This document shows positions 1-42,312 of a DNA stretch of 42,312 nt, one piece after another; position 1 is the first letter of the stretch, and the number at the start of each line of letters is the position of its first letter. Under the pieces are notes generated by a model, which saw only the letters and a program-made list of their open reading frames with translations, made no database searches and had not been told where the DNA came from. Source of the stretch: Oscillospiraceae bacterium (GTDB lineage Bacteria; Bacillota; Clostridia; Oscillospirales; UBA929); the NCBI GenBank assembly GCA_031253545.1, contig JAIRWH010000009.1:67066-109377 (forward strand). Direction: 5' to 3'. Position numbers and translations under genes: made by a program.

Positions 1-629
1 GCGTAGTCGCCGTCGCTCACGAAGCATATATCCTGGCTTTCGCGCCTGTGGGCGTTCGCAAGGCCCAGGGAGGCGGCTATGGCGCGTATGTCGGTCTTGC
101 GGTAGGGGCCGAGGGGGAACAATACGCGCTCCAGCTGCTCCTGCGTCATGGCGTAGAGCACATAGCTCTGGTCTTTGGCCTTGTCGGCGGATTTTTTCAG
201 TATATACCGCCCCGCGCTCTCGTCGCGCTCGATTACCGCGTAGTGCCCCGTGGCCACGCGGCCAATATCCATTTCCCGCGCCCGGAGCAGCAGCTTGCCG
301 AACTTTATGCGGCGGTTGCAGTCTATGCAGGGGTTTGGGGTGCCGCCGGCGCGGTAGGTTTCGATAAACTTACCGACGACCTCTTTCTTGAAGTCGGGCG
401 CGAAGTTGAATACATAGTAGGGTATGCCGAGCGCGCGCGCCACGCCCCGCGCCGTGTCGGCGCTCTCTTGCGAGCAGCAGGGCGCGTCGCTTTCCATACC
501 CGCGTCTTCGTTGCCGTAGAGTTTCATTGTAACGCCCACGCAGCCGTAGCCCCGCTCTTTGAGAAGATAGGCCGCCACGGAGCTGTCTACCCCGCCGCTC
601 ATGGCCACAAGGACCTTGTTTTCCGTCAA
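1..629 (-). CDS. mnmA: tRNA-specific 2-thiouridylase MnmA (partial, N-terminal part)
   Basis: MnmA activates U34 of tRNA(Lys, Glu, Gln) with ATP and thiolates it in the cytoplasm. The 3' end is cut by the window edge; about 209 codons are present. Seen in the translation: the PP-loop SGGVDSS near the N-terminus, the TPNPCIDCN block carrying the conserved catalytic cysteine, GHYA, and SQDICF close to the edge. These are standard MnmA landmarks. The chosen start is TTG at 629-627, because GAGGA (642-638) lies 8 nt upstream and no better ATG precedes the PP-loop. It follows cysK by 37 bp on the same strand, so the two are probably co-transcribed. In many Firmicutes a cysteine desulfurase gene is the neighbour; here cysteine synthesis takes that place, which still fits sulfur supply. 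Confidence 0.93.
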   Translation of the reverse strand, partial: MTENKVLVAMSGGVDSSVAAYLLKERGYGCVGVTMKLYGNEDAGMESDAPCCSQESADTARGVARALGIPYYVFNFAPDFKKEVVGKFIETYRAGGTPNPCIDCNRRIKFGKLLLRAREMDIGRVATGHYAVIERDESAGRYILKKSADKAKDQSYVLYAMTQEQLERVLFPLGPYRKTDIRAIAASLGLANAHRRESQDICFVSDGDY

Positions 630-666
630 CGCGCGCGTCCTCAAACGCCGGGCGGGGAATGGTTTG

Positions 667-1599
667 TCATAAATCGGCGAACATGGGGGTGGAGAGATAG
701 CGCTCGCCCGTATCCGGGAAGATGACCACCACGGTCTTTTGCGCGTATTCCGGCCGCCCCGCCGCCTGCAAGGCCGCCCAAGCCGCCGCGCCGGAGGATA
801 TGCCCACGAGCAACCCTTCCTCCCGGGCGATTTCCCTGCCCATGCGAAACGCGTCTTCGTTGGTCACGGCTATGACCTCGTCGTAGACGGACGTGTTGAG
901 CACCTCCGGCACAAAGCCCGCGCCTATGCCCTGAATCTTGTGCGGCCCGCTCCTGCCTTGCGAGAGCACGGGGGAATCCGCCGGCTCCACGGCGATGATT
1001 TTCAGCAGCGGGTTCTTTTCCTTGAGGTATTCGCCCGCGCCGGTTACTGTGCCGCCCGTGCCCACGCCGGACACGAACAAGTCCACCTTGCCGCCGGTCT
1101 CCTCCCATATCTCCGGGCCGGTGGTGGCTTTATGCACGGCGGGGTTGGCGGGGTTGACAAATTGCCCCGGCACAAAGCTGCGCGGGGTGGTGCGCGCGAT
1201 TTCCTCCGCCTTGGCGATTGCGCCCTTCATGCCGAGCGAGCCGTCTGTGAGCACAAGCTGCGCGCCGTATGCTTTGAGCAGGTTGCGGCGTTCGATGCTC
1301 ATGGTGTCGGGCATGGTGAGTATGAGGCGGTACTTCTTCGCGGCGGCAATCGCCGCAAGCACGATGCCCGTATTGCCGCTGGTCGGCTCTACTATGACGG
1401 AATCCGGGCCGAGGAGACCTTTTGCCTCCGCGTCTTCAATCATGGACTTGGCTATTCTGTCTTTCACGCTGCCGGCGGGGTTGTAATACTCCAACTTGGC
1501 CACGACGCGCGCGGACAGCCCATGGAGCTTTGCCGTGTTGGTCAGCTCCAACAGGGGGGTGCGGCCGATGAGTTCGGCGATGCTGCGGTTAATGCCCAT
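667..1599 (-). CDS. cysK: Cysteine synthase (O-acetylserine sulfhydrylase)
   Basis: PLP enzyme that makes L-cysteine from O-acetylserine and sulfide in the cytoplasm. The 310-aa length is normal for the family. The PLP lysine is K46 in NPAGSVKDR, the substrate loop TSGNTG is at residues 73-78, and the glycine-rich phosphate-binding loop GTGGTVTG is in the middle. The C-terminal part carries SSGAA and PDTGERYLS, as in CysK. The ATG at 1599 is used; its SD (AGGAG) is rather far upstream at about 13 nt. A promoter lies at 1666-1637, and mnmA follows 37 bp downstream. CysK and CysM cannot be told apart with certainty by eye, but the overall pattern favours CysK. Confidence 0.95.
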
Positions 1600-1636
1600 A
1601 ACAATGCATCAACTCCTATGTGTATAGTATGATTAC

Positions 1637-1666
1637 AGTATACGGCCCCCCGCGGGTGTTTGTCAA
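1637..1666 (-). promoter_or_regulatory. Promoter of cysK-mnmA
   Basis: On the minus strand TTGACA (1666-1661) and TATACT (1642-1637) are separated by 18 bp, about 40 bp before the cysK ATG. Sequence match only. Confidence 0.7.
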
Positions 1667-1748
1667 GGGTAATTTCCGCAGGGAGCGCCCGCGCCGCGCT
1701 GTTATTGTTGCGCGACAAACCGCAGGCAGGCCGTGCCGGGGAGGTTCC

Positions 1749-1822
1749 TTCCCCCTTCGGGGGAAACTCCCGCTTATATTACCGAAACAGACATACGGCG
1801 CCGCCCGCCGTATGTCTGTTTC
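1749..1822. terminator. Two intergenic hairpins between cysK and the CPBP gene
   Basis: The 1600-1947 gap holds no gene. It contains a small hairpin (1749-1765, TTCCCCC/GGGGGAA with a 3-nt loop) and a perfect 17-bp stem (1784-1800 paired with 1806-1822, 5-nt loop). On the plus strand the large stem is followed by a short pyrimidine tract (CTTTTC); on the minus strand it has no T-run. It lies 126 nt past the CPBP stop and upstream of the cysK promoter, so it may end CPBP transcription or be a copy of an intergenic repeat. Confidence 0.5.
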
Positions 1823-1947
1823 CTTTTCGCGCCGCTACTTACGAGCCCGTTTTGCGGCGGGGTCAACATTATTGTTTGTAAACAAACCGTTGCGTATCGA
1901 GGTCGTCCGCGATAAAAACGGTTTTCATGGCGAGCTTCGGTTTACGC

Positions 1948-2625
1948 TTAAAGCATGGCGGCGCAGAGGAGCATGAGCCAGTTGGCCGCAACGGGGGCGG
2001 TGAGCGAATTGTATCTCCTGTAAAGGAAATTGAAGAGTATGTGCCACAGTATTGTCAGCGCCAACCATATCCAGTCTATGCCTCCGCCGAATATGCTCAG
2101 CGAAGCCTGCATGACCGCGTACAGCAAACCGCCCAAAAGCACGGTGAGGAAACCGAATTTGACCGCGCCGTACAGGCGCGTTTGGATATAACCCCTGAAA
2201 ATCAGCTCTTGCGGCAGGACGATTACAAAAAGGAGGTAGACCGCGTCCCAAGGCAACGGGCTGAAATCAATCGTCAGCTTGCCGTCGTTTACGATGGCCG
2301 GAATGATGTAATAGAGCGAAAGGATAAGCCCCGTGACCAACCCAAACAGCAGGGCTTTCGGAAAACGCCTGAAACTGAAACCGACTGTGGATAGTTTGTC
2401 TTTGCGGAAAATGACCATGCAAAGGCAGATGACGGCCAGCACGACATAGCCGGCCACACTCGTGTAGAACTCCGAGACGTTTGTGTTGCCGCGCAAATAG
2501 CCAAGGGCGACGCAGAAGAGGATGAACGCCACATACAAACCCACGGCCATGAGTGTGTCTTTGGGCTTGTATTTCCCCGTCATCTGCTTGTAAGAAGGGT
2601 CCGGCGCGAAGAATCGCTTTAACAC
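1948..2625 (-). CDS. CPBP-family (Abi/Rce1-like) membrane protein with altered active site
   Basis: 225-aa protein with several hydrophobic segments, consistent with the CPBP intramembrane endopeptidase fold (Abi/CAAX protease group). Seen: motif 1 region PQELIFRGY (Q139-E140-xxx-R144) where the family has EExxxR; motif 2 region Y169xxxQ173 where the family has FxxxH; motif 3 H195-ILF-N199, which is canonical HxxxN. The first glutamate of motif 1 and the histidine of motif 2 are therefore both glutamine, so proteolysis is doubtful and a non-catalytic role is possible. The GTG start at 2625 has AAAGGAG upstream. It is a single gene with its own promoter, and no bacteriocin genes are near it. 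Confidence 0.75.
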   Translation of the reverse strand: MLKRFFAPDPSYKQMTGKYKPKDTLMAVGLYVAFILFCVALGYLRGNTNVSEFYTSVAGYVVLAVICLCMVIFRKDKLSTVGFSFRRFPKALLFGLVTGLILSLYYIIPAIVNDGKLTIDFSPLPWDAVYLLFVIVLPQELIFRGYIQTRLYGAVKFGFLTVLLGGLLYAVMQASLSIFGGGIDWIWLALTILWHILFNFLYRRYNSLTAPVAANWLMLLCAAML

Positions 2626-2665
2626 AGCAACTCAGCTCCTTTACGATTATTTGAGACGCAAGGAG

Positions 2666-2694
2666 AGTATAACACAAAACGGGAAGAGGGACAA
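2666..2694 (-). promoter_or_regulatory. Promoter of the CPBP-family gene
   Basis: TTGTCC (2694-2689), 17-bp spacer, TATACT (2671-2666) on the minus strand, about 40 bp before the GTG start. Confidence 0.6.
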
Positions 2695-2809
2695 TAGCCC
2701 TCCCGATTTTGCGAGCGGAATAATCCGCCATGCCCGCCGCAAATGGCATGTTAAACGAACCCGGCAAAGCTGCGGCATGCCGGCGCACAACGGGTGCGGC
2801 GCGCTCACG

Positions 2810-3421
2810 TTACCGCGTCCTTTGCAGCCTCAGCGCGCGCGCGTATTTACTCAGCAATTCTTTTTCAAGGTCGTAACGCGCGGCAAGTTCGCCCGCGAAA
2901 GCGGCGAGCGGCGCGGGAGGCCCGGCGAACAGCTCCAACCTCAGCTCCGAAAATGGCTCCGTTTTGCCGCCCGCCGCGATAACGCCTCTGTCAATCGCCA
3001 CGAGGGCCACGGTATCCTCAGGCAGGTTAAGGGTGCAGGATAGCCGCGTGGCCGAAAGTTTGCAGCTTTCCGCGTATGCGCCCGCGGCAAGGGATTCTTC
3101 CGGGGTGCCCGCGGCGAGGAGCCTTTCCACGGCTTGCGCGAGATTGTCGGCCTCGCAGAAGTACCTTTTCCGTGTGAACAGCCCGGCGTTTTCGTCCGGT
3201 TCGCCTTTAAAGACCCAAACCGCGCCGCCGCCTTCCGCCGACGAATAAAAAAGGCGCTTTTTCGCGTCTATGATATGTTCGGGCGTGTCGTAATACACCG
3301 CCGCAAACGCCGTCTCGCGCGGGTCGTCCGCCCTGTACGCCGCCGAGCGCAAGTCGTTCTTCATCTTCTCGCATATATGCTCGTCCGGGATACGCAGTTC
3401 CGTTCCCGTTTCATACAGCAT
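2810..3421 (-). CDS. CYTH-like (triphosphate tunnel) domain protein
   Basis: 203 aa from the ATG at 3421, which has GAGGTGA a few bases upstream; an in-frame GTG three codons earlier lacks an SD. The pattern suggests a CYTH/triphosphate tunnel metalloenzyme: a TELRI strand at the N-terminus, YYDT, a basic FKGE and TRKRYF stretch, a late SELRLEL strand, and the terminal SKYARAL helix. CYTH enzymes act on triphosphates (adenylate cyclase class IV, thiamine triphosphatase, inorganic triphosphatase). The hallmark N-terminal ExExK is degenerate here, so activity is uncertain. It starts 16 bp after the rqcH stop and ends the long minus-strand run. Confidence 0.6.
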   Translation of the reverse strand: MLYETGTELRIPDEHICEKMKNDLRSAAYRADDPRETAFAAVYYDTPEHIIDAKKRLFYSSAEGGGAVWVFKGEPDENAGLFTRKRYFCEADNLAQAVERLLAAGTPEESLAAGAYAESCKLSATRLSCTLNLPEDTVALVAIDRGVIAAGGKTEPFSELRLELFAGPPAPLAAFAGELAARYDLEKELLSKYARALRLQRTR

Positions 3422-3437
3422 GGCGCTCACCTCGTTT

Positions 3438-4997
3438 TCATTCGCGCGGCGTCACGTCCGCCAATATCGTCTTGAAGTTCGTGTAGAGCACCATGCCGGG
3501 TTTTGCCCCCGGCGGCTTCTTTACGTGTTTCACGCTCGTGTAGTCCACCTCCACTTTCCGGCTGTGGCGGGCTTTGGAATTGACGGCGGCAAGGCGGGCG
3601 GCCTCCAATAGGGCGCTCTCGCTAACCTTGCCGCCGGAAGCGCTCGCCACAACATGACTGCCGGGTATGTTTTTCGCGTGAAACCACAGGTCGTTTTTTG
3701 CGGCAAGGCGCAGCGTCAGCTCGTCGTTTTGCCTGTTGTTGCGGCCGACCCTGATTATTGTGCCGTCCGAGGCGATATGGGTCTCCGGGGGGAGAGGCTT
3801 TTGCCGCTTTGCCTTCGGGTTTTCGGGTTTTGGGTTGAGCTCCTCGCGTATTTCGTCAAGCTCCTTTTCGCTCGTCACGCGCGAGAGCTCGTCGAGCACA
3901 CTTTCCCAATACAGCACCTCGGAGCGCGCGGTTTCAAGTTGGCGCGCGAGCTGCGCCTCGGCCGTCTTCATTTTCCTGTACGTCTTATAATAAGCGGCGG
4001 CGTTTTGGCTGAGCGACAAGGTGACGTTAAGCGGTATGGCGGCGGTGTCGCCCTCGTTGCCGTAATAATCTTCCACGGTTATCTCGCTCAGGCCGCGCGT
4101 TTCCGGGCGCGGGCAAGCCATAAGCAAGTCCCCGTATTGGCGCAGGCGTTCCCTGTCGAGCGCGGCGGCAAGCTCGGCCTGCTGCGCGTGCATCTTCCTG
4201 CGTACGCGCTCCAAAGCGCCGACGGCGCGTTTGCGCACCCCGGAGAGCTTTTGGGCGAGTTTCGCCTGTATCTCCTTTTGCGTGCAAAGGGTGTCGAGCA
4301 GTTCGGAATATGTGCCTTGAAAACGCTCGGCTTTGTATGCGCCGTCATATTGGCGCAAGGGCATGAAGTAAAAATCCCGCGCCACACCGCCGTCCGTGAG
4401 CACATACGGGGCAAACTCGCCGCTTCGCGCGCGTAGCAGGGCATGGACATCCCCTTGCGCGCAATGCTCCATTTCGCGCGTGATAACCGGCGAGGGGGTG
4501 GGGCGGGAGGCGGGCAGGCGATAAAACATACCCGGCGCCACAGGGTGCGGGCTTTGTATATCCGTGCGTCTGAGGCTGTCCAATATCCTCCCCTCGCCGT
4601 CTGTGAGTATGAGGTTGCTGTTTCTGCCCATCAATTCCGCAATCAGGCGCTTTTCGCAAGGTGTGCCCATTTCGTCCGCGGCGTCGAAGCAAAGGCGCGC
4701 GACGCGCTCGTTCGGTTCCTGCTCAATCACGCGCAGGCGGGCGTTTTGCAAATGCTTGCGCAGCAGCATGGTAAACATCGGCGGCCGCGCGGGGTTTTCC
4801 CTGGCGATTGCGGTCACATGAATGCGCGGGGTCTGCCCGGCAATCGAAACAAGCAGCCTATGGCTGCCGGAGGAACCTCGCAGCGAGAGCACAACCTCAC
4901 CGTCGGAAGGCTGGTGTATTTTATCCACACGCCCGCCCGCGCACAGGCGGTTCAGCTCATCCGTGAGCACGGTCAGGAAACAAGCGTCTAACGGCAT
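3438..4997 (-). CDS. rqcH: Rqc2 homolog RqcH (NFACT family)
   Basis: RqcH binds stalled 50S-nascent chain complexes and directs addition of alanine tails for ribosome quality control in bacteria. The protein has 519 aa from ATG 4997 (MPLDACFLTVLTDEL, the usual NFACT start), with GGAG about 10 nt upstream; a longer frame starting at 5048 would add 17 residues without family support. Domains in order: NFACT-N with GGRVDKIHQP near residue 25, a helical coiled-coil middle (roughly residues 250-390), and the C-terminal NFACT-R domain with VGRNNRQND, LWFHAKNIPGSHVV and the end of the fold before the stop. The start overlaps the Nif3 gene by 10 bp, which suggests translational coupling. Confidence 0.92.
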   Translation of the reverse strand: MPLDACFLTVLTDELNRLCAGGRVDKIHQPSDGEVVLSLRGSSGSHRLLVSIAGQTPRIHVTAIARENPARPPMFTMLLRKHLQNARLRVIEQEPNERVARLCFDAADEMGTPCEKRLIAELMGRNSNLILTDGEGRILDSLRRTDIQSPHPVAPGMFYRLPASRPTPSPVITREMEHCAQGDVHALLRARSGEFAPYVLTDGGVARDFYFMPLRQYDGAYKAERFQGTYSELLDTLCTQKEIQAKLAQKLSGVRKRAVGALERVRRKMHAQQAELAAALDRERLRQYGDLLMACPRPETRGLSEITVEDYYGNEGDTAAIPLNVTLSLSQNAAAYYKTYRKMKTAEAQLARQLETARSEVLYWESVLDELSRVTSEKELDEIREELNPKPENPKAKRQKPLPPETHIASDGTIIRVGRNNRQNDELTLRLAAKNDLWFHAKNIPGSHVVASASGGKVSESALLEAARLAAVNSKARHSRKVEVDYTSVKHVKKPPGAKPGMVLYTNFKTILADVTPRE

Positions 4998-5746
4998 AAA
5001 TACGGCTCCGCCTGCGCCTTTGATATGTGAAGGCGCACATCGCCGCATATTGCGCCGAGCGCGGGCGCAAGGCGCTCAAAGACTACGACCTCCGTGGCGT
5101 AATGGCCGCAGTCAATGAGGTTGATGCCGTGATACGCCGCGTCTAAGAACACGGAATGTTTTATGTCCCCGGTGAGAAATGTGTCGCAGCCGGTTTCGAG
5201 CACATACGGCAACTCGGAGGCGCAGTTGCCGCTTCCCACGGCCAAATAGCGCACCTGCCGCCCGCTGTCGTGGTAACGCACCGCGCCGCTGCCGAGCTTT
5301 TGCTTGGCTTCCGCCGCGAACGCGGGCATGGGCATGGGGCGCGCGACGCGGCCGGCGCGGCAGAATCCGCCGCCGATGACCTCATACGGCTCCGCGAGGA
5401 AGAAAGCCGCAAGCGAATCGTTTACCCCGCCGCGCGCTTTGTCTAAGTTGGTGTGCATACATATCGCGGCGATGCCGGATTCACACAGCCGCAGCGCCGT
5501 GTGACCCTCGCGGCTGCTTTGGGTTATCTCGGTAAGCTGCCAAAACAGCGGGTGATGCGCCAGTATTACCTGCGCGCCGAGCCCCTCGGCCTCGTCGAGC
5601 ACCGCGTCGGTTATGTCAAGCGCGCACAGCACGGCGGCGCAAGGGCGGTCTTTCCGCCCCACGAGCAGGCCGCACCGGTCGCCCTCCGCCGCAAGCTCCG
5701 GCGGCGCGAATGCCTTGACCGCCTCATAAAACTCGCCTACCGTCAT
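4988..5746 (-). CDS. Nif3-like dinuclear metal centre protein
   Basis: 252-aa short-form Nif3/YbgI family protein without the central insertion found in the longer Firmicute YqfO form. Likely metal ligands are visible in AHHPLFW, HTNLD, GDIKHS and DCGHYATE, the usual order of the family. The biochemical role is not settled; members are treated as putative metal-dependent hydrolases or GTP cyclohydrolase I type 2-like proteins. The ATG at 5746 has GGGGAGGG six bases upstream and overlaps the trmK stop as ATGA. The trmK-nif3 pair is a well-known Firmicute gene order. Confidence 0.9.
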   Translation of the reverse strand: MTVGEFYEAVKAFAPPELAAEGDRCGLLVGRKDRPCAAVLCALDITDAVLDEAEGLGAQVILAHHPLFWQLTEITQSSREGHTALRLCESGIAAICMHTNLDKARGGVNDSLAAFFLAEPYEVIGGGFCRAGRVARPMPMPAFAAEAKQKLGSGAVRYHDSGRQVRYLAVGSGNCASELPYVLETGCDTFLTGDIKHSVFLDAAYHGINLIDCGHYATEVVVFERLAPALGAICGDVRLHISKAQAEPYLCR

Positions 5747-6231
5747 ATCAAGCCCTCCCCTGTAACAGACAGTATAACATATTTCCTGCGCCCCTCATAT
5801 ACCGCGGCCGCCTCTACCCGCGCGCCCTGTTCGCGCAACCACGCTTCCGCGCGGGCGACCTTTGTTTGCGGCTGAATGAACAGCGGCTTGCGTAACAGCC
5901 ACGGGCTGTCTTGCAATATGCCGATAATCGTGTCTCCGCCGATGCCGGCGACGACGGCGGCATCGAACTCTTGCGGCGACAGACCCAGCGCCCCGCGACA
6001 CAGGCGCAGCTGCACAACGTCTTCCAGCCCGTGTTTTTTCAGGGTGACCCTCGCGGCTTTCAGCGGGCCTTCGCCGACGTCTGTGGCGATGACCGCCGCG
6101 GCTATGCCTTGCTGCAACAGATAGACGGGCAGCCGGGCGTGGTCTGTGCCGATGTCGGCCACCCTGAGCCCCTTCGGCAGGCGCGACGATATGGCAAGCA
6201 GACGAGGCGACAGCGAAAGCGGGCGACCCAT
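5743..6231 (-). CDS. trmK: tRNA (adenine(22)-N1)-methyltransferase TrmK, short form
   Basis: Rossmann-fold SAM-dependent methyltransferase that makes m1A22 in tRNA. Seen in the 162-aa product: SAM motif VADIGTDHARLP, acidic TDVGEGPL after strand 2, VVAGIGGDTI (MGG block of the family, with I for M) and FIQPQT. Start ATG 6231 overlaps the MFS stop (TGATG), so a longer frame from 6378 is rejected. Typical TrmK has about 230 aa, ending in an extra helical/coiled-coil domain; this one stops soon after the methyltransferase core. The downstream ATGA overlap with nif3 shows the stop is native, so this is a naturally short version rather than a broken gene. Confidence 0.85.
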   Translation of the reverse strand: MGRPLSLSPRLLAISSRLPKGLRVADIGTDHARLPVYLLQQGIAAAVIATDVGEGPLKAARVTLKKHGLEDVVQLRLCRGALGLSPQEFDAAVVAGIGGDTIIGILQDSPWLLRKPLFIQPQTKVARAEAWLREQGARVEAAAVYEGRRKYVILSVTGEGLI

Positions 6232-7547
6232 CAGCCCGCGCGAGCCGTCTTTTTGATGTGCGAGGACAACCCGCGCGCGAACAAGACCCCCGGCAGCGAC
6301 AACGCGTTTAGGAGTATGAGCGGCCAGACGGCGGCACCGGTAATCGGCAGCAGCAAAAAGACGGCGATGCCCGCGCAACGGCCTATGTTGAGCGCGAAAA
6401 TACGCAGGGCGATGACATCCGGGCGGCGATTTTCGCCCGAGCGCGAAAGATAATCGGCCGTGTCGTAGGCGGCAAACTGCAAGGCGTTGTAGCTGACCAC
6501 CTGGAACACCATGTCCGCGACGTATACGGCCAACACGACAAAGAGCGCGGGCACGGCCCGGAGCAGCGCCGACGCGAACAAACCCGCCAATCCCGCGGCA
6601 AAATAGCTTGCCGTCCTGCGGGAAGGGGGCAAAAAGCGGGCGAGCAGAAGCCAGGCGAGCATGGCCACCACACTGCGCGCGGCGATGCCTAACCCCACGG
6701 CCATTTCGTTACGCGCGAGGGTATATATGAGGATATTCAGGTAATACAGATATATGCCGTCGCGCAAGCCGTAAAACACCGCCATGAGCACCATGGAGGC
6801 GATGGCGCGGTCTTTGATTTCGCGCAGGAGGATATGAAACACGGGGTTGCCTTTGCGGCCCGTGGGCTTGGAGGGCATGCCCCTTGTGACGACGAAAGAA
6901 ACAAAAAGCGCCGAGACGGATACGGCGAATATGACGGCGTAGCCCGCCGCGCCGGGCAGGCGCGATGTGACCAAGCCGGCAATGAGCGGCGTGAGCAGGG
7001 CTATGAAGTTGCCGAGCAAGCCCAACAACGACACGCCCTTTTGGCGGTTGCCCATGTGGGTGTATTCCACGCAGTAGTTTTGATACGGCGGCCAATACAT
7101 GGCGTTGCCTATGCCGGTGAGCGCGGCGGCGAGGGGGTAATGGCGCGCGGCAAAGCCCGGCGCGGCGAGGAGGAGGATGTAAAACAGGGTGATAAAGACC
7201 AAGCCGGCTCTGGTGATGAACGCCGCGGGGTACTTCCCGGCAAGCCCGGCGGCGAACACATTGCCGAGCGCCTCAAACGCGTAGCAAAATAGGTAAAAAA
7301 GACACACCGCGGCGAGAGAACTGCCCGCCTTGATGAAGAAGACACCCACAAATACGCCGGAGAGGTTGGTGCCCAGAGAAAAGAAGCCGTGCATCTTGAG
7401 TAGCTTGATGAAGTCGAAACCGAAAAAACTCAGCCCCAACGCGCCGGAGATTCTGCCGAGGAAACGCGAGAGAAAGCGTCGGCGCGGGGGTTTGCCGGGA
7501 GCGCGGGCGGGGGGAAGGTCGGCGGGGGCGCGGCGAATAACCTTCAC
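6231..7547 (-). CDS. Major facilitator superfamily transporter
   Basis: Membrane transporter of about 438 aa with roughly 11-12 hydrophobic segments. After a short arginine- and proline-rich N-terminus come GLSFFGFDFIKLLKMHGFF, a central basic loop (TRGMPSKPTGRKG) dividing two halves, and a second six-segment half. The substrate cannot be read from sequence. The start is uncertain: a GTG at 7547 overlaps the DUF1858 stop as GTGA and is preferred for coupling, while an upstream in-frame codon at 7619 would overlap DUF1858 by 76 bp. Downstream it overlaps trmK (TGATG). Its position between DUF1858 and tRNA modification genes gives no hint of substrate. Confidence 0.8.
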   Translation of the reverse strand: MKVIRRAPADLPPARAPGKPPRRRFLSRFLGRISGALGLSFFGFDFIKLLKMHGFFSLGTNLSGVFVGVFFIKAGSSLAAVCLFYLFCYAFEALGNVFAAGLAGKYPAAFITRAGLVFITLFYILLLAAPGFAARHYPLAAALTGIGNAMYWPPYQNYCVEYTHMGNRQKGVSLLGLLGNFIALLTPLIAGLVTSRLPGAAGYAVIFAVSVSALFVSFVVTRGMPSKPTGRKGNPVFHILLREIKDRAIASMVLMAVFYGLRDGIYLYYLNILIYTLARNEMAVGLGIAARSVVAMLAWLLLARFLPPSRRTASYFAAGLAGLFASALLRAVPALFVVLAVYVADMVFQVVSYNALQFAAYDTADYLSRSGENRRPDVIALRIFALNIGRCAGIAVFLLLPITGAAVWPLILLNALSLPGVLFARGLSSHIKKTARAG

Positions 7548-7768
7548 CCTGCCGCAAGTTTTTGCGCGTTTTGTATCTTCGCCAAAAGTTCGTTGGCATC
7601 TACCCCATGCACGGCGCACGCCTCGCCGAGGGTTTCGGCGCGGGACGCGGGGCAGCCGAGGCAGTGCATGCCGATGTCCATGAACAGCTCCGCGCTTTCG
7701 GGCACGGCATCGAGGATGTCTCCGATGACGGTTTCCCCGGTGATGACGGTTTCCTTGACGACGGCCAT
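7544..7768 (-). CDS. DUF1858 domain protein (redox-disulfide type)
   Basis: 74-aa protein made of one DUF1858 domain, known from proteins linked to hybrid-cluster protein and other redox systems. Seen: the typical opening TVIGDILDAVPE and the GMHCLGCPAS motif with a CxxC pair that could form a reactive disulfide or hold metal. ATG 7768 is chosen because AAAGGG lies 8 nt upstream; a GTG at 7777 is inside that SD. The stop overlaps the MFS start. Confidence 0.88.
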   Translation of the reverse strand: MAVVKETVITGETVIGDILDAVPESAELFMDIGMHCLGCPASRAETLGEACAVHGVDANELLAKIQNAQKLAAG

Positions 7769-7800
7769 AATCAGCACCCTTTCAGAAACATACGCCTAAC

Positions 7801-7823
7801 AGGAGCCCGGGCAACGGGCCCCT
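7801..7823 (-). terminator. GC-rich hairpin between the zinc-ribbon gene and DUF1858
   Basis: AGGAGCCCG pairs with CGGGCCCCT across a 5-nt loop, with one mismatch. It lies just past the zinc-ribbon stop (7847) and has no T-run, so it is at most a weak terminator or attenuator for the genes downstream. Confidence 0.35.
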
Positions 7824-7846
7824 GTCTGCGTTACGATAGATGAGGT

Positions 7847-8128
7847 TTAGTCGCTGTTCTCCTTCATGCGGGCAAAGCAGTCGCTGCAATAGACCGGCCT
7901 GTCGGTCTTGGGCTCAAACGGGACTTTCGCTTCCCCTCCGCAGCTTGCGCACACAGCGGTGAAATACTCTCTCGGGGCGCGGGACGCGTTCTTGCGATTG
8001 TCGCGGCAAGTCTTGCACCGCTGAGGCTCGTTCATGAAGCCGCGCTCGGCGTAGAACTCCTGCTCGCCTGCGGTGAACACGAACTCTTGCCCGCATTCCT
8101 TGCATGATAGGGTCTTGTCTTCGTACAT
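7847..8128 (-). CDS. Zinc-ribbon domain protein (four CxxC)
   Basis: 93-aa soluble protein with four CxxC knuckles (CKEC, CKTC, CASC, CSDC), enough for two zinc ribbons. The order LSCKECGQEFVF, AGEQEFYAERGF, PQRCKTCR, then a second C-terminal ribbon CASCGG..RPVYCSDCF is typical of a widespread but uncharacterised Clostridial zinc-ribbon family. ATG 8128 is chosen because GGAGAG precedes it; an upstream in-frame ATG at 8173 lacks this. A promoter lies at 8300-8272, leaving a leader of about 140 nt. Confidence 0.85.
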   Translation of the reverse strand: MYEDKTLSCKECGQEFVFTAGEQEFYAERGFMNEPQRCKTCRDNRKNASRAPREYFTAVCASCGGEAKVPFEPKTDRPVYCSDCFARMKENSD

Positions 8129-8218
8129 TCTGATCTCTCCTCGATTTTCTTGCCCCGGGTCACGATGATTCACCAGTCTTTGCTCTGCTGACGCTCGCTG
8201 TTAGGGCAGAGTATGCGA

Positions 8219-8263
8219 ACAGGTTTCGCCTGTAATCGCCGTACACATGAGGCACTACGCCTC
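8219..8263 (-). other. Leader hairpins upstream of the zinc-ribbon gene
   Basis: Two short stems lie in the predicted leader: GAGGC/GCCTC (8249-8253 with 8259-8263) right after the transcription start, and ACAGG/CCTGT (about 8219-8234). No known riboswitch class was recognised. Confidence 0.3.
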
Positions 8264-8271
8264 AATTAAGC

Positions 8272-8300
8272 AGTTTATCAGATGCCGGCTGATTTGTCAA
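8272..8300 (-). promoter_or_regulatory. Promoter of the zinc-ribbon gene and probably the downstream run
   Basis: TTGACA (8300-8295), 17-bp spacer, TAAACT (8277-8272) on the minus strand. No other clear promoter was seen before the overlapping genes down to 2810. Confidence 0.7.
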
Positions 8301-8345
8301 GCGTTTTCTACTTATTTCGCCAAAAAAGTTTTGCGGCCTCTTTTG

Positions 8346-10568
8346 TCAGTACCTGTGGGCCATGGAAGAGGCGAACCAGACCGGGAGCCACCAGAGGAGA
8401 TAATAGAGCATTACGTTGCCGGGAAGTATGGCGGCGGCGGAGTCCGACGAGCCGCTGTATGTGAGGAAAAGCATGATGAGGAACCCGGAGAGCAGGCAGG
8501 CCAGATAAAACAAGCGGTTGAGCGAGGTGATTTTGCGAAGGCGCAACGCGCCGGATATACATTCCGCCATTGGGAGCAGACCGGCCTTGGACACAAACGC
8601 CGAAGGCTTCTCAAAGGCGTTGCGGGCGTTGTCGCTGATTTTAATCCGTTCCTCAATGGGCGGATATTCCAACAGGTCCGGGTCGGCGCCGTATTTTTCT
8701 TTCAGGAGCAACGGGGTTATGTTGAAGTCGCGTATGGCAAGCAGGGGCACAACGCGCTGGCGGGCGAGCATTTTGAGGCCGTTGTCTGTGGAGGTGGAGG
8801 CTATGTAGTTGATTATGTAAACGGCGGCGAGCTCTAAGCTGATTACGAGGTAGACGGCCTTCTTTACGTTGAGCTCGCTCGGAAGGCGTATGCCCATGCG
8901 CAGCATGAAGGGCAACGCGCCGAGCAGTACGCGTTCGCCTTGTATTTCCCCGCTCAGTCCGCCGCTTTCGTGGTGCTCCAAATTGGTTACGGCACGGAGC
9001 GAGGTCACGGGATTGTCGCGGGTGAAGGCATCGTATAAACCGCTGCCGGCGGAGCGAAGCATGGAAGCGGCGTATGTGTTGGCTTTGTCGGGGGTGGCCA
9101 CGCTGAGCACTTTGCGACCGTTGATGGCAATCATATCCGATGAGAAGAGGTCGTTGTCGGTTACGGCCGCGAACTCGCCGCCGCGCATTTCGCGCGCGGC
9201 TGTCCAGCCGGCGATGGCGCCGCCCATGATGTACAGCCGTTTTGCCACCCTTGAGTAAGGCAGGGCGAACACAAACGCGGCGGATATTGGCGCGCAGGCG
9301 AGCGAAAGCGCGGACCATGACCAGAAGAAAAACCCGGGGCGGCCTTGACCGACGGACGCGGAGAGGGCAAACAGCAACGCCGCCGCGAGAAGGACGGGGG
9401 CAAGCAGGGCGGTTACGCGCCTTGCCGCGTCGGGCGTTTCCGTGCGCGTTACAAAGCCGCCCAGCGCGCCGGGACGCTTGGTATAGGTCACGCCGTCGCA
9501 GATGTTTTCTTCGCAGGCAATGACCGAAATGTCTGAAGCGTACATGGCCGTTTGGTATGTGCGCTTGTAACCGTTGTGTTGGTAGTAATTGCCCCACAGG
9601 GTAAAGGCGAATATGACACCGTTGACGGTGGTGTACGGCACAAACCCGATAAAGCCCCCGAAAGCGTTTATGTCTATGACAAGCGTGAGCAGATGGAGGA
9701 GCGACACAACGCCGGAAACCGTGACTAACGTCTCTATGCCGGGACGCAGGTGGATGAAGTCGGTAAAGCCCTTTGCCACGATGTCTACGCCGCAAAACAT
9801 GACAAGCAGCTGCAAAAGCCCCGTGACCATGAGGTAGCGGTAGGGCTGGCGGGTATAGAGAAGCGATTCGTGCAGCGGAAGACCCAACGCGGGCGCGAGG
9901 GCGATGTATATGAGCGGCAAAGCAAGCGCGAACGAGGCGATGACGCGCACACGGAGGGACAAGACGTATGGCTCGACGCGCTCAAAGGCTTGTTCCGGCA
10001 TGGTGTCGAGGGGAGCGGGCGCTTTTTTCACAAACTGCTTTATTCGCTCGAGCAGCGACGGGCCGGAGCGGGCGGCGCTCTCTTCCTGTTCGCGGGACTG
10101 CTGTTCGGGGTCTTTGTGCTTATACCACGCGCGTTCGGTGGCGGCGCGGGCGGCGGCAAAGGTTTCCGCGAAGTCGTCGGGGAGCGCGAAGTCGTACGGT
10201 TCGGGCTCCGGGTGGGGCCTATGCCTCGGCGGAGGCTTTATGTCGCGCTTGTGCTCATGTTTTTCAACCGGCGCGGGTGTTGGTTCGGGTTCGCGCTTGC
10301 GAATACGTTTCAGTTCGGATTCCGGCTCGGGTTCGCGTTTGCGGGCGCGCCTCGGCTCGGGCACGGGTTCGGGCAACGTGTGCTGCGGCGCGGATATGCG
10401 CTCCTGCTCGCGCGGTTGCTTCTTTTTTCCTTTCGGCGCGGTGATGGCGGTGTATCGCTCCTCCGCCATGATACGTTCCACGGAAAGCCCGGGGTCTGCT
10501 TGCGGCGTGTCGGGCAACTCGTTGATAATACTCTTGAACTGCTCTAAGTCGAAGTCTTGGTCGGGCAC
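8346..10568 (-). CDS. Degenerate P-type (P1B-like) ATPase membrane protein, probably inactive as a pump
   Basis: 740 aa from GTG 10568, with GGGGGAG 7 nt upstream; a frame from 10748 would lie mostly inside the methyltransferase gene. Residues 1-200 are soluble, low-complexity and rich in Pro, Glu, Arg and Lys (repeated REPEPE/PEPEP units). After that come membrane segments laid out like a P1B metal ATPase: an LRPGIETLVTVSG segment and an ACAPISAAFVFALP segment near 425 where pumps have the CPC region. Then AVTDNDLFSS has D471 where pumps have DKTGTLT. An N-domain-like ESGGLSGEI..ERVLLGA follows. The KTGT motif and the GDGxND hinge are absent, and the protein ends in two membrane segments. 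ATP-driven transport is unlikely; a scaffolding, sensing or cell-wall role is possible. The start overlaps the upstream gene by 25 bp. Confidence 0.65.
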   Translation of the reverse strand: MPDQDFDLEQFKSIINELPDTPQADPGLSVERIMAEERYTAITAPKGKKKQPREQERISAPQHTLPEPVPEPRRARKREPEPESELKRIRKREPEPTPAPVEKHEHKRDIKPPPRHRPHPEPEPYDFALPDDFAETFAAARAATERAWYKHKDPEQQSREQEESAARSGPSLLERIKQFVKKAPAPLDTMPEQAFERVEPYVLSLRVRVIASFALALPLIYIALAPALGLPLHESLLYTRQPYRYLMVTGLLQLLVMFCGVDIVAKGFTDFIHLRPGIETLVTVSGVVSLLHLLTLVIDINAFGGFIGFVPYTTVNGVIFAFTLWGNYYQHNGYKRTYQTAMYASDISVIACEENICDGVTYTKRPGALGGFVTRTETPDAARRVTALLAPVLLAAALLFALSASVGQGRPGFFFWSWSALSLACAPISAAFVFALPYSRVAKRLYIMGGAIAGWTAAREMRGGEFAAVTDNDLFSSDMIAINGRKVLSVATPDKANTYAASMLRSAGSGLYDAFTRDNPVTSLRAVTNLEHHESGGLSGEIQGERVLLGALPFMLRMGIRLPSELNVKKAVYLVISLELAAVYIINYIASTSTDNGLKMLARQRVVPLLAIRDFNITPLLLKEKYGADPDLLEYPPIEERIKISDNARNAFEKPSAFVSKAGLLPMAECISGALRLRKITSLNRLFYLACLLSGFLIMLFLTYSGSSDSAAAILPGNVMLYYLLWWLPVWFASSMAHRY

Positions 10569-11311
10569 CGCGCGGCTCCCCCTTTCTCCGTTCTTGTTTT
10601 GAGGGCCTGATAAAGCATAACCGCCGCGGCGGCGGAGACATTGAGGGATTCCACCCTGCCGCGCATGGGTATGGAAACGAGAAAGTCGCAACATTCGGCC
10701 GTGAGGCGCGATAAACCGCGACCTTCGGAGCCGACCACCACGGCGCACGGCACGGAAAAATCCGCGCTAAACAGCGGGCAACCGCCGCCGGGGTCCGCGC
10801 CGAACACCCACACGCCGCGCTCTTTGAGGCAACGCAAATAGGAAGGTATGCCGGGCACGCGAACAACGGGGATATGCTCTTCGGCACCGGCGGCCGCTTT
10901 GGCGGCGACGGGGGAAAGCGACGCCGAGCGGTGCTTCGGAATGACCACGCCGTGGGCACCCGCGGCTTCGGCGCAGCGGATGACCGCGCCGAGGTTGCGC
11001 TCGTCTTCCACGCCGTCGCACACGACGCAAAAGAAGGGTTCGCCGCGTTCGGCGGCAAGCGTGTGCGGAGCGTCGGGTTGGGCGTAAGCGTACGCGGGAA
11101 AGACGGCGATGACTCCTTGGTGGCTGCCCGTGAGGCTCATGGCATCTAATTGCTTCCTGTCGCGTTCGCGCAACACGGCTCCGGCGCTTTTCGCGGCGCT
11201 CAGGAGAGGGTGAATGCCCGATGCCGAAGCAAGGTAGTAGAGCTTCTCGGGCGCGCGCCCCGCCCTCATTGCCTCGCGTATGGCGCGGCGACCTTCCAGC
11301 CGACTTTCCAA
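10544..11311 (-). CDS. rlmB: TrmH/SpoU-family RNA 2'-O-methyltransferase (RlmB-like)
   Basis: SPOUT methyltransferase that by family places a 2'-O-methyl group on 23S rRNA (G2251) or related RNA. 255 aa: an N-terminal substrate-binding part (LEGRRAIREAM, SHQGVIA), then the three SPOUT motifs: NLGAVIRCAEAAGAHGVV, VVVGSEGRGLS, and SIPMRGRVESLNVSAAAAV at the C-terminal knot. The TTG start at 11311 has GGAGG five or six bases upstream. A promoter is at 11364-11335. The gene is followed, with overlap, by the P-ATPase-like gene. RlmB cannot be separated from close paralogues by eye. Confidence 0.88.
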   Translation of the reverse strand: MESRLEGRRAIREAMRAGRAPEKLYYLASASGIHPLLSAAKSAGAVLRERDRKQLDAMSLTGSHQGVIAVFPAYAYAQPDAPHTLAAERGEPFFCVVCDGVEDERNLGAVIRCAEAAGAHGVVIPKHRSASLSPVAAKAAAGAEEHIPVVRVPGIPSYLRCLKERGVWVFGADPGGGCPLFSADFSVPCAVVVGSEGRGLSRLTAECCDFLVSIPMRGRVESLNVSAAAAVMLYQALKTRTEKGGAARCPTKTST

Positions 11312-11334
11312 TGTGCCTCCACCCCCGCTTTGTT

Positions 11335-11364
11335 ATTCTAACACACAACGGGCGGGGCGGTCAA
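11335..11364 (-). promoter_or_regulatory. Promoter of rlmB and the P-ATPase-like gene
   Basis: TTGACC (11364-11359), 18-bp spacer, TAGAAT (11340-11335), about 25 bp before the TTG start. Confidence 0.55.
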
Positions 11365-11402
11365 GCGCGGCATTGACGGGGAAGGTACCTTTTGCCGCCC
11401 TG

Positions 11403-11424
11403 CGCACCGCAGGCCTGCGGTGCG
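11403..11424. promoter_or_regulatory. 22-bp perfect palindrome between divergent promoters
   Basis: CGCACCGCAGG and its exact complement CCTGCGGTGCG abut without a spacer. The site sits 10 bp upstream of the -35 of the DUF4358 promoter and about 40 bp behind the rlmB promoter. It could be an operator for a dimeric regulator; it has no loop or T-run as a terminator would. Confidence 0.4.
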
Positions 11425-11433
11425 GGCTGTGTA

Positions 11434-11462
11434 TTGACAGTCGGCGGGGGTTGTGATAGTAT
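11434..11462 (+). promoter_or_regulatory. Promoter of the DUF4358-MBOAT-DHHW operon
   Basis: TTGACA (11434-11439), 17-bp spacer, TAGTAT (11457-11462). About 80 bp of leader before the lipoprotein ATG. Confidence 0.7.
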
Positions 11463-11543
11463 GGAAAAACTTTCCGGGGGCGACGGTTGCCTTTGGGATT
11501 CCGAAGCCCGGGCGGGTATCAAAAAGTAACGGAGGAAGCGCGT

Positions 11544-12059
11544 ATGAAAAAGTTGCTTGCGTTTGCCGCCCTCGCCGCGATTCTCGCCGCCGTTTTGACC
11601 GGCTGCGCGGCGAAAGACGGCAAAGGCGAAAAAAACGTGGAAGGCACTGTGGACGAGATACTCGAAAGGGTGTACGGAGGCCTTGACGAATCGGCGCAGC
11701 TACCGATGCTGATGAGCATACCGCTGTCTGAGGATATGGGCGTGGCCAATGACGGCATAAGGATTGACTACTACATCGGCCAAACGGGTATCCCGTTTAC
11801 GGAGGGCGTCGCGTCCGAGGCCGCCATCGGCGGCGCCTATTCGGTTTGCCTGCTCCGCATGGCGGACGGCGCCGACATTGAGAAAGCGAAGGCGGACATT
11901 CGGGCGGGCGTGAAGCCCGATAAATGGATTTGCTATACCGCGGACACCGTTATCGTGGACAATATCGGCGACTTGGTAATCTTGATTATGACCAACAACG
12001 AGTCCGCGCCCGGCCTGGGGCAGGCTATCCGCGACAGTTTCGGGAAACTGACCGAATGA
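11544..12059 (+). CDS. DUF4358-type lipoprotein
   Basis: 171-aa predicted lipoprotein. ATG 11544 has GGAGGA 8 nt upstream. The N-terminus is a lipoprotein signal peptide: MKK, a hydrophobic stretch, and lipobox LTGC, so it should be anchored outside the membrane by that cysteine. The mature part (EILERVYGG, LPMLMSIPL, later CLLRMADGADIEKAKADI and a C-terminal VIVDNIGDLVILI) matches my memory of the DUF4358 family, which is often found next to MBOAT and DHHW genes in Clostridia. Its function is unknown, probably linked to the acylation machinery encoded just downstream. Confidence 0.8.
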   Translation: MKKLLAFAALAAILAAVLTGCAAKDGKGEKNVEGTVDEILERVYGGLDESAQLPMLMSIPLSEDMGVANDGIRIDYYIGQTGIPFTEGVASEAAIGGAYSVCLLRMADGADIEKAKADIRAGVKPDKWICYTADTVIVDNIGDLVILIMTNNESAPGLGQAIRDSFGKLTE

Positions 12060-12120
12060 ACCGGCTCCCGCAGGCGTATGCCACACGCTTGCGGGAACTT
12101 TGGCGAGAAAGGCCGACGAT

Positions 12121-13524
12121 ATGCTATTCTCAAGCATAGCTTTTCTGTTTTACTTCCTCCCCGTTGTGTTCGCGGTGTATTTCGCCTTGCCGAAAAAGTT
12201 TCGCAATATCGCGCTACTTGTCGCGAGCCTTTTCTTCTACGCGTATGGGGAGCCGAAATACGTTGTGCTGCTGGTTTTCTCGTCGCTGATGGATTATGTC
12301 GTCGGCATGGCAATTGACAAAAACAGGGGGACGAAGAAGGCCAAGTACGCCCTCGTGTGCTCGGTGGTCGTCAACCTCCTGATTCTGGGGTTCTTCAAGT
12401 ATTCGGACTTCTTCATTGCCAACGTCAACGCGCTGTTTCGCGTGAATATACCCCTCCTGCATATCCCCTTGCCGCTGGGTATCAGTTTTTATACCTTCCA
12501 GACCATGAGCTATACCATTGACGTGTACAGGAACGACGCGAAGGCGCAGAAAAACCCGTTTGACTTCGCGGCCTATGTATCGCTTTTCCCCCAGTTGGTG
12601 GCCGGCCCAATCGTGCGCTACCAAACCATTGCCGAGCAGATGACCGGTCGCCGGCATACCCTCGACGATTTCGCGAAAGGGGTGACGCGCTTTGTTATCG
12701 GGCTCGGCAAGAAGGTGTTGCTCGCGAACACCTTGGGGGAACTGAACGCCACGGCGCTGTCTTCCTCGAATCAGTCGGTGCTGATGTACTGGCTTGCCAT
12801 TGTGGCGTTTATGCTGCAGATATACTTCGACTTTTCGGGGTACAGCGATATGGCAATCGGCCTGAGTTGGGTCTTCGGATTCCATATCTTGGAAAACTTC
12901 AATTACCCGTTTATTGCCGGAAGTATCACGGAGTTTTGGCAGCGGTGGCATATCTCGATGGGCACATGGTTCCGCGAATATATCTACATACCGCTCGGCG
13001 GCAACCGGGTGAAAAAATGGAAGTGGGCGCGCAATATCGCCGTTGTTTGGTTTTGCACCGGCCTCTGGCACGGCGCGGCCTGGAACTTTATCGCCTGGGG
13101 TTTGTATTTCGGCGTTTTGCTCGCTTTGGAAAAACTGTTTTTTATGGGCTTGCTGAAGAGAATCCCCAAGGTTTTCCGGCACATATACACATTGTTGGCC
13201 ATAACGGTCAGTTTTGTAATCTTCCACTTAGAGAGCGTGCCGGGAATAATCGGCCACCTCAAAGGCATGTTCGGCTTCGGCGCGGTGCCGCTGCTCAACG
13301 CCGAATCGCGGTATTATTTGGGCAGCTACAAGGTTGTGCTGCTGCTCGCGGCGGTCGGCGCGACCCCGCTGCTGAAAAGTTTGCTCCGGCGCGCGCAGGG
13401 CAACGCGAAGCTGAAAACAGCCGTATCGGCGCTCCGCCCCGTGTTTGTCACCGCGCTACTGCTCGTTGTGACGGCTTATTTGGTGGATTCGTCGTTTAAC
13501 CCGTTTTTGTATTTCCGTTTCTGA
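12121..13524 (+). CDS. MBOAT-family O-acyltransferase (AlgI/DltB-like)
   Basis: Multi-pass membrane enzyme of 467 aa that, by family, passes acyl (usually acetyl) groups across the membrane to an extracytoplasmic polymer. Seen: the N-terminal segment FSSIAFLFYFLPVVF, the QLVAGPIVRYQ signature, FDFSGYSDMAIG, and the two conserved histidines: H277 in FWQRWHISM and H317 in TGLWHGAAWNF, the latter being the catalytic residue of the family. The start ATG 12121 has AAAGG 8 nt upstream; an in-frame ATG at 12100 lacks an SD. It lies 61 bp after the lipoprotein gene, and the DHHW partner follows 12 bp after its stop. Confidence 0.93.
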   Translation: MLFSSIAFLFYFLPVVFAVYFALPKKFRNIALLVASLFFYAYGEPKYVVLLVFSSLMDYVVGMAIDKNRGTKKAKYALVCSVVVNLLILGFFKYSDFFIANVNALFRVNIPLLHIPLPLGISFYTFQTMSYTIDVYRNDAKAQKNPFDFAAYVSLFPQLVAGPIVRYQTIAEQMTGRRHTLDDFAKGVTRFVIGLGKKVLLANTLGELNATALSSSNQSVLMYWLAIVAFMLQIYFDFSGYSDMAIGLSWVFGFHILENFNYPFIAGSITEFWQRWHISMGTWFREYIYIPLGGNRVKKWKWARNIAVVWFCTGLWHGAAWNFIAWGLYFGVLLALEKLFFMGLLKRIPKVFRHIYTLLAITVSFVIFHLESVPGIIGHLKGMFGFGAVPLLNAESRYYLGSYKVVLLLAAVGATPLLKSLLRRAQGNAKLKTAVSALRPVFVTALLLVVTAYLVDSSFNPFLYFRF

Positions 13525-13536
13525 GGAGGTTGCGCG

Positions 13537-14712
13537 ATGAGGGGCAAAATCTCGGACGTTATAACGGTCGCCTGTTTCCTGTCGGTCTCATACGTCCTCT
13601 TCTTCATGAATATCATAAAGCCCTCGGATGAGCTGTCTTTTTCCGAGCGCAGGCGGCTTGCCCAATTTCCCGAACTGAGCGCCGGGACGATATTCAGCGC
13701 GGAGTTTATGAGGGGCTTCGACGATTACGCGGCGGACCAGATGGTTTATCGGAACGAATGGCGCAGGCTGAAGGCCGCCTTCGACCTGGGCGTGTTCCGA
13801 AAGCATGACAATAACGCGATATTTGTCAGCGGGGGTATGGTGTTCAAGACCGAGTACCCGCTGCGGGAGAGCAGCGTGAGGCGGCTGTGCGGCATTATCA
13901 ACTACTGCGACGAGCGCTTTCTTTCCGGCCAAAACGTCTACTACACGCTTGTGCCCGACAAAAACTATTATTTGGGCGACGGCGACCGCCTTGTGATGGA
14001 TTATGAGGCCTTGGCCGACCTGACGCGCGAGCACCTGCGGGATAATATTCGGTATATAGACCTATTCGGCGCTTTGTCGCTCGATTGCTATTACCTGACC
14101 GATTCCCATTGGAAGCAGGAAAAGCTCGGCGGTGTGACAGCCGCGCTTTCCGAGGGGCTTGGCGTGGATATTCCGTTCGACGCGTCCGACTACGCCGCGA
14201 AAAGGTACTACCCGTTTTACGGCGTGTATTACGGGCAGGCGGCGCTCAATGTGGAGCCGGACGAGATTATCTACCTTGTGAACGATGTGACGGAAAACGC
14301 GACTGTGACAAGTTTGGAAAAGCCGGGGAAACTGTTTGCCGTGTATGACGAGGCCGCCTTGGAGGGCATGGATTCATATAACCTCTTCATGCTGGGGCCC
14401 GCCGCCGCGGTTACGGTGAAAAACCCGGCCGGCGAAAACGGGCGCGGCCTTGTGATATTCCGCGATTCCTACGCGTCCTCATTGACTCCGCTGCTGCTTG
14501 AAGGATATGACACGGTTACCTTGATTGACCTGAGATATATACGGCCCGACCTCTTGGCAAACGCGGAGATTGTGGGCGAGTACGCGGACTTTACCGATAA
14601 GGACATATTGTTTATGTTTTCCGCAACGGTGTTTAACAACAGCGACAGCGTGAAAAGCGCGCAGAACGAGGACTTTGCCTCCCCGTTTGCGGCGCGGTCG
14701 CGGATAGATTAG
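13537..14712 (+). CDS. DHHW-family (AlgX/AlgJ-like) protein
   Basis: 391-aa protein with one N-terminal membrane anchor (ISDVITVACFLSVSYVLFFM) and an extracytoplasmic SGNH-like domain. Such proteins take acetyl groups from an MBOAT partner and transfer them to a polysaccharide. Catalytic-type residues seen: D189 and H191 in LTDSHW (family DHHW, with Ser replacing the first His) and S311 in FRDSYASS, the Ser block of AlgX/AlgJ. ATG 13537 follows GAGGAGG. With the upstream MBOAT and lipoprotein genes it forms an operon; the polymer it modifies is not revealed. Confidence 0.88.
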   Translation: MRGKISDVITVACFLSVSYVLFFMNIIKPSDELSFSERRRLAQFPELSAGTIFSAEFMRGFDDYAADQMVYRNEWRRLKAAFDLGVFRKHDNNAIFVSGGMVFKTEYPLRESSVRRLCGIINYCDERFLSGQNVYYTLVPDKNYYLGDGDRLVMDYEALADLTREHLRDNIRYIDLFGALSLDCYYLTDSHWKQEKLGGVTAALSEGLGVDIPFDASDYAAKRYYPFYGVYYGQAALNVEPDEIIYLVNDVTENATVTSLEKPGKLFAVYDEAALEGMDSYNLFMLGPAAAVTVKNPAGENGRGLVIFRDSYASSLTPLLLEGYDTVTLIDLRYIRPDLLANAEIVGEYADFTDKDILFMFSATVFNNSDSVKSAQNEDFASPFAARSRID

Positions 14713-14728
14713 CCGTCCGGCACACACG

Positions 14729-14744
14729 GCGCGGCCTGCCGCGC
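14729..14744 (+). terminator. GC hairpin after the DHHW gene
   Basis: GCGCGG and CCGCGC are separated by 4 nt, 17 nt past the stop codon. There is no T-run, so it is a weak terminator candidate at most. The rest of the 14713-14876 gap holds the hppA promoter. Confidence 0.3.
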
Positions 14745-14807
14745 GCGACGCGCCGCCTATGACGGGGGCGACGCTCAAAACCGGGAATCGCCCCGCGCAA
14801 TTCCCAT

Positions 14808-14836
14808 TTGACACAGGCGGCGTTTTGTGATATAGT
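14808..14836 (+). promoter_or_regulatory. Promoter of hppA
   Basis: TTGACA (14808-14813), 17-bp spacer, TATAGT (14831-14836): close to the sigma-A consensus. Confidence 0.8.
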
Positions 14837-14876
14837 CGCGATAGTCGGTCAATAACAGAGAAAGGTGGAGGTACCA

Positions 14877-17054
14877 TTGTCTTACTCGTTCGATTTATCC
14901 CTGATTGTCGCAGTCGCCGTCGCCGTGCTCTCGTTCCTCTTCGCCGCGTGGCTGTTTTCATGGGTGAAGAAACGCCCCTCGGAAAACGCCCGTATCGCCG
15001 AGGTCGGCGTGCTCATACGCGACGGCGCTCACACGTTTTTACGCAAGGAATATGTGATGCTCGCCAAGTTCGCGGCGGTGGTCGCCGTGTTTATCTTGCT
15101 GTTTTTGCCCCATGTCATTTGGGCGGACGGCTTTGCCAACGCGCTGACGAATGTGCAGATGGCGGTGGCCTACCTGTGCGGCACGATATTCTCCGCCGTT
15201 GCCGGCGTAATCGGCATCCGCGTGGCCACCGTGGCGAATATAAAGACGGCCGAGGCCGCCCGCAGCGGTATCAAACCCTCGTTTCTGGCGGGGTTCAGAG
15301 GCGGCGCGGTTATGGGCATGGCCGTGGTCGGCTCCACCTTGCTGGGCGTGGCCCTGATTATGTTTGTGTTCGGCGACCCCACGGCGCTGCTCGGTTTCAG
15401 TTTCGGCGCTTCCTCGCTGGCGCTGTTTGCCAAGGCGGGCGGCGGCATATTCACCAAGACCGCCGACCTTTCCGCCGACTTAGTGGGCAAAGTGGAGCTG
15501 GGCATACCCGAAGACGACCCGCGCAACCCCGCCGTTATCGCCGACAACGTGGGCGACAATGTGGGCGATGTGGCGGGTATGGGCGCGGATTTGTTCGACT
15601 CCAACGTGGCGTCCATGTCCGCGGCGTTAGTCTTGGCCGTGAGCTTGGATAACCAACACACCGCCTCCGGCAGCCCGCTTGTATTCGGCGTGTTTTCCAC
15701 CATGGTTATGTGCTACGCGGCGGCGGGGCTGCTCGCCTCGCTCGCGGGCGTGTTTATGGCGCGCATGGGCAAGAAGGGCCCCACCCACGCGCTCAACAGC
15801 AGCACTTACGTTACCACGGGCATATTCATCGCGCTCACCGCCTTGGTCACATGGCTGTTCGAGGGTTTCTCCTGGCGCATTTGGGGCGCGAGCGTGGTGG
15901 GCTTGTCTGTGGGCGTGGTTATCGGCATAGCCACGGATTACTTCACGGACGACTCGAAAAAACCCGTGCAAAACGCGGCGAAGGCTTCGGAATCCGGCTC
16001 CGCGCTCACCATACTCTCCGGCGTGTCATACGGCTTCCTCAGTGTGCTGCCCGCCCTTGTGGGTATCGGCGTGTCCTCCTTGGTGGCGTATAAGCTCGTT
16101 ATCGGCATACCGGGCACGGGCGGCAATATTGAATACGGCATGTTCGGCATAGCCATGGCCGCCGTGGGTATGCTCTCTATCGTGGGCATGATTATCTCCA
16201 ACGACGCTTACGGCCCGATTGTGGACAACGCGCGCGGCCTTGCGGAAATGGGCGGCCTCGGCGACGAGGTGCTCGAAATCACAGACAAGCTCGACAGCGC
16301 GGGCAACACGGTGAAAGCCGTGACAAAGGGCTTTGCCATCGGCGCGGCGGGGCTCACGGTCATAGCCCTGCTCGGCGCGTTCCTCAGCGAGGTCAACGAA
16401 GCCATCAGGGGTATCATGGAAACGGGCGGCGCCGCCGCCGAGCGGCTTATATCCAAGGGCTTGGACGGCGGCATACACAGCTTTGACATTATGAACCCCA
16501 CGGTGTTCTTCGGTATGCTGGTGGGGGCGGCGATTCCCGCCGTGTTCTCCGCCATGCTCATACTCGGTGTGGATAAAAACGCGCAGCGCATGATTGGGGA
16601 AATACGCAGGCAATTCAAGGAGATAGCGGGCCTCAAAGAGGGCAAGGAGGGCGTGAGCCCCGAATACGGCAAGTGTATTGAAATCGCCACCGTGGGCGCG
16701 TTGCGCGAGCTTATCCCCGCCGGCCTCGTGGCTATACTCATCACCCTTGCCGTGGGCTTTATCGGCGGGGTGGAGGCCATCGGCGGCTTCCTCTGCGGCA
16801 ATATCGTGGCGGGGCTGCTGCTCGCGCTCTTCATGAGCAACGCCGGCGGACTTTGGGATAACTCCAAGAAGTACATTGAATCCGGCAAGCACGGCGGCAA
16901 AGGCTCCGACGCGCACAAAGCCGCCGTGACGGGCGACACCGTGGGCGACCCGTTTAAGGACACGGCCGGCCCGTCCATTAACACGCAAATTACCGTGGTA
17001 TCCCTCATAGCCTCGCTTTCCGCCACATTGTTCCTCACGCTTTCGGTATTCTGA
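14877..17054 (+). CDS. hppA: Membrane-bound ion-pumping pyrophosphatase
   Basis: Hydrolyses pyrophosphate and exports H+ or Na+. 725 aa with about 16 membrane segments. The substrate site is intact: VGKVELGIPEDDPRNPAV followed by ADNVGDNVGDVAGMGADLF, and a C-terminal GDTVGDPFKDTAGPS. The K+-dependence site reads GNTVKAVTKGF, with Lys where K+-dependent enzymes have Ala. Known family work links this Lys to K+-independent, H+-pumping enzymes; this is inference. The start is TTG 14877 with GGAGG five bases upstream; a GTG at 14865 would sit on the SD itself. A consensus promoter precedes it. Confidence 0.95.
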   Translation: MSYSFDLSLIVAVAVAVLSFLFAAWLFSWVKKRPSENARIAEVGVLIRDGAHTFLRKEYVMLAKFAAVVAVFILLFLPHVIWADGFANALTNVQMAVAYLCGTIFSAVAGVIGIRVATVANIKTAEAARSGIKPSFLAGFRGGAVMGMAVVGSTLLGVALIMFVFGDPTALLGFSFGASSLALFAKAGGGIFTKTADLSADLVGKVELGIPEDDPRNPAVIADNVGDNVGDVAGMGADLFDSNVASMSAALVLAVSLDNQHTASGSPLVFGVFSTMVMCYAAAGLLASLAGVFMARMGKKGPTHALNSSTYVTTGIFIALTALVTWLFEGFSWRIWGASVVGLSVGVVIGIATDYFTDDSKKPVQNAAKASESGSALTILSGVSYGFLSVLPALVGIGVSSLVAYKLVIGIPGTGGNIEYGMFGIAMAAVGMLSIVGMIISNDAYGPIVDNARGLAEMGGLGDEVLEITDKLDSAGNTVKAVTKGFAIGAAGLTVIALLGAFLSEVNEAIRGIMETGGAAAERLISKGLDGGIHSFDIMNPTVFFGMLVGAAIPAVFSAMLILGVDKNAQRMIGEIRRQFKEIAGLKEGKEGVSPEYGKCIEIATVGALRELIPAGLVAILITLAVGFIGGVEAIGGFLCGNIVAGLLLALFMSNAGGLWDNSKKYIESGKHGGKGSDAHKAAVTGDTVGDPFKDTAGPSINTQITVVSLIASLSATLFLTLSVF

Positions 17055-17070
17055 TTATTTCCCCGCCTCC

Positions 17071-17102
17071 CCCATAACGCGCCGCTTGCGGCGCATTATG
17101 GG
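17071..17102 (+). terminator. Long hairpin after hppA
   Basis: CCCATAA-C-GCGCCGC, a 2-nt loop, GCGGCGC-A-TTATGGG: two 7-bp stems with one C.A mismatch. No T-run follows, so partial read-through into oadB is possible. Confidence 0.45.
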
Positions 17103-17135
17103 TCGGGCGGCACAGTTGCTGCGAGGTGATTAGAT

Positions 17136-18308
17136 TTGGGAGAGGTCATACAAAACTTGCTGCGCGGCGCGGAGTCCCTCATGGCTCCGGGCGGGTGGAA
17201 GTACGCGGTGATGATATTGGTGGGGCTGGCGCTTATCGCCCTTGCCATATTGAAAGACTACGAGCCGTTGTTGCTGCTGCCCATTGGGTTTGGCTGCATA
17301 CTCTGCAACCTCCCGCTCTCGCACGCCGTGCAGGGTATGCTGGAGGAAAGTTCCGACCCGGGCTTCCTCACGGTGCTGTATAATTCCGGCATAGCCAACG
17401 AGCTGTTTCCCGTGCTGCTGTTTATCGGTATCGGCGCGATGATAGACTTCAACCCGCTGTTTACACAGCCGGTCACGCTGTTTTTCGGCGCGGCCGCGCA
17501 GTTCGGCATATTCATGGCCATGCTGCTGGCGGTGTGCTGCAACTTCTTCCTGCCCGACCCGTTTACCATGAAAGAGGCCGCCGCCATCGGCATTATCGGC
17601 GCGGCGGACGGGCCGAGCGCCATATTCATCGGCAACCTTTTCGCGCCGAAGTACATGGGCTCGATAATGGTGGCGGCATACAGCTATATGTCGCTCGTGC
17701 CCATCATACAGCCGCCCGTGGTGCGCGCGCTCACCACCCGCAAGGAGCGCATGATACGCATGGACGCCGACTACGACAAGAAAGCCCCGAAATATGTGCG
17801 GATTATGTTCCCCATTGTGGTGACGATTGTGGCGGGCATTGTCGCGCCGATGTCCACATCGCTCATCGGCGCCCTTATGTTCGGCAACCTCGTGCGCGAG
17901 TGCGGCGTGACGGACAAGCTCTCGCAGACGGCGCAGAGTGAACTGAGCAACCTCATCACCTTGCTGCTCGGCATTACCATAGGCGCGACCATGCACGCGC
18001 AGGACTTCATCACCTTGCAGACGGCCATGATTATGACCATAGGCCTGCTCGCGTTTGTGTTTGACACGGCGGGCGGCGTTATGTTCGCCAAATTGGCCAA
18101 CTTGGTGCTGCCGCGCCACCGCAAGGTCAACCCGATGATTGGCGCGTGCGGCATATCGGCGTTTCCCATGAGCGCGCGCGTTATACAAAGGGTGGCATCG
18201 GAAGAGGACCCCACCAACTTCATACTCATGCCGGCGGTGGGGGCCAACGTGGCGGGTCAGGTCGGCTCCATAATAGCCGCCGCCATGATATTGAGTATAT
18301 TCGCGTGA
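17136..18308 (+). CDS. Na+-translocating decarboxylase beta subunit (OadB/GcdB/MmdB family)
   Basis: Integral membrane beta subunit of biotin-dependent decarboxylases, the part that performs decarboxylation of carboxybiotin coupled to Na+ export. 390 aa and multi-spanning. Seen: GIGAMIDFNPLF, the Na+-site block IIGAADGPSAIFI with the essential Asp, QPPVVRALTT, and the C-terminal GISAFPMSARVIQ and VGANVAGQVGS. The start is TTG 17136 with GAGGTGA upstream. No alpha (carboxyltransferase) or biotin-carrier gene is in the window, so the substrate (oxaloacetate, methylmalonyl-CoA or glutaconyl-CoA) cannot be assigned. A small gamma-like gene follows 16 bp later. Confidence 0.92.
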   Translation: MGEVIQNLLRGAESLMAPGGWKYAVMILVGLALIALAILKDYEPLLLLPIGFGCILCNLPLSHAVQGMLEESSDPGFLTVLYNSGIANELFPVLLFIGIGAMIDFNPLFTQPVTLFFGAAAQFGIFMAMLLAVCCNFFLPDPFTMKEAAAIGIIGAADGPSAIFIGNLFAPKYMGSIMVAAYSYMSLVPIIQPPVVRALTTRKERMIRMDADYDKKAPKYVRIMFPIVVTIVAGIVAPMSTSLIGALMFGNLVRECGVTDKLSQTAQSELSNLITLLLGITIGATMHAQDFITLQTAMIMTIGLLAFVFDTAGGVMFAKLANLVLPRHRKVNPMIGACGISAFPMSARVIQRVASEEDPTNFILMPAVGANVAGQVGSIIAAAMILSIFA

Positions 18309-18324
18309 CGGGGAGGGGACGGCA

Positions 18325-18462
18325 ATGCCCGTGAACGAAGTTTTGGACATGATTTTAGAGGCCTTGAGGGCCATGGCCATCGGTATCCCCGGCGTGTTTA
18401 TGGTGCTGTTTGTGTTTTATGTCACCCTGAAAACGCTGATGAGAAGCAAAAACAAGGAATAG
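18325..18462 (+). CDS. Small gamma-like (OadG-type) membrane subunit
   Basis: 45-aa peptide with an acidic N-terminus, one membrane span (GIPGVFMVLFVFYVTLKTL) and a basic tail RSKNKE. ATG 18325 follows GGGGAGGGGAC, a strong SD. Its length, single span and place right after the beta subunit gene fit the gamma subunit of Na+ decarboxylases, which anchors the complex; the usual Pro-rich, metal-binding tail is missing. It is assigned by context and topology rather than by clear homology. Confidence 0.7.
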   Translation: MPVNEVLDMILEALRAMAIGIPGVFMVLFVFYVTLKTLMRSKNKE

Positions 18463-18520
18463 GCGGAGGTTTTCCTGTTTCCTCCAAAGGGGGGCGCGGA
18501 CTGACCGCAGGCGAGCGCCG

Positions 18521-18850
18521 TCAGCGCGGCGGCTGAGGCGGCGCGCCAATGCCGACAATCTCATCCACGGGCATGGTGAAGCAGAAGCTGTGGGCGGGGG
18601 TTTTTATCCCCGCCTTTTCCTTTATCGTCCGCATGGCTTTGTCTGCGGTGGATTCGCTGACGATGCTCAATATCATTTCCTTTTCCGTGTCTACGGTGAT
18701 GCCGAGGATGGATTCGCGGTGCACCCCTTCGCCGCGCACGTTGAGTATGGTGGCGCCCACCACGCCGGCCTCCCGCGCCACTTCAAGCACGTTTTCGGCA
18801 AAGCCGGCGTTTACCACGATAAACATCGCTTTCATTTTCTCTTCCGCCAT
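18521..18850 (-). CDS. PII-like regulatory protein, copy 2
   Basis: 109-aa protein with the ferredoxin-like PII fold pattern: strand KAMFIVVNAG, helix AENVLEVAREAGVVGATIL, a short N-V-R-G-E-G loop in place of the long T-loop, strand EKEMILSIV, helix, and PAHSFCFTMPVDEIVGI near the end. There is no uridylylatable tyrosine. ATG 18850 has GGAGGG 8 nt upstream; an ATG at 18859 lies in that SD. It starts 17 bp after the first PII-like gene and is probably part of the same operon with DUF1538. PII-like proteins sense small ligands and bind membrane partners. Confidence 0.78.
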   Translation of the reverse strand: MAEEKMKAMFIVVNAGFAENVLEVAREAGVVGATILNVRGEGVHRESILGITVDTEKEMILSIVSESTADKAMRTIKEKAGIKTPAHSFCFTMPVDEIVGIGAPPQPPR

Positions 18851-18867
18851 TGTCCGCACCCTCCGAT

Positions 18868-19185
18868 TCAGTACGAGATTTTCTCAATGGGCATGGTAAA
18901 CGCGATGCCCTTGTTTGGCTTGTCGAAATTGTATTTGTCCACAAGCAGCCGCAGCACGGCTTCGATTTTGAAGTGGCGCGACACGCAGACGATGATGACC
19001 TTGTTCTCCTCCGGCACAAGCCCCAGTATATCGTGCAGAACGTCCGCCTTCACGGTGCCTTTGCCGTAAACCGTGTTGACGATGCGTATGTCTAAGTCGG
19101 CAAGGTCGGACAATATGGCGTTCTTCTGCCCTCTCCCGGTGATGAGGACAAGAAACGCGGCTTTTTCGCTTTCCCCGCTACTCAT
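18868..19185 (-). CDS. PII-like regulatory protein, copy 1
   Basis: 105-aa protein of PII-like pattern: strand KAAFLVLITGRGQ, helix ILSDLADLDIRIVNTVYGKGT, loop KADVLHDILGLVPEEN, strand KVIIVCVS, helix, and GIAFTMPIEKISY at the end, which resembles the conserved PII C-terminus. There is no uridylylation tyrosine. It overlaps the DUF1538 stop by 8 bp and precedes copy 2. The two copies are different in sequence, so they may form a heteromer or read different signals for the transporter-like neighbour. Confidence 0.8.
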   Translation of the reverse strand: MSSGESEKAAFLVLITGRGQKNAILSDLADLDIRIVNTVYGKGTVKADVLHDILGLVPEENKVIIVCVSRHFKIEAVLRLLVDKYNFDKPNKGIAFTMPIEKISY

Positions 19186-20776
19186 CCCTTACCGCCCCCT
19201 CGATAGATGTCGCGGCCGCCTCGCCGCTATCCGCAAGCCCCGCAAGCTCTTCCAAGCCCAGAAGCTCGTCTTCCTCCGCGCGGACGCGCGCCTTTTTGTA
19301 ACGTGTTTCGTATATGATGCCCAAGGTTTGCACGGCAATCAACGGCGTGACGGATACAAAGGCGATGATGCCGAAGCCGTTGGTGAGCACGGACTGAGCC
19401 GCCGGCCCCTCGGCCGCGGCCACCGCCTGGGCTATGCCGAGGGTAAACGGCGTGAGGAACGCGGAGGTGAGCGCGCCGCCGGACACGCCGCCGGAGTCGA
19501 ACGCCAGACCCACAAACATTTTGGAGGTAAACTTCATCATGACCAGCGCCACGGCGTATAGCGGGAGCAAAAACACGAGGATGTGCGACTGTGTGATGAT
19601 TTTCAGCACCGCGAGCACAGAGGCAAGCCCTATGCCGATGGCCAAGGTCACGCGTATGGTCATGCCCCTGATGTGGCCGCTGGTGAGCTCCTCAAGCTGC
19701 CCGCCGAGCACTGTGACGGCGGGCTCCGAGAGCGTAATCGCGCCGCCGAGGATGAAACCCACGACAAGGAGGAGCCACTTAAACCATTCCGACCGCCCGG
19801 GGTCGAGAAATACCCTGCCTATGTATTCGCCCGCGAAGGCGAAGCCGAAGTCTATGCTCGACAGGAACACGAGAAGGCCGATGTATACGGGTATCGTGCC
19901 GAGGAGTATTCGCATAAGGTCCCGGCGCGAGAGCTTGATGAGCAGAAGCTGAAACGGCAGAAACGCGACGATGACGGGGAAGAGCGCCAACGCCACGCCG
20001 CCTAAGTTGCCGAGCAGTATCTCGCCGAAGTTTTCCGCCGCGCCGGGGTTATATTCCCCGGCGGGGGGCAACACGCCGCCGTGGGCGGCTTTCAGCGCGA
20101 TGCCGTATATGAAGACCGCGAGTATGGGGCCTACGGAGGCTATGCCGATGATGCCGAAGGTGTCGTCGTTGTTTTTGTGCTTGCTCATGGTGGCGGCCAC
20201 GCCGAAACCGAGCGCGAGTATGAACGGCACGGAAATGTCGCCGGTGGTGGCGCCGCTGCCGTCGAAGGCTAAGGCGATGAATTGTTCCGGCACGAAGACG
20301 ACGGATAGGAACAGCGCGGCGTACATCAGGAAGAAAACCAATTTGATGTTGATGTCTTTCATGAGCCTGTACAGCGAAAAGCCCACGAACACGCCGATGC
20401 CCGCGCCCATTATCCAAAGGAACAGCGTTTCGTTTACTTCGTCCATTATCATGTGCGTCTGGCGCACCAATACCGCCAAGGCCGGCTCGGCGATGGTGGC
20501 GAGGAAGCCGAACAATACGCCGAAGAGGATGATGAACGCCACCTTCTTGAGCTTGACCATGGATTCGCCCATTGCCTTGCCCACGGGCAGTATGCTGATG
20601 TCGAGACCCACCAAGAACAGGGACTGCCCGATAACCACCCCGGCGTAACCGATTATGAGCTTCACGTAGTCGAACGGGTCGGGCATGGGGGAGATGAAGC
20701 CGCAGACTATGAGTATGACGGCCGCCAGCGGCAGCGATGTGACCAACGTCTCACGCAGGACGCGTATCAGCTTCAT
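19178..20776 (-). CDS. DUF1538 membrane protein (duplicated domain)
   Basis: 532-aa integral membrane protein made of two DUF1538 halves. Each half carries an [A/S]EPA block followed by a Val/Leu-rich helix: TIAEPALAVLVRQ in the first and LSEPAVTVLGGQLEEL in the second. Both halves are hydrophobic with six or more spans, indicating an inverted or tandem repeat transporter. DUF1538 has no proven function, but a linked PII-like regulator suggests a regulated transporter. ATG 20776 has GGGAGGG upstream; a longer frame from 20863 adds 29 residues without support. A promoter is at 20870-20843. Two PII-like genes overlap or follow. Confidence 0.85.
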   Translation of the reverse strand: MKLIRVLRETLVTSLPLAAVILIVCGFISPMPDPFDYVKLIIGYAGVVIGQSLFLVGLDISILPVGKAMGESMVKLKKVAFIILFGVLFGFLATIAEPALAVLVRQTHMIMDEVNETLFLWIMGAGIGVFVGFSLYRLMKDINIKLVFFLMYAALFLSVVFVPEQFIALAFDGSGATTGDISVPFILALGFGVAATMSKHKNNDDTFGIIGIASVGPILAVFIYGIALKAAHGGVLPPAGEYNPGAAENFGEILLGNLGGVALALFPVIVAFLPFQLLLIKLSRRDLMRILLGTIPVYIGLLVFLSSIDFGFAFAGEYIGRVFLDPGRSEWFKWLLLVVGFILGGAITLSEPAVTVLGGQLEELTSGHIRGMTIRVTLAIGIGLASVLAVLKIITQSHILVFLLPLYAVALVMMKFTSKMFVGLAFDSGGVSGGALTSAFLTPFTLGIAQAVAAAEGPAAQSVLTNGFGIIAFVSVTPLIAVQTLGIIYETRYKKARVRAEEDELLGLEELAGLADSGEAAATSIEGAVRDE

Positions 20777-20842
20777 GTCATCCCTCCCGACAGTAAAACG
20801 CGGAGAGCGGCGTGAAAAAGAAAAGGCCGCGCGCCACTTGAG

Positions 20843-20870
20843 TGTATACCGAAGACGGGGCATTTGTCAA
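20843..20870 (-). promoter_or_regulatory. Promoter of the DUF1538-PII-PII operon
   Basis: TTGACA (20870-20865), 16-bp spacer, TATACA (20848-20843) on the minus strand. Confidence 0.65.
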
Positions 20871-20926
20871 GACAGGCGCGAGGGCGGGGATAGTGTGTTT
20901 TTAGTTGTCAGTAGTCGGTTGCTCCG

Positions 20927-22975
20927 TCACCCCGCGTACTCCGCTTCCAAGTCAAACCACGCGGCGAGCACGTCGCGCGCGATGGGAGCCACGCGGCTTC
21001 CCGCGCCGCCTTTCTCAATTACCACAGCCACGGCCACGGCGGGGTCGTTTGCCGGGGCGTAAGCCACAAACACGCCGTTGTTCGGGCTGTCGCCCACTTG
21101 CACGGAGCCTGTCTTGGCGGCCACAGCCACGGGGAAATCGGCGAATATGGCGTGAGCCGTGCCGCCGGGCTGCGTCACCATGAGCATACCGTCTTGCAGC
21201 GCCGCTATGGTGGAACCGGAAAGGCCCGTCGGGGTGTAATCTATTCCCGTGTTGATATACAGCGTCTGCAAATAGTCGGCGGACTTCACCTCGCGCAGCA
21301 AATGCGCCGAATACAGGTTGCCTCCGTTGGCAATGGTGGCGGCGTAGTTGGCGAGCTGCAGCGGGGTGAAGAGGTTGTCGCTCTGGCCGATGGCCGCCGA
21401 GAGCGTATTGCCCAAAAACCAGAACGTGCCGAGTTTCGCCGCCGTCTCCGGCCCGGCCACATATCCCGCGAGTTCGCCGGACAGCTCGATACCCGAATAC
21501 ACGCCCAGGCCGAACTTGTTCGCGCGGTCGGCAAGCGCGCGGTAACCCGCCTGACGGCCAATATCATAGAAGAAATAGTTGCATGAAACCTTCAGCGCCT
21601 CCCTGACGTTCACGTTGCCGTGGCTGCCGGGGTAGGCGTGGCAGCGGGGTTGATAGTCCTCGAAAAACGTGTATTTGCCCATGTCGCGGATTTTTGTGGC
21701 GGGGGTGATAACGCCTTCCTCCAAAGCGGCGGCGGCCGTCACCATTTTGTAGGTGGAGCCGGGGGAATACAGCCCCGCGATGGCGCGGTTTACAAGCGGC
21801 CTGAGCGGGTCTTGCAGCAGCTCGGAATACTGCGCGGAAAAGGCGCGCAGGTCGTAGGTGGGGTAGCTTGCCAAAGCGAGCACCTCGCCGCTGTGCACGT
21901 CCATAACCACGATGGCCCCCGCTTCCGCCTCCTTGCCTTTCAGCTCTTCGCCCGAGGCTTGCAGCTCGGCTATGCCGCGCGACAGTATGCGCTCGACGCG
22001 CTCTTGGAAAAGTATGTCTATGGTGAGGAACACGTTTTTGCCCGGCTCCGGCTCTTTCGTATACAGCACGGAGCGCTCCTGACCCGCTTTGTCCGTCTCC
22101 ACCGCCCGGGTACCCGTCGTGCCGTGCAACCAGCGCTCAAACGCCTTCTCCGCGCCGTCCACGCCCACTATGTCGTCGGCCTTATATCCAAGCGCCTTGT
22201 AATGCTCCGCTTCCTCCTGCGGTATCAGCCCCGTGCGCCCCAGTATATGCGCGGCGAAGTCCGTGCGGATTACGCGCTCCACCGAAAGCTCCACGCGCGC
22301 CCATGTAAAGCCGTGTTCCTTTACATACGCCACGAGCTCCGTGGGTACATCGGCGGTAAATACATACGGCGCTATGTAGCTATACGGCCTCACCGTGGTA
22401 AACAGCACCCGGCACTCTATTTCATACAGCACCCCCGTCAGCTCGCGCGCTTGCTCCTCGCTAATGCCCGCGGGTATGCCGTACTCCTCGCGCAGCAAAG
22501 CCATCAGCTCGCGCGCGTCAATGTCCTTCTGCAATTTCTTTTTTTCCAAAAATCTCTCTAATTGGTTCGTCTGCGAGGAAGGCGCGTTTTCCGCGTATAC
22601 GTAAGGCGCGGCGCTCACGGGCAACGTGTCGCGCGGGCGCACGCCGAGGCGGCGCGCGAAGTCCGCCAGACCCGCGAGCGATTCCGTGCGGTCGGGGTCG
22701 CCAAACAGCTCCGCCGCGTCGAGCATGAGCGCCACGGAGACGTTGTTTTCAATGAGCGGGCGGCCGTAGCGGTCGAGCAGTTCGCCGCGCGCGCTCGGCA
22801 CGGACGTGTAGCTTATGGTAAGCCTTTCGCCGGGGTTTTGCGCGGCGGGCTCGCCGGGGGTCTGCTCCCGCGCGGGGTTAAGTAGCCGCCCGCCCATAAG
22901 CATGAGCAGGGCAAGCGTGAAAACAAGCATAAAAGCCAAGCGTATATTGAGCCGCACGTTTTCCAAAAGCCTCAC
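20927..22975 (-). CDS. Class B penicillin-binding protein (PBP2/MrdA-like transpeptidase)
   Basis: 682-aa cell wall transpeptidase with one N-terminal membrane anchor (residues about 12-30) and an extracytoplasmic body. Seen: the class B entry signature SARGELLDRYGRPL (about 61-74), the middle AHILGRTGLI block, and the three active-site motifs in order: S407-T-Y-K410 in SPGSTYKM, S464-C-N466, and K621-T-G-S. All are intact, so it should cross-link peptidoglycan and bind beta-lactams. No mreBCD or rodA is next to it, so the assignment to elongation (PBP2) or septation is open. The promoter is at 23045-23017. Confidence 0.93.
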   Translation of the reverse strand: MRLLENVRLNIRLAFMLVFTLALLMLMGGRLLNPAREQTPGEPAAQNPGERLTISYTSVPSARGELLDRYGRPLIENNVSVALMLDAAELFGDPDRTESLAGLADFARRLGVRPRDTLPVSAAPYVYAENAPSSQTNQLERFLEKKKLQKDIDARELMALLREEYGIPAGISEEQARELTGVLYEIECRVLFTTVRPYSYIAPYVFTADVPTELVAYVKEHGFTWARVELSVERVIRTDFAAHILGRTGLIPQEEAEHYKALGYKADDIVGVDGAEKAFERWLHGTTGTRAVETDKAGQERSVLYTKEPEPGKNVFLTIDILFQERVERILSRGIAELQASGEELKGKEAEAGAIVVMDVHSGEVLALASYPTYDLRAFSAQYSELLQDPLRPLVNRAIAGLYSPGSTYKMVTAAAALEEGVITPATKIRDMGKYTFFEDYQPRCHAYPGSHGNVNVREALKVSCNYFFYDIGRQAGYRALADRANKFGLGVYSGIELSGELAGYVAGPETAAKLGTFWFLGNTLSAAIGQSDNLFTPLQLANYAATIANGGNLYSAHLLREVKSADYLQTLYINTGIDYTPTGLSGSTIAALQDGMLMVTQPGGTAHAIFADFPVAVAAKTGSVQVGDSPNNGVFVAYAPANDPAVAVAVVIEKGGAGSRVAPIARDVLAAWFDLEAEYAG

Positions 22976-23016
22976 CCCCGCGTACCGTCGCCGCGTTATG
23001 TCAACCGGATATTGGC

Positions 23017-23045
23017 ATTATCTCACACAAGACGCGGGAAGTCAA
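23017..23045 (-). promoter_or_regulatory. Promoter of the penicillin-binding protein gene
   Basis: TTGACT (23045-23040), 17-bp spacer, GATAAT (23022-23017) on the minus strand, about 40 bp upstream of the start codon. Confidence 0.65.
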
Positions 23046-23556
23046 GCCGCGCCTTGACGATACGGCTTACAACGGACAGTAAACGGATAACGGTTATGGG
23101 GGCACTTCGCCCCCCACTGTTCGCTGTGAACTGTCAACTGTAAATTGTTCGTCCCTCCCCGCTCCCGCGCAAGCTCCGACCGGCGCGGCGGGGTTGGGGG
23201 TTCCTGACGCGACCGGCGCGGCTTGCCTGCCCCGGCAGGCTTGTGAGGTGCAAAGGGAAGGCTCGGAAGCCGTTCCCTGACGCTCTGCAATGCCCCGCAA
23301 GCGATTGTTTGATATTTTGAATTGCTGCCCGTAACGGGCTTGCAAACGGCTCATAACACTACTTGAGTGACGGCAGTAACGGTGATGTGATAATCCCCGA
23401 AAGAGCGGCCTTTAAACACAGCGAAAAACCTTATTCTTTCCCCAATATGTAAAGTAATTGCCCGTGTTTATTGATGATTTAAGGCGTGCAGTCTTATTTC
23501 CGGTGTGGTTTACATAAGTCGGGGGAATTAGATTGGGGCGCGGGCGCTCAGTTGAA

Positions 23557-23601
23557 CCGGAGCCACAGCATTTACTCCCCCCCACGATGCTGTGGCACCG
23601 G
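23557..23601. promoter_or_regulatory. Inverted repeat just upstream of the cyclase promoter
   Basis: 15-nt arms (23557-23571 and 23587-23601; core GCCACAGCAT/ATGCTGTGGC) with one mismatch and a 15-nt pyrimidine-rich loop. The right arm ends 16 bp before the -35 box. It could be an activator/repressor site or a terminator of upstream transcription. Confidence 0.45.
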
Positions 23602-23617
23602 GGTTGCGCGGCAAGTA

Positions 23618-23646
23618 TTGATTTTCCCTTTGCCGCGTGTTATAAT
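23618..23646 (+). promoter_or_regulatory. Promoter of the diguanylate cyclase gene
   Basis: TTGATT (23618-23623), 17-bp spacer, perfect TATAAT (23641-23646). Confidence 0.75.
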
Positions 23647-23703
23647 CCTGTGGAGCGGGCGGCGGTACGCGCCGCGGCGCGGCGCCGTCGGCGCGGAAAG
23701 GAT

Positions 23704-26700
23704 ATGAACCGCATGAGCTACGCACTCCACGCCCTGAGCGGGCTTTTGACCGATACGCCCTGGTATTTCATGATGCTCGCGCCGTTTCGCGGCTCGGAGC
23801 GCTTCAAGCGGCGCGCGGTGTACGCGCTCACGCTGCTCTTTGCCCTCGTGCGCGTAGGCGTGTCTTATTTCGTGTCCGCCTACGCGCCCGGCGGCATGGC
23901 CACGGACGACAGCCTGCACTTTATCCACCCCCTGCTCATGCTCGCCGTCTGCCTCATCTGCCACAGGGCAAGTTTCTTCAAGGTCGCGTTTACCCTCATG
24001 GTCACCATCACCATGGCCTCCGGCATCAGGCTCGCCGCGTATTTGGCGGTGCACCCGTTTTCGCCCAAAGACAGGGTGGAGCTCACCTCCGAGCCGCTTT
24101 GGATTCTCATCGCCGTGGCGCTGTTCGCCGCCGCCGCCCCCTTTGTATACCGTTTTTTCGGCGGGTTGCTGCGTCGCACTTTCAACGAGTTTTTCGGCAG
24201 GCAGTATATCTCCCTCACCGCCGCCCCGGCTATGTTTTTCGCGCTGTATAACGTGTACGACCTCACGGAGTGGGGCTACGACAACCTCTTGGTGTCGGTG
24301 CTGTTCCTCCTCTCCGGGTTGCTCTGCATATTCACCAACACAAGCCTGCTCAGTCATATACTCTCGGAAAAGGAGCTGAACGCGAGCAACACCCTGCTCG
24401 ACAGGCAAAACACAGAGAAAACCGTGCTGCTCGCCGCCATGTACCAATCCGTGCCCGCCGCCATATTCAGCAAGGACGCGGACGGGCTTTACACAAGCTG
24501 CAACGCCGCCTTCGAGCAGATGACGGGGCTTCACGAGGACGACTTATCCGACAAGCTGCCCGCGCATATCTCGGCGTTTGACGAAAAGGCCGCCGACAGC
24601 ATGCTTCGCGCGGACGAGCGTGTTATACGCGAGGGTATCACGGTTATGCAGGAGGAGGAGTTTACCCACCCGGAAAGCGGTGTGCGCAGGGTCATGGAAA
24701 TCGTAAAGACCCCGCTTGTGCAAGACGGCAAGGTCACGGGCTTGCTTGGGGTGGCGCGCGACATCACGCAGCAGCGGCGCTATATGGCTATGCTCACCGC
24801 GCTCAACCGCGCGCTGCAAGCGCTTGTCTCATACGAAGACGGCCCGCTCGACGACATTATGGCCGCCGTCATACGCCCCATTGAAGACACCATCGGGCTC
24901 GACCGCGTGAGCGTGTTCCGCAACAAGGAAGTGGACGGTGTCCGCCGACCCGGCATGGTATACAGCCGCAGCAGGACATACACAAACCCGCAAACGGGGG
25001 AAAAATTAGACGTGTTGCCGGATACGCCCGCCGTGCGCGGTTGGGTTTCCGAGATTTACGCGGGGCGTATCCTCAACAAGCGCGTGGGCGATATGCCGCC
25101 CGACGAGGCGGAGTTTTTGCGCTCCATAGACGTCAGGGCCGTGTGCATGGTGCCCATATTTTCCGCAGGCGGCATCTGGGGCGCGGTGACGCTGGAAAAC
25201 CTCACGACCGACGAATACTTCGAGGACGGCACGGCGGAAATCGAGCTGTTCCAAGCGGCCGCCAACCTCTTCGCAAAGACCGTAATGCGCGTGGAGACCG
25301 AGGAATACTCCAAGCTCATGTTGCAGGCAAGCCCGCTCTGCTGCCAGCTTTTCAACAGGGGCGGCAATATTATAGACTGCAATGACGCGGCGCTCAAACT
25401 TTTCGGCTTTCCCACCAAAGAGGCGCTTACCGGGCGTTGGTATAAGGAATGCCTCCCGCCCGCGCAGCCCAACGGCGCGGATTCGCGCGCCCTTATCGCC
25501 CAAGCGCTCGCCGGCACGTTTGACGGGGGGCGGCTTGAGTTTGAGTGCGCGTTCCAAGCGCCCGACCTCTCGCCCATACCCGCCGAGGTCACGCTCGTGC
25601 GCATACGCCACCGCGACGATTACATCGCGGCCGCCTATGTGCGCGACTTGCGCGAGCACCGGCGCATGATGAACGAGATAGAGCAGCACACCAACCTTCT
25701 GCACACGGTCAATCGGGTTTCCTCCATCATGCTCATGTCGCACTCGGAATACTTTGAGGATGACCTGCTCTATTCGCTGGGTATTATGGCGAAGGCGGCC
25801 GACGCGGACAGGGTGTATATATGGAAGAACTTCGAGCGCGACGGCGAGCTTTACTGCTCGCAGGTATACGAATGGTCGGAGGGCGCGTCCTCGCAAAAAG
25901 ACTATTCGCTGGCGATTGAGACCAACTACGACCGCGATGTGCCCGGGTGGAAAGACAAGCTCGCGGCGGACATCTGCATTACCGGCGTCGTCAGCCATAT
26001 GTCCGAACCGGAAAAGGCGGCTTTGGAGCCGCAGGGCATAAAGTCCATACTCGTGGTGCCCATATTCTTCAAGGAGCACTTTTGGGGGTTTGTGGGCTAC
26101 GACGACTGCCACAACGAGCGCCTCTTCACCGAAAAAGAGGAAATGGTGCTGCGTTCGGCGAGTCAGCTCATCGCGAACACGCTCGCGCGGCACGAAGACG
26201 CGCGCAGGGCGCGCAAGGCCGAAGAACGCATGAAACTCATGCTCGATGCCACACCCCTCGGTTGCAAGCTCTGGGACGTGAACCTCAGCATTGTGGACTG
26301 CAACGAAGCCGCCGCCGCCCTCTTCGGTTTCGACAGCAAGGAGGAGTTTATCGGGCGTTTCGACGAGCTCTCGCCCGAATACCAACCCGGCGGGCAGCGC
26401 TCCGCCGAGGTGATACAAGACTACGTGAAGCGGGCGTTTTTGGAAGGGCGCATGACGTTCGAGTGGATGCACCAGACCCCCGACGGCGACCCTGTGCCCG
26501 TGGAGGTCACGCTCGTGCGCGTGGAGCATGGCGACGACTTCGTGGTGGCGGCGTATCTGCGCGACCTGCGCGAAATCAAGACCTTGGAGGTTATGGCGGA
26601 GGAAGTCAATATAGACCCGCTCACGGGCATATATAACAGGCGCTACTTAGACAGGGAGCTGAACACGCAAATCAGGCATCTCTCGCGTCGCACGGAAGGC

Positions 26701-27117
26701 CTGCTTTCCGTGATGATGCTCGATATAGACCACTTCAAGCTCTACAACGACACATACGGCCACACCGAGGGCGACAAGTGCCTTGTGAAAATCGCCGAAA
26801 TCATCAATTCCTGCGCCGGCAGGGAGCAGGACTTTTGCGCCCGTTACGGGGGCGAGGAGTTTACCGTGGTGCTGCCGAATACCGACGAGCACGGCGCTTG
26901 CATGATTGCCGAACGCATACTCCGCGCCGTGAGAGACACCGCCTTGCCGCACTCGGCAAGCGACGTGGCCGACTGTGTCACGGTGTCCATCGGCGTGACC
27001 ACGGGAGTGGCCGGCTACGACCAATCCGGCGGCGATTACCTGCGCCGCGCCGACGAGTTGCTCTATAAATCCAAACAGGGCGGCCGCGACAGATACACGT
27101 TTTCGCTGCTGATATAA
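23704..27117 (+). CDS. Membrane sensor diguanylate cyclase (PAS/GAF repeats with GGDEF)
   Basis: 1137-aa protein predicted to make c-di-GMP in response to several signals. Order seen: an N-terminal membrane region of about 7 spans (residues ~10-220), a PAS (YQSVPAAIFSKDADGLY, ~245), a GAF-like part (~360-540), PAS (SPLCCQLFNRGGN, ~545), a second GAF-like part (~660-840), PAS (ATPLGCKLWDVNLS, ~850), and a C-terminal GGDEF domain. The active site reads RYGGEEF (G1049-F1053), and R1040-E-Q-D1043 is placed as the inhibitory RxxD site. Both look intact. The start ATG 23704 follows GGAAAGG closely; ATG 23713 is an alternative. A strong promoter and inverted repeat precede it. Confidence 0.9.
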   Translation: MNRMSYALHALSGLLTDTPWYFMMLAPFRGSERFKRRAVYALTLLFALVRVGVSYFVSAYAPGGMATDDSLHFIHPLLMLAVCLICHRASFFKVAFTLMVTITMASGIRLAAYLAVHPFSPKDRVELTSEPLWILIAVALFAAAAPFVYRFFGGLLRRTFNEFFGRQYISLTAAPAMFFALYNVYDLTEWGYDNLLVSVLFLLSGLLCIFTNTSLLSHILSEKELNASNTLLDRQNTEKTVLLAAMYQSVPAAIFSKDADGLYTSCNAAFEQMTGLHEDDLSDKLPAHISAFDEKAADSMLRADERVIREGITVMQEEEFTHPESGVRRVMEIVKTPLVQDGKVTGLLGVARDITQQRRYMAMLTALNRALQALVSYEDGPLDDIMAAVIRPIEDTIGLDRVSVFRNKEVDGVRRPGMVYSRSRTYTNPQTGEKLDVLPDTPAVRGWVSEIYAGRILNKRVGDMPPDEAEFLRSIDVRAVCMVPIFSAGGIWGAVTLENLTTDEYFEDGTAEIELFQAAANLFAKTVMRVETEEYSKLMLQASPLCCQLFNRGGNIIDCNDAALKLFGFPTKEALTGRWYKECLPPAQPNGADSRALIAQALAGTFDGGRLEFECAFQAPDLSPIPAEVTLVRIRHRDDYIAAAYVRDLREHRRMMNEIEQHTNLLHTVNRVSSIMLMSHSEYFEDDLLYSLGIMAKAADADRVYIWKNFERDGELYCSQVYEWSEGASSQKDYSLAIETNYDRDVPGWKDKLAADICITGVVSHMSEPEKAALEPQGIKSILVVPIFFKEHFWGFVGYDDCHNERLFTEKEEMVLRSASQLIANTLARHEDARRARKAEERMKLMLDATPLGCKLWDVNLSIVDCNEAAAALFGFDSKEEFIGRFDELSPEYQPGGQRSAEVIQDYVKRAFLEGRMTFEWMHQTPDGDPVPVEVTLVRVEHGDDFVVAAYLRDLREIKTLEVMAEEVNIDPLTGIYNRRYLDRELNTQIRHLSRRTEGLLSVMMLDIDHFKLYNDTYGHTEGDKCLVKIAEIINSCAGREQDFCARYGGEEFTVVLPNTDEHGACMIAERILRAVRDTALPHSASDVADCVTVSIGVTTGVAGYDQSGGDYLRRADELLYKSKQGGRDRYTFSLLI

Positions 27118-27173
27118 GCGGTGGGCGGCGACGCGGACGGACGGGAATTGAAACGGGGGTTTGCGGGCTCGGT

Positions 27174-28112
27174 ATGTCGTTTACTTATATCGGTTCGTTT
27201 CAGGTACATGGCGGCGACGCGGACACGCTTTGGAAGATAGGCAGCGGCGACGCGGCGTTGCTGTATCTGTTTTTGCGTAAAAACGACAGGATGCCGAGCG
27301 AGGGTGAGGCCGAGGAGGCGGGTATGCCGCCGGAGGCGCTGGCCCGCGCCAAGAAGGCGCTCTTAGACGCGAAACTCATCGTGCGCGCGCCGAGCGCCGC
27401 GAAGGAAACCGCACCTTTGTATGAGACCAAGGAGATTACGGAAGGCATCACGCGCGACGAGGGCTTCGCCCATGTGGTGCACGAAGCGGAGCGCCTCGCG
27501 GGGCGGCCGCTTTCGCCGTCCGACTTGCAGACGCTCTATTCCATACACGCCTGGCGGGGGTTGCCCCCGGAGGTGCTCACGCTGATGCTGCATTTTCTGC
27601 ATAAAGACTTCGAGCGGCGTTTCGGCAGGAAACCCACCATGAAAAACATCGGCGTCGAAGCGGAATATTGGGAAAAGGCGGGGGTCTTCACCGCCGAGGC
27701 GGCGCAGGCGCACATAAAAAAACTGGAAAAACTGCGCAGCGAGCTGACGCGCACGCTCATTGCCTGCGGCATACGCGGGCGCGAGCCCTCGGCCACGGAG
27801 AAAAACTACGCGCAAGGTTGGATTCAGATGGGCTTCGCCCCGGATGCCGTGGCGCTTGCCTACGACAAGACCGTGACGCAAAAGGGGCAATGGTCCTGGC
27901 CGTATTGCCATAAAATCCTCGACACCTGGCACAAAATGGGTCTGCACACCGTGGAGGAAATCAACCGCAGCGCCCCCGGCCCGCAACGCCGGCAACAATA
28001 CGCGGAACGCGGGGGCAAGAGGCCGCTCTCACCGCCCGGCGAGACGGAGCGCGCCGCCATGGAAAAGGCTCGGAAGTATTTGGAGGATAACGCCGATGGC
28101 GATGGAGCCTAA
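27174..28112 (+). CDS. DnaD-domain replication protein
   Basis: 312-aa DnaD-like protein: a short N-terminal winged-helix-like part (residues 1-80) and DnaD/DnaB2 helical domains, with SIHAWRGLPPEVLTLML, YWEKAGV, and a second copy ending WPYCHKILDTWHKMGLHTVEEI, which matches the family's YxxxI..W block. In Bacillota these proteins help open DNA and load the replicative helicase. ATG 27174 lacks a strong SD. It overlaps the downstream helicase loader gene by 17 bp, an arrangement that supports a primosome role. Confidence 0.87.
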   Translation: MSFTYIGSFQVHGGDADTLWKIGSGDAALLYLFLRKNDRMPSEGEAEEAGMPPEALARAKKALLDAKLIVRAPSAAKETAPLYETKEITEGITRDEGFAHVVHEAERLAGRPLSPSDLQTLYSIHAWRGLPPEVLTLMLHFLHKDFERRFGRKPTMKNIGVEAEYWEKAGVFTAEAAQAHIKKLEKLRSELTRTLIACGIRGREPSATEKNYAQGWIQMGFAPDAVALAYDKTVTQKGQWSWPYCHKILDTWHKMGLHTVEEINRSAPGPQRRQQYAERGGKRPLSPPGETERAAMEKARKYLEDNADGDGA

Positions 28113-28953
28113 CCTGCGCGAAGCCGCTCTGCTGCGTGTGCGTTCCCGCGAAGACGCGCGGCGGCGAGCCGCCGAGGAGCGCCGCGCCGCCCTGCGCGAA
28201 CGCCACCCGGACTTAAAGGAAGCGGAAGACGCGCTGCTGCGGCTGCAATTCGATTCCCTGCTCGGCACGGCAAGCGCCGGGGAAATCGAAGCCATGAGCG
28301 CGCGCCGCGCCGAGCTTGCCGAGCGTTACGGCGCGGACAAGGTGAGCGCGGTGCCGGAAGACGCGCCGGACCTCGCGGGCGAATACGCGCTTTTACAGGT
28401 CCGGGCGCTGCGCGGATATGTTGACACAGACACCATGTGCTTTGCCCGGTTCGACGAGAGTTTGTGCGAGCCGGAGGTGAAGGGCTGCAAAAGGTTTTGC
28501 GAGAAATACGCCGCCGAGTTTTGCCCGGGGGCCGGCAATCTGCTGTTTTCGGGCGGCACGGGCACGGGCAAGACCTTTATGTCTGTGTGCGTGCTGGGCG
28601 AGGCGGCGAAGCGGGGTTTTTGGACGGAATACGCCACGGCGGCGGACTTTTTCCACGCGGCGGACGCGCATCAATTTGGGCGCGACGCGCCCGACGGGCG
28701 CGACTTCGAGCGTTTCGCGCGCTGCGACCTCTTGGCGCTCGACGACCTCGGCACGGAGTTTATCACCGCCCCCGCGCAAACGGCGCTGTATGAGCTTGTC
28801 AACACGCGCCTGCTCGCCGGGGTTTCCACCATAGTCACCACCAACCTCACCCACGACCAAATGCGGGAGCGTTACCTGCCGCAAGTGGCCTCGCGCTTGT
28901 TCGGGGAATATGAGCTGTTTTACTTTCCGGGGCGTGATTTAAGGCTGCGGTAA
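28096..28953 (+). CDS. DnaC/DnaI-type helicase loader ATPase
   Basis: 285-aa AAA+ ATPase. Seen: an Arg-rich N-terminal helical part (residues 1-75), Walker A GGTGTGKT (153-160), Walker B LLALDDLGTE, sensor TTNLTHDQM, and the C-terminal ASRLFGEYELFYFPG with the sensor arginine. It loads DnaB-type helicase at origins or forks. The CxxC..CxC zinc cluster that normally precedes the ATPase in DnaI-like proteins is not present: that stretch reads ALRGYVDTDTMC. Start ATG 28096 overlaps dnaD; ATG 28102 is an alternative. Its stop overlaps the mfd start (TAATG). Confidence 0.88.
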   Translation: MAMEPNLREAALLRVRSREDARRRAAEERRAALRERHPDLKEAEDALLRLQFDSLLGTASAGEIEAMSARRAELAERYGADKVSAVPEDAPDLAGEYALLQVRALRGYVDTDTMCFARFDESLCEPEVKGCKRFCEKYAAEFCPGAGNLLFSGGTGTGKTFMSVCVLGEAAKRGFWTEYATAADFFHAADAHQFGRDAPDGRDFERFARCDLLALDDLGTEFITAPAQTALYELVNTRLLAGVSTIVTTNLTHDQMRERYLPQVASRLFGEYELFYFPGRDLRLR

Positions 28954-31900
28954 TGCGCCCGTTAGTCCGCCTTTTTACATCGTTGCCCGCTTTCGAGACC
29001 CTCTGCGCCGCCTTGGAGCGCTCGCGCGCGCCCGCGGCCTTAGACGGCTTGCAGACCCCCCACAAGGCGCACCTTGCCGCCGCTCTGCGCGCGCGCACGG
29101 GCCGCCCCGTGTTGCTTATTTGCCACAACGAGCAGGAGCAGGAGACACTCGCGGGCGACACCGCCACCTTCGCGGGCGAGGCCTGCGTTACGCTCGCGGA
29201 TAGGGAGCTTGTGCTGCAACCCATGCAAGCCGCCTCACGCGAGTGGGAACACGGGCGTATCGCCGTGCTGCGCTCCCTTTTGCGCGGTGAGGCTCCGCTC
29301 CTGTGCGCCGTGCCCGACGCGCTTTCGCGCCGCACCATGCCGCCCGCCGTGCTTTCCGCGGCCTGCGCGGTTATAGCCCCCGGCGAGGGGCTCCCCTTGG
29401 CGGGACTTTTGGCTCTGCTCGCGCGCGGGGGCTACAAGCGGGCGGAATACGCGGAGGCGGTGGGGCAGTATTCCGCGCGGGGGGGCATTGTGGACTTCTA
29501 CTCGCCCGGCGCTCCCGCGCCCGTGAGGGTGGAGTATTACGGCGACGATACAGACACTGTGAGTTATATAGACATAACCTCGCAGCGCAGGGGCGAACCG
29601 CTGAGCGCGGCCGCGCTGCTGCCCTGCGCGGAAACGCTGCCGTATTACGCGCCCGGCGGGCCCGATACGCTCAACGCGGAGGAAGCGCTCGCGCCGGACA
29701 GATATATTGAAAAGATTTACCCGCAGATGTGCTCGGCGCTCGACTACCTACCCGCGGACACCATAATCGTGCCGTGCGAATACGCGCGCGTGGACGAGCG
29801 TATGCGCCATTTCGACCTTCGCGCCCTGCGCGAAATGGAGTTGCTCGCGCAACGCGGCGTTACGCCGCCGGATATATCGGCGTTTGGCCTCGGCCGCGAG
29901 GGGTTCTTTGCCACCTTGGCGCGCTTTGACATAGTATACGCCGACACATTTGCCCGCGCGGCATACGCGCCGGAGGCCAAAACACGCCTGCACCTTGCGG
30001 CCAAACTTCTGCCGCCCTTCGGGCCGCGGGCGGCAAGCGCCGTTGAAGACGCGCGGCATTACCTCGGTCAAGGCGCGCGCGTGGCGCTTATTGTGCCGCA
30101 AGAGCGCAGGGCGGAGGGGCTGGAGCTTATGCTGCGCGAGGCGGCCCTGCCCGTGTGCCGTGTGGATTCCGCCTCCGAAGAGCTGCCGGGCGGTTTTGCG
30201 GCAATTATGCAAGGCGGCCTTTCGGCGGGGGCGGAGTACCCGGGCATCCGCCTCGCCGTGCTCGCGGAGGGGAGCGCGGGAGCCGCGCGTTCCCGCGTCG
30301 CGCGAGCCGCCCCGTCGGCGCGGCAAAGGTTGGCGCAATACGGCGACCTTGCCCCGGGCGATATTGTGGTGCACGAGCACCACGGCATAGCACGCTTTGA
30401 GGGCGTGGTGACCATGGAGCCGGACGGCTTGCCGAAAGACTTTGTGAAGCTCCGTTACTCCGGCTCGGATTGCCTGTATGTGCCCGTCACGCAGCTGCAT
30501 TGCGTGAGCAAATATATCGGGCAGAAAGAGGGCGACGCGGAGGGGGCGAGGGGGCCGAAACTGAGCAAACTCGGCGGCGCGGACTGGCAACGCAGCAAAA
30601 GCAGGGCAAAGGCGGCCACGCGCGAACTGGCGCGGGGGTTAATCGAGCTTTACGCGGCGAGGAAACGGCTGAAGGCTTTCGCCTTTTGCCCCGACAGCGA
30701 TTGGCAGCTTTCGTTTGAGGAACGCTTCGAGTATGCCGAGACGGAAGACCAGCTGCGCTGCTGCGAGGAGATAAAGCGCGATATGCAGAGCGACTGCTCC
30801 ATGGACCGCCTGCTTTGCGGCGATGTGGGCTTCGGCAAAACGGAGGTGGCGCTGCGCGCCGTGATGAAGAGCGCGCTCAGCGGCAAACAGGCGGCGCTGC
30901 TCGTGCCCACCACCGTGCTCGCCCAACAGCACTATATCACGGCGCTGCGGCGCTTCGCGGGCTACCCCGTGAATATAGACACACTCTCGCGCTTTTCCTC
31001 CCCCGCGCAAATCAAAGCGTCGCTTAAAAACCTGCGGGAAGGCAAGACCGACTTGATTATCGGCACACACAGGCTGCTGCAAAAAGACGTGGTCTTTCGC
31101 TCGCTCGGTTTGCTGATTGTGGACGAGGAACAGCGCTTCGGCGTGGCGCATAAGGAGCGGCTGAAAGAGTTGTCGCGGCAGGTGGACGTGCTCACGCTCA
31201 CCGCCACGCCCATACCGCGCACGCTCAATATGGCGCTCTCCGGCCTGCGCGACATGAGCGTGCTTGAGGAGGCGCCCTCCGACCGCCACCCCGTGCAAAC
31301 ATATGTGCTCGAATACGACGAGGGCGTGGTCTGCGATGCCATAGAGCGCGAGGCGGGCAGGGGCGGGCAGACGTATTACCTGCACAACAGGGTGGACACC
31401 ATAGACGCGGTCACCTCCCGCCTTGCCGAGCGCCTGCCGGGCATCGCCGTGGCGGCGGCGCACGGGCAAATGCGCGAGGACGAGCTGAGAGACGTGATGC
31501 AGGCTCTGTCCGACGGGCTTGTGCAGGTATTGGTCTGCACCACGATTATTGAAACGGGCATTGATATACCCAACGTAAACACGCTGATTGTGGAGGACGC
31601 GGACAGGCTGGGGCTCGCGCAACTCCACCAAATACGCGGGCGCGTGGGGCGTTCCTCCCGCCGCGCTTACGCCTACCTCACCTACCGCAGGGGCAAGCTG
31701 ATTACGGAAACGGCCGAGCGCCGGCTTGCCGCCATACGCGAATACGCCGAGTTCGGCTCCGGCTTCAAGCTCGCCATGCGCGACTTGGAAATCAGGGGCG
31801 CGGGCAATGTGCTCGGCGCAGAGCAGAGCGGGCACCTCATGAGCGTGGGCTACGACATGTACCTGCGGCTGCTGGAAGAGGCTGTGCTCGAAGAGCGCGG

Positions 31901-32393
31901 CGAGCGCGCGCCCGGGGTGGAATGTACCGCGGACCTGCCCGTGGAGGCCGTGCTGGGCAAGTCATACATCTCCCATGCCGGCACGAGGATGGATTATTAC
32001 CGCCTCATTGCCGCCGTGACAACCGAGGAGCAGGCCTCCGACCTGCGCGACGAGCTGAGCGACCGCTTCGGCGATGTGCCCGAAAGCGCGGATAACCTCA
32101 TAAAAATCGCCTTGCTCAGGGCAAGCGCCGCCCGCGCGGGTATTTGCGACATATCCTGCAAGGAAGGCGCGCTGCTGCTGAGGTTGGCTTCCCCCGACAT
32201 CCGCCGGGTGTCGGAAATGTGCGCGAGGAAAGAATACAAAGGCAGGGCGCATTTGGAAAGCGGCGGCGCGGGCACCCTGTCCGTGCGCCTGCCCCCCGGG
32301 CAAAAGCTGATGGCGGCGGCAAAGGCAATCATCGCGGACTTTGCCGCCTGCAAGGAAACTGCGGCGGAGGCGGACGACACCGCGAACGCCTGA
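28953..32393 (+). CDS. mfd: Transcription-repair coupling factor Mfd
   Basis: 1146-aa SF2 translocase that removes stalled RNA polymerase and recruits UvrA. Domains: UvrB-like N-terminal part with GGIVDFYSPG, the RNA polymerase interaction domain (GDIVVHEHHGIARFEG), helicase motifs GDVGFGKTE (623-631), DEEQRFG (724-730), TATPIPRTL, and QIRGRVGRS, then the TRG region (GAGNVLGAEQSGH) and the C-terminal D7 domain. Length and motifs are normal. ATG 28953 shares one base with the loader stop. Its 3' end is intact; past the stop a hisS-like stub begins on the other strand. Confidence 0.95.
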   Translation: MRPLVRLFTSLPAFETLCAALERSRAPAALDGLQTPHKAHLAAALRARTGRPVLLICHNEQEQETLAGDTATFAGEACVTLADRELVLQPMQAASREWEHGRIAVLRSLLRGEAPLLCAVPDALSRRTMPPAVLSAACAVIAPGEGLPLAGLLALLARGGYKRAEYAEAVGQYSARGGIVDFYSPGAPAPVRVEYYGDDTDTVSYIDITSQRRGEPLSAAALLPCAETLPYYAPGGPDTLNAEEALAPDRYIEKIYPQMCSALDYLPADTIIVPCEYARVDERMRHFDLRALREMELLAQRGVTPPDISAFGLGREGFFATLARFDIVYADTFARAAYAPEAKTRLHLAAKLLPPFGPRAASAVEDARHYLGQGARVALIVPQERRAEGLELMLREAALPVCRVDSASEELPGGFAAIMQGGLSAGAEYPGIRLAVLAEGSAGAARSRVARAAPSARQRLAQYGDLAPGDIVVHEHHGIARFEGVVTMEPDGLPKDFVKLRYSGSDCLYVPVTQLHCVSKYIGQKEGDAEGARGPKLSKLGGADWQRSKSRAKAATRELARGLIELYAARKRLKAFAFCPDSDWQLSFEERFEYAETEDQLRCCEEIKRDMQSDCSMDRLLCGDVGFGKTEVALRAVMKSALSGKQAALLVPTTVLAQQHYITALRRFAGYPVNIDTLSRFSSPAQIKASLKNLREGKTDLIIGTHRLLQKDVVFRSLGLLIVDEEQRFGVAHKERLKELSRQVDVLTLTATPIPRTLNMALSGLRDMSVLEEAPSDRHPVQTYVLEYDEGVVCDAIEREAGRGGQTYYLHNRVDTIDAVTSRLAERLPGIAVAAAHGQMREDELRDVMQALSDGLVQVLVCTTIIETGIDIPNVNTLIVEDADRLGLAQLHQIRGRVGRSSRRAYAYLTYRRGKLITETAERRLAAIREYAEFGSGFKLAMRDLEIRGAGNVLGAEQSGHLMSVGYDMYLRLLEEAVLEERGERAPGVECTADLPVEAVLGKSYISHAGTRMDYYRLIAAVTTEEQASDLRDELSDRFGDVPESADNLIKIALLRASAARAGICDISCKEGALLLRLASPDIRRVSEMCARKEYKGRAHLESGGAGTLSVRLPPGQKLMAAAKAIIADFAACKETAAEADDTANA

Positions 32394-32411
32394 CAAAGCG
32401 GCGCGGCGGCG

Positions 32412-32462
32412 CGATTCGCCGGGCAGAATATCCTTAGTGCCCCTGGGGGCGGTAATGCTCAC
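32412..32462 (-). pseudogene. 5' stub of histidyl-tRNA synthetase (hisS)
   Basis: Seventeen codons from GTG 32462 read VSITAPRGTKDILPGES, which matches the conserved N-terminus of bacterial HisRS (ITAPRGTKDILP). The GTG overlaps the arabinofuranosidase stop as GTGA. Downstream the frame runs into the mfd antisense strand and no longer resembles HisRS, so the gene was cut off here, probably by an inversion or deletion joined at about 32394-32412. Match recognised by eye only. Confidence 0.6.
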
Positions 32463-33976
32463 GCGCTCACCCCCGTACTGCGGAATGTCAACGCCGCCAC
32501 AGAGCATGGCGGCAGGGTAAACGAGCCGCGCGTCAGGGCGGGGGCGGCGCATTCCGCGGCAAAGGCGGTAAAGGGCGCGCTCGCCGCGTTGCGCGGCGCG
32601 TCAAACGTGTTGTGCGCGCTCATGCCGCCGACGAGGATATGCCCCGCGTCAAAGGCATACGCGCCGCCCGCCATGAGCAGCTCCACACGCTCCTCGCTCT
32701 CGCATGAAAGGTTTGCCGCCGTGAGCGTGACCGAGCCGTCGGCGGCCATGGACGCGCTGTGCGACACGCGCGGCACCTCCCACCCTTCCGGCCCCGCCAT
32801 GCCCGTGTGCGCCGCGCTTTGCAGCAGCCGCGCGCCTTGGTGGGGGCGATATAGCCTAAACACGTGGTAGGTGGGCGTGAGCAGCATCTTCTCCCCTTCG
32901 GTGAGGATTACCGCTTGCAGCACATTGCAGAGCTGCGCGAGGTTTGCCATATGCACCACGCGGCAGTATTTGTTGAAGATATTGAGCGACAAGGCCGCCG
33001 CAAGCGCGTCGCGCATGGTGTTTTGCTGGTAAAGGAAGCCGGGGTTGGTGCCCTCTTCGGGGTTATGCCATGTGCCCCACTCGTCGAAGATGATTTTCAC
33101 GCGCCCCTGCTCGTCGTGCCGCTCCATCACGGCGGCGTGGCGGCGTATGACATCGTCGAGCCACAGGGCTTTTTTCAATGTCTTGTAATATTCCTCGGCG
33201 GTAAAGCCCACGGCCGAGCCTTTGTCTTGCCAAGAGTTTGTCACGGTGTAATAGTGCAGCGAATACCCGTCCGCCATGCCCGCCGCGTTTGCCATGAACG
33301 TGTCGGTCCATTCGAGGTTCAGCTCCCCGGGGCCGTAACTCGCTCCCGCGCCGCAGGCGACGCGGAATACGCGGTTGTCGCCGTAATCGCGCACATATGT
33401 GGCGTAACGCTTATACATCTGCGAATAGAAGGCGGCGCACATATTCCCGCCGCAGCCCCAGTTTTCGTTGCCTATGCCGAAATATTTCAGTTTCCACGGT
33501 TCTTTCCGGCCGTTGGCCTCGCGCCAAAGCGGCATGGGGGCGGACGCGCCGGAGGTTATATATTCCACCCACTCCTGCATCTCCGCCACTTCCCCGGAGC
33601 CGAGGTTGCCGTTGATATACGGCTCGCAGCCAAGCTGCGCGCACAGCTCCATGAACTCGTGCGTGCCAAACGAGTTGTCTTCCGTCACCCCGCCCCAATG
33701 GGTATTTACCATGCGCTTTCGCTCTTTGCCCACGCCGTCTTTCCAATGGTATTCGTCGGCAAAGCAACCGCCCGGCCAGCGCAGGCAGGGCAAGCCCATC
33801 TCGCGCAGCGCGGCAACCGCGTCGGAGCGCATACCGCGCGTATTGGGTATGGGGCTGTCTTGCCCCACATACAGCCCGCCGTATATACAGCGGCCGAGGT
33901 GTTCGGCAAAATGCCCGTATATATGGCGGCTGATGGTGCCCTGCGCCGAGTCCGTGTCTATGAATATACGCGCCAC
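32459..33976 (-). CDS. GH51 alpha-L-arabinofuranosidase
   Basis: 505-aa intracellular-type (no signal peptide) glycoside hydrolase that removes arabinofuranosyl groups from plant polysaccharides and oligosaccharides. Seen: the N-terminal IYGHFAEHLGRCIYGG block and RWPGGCFADEYHW, catalytic acid/base E171 in GIGNENWGCGG, nucleophile E299 in FDEWGTWH, and a C-terminal beta-sandwich. The start is GTG 33976 with GGAGGGG six bases upstream; the longer frame from 34048 has no SD. The stop overlaps the hisS stub. Its promoter is at 34048-34020. Confidence 0.94.
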   Translation of the reverse strand: MARIFIDTDSAQGTISRHIYGHFAEHLGRCIYGGLYVGQDSPIPNTRGMRSDAVAALREMGLPCLRWPGGCFADEYHWKDGVGKERKRMVNTHWGGVTEDNSFGTHEFMELCAQLGCEPYINGNLGSGEVAEMQEWVEYITSGASAPMPLWREANGRKEPWKLKYFGIGNENWGCGGNMCAAFYSQMYKRYATYVRDYGDNRVFRVACGAGASYGPGELNLEWTDTFMANAAGMADGYSLHYYTVTNSWQDKGSAVGFTAEEYYKTLKKALWLDDVIRRHAAVMERHDEQGRVKIIFDEWGTWHNPEEGTNPGFLYQQNTMRDALAAALSLNIFNKYCRVVHMANLAQLCNVLQAVILTEGEKMLLTPTYHVFRLYRPHQGARLLQSAAHTGMAGPEGWEVPRVSHSASMAADGSVTLTAANLSCESEERVELLMAGGAYAFDAGHILVGGMSAHNTFDAPRNAASAPFTAFAAECAAPALTRGSFTLPPCSVAALTFRSTGVSA

Positions 33977-34019
33977 GCCAATCCCCTCCGTTTCGCCCGA
34001 TTGCCCAACGCTTCCTGAC

Positions 34020-34048
34020 AGTATACCGCAGCGGCGGCGCGCAGTCAA
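34020..34048 (-). promoter_or_regulatory. Promoter of the arabinofuranosidase gene
   Basis: TTGACT (34048-34043), 17-bp spacer, TATACT (34025-34020), 40 bp before the GTG start. Confidence 0.65.
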
Positions 34049-34184
34049 GCCGCCGCTTTCGGGCGGGCGCGGGCGCTCGGCGCGTCAGTTGTCAGGAAAC
34101 GAGAGAAAATCTATTACGCGAAGCATAACAGCGCGCCACGTGAGCGGGAATATAGTTGTTAGTTGTTAGTGCCCATAGGGTATA

Positions 34185-34239
34185 ATAACGCCAAATCCGG
34201 AAACCTTGCGTAATCAAGGGGTAGCGGATATGGCGTTAT
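34185..34239. repeat. Large imperfect palindrome upstream of parA
   Basis: 15-nt arms (34185-34199 and 34225-34239; ATAACGCCAAATCCG against CGGATATGGCGTTAT, one mismatch) enclose a second stem CCTTG/CAAGG (34204-34208 with 34215-34219). A related half-site TTGGCGT...TAACGC occurs at 34296-34313. The 33977-34351 gap has no gene. It holds this, a TAGTTGTTAGTTGTTAG stretch (34152-34170) and TATAAT at 34181. It could bind a partition protein or be a recombination site. Confidence 0.5.
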
Positions 34240-34351
34240 CTTTCTCCGCTCTTTTCCAACTCAAAACGAGGGACCGGTTTTTCGGATTGGCAGACTTGGC
34301 GTGATATTAACGCTAAAACCGCCCCTCTGAAAAAACGAAGGAGGGAACACT

Positions 34352-34831
34352 ATGGGCAAAATATTCGCAATCTCCAACATGAAAGGCGGCGTGGGTAAGA
34401 CCATGACCGCCGTGAGCCTCGGCGCGGGGCTTGCAAGGCAGGGTAAGAGCGTACTATGTATTGACGCGGACGCTCAGCGCTCGCTCACGCTCAGCCTCGG
34501 CGTAACCCTGCCGGAGAAGCTCCCCGTTACCCTTGCCACTCTGCTGACGCGCGTTGTCAATGAACAAGACATCTCCCCCGGAGAAGGTATCATCCGCCAC
34601 GGCGACGGGCTTGACCTGCTCCCCGCAAACAACACCCTCGCGGGATTGGAAGTCGCCCTCGCCGGGCTAATCGGCAGGGAAGGTGTGCTCAGGCGGTACG
34701 TTGACGGAGTAAGGCCGTTGTATGATTATGTAGTCGTGGACTGCGCCCCGTCGCTTAACCTGCTCACAATCAACGCCCTTGCCGCCTGCGACGGCGCCGG
34801 TAAGCGATTATCGGGACACGGGCGCGGCTGA
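34352..34831 (+). pseudogene. ParA/Soj-type ATPase, truncated at the C-terminus
   Basis: 159-aa remainder of a ParA-type partition ATPase (full length about 260-280 aa). Seen: deviant Walker A KGGVGKT (residues 11-17), CIDADAQRSLTLSLG, and Walker B VVVDCAPS. The similarity stops after TINALAACD, and the frame ends 12 residues later. From about 34780 a different frame stays open to TAA 34934 (including TSFYIEGRFTM), suggesting a fusion to another gene's 3' end. A strong SD (AAGGAGGG) precedes ATG 34352. No parB gene is seen. Typical of mobile elements or plasmid-derived regions. Confidence 0.75.
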
Positions 34832-34923
34832 AGTTACGAACCGGGGAACCTCTTTTTACATCGAGGGTAGATTTACCATGCGACCGAACGAATACAAGGT
34901 TATTCTTTCCCCGTTGATAAGAC

Positions 34924-36550
34924 TCAATTCTTAACCACAATTTTCGTCACGTGTGTCCACCCAAGCCGTGTACGGACATAATCCAAAAGTTGTTTTTCAA
35001 ACGGTGTCAGCCATTCGGGATTGTTGTCGGCAAACAGCACAATTTCCCATACATAGTAATACTGTCCGCTTTTCCTTTGGTGACAGCGCAGCTCACACAT
35101 TGCCTTGCAATGGTAGAATGCGTTTACGATACGGGCAATGGAGTTATGAACATTGTCACTGCTTACCCAATCGAACATCTGAAGTTCCTGCTTTGGTTTG
35201 CGGAGAGGCGTGATGTTTACGCGATAATCCACTTCATTGACGCTTTTGACCGCATTGCACTGCTTGCATAAGGTTTGTAAATTGGACACGGCATTATTAC
35301 CGCCCATAGCAATAGGACGGATATGGTCTGCGTTGAGCGGCACACCCTTACGCTGCGCTTTGCCACAACACAGGCAAACGTAATTATCGCGGACAAACAC
35401 TTGACGCTTTATCTCGTCTGTCAGTTCGTCGGCGGACTCCTCGTTCGGCGTGATTTCAACGTCCACCGCGTCGATAAAAATCCGATTCATGGCTTTATCG
35501 AAAGCGTCCTTGAAATTGCTGTAGCTCTTGTAGAAAAAGCCCCAATGTTTGCCGCTGTCGTTGAAGATGTTGCGGAGAATAACGTCAATTTTCCTTTGTG
35601 AAACATCTGCCAACTCGTTCGCCAGCTTATCCATGTCGTATGCGTCGCGCTTGTGAAAGTCAACAAATAACGGCTGTGTGTCATTCTGCGCCATGTGACG
35701 GATAATCTTTGCGATATTGCCAATTAGCATATCGTCAAAATTATCTGTTTCTGTGTTGAAGTATTCGTCCGCAAGTTCGCCGGCTTTATTCTCCAATCGG
35801 CTCTCGGGTACATTTTCAGCCGCGTATGCCGTTAGGTCTTGAGTGGCAAGGCATTTAATCAGGCTTTCGTAGCCGTCCCTGTTAAATTCGTAGATGATTA
35901 TATTCTCTTCAAAAGAGATAAGCTCCTCTGCCGCCCCTTCCTCAATGGCTATCGTGTATTCGCAATTAAAGAAGCCCACGGGAATAAACGTCAAATAGTC
36001 CGCGTTTTCAAAGCCTTTGTAGTCAATATCGGCGACCGCAAGTTTTATTAGCTGGATAGAGATAAACGACATGGGATTTCTGCCTTGCCGCGCCGGACGC
36101 TCTGCTTCAAGACCGCCGTTCACATCGGCCCACGGGAGCAGACGTTTCCATGTGTCATGGAAGAACACGATGTTTGCGTAGTCCTTGCCCGTGCCGCCTC
36201 CAGCTTTTTCGCCGCGCAAGGCGCGTCCTATCATCTGCGTGAGGAGAATATTACTCGTTGTCTGCCGCGTGACCATAACGGTCTTGACATCGGGAACATC
36301 TACACCCTCGGTCAGCATTTTCACGTTGACGACAACATCTAACTTCCCATCCTTGAAATCCTGCATTACCTGCCGATTCACGGCATCGTTGCGCCGCCCT
36401 GCGCCGCCGCGATACGGCTCGTCCTGTCCTGCCGCGACAGTATATACCGCTCCGGCTTTTATGCCTTGCTGTGTCAGCTTTGCTGTACGCATCCGCAATG
36501 GTTTCTGTGTGGCTTCGCGATGTGAATACCTGTGTAATCATCGTTTGCAT
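34924..36550 (-). pseudogene. SF2 helicase C-half with HNH nuclease, truncated and frameshifted
   Basis: The main frame (36498 to 34924) encodes helicase motifs V-VI (VNVKMLTEGVDVPDV, TQMIGRALRG), then a long alpha-helical part and an HNH nuclease (CLCCG, LNADHIRP, CKQCN) close to the end. The N-terminal ATPase half is absent. A second frame from ATG 36550, preceded by AAGGAGG, encodes TQVFTSRSHTETIADA, which looks like the missing motif IV segment, so one base appears to have been inserted at about 36490 (TTA...GCGT). Together they indicate a decayed restriction-type helicase/nuclease gene. It lies 48 bp after the kinase gene, on the same strand. Confidence 0.7.
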
Positions 36551-36598
36551 CGGGAAAACCTCCTTCCTTTATGATTTGCTATCGTTTGTCACATCGAA

Positions 36599-37462
36599 TT
36601 ATAAAAAGTAATTACATGGGTCATTCCATTTATCAAACCAGTACATAACGCTAATAGAATCATTGCAAGAAACATTGTCCCATAAACAAAAATCGTACAA
36701 TTGCCACTCCGCTTGTCTCAATTCGCATTTTATATCGTTTGCGATTTCTGGGTTCGAGTAAATTCTTAGGCATATTTTACTGACCAAATCCATTTGCCGA
36801 GCCAAACTATCCCCTGTATAACCGCCAGTAACCGCTCTGTTCGCTTCACCCCAAACATCGTTCATTTGAGAGAAAAGATTGAAACGGCTTAAAGGATATA
36901 TTCTGTCAGCACCGGCAGATGGGATATCCGCTAAAAATGTTTTCAAGTCTACCTTTTTCATTCTATTCGTACTACGCTCCTGTCGTATTTTGGTAATAAT
37001 TACATCGGACAAGAACTGACCCGATAGAAGCACTATATGTTTGCCGTGCTTGTCCGCTTCGAGACGGTCGATGAACCAATTCCAATCCTCGTAAAATATC
37101 GAAAGGAAGTTATCTGTATTGCCGCGGTCGATATATCGCTTCAAATATTCCTCTCGGCAATTACGATGAGGATAAATCAGTATGTACGATATACCTTCGT
37201 CAGCCAGCAAAGCCAAAACACGAAAGTCTGATGGAATTAGGACATAGGCATATTTTCTCATCACGTCTTTTATGACTGAAACATAATTACACGGCCAGTC
37301 GGGACGCATTTCGTTGTTGGGGTCTGCTTTTCCAGCTTCTCCACGGTTATTGGCTTCATTGAGATAGTATTTATACGGCAAACAGTGCAAATCAATGGCG
37401 TTTTCGCCAACCATACCTACAAACGTGGTCTTGCCGCATCCGGCATAAGCGGCGATAATCAT
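36599..37462 (-). CDS. P-loop kinase-like protein of phage type
   Basis: 287-aa protein, second gene of the RHH operon. Walker A is AYAGCGKTT (residues 5-13). The region YILIYPHRNCREEYLKRYI followed by DRGN (93-115) looks like the lid/substrate part of nucleotide or nucleoside kinases, as in phage-borne kinases; DWPCNYV and VLIPSD are further family-like blocks. The C-terminal half (from ~150) is not recognised. It could phosphorylate a nucleoside or nucleotide, or a peptidoglycan precursor in the manner of zeta toxins; the latter is only a possibility suggested by the RHH partner. ATG 37462 overlaps the RHH stop (ATGA). Confidence 0.6.
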   Translation of the reverse strand: MIIAAYAGCGKTTFVGMVGENAIDLHCLPYKYYLNEANNRGEAGKADPNNEMRPDWPCNYVSVIKDVMRKYAYVLIPSDFRVLALLADEGISYILIYPHRNCREEYLKRYIDRGNTDNFLSIFYEDWNWFIDRLEADKHGKHIVLLSGQFLSDVIITKIRQERSTNRMKKVDLKTFLADIPSAGADRIYPLSRFNLFSQMNDVWGEANRAVTGGYTGDSLARQMDLVSKICLRIYSNPEIANDIKCELRQAEWQLYDFCLWDNVSCNDSISVMYWFDKWNDPCNYFL

Positions 37463-37938
37463 GTGGCAACCTCGACCTCATCTTCCTTTATGAATACTTC
37501 GTAAATAGCTGTACCATATCGGTCAACTTTTCCTGTGTATCGCACATTAGGGAAGGCTTTCCCTTTTTTAACCTCGTTGTAAAAATGCTTTCCCACAGAG
37601 GCTCTCAAAGGCTTAGGAACAGTACCATCTGCCATATTTTCGTGCTGTGGGTTATTATGCCAACGCCAACTGGGTGTAATCTCTCGTAAAACAAATCGCG
37701 GGTTGATATCATTATTGGCAAGTACCTCAGCAACCTTCTTCGCTACCGCGCTTGTGACTTCTTGGTAAATCTCGGCAAAGGAAAGCTTGCTCACTTTCGA
37801 GTTTTTTATTGTGTCAGGATACGCTAAAGCGATTTCTTTTACAAATTGCGATACACTCGAAAAACCTGCAATGAGAGCATTCTGTTCGATAGCTTCATAC
37901 TCCTCATCGGTCGCTCTAAATTGGATTCTTGGTGCCAT
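37459..37938 (-). CDS. Ribbon-helix-helix protein with C-terminal DUF1413-like domain
   Basis: 159-aa likely DNA-binding regulator. The N-terminus is a ribbon-helix-helix: strand IQFRATDEEYEAIEQNA, then helix GFSSVSQFVKEIAL. A middle helical linker (SFAEIYQEVTSAVAKKVAEVL) precedes a C-terminal part ASVGKHFYNEVKKG..PNVRY similar to DUF1413. ATG 37938 has GGGAGG 7 nt upstream. It is the first gene of a two-gene operon and overlaps the kinase gene by 4 bp. A perfect inverted repeat at the promoter makes autoregulation plausible, as for RHH antitoxins. Confidence 0.75.
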   Translation of the reverse strand: MAPRIQFRATDEEYEAIEQNALIAGFSSVSQFVKEIALAYPDTIKNSKVSKLSFAEIYQEVTSAVAKKVAEVLANNDINPRFVLREITPSWRWHNNPQHENMADGTVPKPLRASVGKHFYNEVKKGKAFPNVRYTGKVDRYGTAIYEVFIKEDEVEVAT

Positions 37939-37948
37939 GACTCAACCT

Positions 37949-37990
37949 CCCTTATAATCTTAATGTGTCGCCACATTAAGATTATAAGGG
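37949..37990. promoter_or_regulatory. Perfect 19-bp inverted repeat, likely RHH operator
   Basis: CCCTTATAATCTTAATGTG (37949-37967) and its exact complement (37972-37990) flank a 4-nt loop. The distal arm contains the -10 box and the proximal arm runs to 10 bp before the RHH ATG, covering the SD. Position fits an autorepressor site; as RNA it would also form a strong hairpin over the SD. Confidence 0.7.
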
Positions 37991-38009
37991 ATAACTAACA
38001 GCTTGTCAA
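37981..38009 (-). promoter_or_regulatory. Consensus promoter of the RHH-kinase operon
   Basis: TTGACA (38009-38004), 17-bp spacer, TATAAT (37986-37981) on the minus strand: an exact sigma-A consensus. The -10 lies inside the inverted repeat. Confidence 0.85.
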
Positions 38010-38042
38010 TACATTTTTGGAAATTAACAAAAAATCCACAAT

Positions 38043-38237
38043 TCACCCGTCAATCGTCCAGCGAATCTCGCAGACATGACCGACCCATCCCGTGGCGACG
38101 ACGCCCGCCTGAAACATAATGTCAGTAAACCACACCTCGCCCGTGCAGTTTTGAATAATGAGCCGGACGGTGATTGAACGCAGCTTGCCGTAGCCTTTCG
38201 GCGAAGCGTCCCGCGCCGTGTGTTGGAAATACGCCAT
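38043..38237 (-). CDS. Small phage-related protein (probable remnant)
   Basis: 64-aa frame from ATG 38237 with GAGGGGA upstream. The C-terminal part (NCTGEVWFTDIMFQAG, GWVGHVCEIRW) resembles the end of phage structural proteins seen in Firmicute prophages. No phage neighbours remain except the fragment before it. Functional status unknown. A longer overlapping frame (38024-38338) on the same strand has no such similarity and is rejected. Confidence 0.45.
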   Translation of the reverse strand: MAYFQHTARDASPKGYGKLRSITVRLIIQNCTGEVWFTDIMFQAGVVATGWVGHVCEIRWTIDG

Positions 38238-38252
38238 ATAACCACCGTCCCC

Positions 38253-38375
38253 TCAGAATAAATCAATGAACCGCGTCTCGGTCGTGCCGTCCTCAATGAA
38301 AACACCGTCTTTGATACAATTACATTTTCCGCAAACAACGCTCAAATTGCGGTATACACGGGCTTTCGTGGGTTT
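38253..38375 (-). pseudogene. 3' fragment of a phage-associated gene
   Basis: A 41-codon frame without a start codon reads RVYRNLSVVCGKCNCIKDG followed by VFIEDGTTETRFIDLF and then TGA, 16 bp before the small phage-like gene. The cysteine pair (CGKCNC) and the coherent C-terminus make it look like a real gene end, cut off at its 5' side by an in-frame stop near 38376. Confidence 0.45.
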
Positions 38376-38401
38376 TCAGTAACCTCCGAAAGCCCTTTTT
38401 T
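38360..38401 (+). terminator. Rho-independent terminator (plus strand)
   Basis: GGGCTTTCG (38360-38368) pairs with CGAAAGCCC (38387-38395), with an inner GGTT/AACC stem, followed by TTTTTTC. It is a textbook terminator reading rightward, but no intact plus-strand gene precedes it, so it probably belonged to a lost gene. On the minus strand it would also slow transcripts from the genes at 38522 and beyond. Confidence 0.75.
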
Positions 38402-38521
38402 CATTACCGATTTATGGTGACAACGGGTCGCCACGGCTTTCGGATTTGAGTTTTGCACCCTTTTGTTTTCGCCGCCAGAGGAAAAATCAAAAGGTTTAGG
38501 AAACGTCAAAAGGTGTGCAAG

Positions 38522-40588
38522 TCACTCGTCAGCATCCTGTTTGCGGAATGCTTGCTCAATAAGTTCCATAACATCGTCCAGTTGGTCGAGACTTTCAAAA
38601 GGAACCTGAACATCACAACTTGCAAAATTACCAAGCTCCGTCATATCTTTACAGATTCCTTTTGGGTCTATGACTTCATTAAACTTCATATTTATTCCCA
38701 ACAACAGACGTTGTTTCTGAAGCAATATGCTAACGAAATTCGAATCGGCTTTATAAGCGATGTAGGATTTTTTAAACTCCCGCTTTACAAATGTGCCGAG
38801 ATTCATAATTCGGATGTTCAGCGATTCAAAAAGTATTCTGTTGTAGGCGTTTATTTGGTCATAGCTGTCAAGGGCATACTGCTGGGTTGGTTCGTCTTGT
38901 TTAGCATACGGCGCAAATTCGTTTTCGGTAAGCGTCGGGTATGGCCACGCTTTTTTAGCAATCTCGCCAAGCTGCGCGGCGCGTTCCTTAACTTGCTCTT
39001 CGCTCCATGTTATTTGGGTTACGACATACTTATTCAGACGGAGCGCGCTTTCTTTGAATCCACCCTCCATATCAAGTTTTTCCGAAAACGACGAATCGCT
39101 CATCTCAGAATTGTATGCGGTCAGCGTCAGGTTGCCGATTGTGTGCAAATATTTCTTTTGAATTTCGCTCCAGTTGTTGCCAAGAGCAGCTACCCAATCC
39201 ACCGATAAATTCGGGTTCTGCGGAATAATGTGTTCGATGGTCAGGTTTTCCAAAGAAACAACTGATTTATTATCCCAATTTTCGAGACGGCTGAGAATAT
39301 AACGGCAGCGATTCATGTTGTAGATGTCCCGTGAAAGAAACGTAGCAAGGAAGCGCTCGTTGTTTGGGAACTCCTTATAGGAATCAAGGAGTATAAAGAT
39401 TGCTTTTATGGAGTTCAAATAATCATCTGAGTTGATGTCGTTCTTCATCGTGGCGAAGGTTTTATTCAGGGAGTTTGTCGGTATATCGCAGACGGCGCGG
39501 CGAAGGACGTAACTCACACAGAGTTGCACAATCTCCCGCAACGCATCAATCGTTATTAGTCCCTTGTCGCAGTCATCGTGAATCTTCAAAAGAAACGGAT
39601 AGGCCACCTCCATACGGATGGCTTTCATATCTTCGTACAGGGATTTCAAAACAGGGTCGCTACTTCTGACGAAGTGCATATCAGAGTAGTGCTTCGCGAA
39701 AGCATATATGTCTTGGCAGAGGTTACGGATATTCATGCCGCAGTTTTTATGATAGGCTCGGAATTCTTTGTACACCTCATTTTTCCTCGGAATCCTGCCG
39801 AGCTTCATCGTAAGATAGTCACGAAAGAAATTGTCGAGCAGTTCACTTTGGTGTTCATAATCGAAGAGCAGTTCCGTTGGTCTCCAGATATTATTGTAAA
39901 CATTCGTCTGAGATGCGGAATCCAGTCCCATCAACAGATGGTTTCGGATGAGGTCGGAGTCCTTCAAGTCCATACCCGTGGAGTTCAAGCTCTCGAAAAT
40001 TGCCTGCGGGTCGTCATATTGGCGGTCAAGTACGATATCCACGATTTGAAGTTTGCCGACAGCATCGTATAGGTCGGAAGGCGAAATTTCACCCTTACCT
40101 ATTTGTCCTGAGAAATAGCCATAATTATCCAACACACGCGATTTCAGAGAATCGGGAATCGGTGCGCTCTCGATTTTTTTGATGAGCGCATCTCTGTCGG
40201 ACTGCGTGAGGAGCAGCTTGTATTTGGCATCGCCTGACTCGTATTGATTAAGTAGCAGCGTATCCGTGATTTTATTCGGATTTACGCCGCAGTCTGTATG
40301 CGCCACAGCATAATCGCGCAACGCGACGAGAAGCAAGGTCAACGTGGTAAGTCTCTGTTGCCCGTCAATAATCATCGCAAGAGTTGAGCCCGCCGCCGAG
40401 TCCTCATCAATACGGACTATCGAGCCTACAAAATGACCCTCTCGATGCGTTGCATGGAGGTTGACAATGTCGTTCCAAAGGCGGGCGCATTGCTCGCGCT
40501 CCCAACTGTAGGTTCTCTGATACAGCGGTATCAAGTATTGGCACGTCCCGCCGAGATATTTGTAGATGTTGCTCTTGAAAGCGTTCAT
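38522..40588 (-). CDS. DUF262/DUF1524 (GmrSD-like) nuclease protein
   Basis: 688-aa protein of the GmrSD/type IV restriction group, which attacks modified (e.g. glucosylated) DNA or otherwise limits phages. Seen: N-terminal DUF262 with IPLYQRTYSWE (~21-31) and the IDGQQRLTTL motif (D75), a helical middle, DUF1524 HNH-type site TIEHIIPQ (H453) plus GNLTLTAYN, and a C-terminal DUF5655-like domain (from ~590). The length and motifs look intact. ATG 40588 is chosen over ATG 40594, since GGAGG lies 9 nt upstream of it and only 3 nt from the other. It begins 17 bp after hsdR on the same strand, so it probably belongs to that operon. Confidence 0.85.
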   Translation of the reverse strand: MNAFKSNIYKYLGGTCQYLIPLYQRTYSWEREQCARLWNDIVNLHATHREGHFVGSIVRIDEDSAAGSTLAMIIDGQQRLTTLTLLLVALRDYAVAHTDCGVNPNKITDTLLLNQYESGDAKYKLLLTQSDRDALIKKIESAPIPDSLKSRVLDNYGYFSGQIGKGEISPSDLYDAVGKLQIVDIVLDRQYDDPQAIFESLNSTGMDLKDSDLIRNHLLMGLDSASQTNVYNNIWRPTELLFDYEHQSELLDNFFRDYLTMKLGRIPRKNEVYKEFRAYHKNCGMNIRNLCQDIYAFAKHYSDMHFVRSSDPVLKSLYEDMKAIRMEVAYPFLLKIHDDCDKGLITIDALREIVQLCVSYVLRRAVCDIPTNSLNKTFATMKNDINSDDYLNSIKAIFILLDSYKEFPNNERFLATFLSRDIYNMNRCRYILSRLENWDNKSVVSLENLTIEHIIPQNPNLSVDWVAALGNNWSEIQKKYLHTIGNLTLTAYNSEMSDSSFSEKLDMEGGFKESALRLNKYVVTQITWSEEQVKERAAQLGEIAKKAWPYPTLTENEFAPYAKQDEPTQQYALDSYDQINAYNRILFESLNIRIMNLGTFVKREFKKSYIAYKADSNFVSILLQKQRLLLGINMKFNEVIDPKGICKDMTELGNFASCDVQVPFESLDQLDDVMELIEQAFRKQDADE

Positions 40589-40605
40589 TCCCATTATCCT
40601 CCCCG

Positions 40606-42312
40606 TTAATTATCAGTCCACATCTCACACTGACCGATGACTGTGGCGATTGCGTCTTCCATGCCCTCCGGCGGGTATTTGTATTTTCTCAACAGTTTTT
40701 TTACCATACGCCGCATACCCGCACGGGCGGATTCTTTTTTCTGCCAGTCAATGGTGCGGTTGCGGCGAAGCATATCCGAAAGTTCACGGGTCATCTCAAC
40801 AAGCACATCATTTTCGTAAAAATCCTTTACCGCTTCGGGACGGGTCAAAGCATCGTAGAACGCCAGCTCCTCGTCGGAAAGCCCCATCGCGTCGCCTTCG
40901 GCTTGGGCGTTCGCCATGTCCTTTGCCATCTTCATAAGTTCTGCGATGACTTCCTCGTTGGTGAGCATACCGTTGAGATAGGCTTTCATTGCGCGGGAAA
41001 GCATCTCCGAAAACTTCTCGCTCTTGACAAGGTTAGTGCGACGGTAAAGGGACACTTGCTCGGCAAGCAGTTTTTTCAGGATTTCAACGGCGAGGTTCTT
41101 TTCCTTCATCTTGGCGATTTCGTCAAGGAATTTCGGGTCGAAAAGCGAGAAGCCCGTGTCCACATCGGAAAACAGATTTATAACGCCCTCGCTTTGAATG
41201 CTCGCTTTCAAGAGTTCGTTAATTCGCGCGTTGATTTCTTTCAGCGACAGCGGCTTGCCCTCTCCTGTGATACGGGTTAGGAGCGTCCGCACCGTTTCAA
41301 AATACGCCGCCTCAAGGCGCTGCTCGGCGGTGAGAAGCGAGCGGCAGAGTGACAACGCCTGACGGAGCAGCATTGACTCTTTGATGAAGACATCTTTGCG
41401 ACTTGCGGCATTGCCATAACCGACAGACGGTTCGGCGACTCGTAACAATTCTTCTTTTACTGTGCTGTTATGCTGTGCGTCAACAGCCGTCAAGAAATTC
41501 ACGCCACCCATTATAGCTTTGGCTCGGACGAGGTCGCTATCGGTGGATAAGAACGCCGAATAGTCAAAGCCGTGCATCAAGTTACGGCACACTTCCAACT
41601 TTTCAATAAACTTCGGCAGGGCGGTTTTGGCGATGTCGGTATCGCCGTAGTTGTTCTTGTCACGGTTAGTATAGTCGTTCATCGCCTGCTTCAAAGCCGA
41701 AGCGATGCCGACGTAATCGACGACAAGCCCACCTTCTTTGTCGCCGTACACGCGGTTGACTCGGGCGATTGCCTGCATAAGATTATGTCCGCTCATCGGT
41801 TTGTAAACGTACATCGTGGCAAGCGACGGCACGTCAAAACCCGTCAGCCACATATCCACCACGATGGCGATTTTCAATGGGTCTTCATTATCCTTGAATT
41901 TTTTCGCCATCTCGTCTTTGCGGCGTTTGTTTCCGATAATCTCCCGCCAGCTTTCCGGGTCGTCGTTGCCGCTCGTCATAACCACGCCGACTTTCTCCGT
42001 CCATTCCGGTCGCATTTTCAGCAGCTTGTCATAAATCCTCATAGCTATCGGACGTGAGTAAGCGACGACCATCGCTTTGCCGGTCTGCTCGTACTGACGG
42101 TTTTCCTCGTAGTGCTTCACAATATCCTCGCATAAGGCGGTTATGGTATCGTCCGCGCCGAGGATGCTGTCCATTTTACCGAGTTCTTTCTTGCTCTTTT
42201 CGATGGCATACGGCTCGGCGTTCTGCGCCATAACGTCGTACTCGGCGTCGATAAGCCGCAAAACCTCCTCGTCTAACTTCAAATGGATAACGCGGCTCTC
42301 GTAGTAGACAGG
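40606..42312 (-). CDS. hsdR: Type I restriction endonuclease subunit HsdR (partial, C-terminal part)
   Basis: The 5' part lies past the right edge. About 569 codons remain, opening in YYESRVIHLKLDEEVLR, which is internal to HsdR. Seen: the second helicase half with VVAYSRPIAMRIYD, VDMWLTGFDVPSLATMYV, and motif VI QAIARVNR, then the helical C-terminal region typical of HsdR that contacts HsdM/HsdS. HsdR translocates DNA and cleaves unmodified DNA. The stop TAA is at 40608-40606. hsdM and hsdS would be expected upstream, outside the window. The frame is intact here. Confidence 0.92.
   Translation of the reverse strand, partial: PVYYESRVIHLKLDEEVLRLIDAEYDVMAQNAEPYAIEKSKKELGKMDSILGADDTITALCEDIVKHYEENRQYEQTGKAMVVAYSRPIAMRIYDKLLKMRPEWTEKVGVVMTSGNDDPESWREIIGNKRRKDEMAKKFKDNEDPLKIAIVVDMWLTGFDVPSLATMYVYKPMSGHNLMQAIARVNRVYGDKEGGLVVDYVGIASALKQAMNDYTNRDKNNYGDTDIAKTALPKFIEKLEVCRNLMHGFDYSAFLSTDSDLVRAKAIMGGVNFLTAVDAQHNSTVKEELLRVAEPSVGYGNAASRKDVFIKESMLLRQALSLCRSLLTAEQRLEAAYFETVRTLLTRITGEGKPLSLKEINARINELLKASIQSEGVINLFSDVDTGFSLFDPKFLDEIAKMKEKNLAVEILKKLLAEQVSLYRRTNLVKSEKFSEMLSRAMKAYLNGMLTNEEVIAELMKMAKDMANAQAEGDAMGLSDEELAFYDALTRPEAVKDFYENDVLVEMTRELSDMLRRNRTIDWQKKESARAGMRRMVKKLLRKYKYPPEGMEDAIATVIGQCEMWTDN

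Follow-up and report, generated by a model that had tools for sequence, protein, structure and literature searches.

A DNA-binding domain and a P-loop kinase are carried by a single polypeptide in NadR, a repressor joined to an NMNAT and a kinase. As separate proteins, they are paired in the RHH-type PezA/PezT of M. tuberculosis (Rv0367c-Rv0366c), where a ribbon-helix-helix (RHH) protein and a P-loop kinase form a proposed toxin-antitoxin system (PMC6362051). Here, we describe a two-gene unit in a stretch of 42,312 nucleotides (the window) from an Oscillospiraceae bacterium (contig JAIRWH010000009.1). Judged by its sequence, the pair is of the RHH-plus-P-loop-kinase kind and is a new variant outside zeta/PezT, since its kinase family and the C-terminus of the partner differ from those of PezA/PezT, and zeta membership fails.

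Layout and promoter region of the two-gene unit

An earlier note on this DNA had described a small RHH protein gene overlapping a P-loop kinase-like gene, both under one consensus promoter. Both open reading frames proved to be real and intact, on the minus strand where the note had placed them, and to overlap by ATGA (Table 1). The single strong promoter was also confirmed, with TTGACA-N17-TATAAT (38009-37981) being the sole 12/12 match to the sigma-70 consensus in 34200-42312, where the runners-up score 9/12. The gene for the small DNA-binding protein comes first and that for the enzyme second, which is the layout of type II toxin-antitoxin operons.

Table 1. Features of the two-gene unit and its surroundings in the window.
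Feature	Coordinates	Strand	Remarks
RHH-DUF1413-like protein gene	37459-37938	-	159 aa; intact ORF; proposed autorepressor
P-loop phosphotransferase (kinase) gene	36599-37462	-	287 aa; intact ORF
Kinase C-terminal extension	36599-36970	-	residues 165-287 (about 120 aa); helical; no relatives found
Stop/start overlap ATGA	37459-37462	-	RHH gene and kinase gene
-35 hexamer TTGACA	38004..38009	-	12/12 sigma-70 match together with -10; spacer 17
-10 hexamer TATAAT	37981..37986	-	within upstream arm of palindrome
Shine-Dalgarno AAGGGAGG	37946..37953	-	7 nt upstream of RHH ATG; read from sequence
Perfect inverted repeat (palindrome)	37948..37991	.	putative operator; two 20-nt arms (37948-37967, 37972-37991), 4-nt loop
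GmrSD-type restriction gene	38522-40594
HsdR C-terminal part	40606-42282		cut by contig end
Helicase-HNH gene, truncated	34924-36498	-

The earlier note had overlooked a palindrome whose arms are 100% complementary and which takes in the -10 box and the predicted start site and extends into the Shine-Dalgarno sequence. None of the shuffles of the upstream region approached this inverted repeat, and the half-site has no second copy in the 1.8 Mb genome when up to 2 mismatches are allowed. In the simplest reading, the RHH protein would use the palindrome as its DNA operator. Read-through RNA folds it into a hairpin that reaches the Shine-Dalgarno site (-31 kcal/mol, z -7.5), suggesting a secondary silencing of read-through translation, while RNA from the operon's own predicted start site holds the second arm only and does not fold. 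Because this start falls inside the palindrome, an mRNA hairpin is unlikely as the main control of the operon's own transcripts, and would affect read-through transcripts only.

RHH-DUF1413 genes that have unrelated partners also tend to carry an inverted repeat downstream of the -10 box and ahead of the start codon. Four of six loci, including the window, showed such a repeat at p <= 0.021 each, and the combined p over the six (the window and the fusion locus L104, described below, among them) was about 1e-6, with the qualification that the loci are not all independent, because L108 and L128 look related. Among the other RHH-DUF1413 genes (L108, L115, L123 and L128), whose promoters score 9-12/12, the repeat was found in three of four at p <= 0.021; the promoter of the L104 fusion has no significant inverted repeat (p 0.25).

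The proposal that the first gene encodes an RHH regulator was borne out by a match to the Pfam NikA-like family (PF21983; E 5.6e-7, 30.1 bits against a curated cut-off of 27). The DUF1413 assignment stood in part: the match to PF07205 (E 0.039, 14.6 bits) lies under the curated cut-off of 25, but an alignment shows the C-terminal half of the protein to be similar to the corresponding half of other RHH-DUF1413 proteins, and to the L104 fusion. We use the label DUF1413-like because the profile score is below the cut-off and the similarity is seen by alignment. The predicted model folded poorly (pLDDT 43), and the protein's fold therefore rests on sequence. As a query against plasmids and phages, the RHH protein gave no match. 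DUF1413 proteins were present in 20 of 291 genomes of the class, several of them beside serine recombinases, and RHH-DUF1413 genes elsewhere precede other small genes that are different at each locus. At one locus (L119 1453-2971, plus strand), there is an overlap between a DUF1413 gene and the 5' end of a gene for a C5 cytosine methyltransferase, as might be seen with a controller protein.

Family and distribution of the kinase

Residues 2-173 of the kinase match phrog_4182 at E 9.8e-35, a profile match over the kinase domain, which together with the predicted fold confirmed that the second gene encodes a P-loop, kinase-like protein and that its resemblance to phage nucleoside kinases had been correctly noted. 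The kinase-family part comprises residues 1-160 only, a point missed in the earlier note. In a model built with 44 sequences, pLDDT was >90 across most of residues 1-150, and the C-terminal extension was modelled with low confidence (pLDDT about 35-77). Foldseek returned mainly guanylate kinases and AK6/Fap7 from the PDB (E 1e-4 to 1e-3, prob 1.0, with TM about 0.5 normalised by target). In a viral library, the matches were phage proteins, some of them named nucleotide or guanylate kinase. The predicted structure confirmed an NMP-kinase fold, guanylate kinase/AK6-like, for the kinase domain, with Walker A present.

Across 44 homologues, G10, K11, D24 and R113 are invariant and R109 is nearly so; K11, D24, R109 and R113 are kept in the window. 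Both RHH-linked kinases (that of the window and that of the fusion) replace D26 with H, S27 with C, S77 with P and H79 with D, at positions that are 89-93% conserved, and about 90% conserved in phage enzymes, suggesting that the substrate may have changed in these two proteins. The suggested connection to zeta toxins did not hold, since there was no Pfam Zeta_toxin match. Membership in zeta/PezT was accordingly rejected, as no Pfam family was matched at E <= 1 and the best 50 PDB fold matches did not include a zeta toxin. Pfam, NCBIfam and PADLOC gave no match for the kinase, which belongs to no recognised toxin family.

According to the earlier note, kinase homologues that usually occur alone in phages would refute its proposal, and this is how they were found. 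Kinase-domain homologues are present in 216 phage records, and relatives are encoded at 161 places in IMG/VR, 80 of which were retrieved. When the window RHH protein was used as query against the open reading frames of the fetched loci, a search that would miss very divergent RHH proteins, no RHH partner was recognisable at the viral kinase loci examined. Pfam families of 92 neighbour proteins from about 42 kinase loci were mixed, with no consistent partner. A macro-domain gene precedes the kinase gene in Listeria phage LIS04, and tk.4 precedes it in Acinetobacter phage Acj61 (L012 1313-2429 / L010 1523-2492, plus strand); as hints to the substrate, these neighbours are suggestive and not general.

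In bacteria, the kinase was found in 2/394 genomes of the order (2/18 of the family), with 6 other carriers among 391 genomes of the class and 1 other among 399 of the phylum; the other genome of the window's genus lacks it. A first scan of genome contigs with the single kinase protein as query gave no match, and a second, with an alignment as query, returned L104 and a distant Erysipelotrichaceae copy (L105) only. On the genomes searched, the kinase gene is rare in bacteria, and this kinase type is otherwise mostly found in large phages. One divergent homologue lies between apparent tsf and pyrH genes, inside a housekeeping operon (L019 681-3369, minus strand). Among the bacterial kinase carriers examined, the RHH part accompanies the kinase in the window and in one other genome (G001) only.

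A fused form in a related genus and the readings of the pair

G001 belongs to the same family as the window and to another genus, and encodes a single 268-aa protein consisting of an RHH domain, a DUF1413-like domain and the kinase domain. The fusion gene is also present in public contig WRLU01000005.1 of the Oscillospiraceae MAG Th196P3bin40 (loci L002, L014 and L104). Its kinase domain is 69% identical to that of the window over 157 residues, and it has no counterpart of window kinase residues 165-287. Pfam detected neither RHH nor DUF1413 in the L104 fusion, and the assignment of its N-terminal domains therefore rests on alignment; searched against the fetched open reading frames, the window RHH protein found the L104 N-terminus at phmmer E 0.009. 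Used as query against plasmids and viral contigs, this N-terminus gave no relatives. The fusion gene ends in an ATGA overlap with a 70-aa HTH-like open reading frame (L104 6474-6686, plus strand), for which Pfam and PHROGs gave no match.

The window kinase and the kinase of the fusion form a sister pair (support 0.99) to which viral sequences lie closest, the latter grouping being weakly supported. Between the two kinase domains, dN was 0.21 and dS about 3.7 (saturated), giving a dN/dS of about 0.06, which indicates purifying selection on the kinase domain. Since the same two parts are fused into one protein in a relative, the RHH gene and the kinase gene are probably functionally linked. No other evidence ties the two genes together as strongly as the fusion, and the linkage is a sample of two, as only two genomes have the combination.

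The idea that the pair sits in a defence island was upheld for the window, where restriction genes flank it, and did not extend to the fused homologue, whose surroundings hold no restriction or defence genes. Just upstream of the operon (38043-38237, minus strand) lies a gene for a small phage protein matching phrog_3473 (E 3e-24) and also the tail protein family phrog_12827, which may be taken as a sign of prophage remains. The helicase-HNH gene is a 5'-truncated remnant (34924-36550, minus strand) with a frameshift near 36480, and its start continues in an overlapping open reading frame, 36251-36550. In a ParA-like open reading frame (34352-34831, plus strand), homology is apparently lost past 'NALAACDG' (about 34797), as if it were truncated or interrupted by the island.

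We favour, with moderate confidence, an autorepressed regulator-kinase module, in which a phage-derived nucleotide-type kinase is coupled to its own repressor. RHH protein dimers would bind the palindrome and shut off the very strong promoter, so that the kinase would be produced only once repression lifts. The kinase, as its NMP-kinase fold suggests, would phosphorylate a small nucleotide-like substrate, and would act in contact with the repressor. This coupling could take either of two forms: the substrate or product of the kinase may alter DNA binding by the repressor, as in NadR, or the repressor may also restrain the enzyme. By its role, the enzyme may be a restrained toxin, a sensor acting on the repressor or a tightly regulated metabolic enzyme. 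A large phage is the probable source of the kinase, whose substrate site would have changed since. In a narrower proposal, which we consider rather doubtful, the pair would be a one-component regulator whose phage-captured kinase domain senses a nucleotide and gates the RHH-DUF1413 repressor, existing in split (window) and fused (L104) forms; if so, the bacterium would use the substrate of a phage enzyme as its own signal.

Ranked behind autorepression with physical coupling is a classical type II toxin-antitoxin system, possible if on balance unlikely, in which the kinase would act as a toxin by phosphorylating an essential metabolite, with the RHH-DUF1413 protein as both its antitoxin and the autorepressor. 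It would account for the gene order, with the small DNA-binding protein first, the overlap, and the operator-like palindrome on a strong promoter; restriction genes are nearby, RHH-DUF1413 proteins precede small genes that vary by locus, and a pairing of RHH antitoxin with P-loop kinase toxin has been published (PMC6362051). However, the kinase is outside zeta/PezT, and large phages commonly carry homologues of it as single genes. The permanent fusion in L104 also appears ill-suited to a labile antitoxin with a stable toxin. Fused, self-inhibited toxin-antitoxin proteins do exist, such as CapRel.

We regard as improbable, and place third, the possibility that a phage-derived nucleotide-metabolism gene, surviving in what is left of a prophage or a mobile region, came to lie behind an unrelated RHH gene by chance. 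The mainly viral kinase family, the phage tail-protein gene immediately upstream and the broken helicase remnant downstream are consistent with such an origin, but the same two parts are fused in another genus, and the intact reading frames, the ATGA overlap and the low dN/dS all argue against a chance arrangement. The least probable of the four is a role in phage defence, whereby the kinase would remove or alter a nucleotide required by phages, its repression being lifted during infection. The location among restriction genes would fit, as would the SIR2-like domain gene near a distant kinase homologue (L017). Against it, the fused copy lies away from defence genes and phages themselves carry the kinase; a known defence system was sought with PADLOC, which matched neither the RHH protein nor the kinase.

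Comparison with known systems

Kinases of phrog_4182 in phages, annotated as AAA family ATPase or nucleotide kinase, have the P-loop, D24 and R109/R113 in common with the window. Where phage copies were examined, no RHH gene lay beside them, unlike in the window, and the window kinase has an extension of about 120 aa that they do not. On the regulator side, RHH-DUF1413 proteins at other Firmicutes loci share the two-domain architecture, a strong promoter and, in most cases, an inverted repeat that follows the -10 box, but there the gene that comes next encodes something other than a kinase. Neither phrog_4182, a very common phage gene family, nor DUF1413 has a known function, and the fusion offers a direct handle on both; a regulator joined to a kinase suggests that the two act on one pathway.

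The L104 fusion, by alignment, resembles NadR in uniting DNA-binding and kinase domains, which the window keeps in separate genes; the likeness is one of architecture, with RHH in place of HTH and no sequence relation claimed. As in omega-epsilon-zeta, an RHH regulator and a P-loop kinase share a locus, but the window has two genes, with no epsilon and no zeta match. The nearest published pairing found is RHH-type PezA/PezT, which likewise consists of an RHH protein and a P-loop kinase. In contrast to that pair, the window kinase is of another family and its partner is DUF1413-like, without the PezA/epsilon-like C-terminus. Should the kinase prove toxic or signal-sensing, RHH-controlled modules would gain a new P-loop family beside PezT and zeta.
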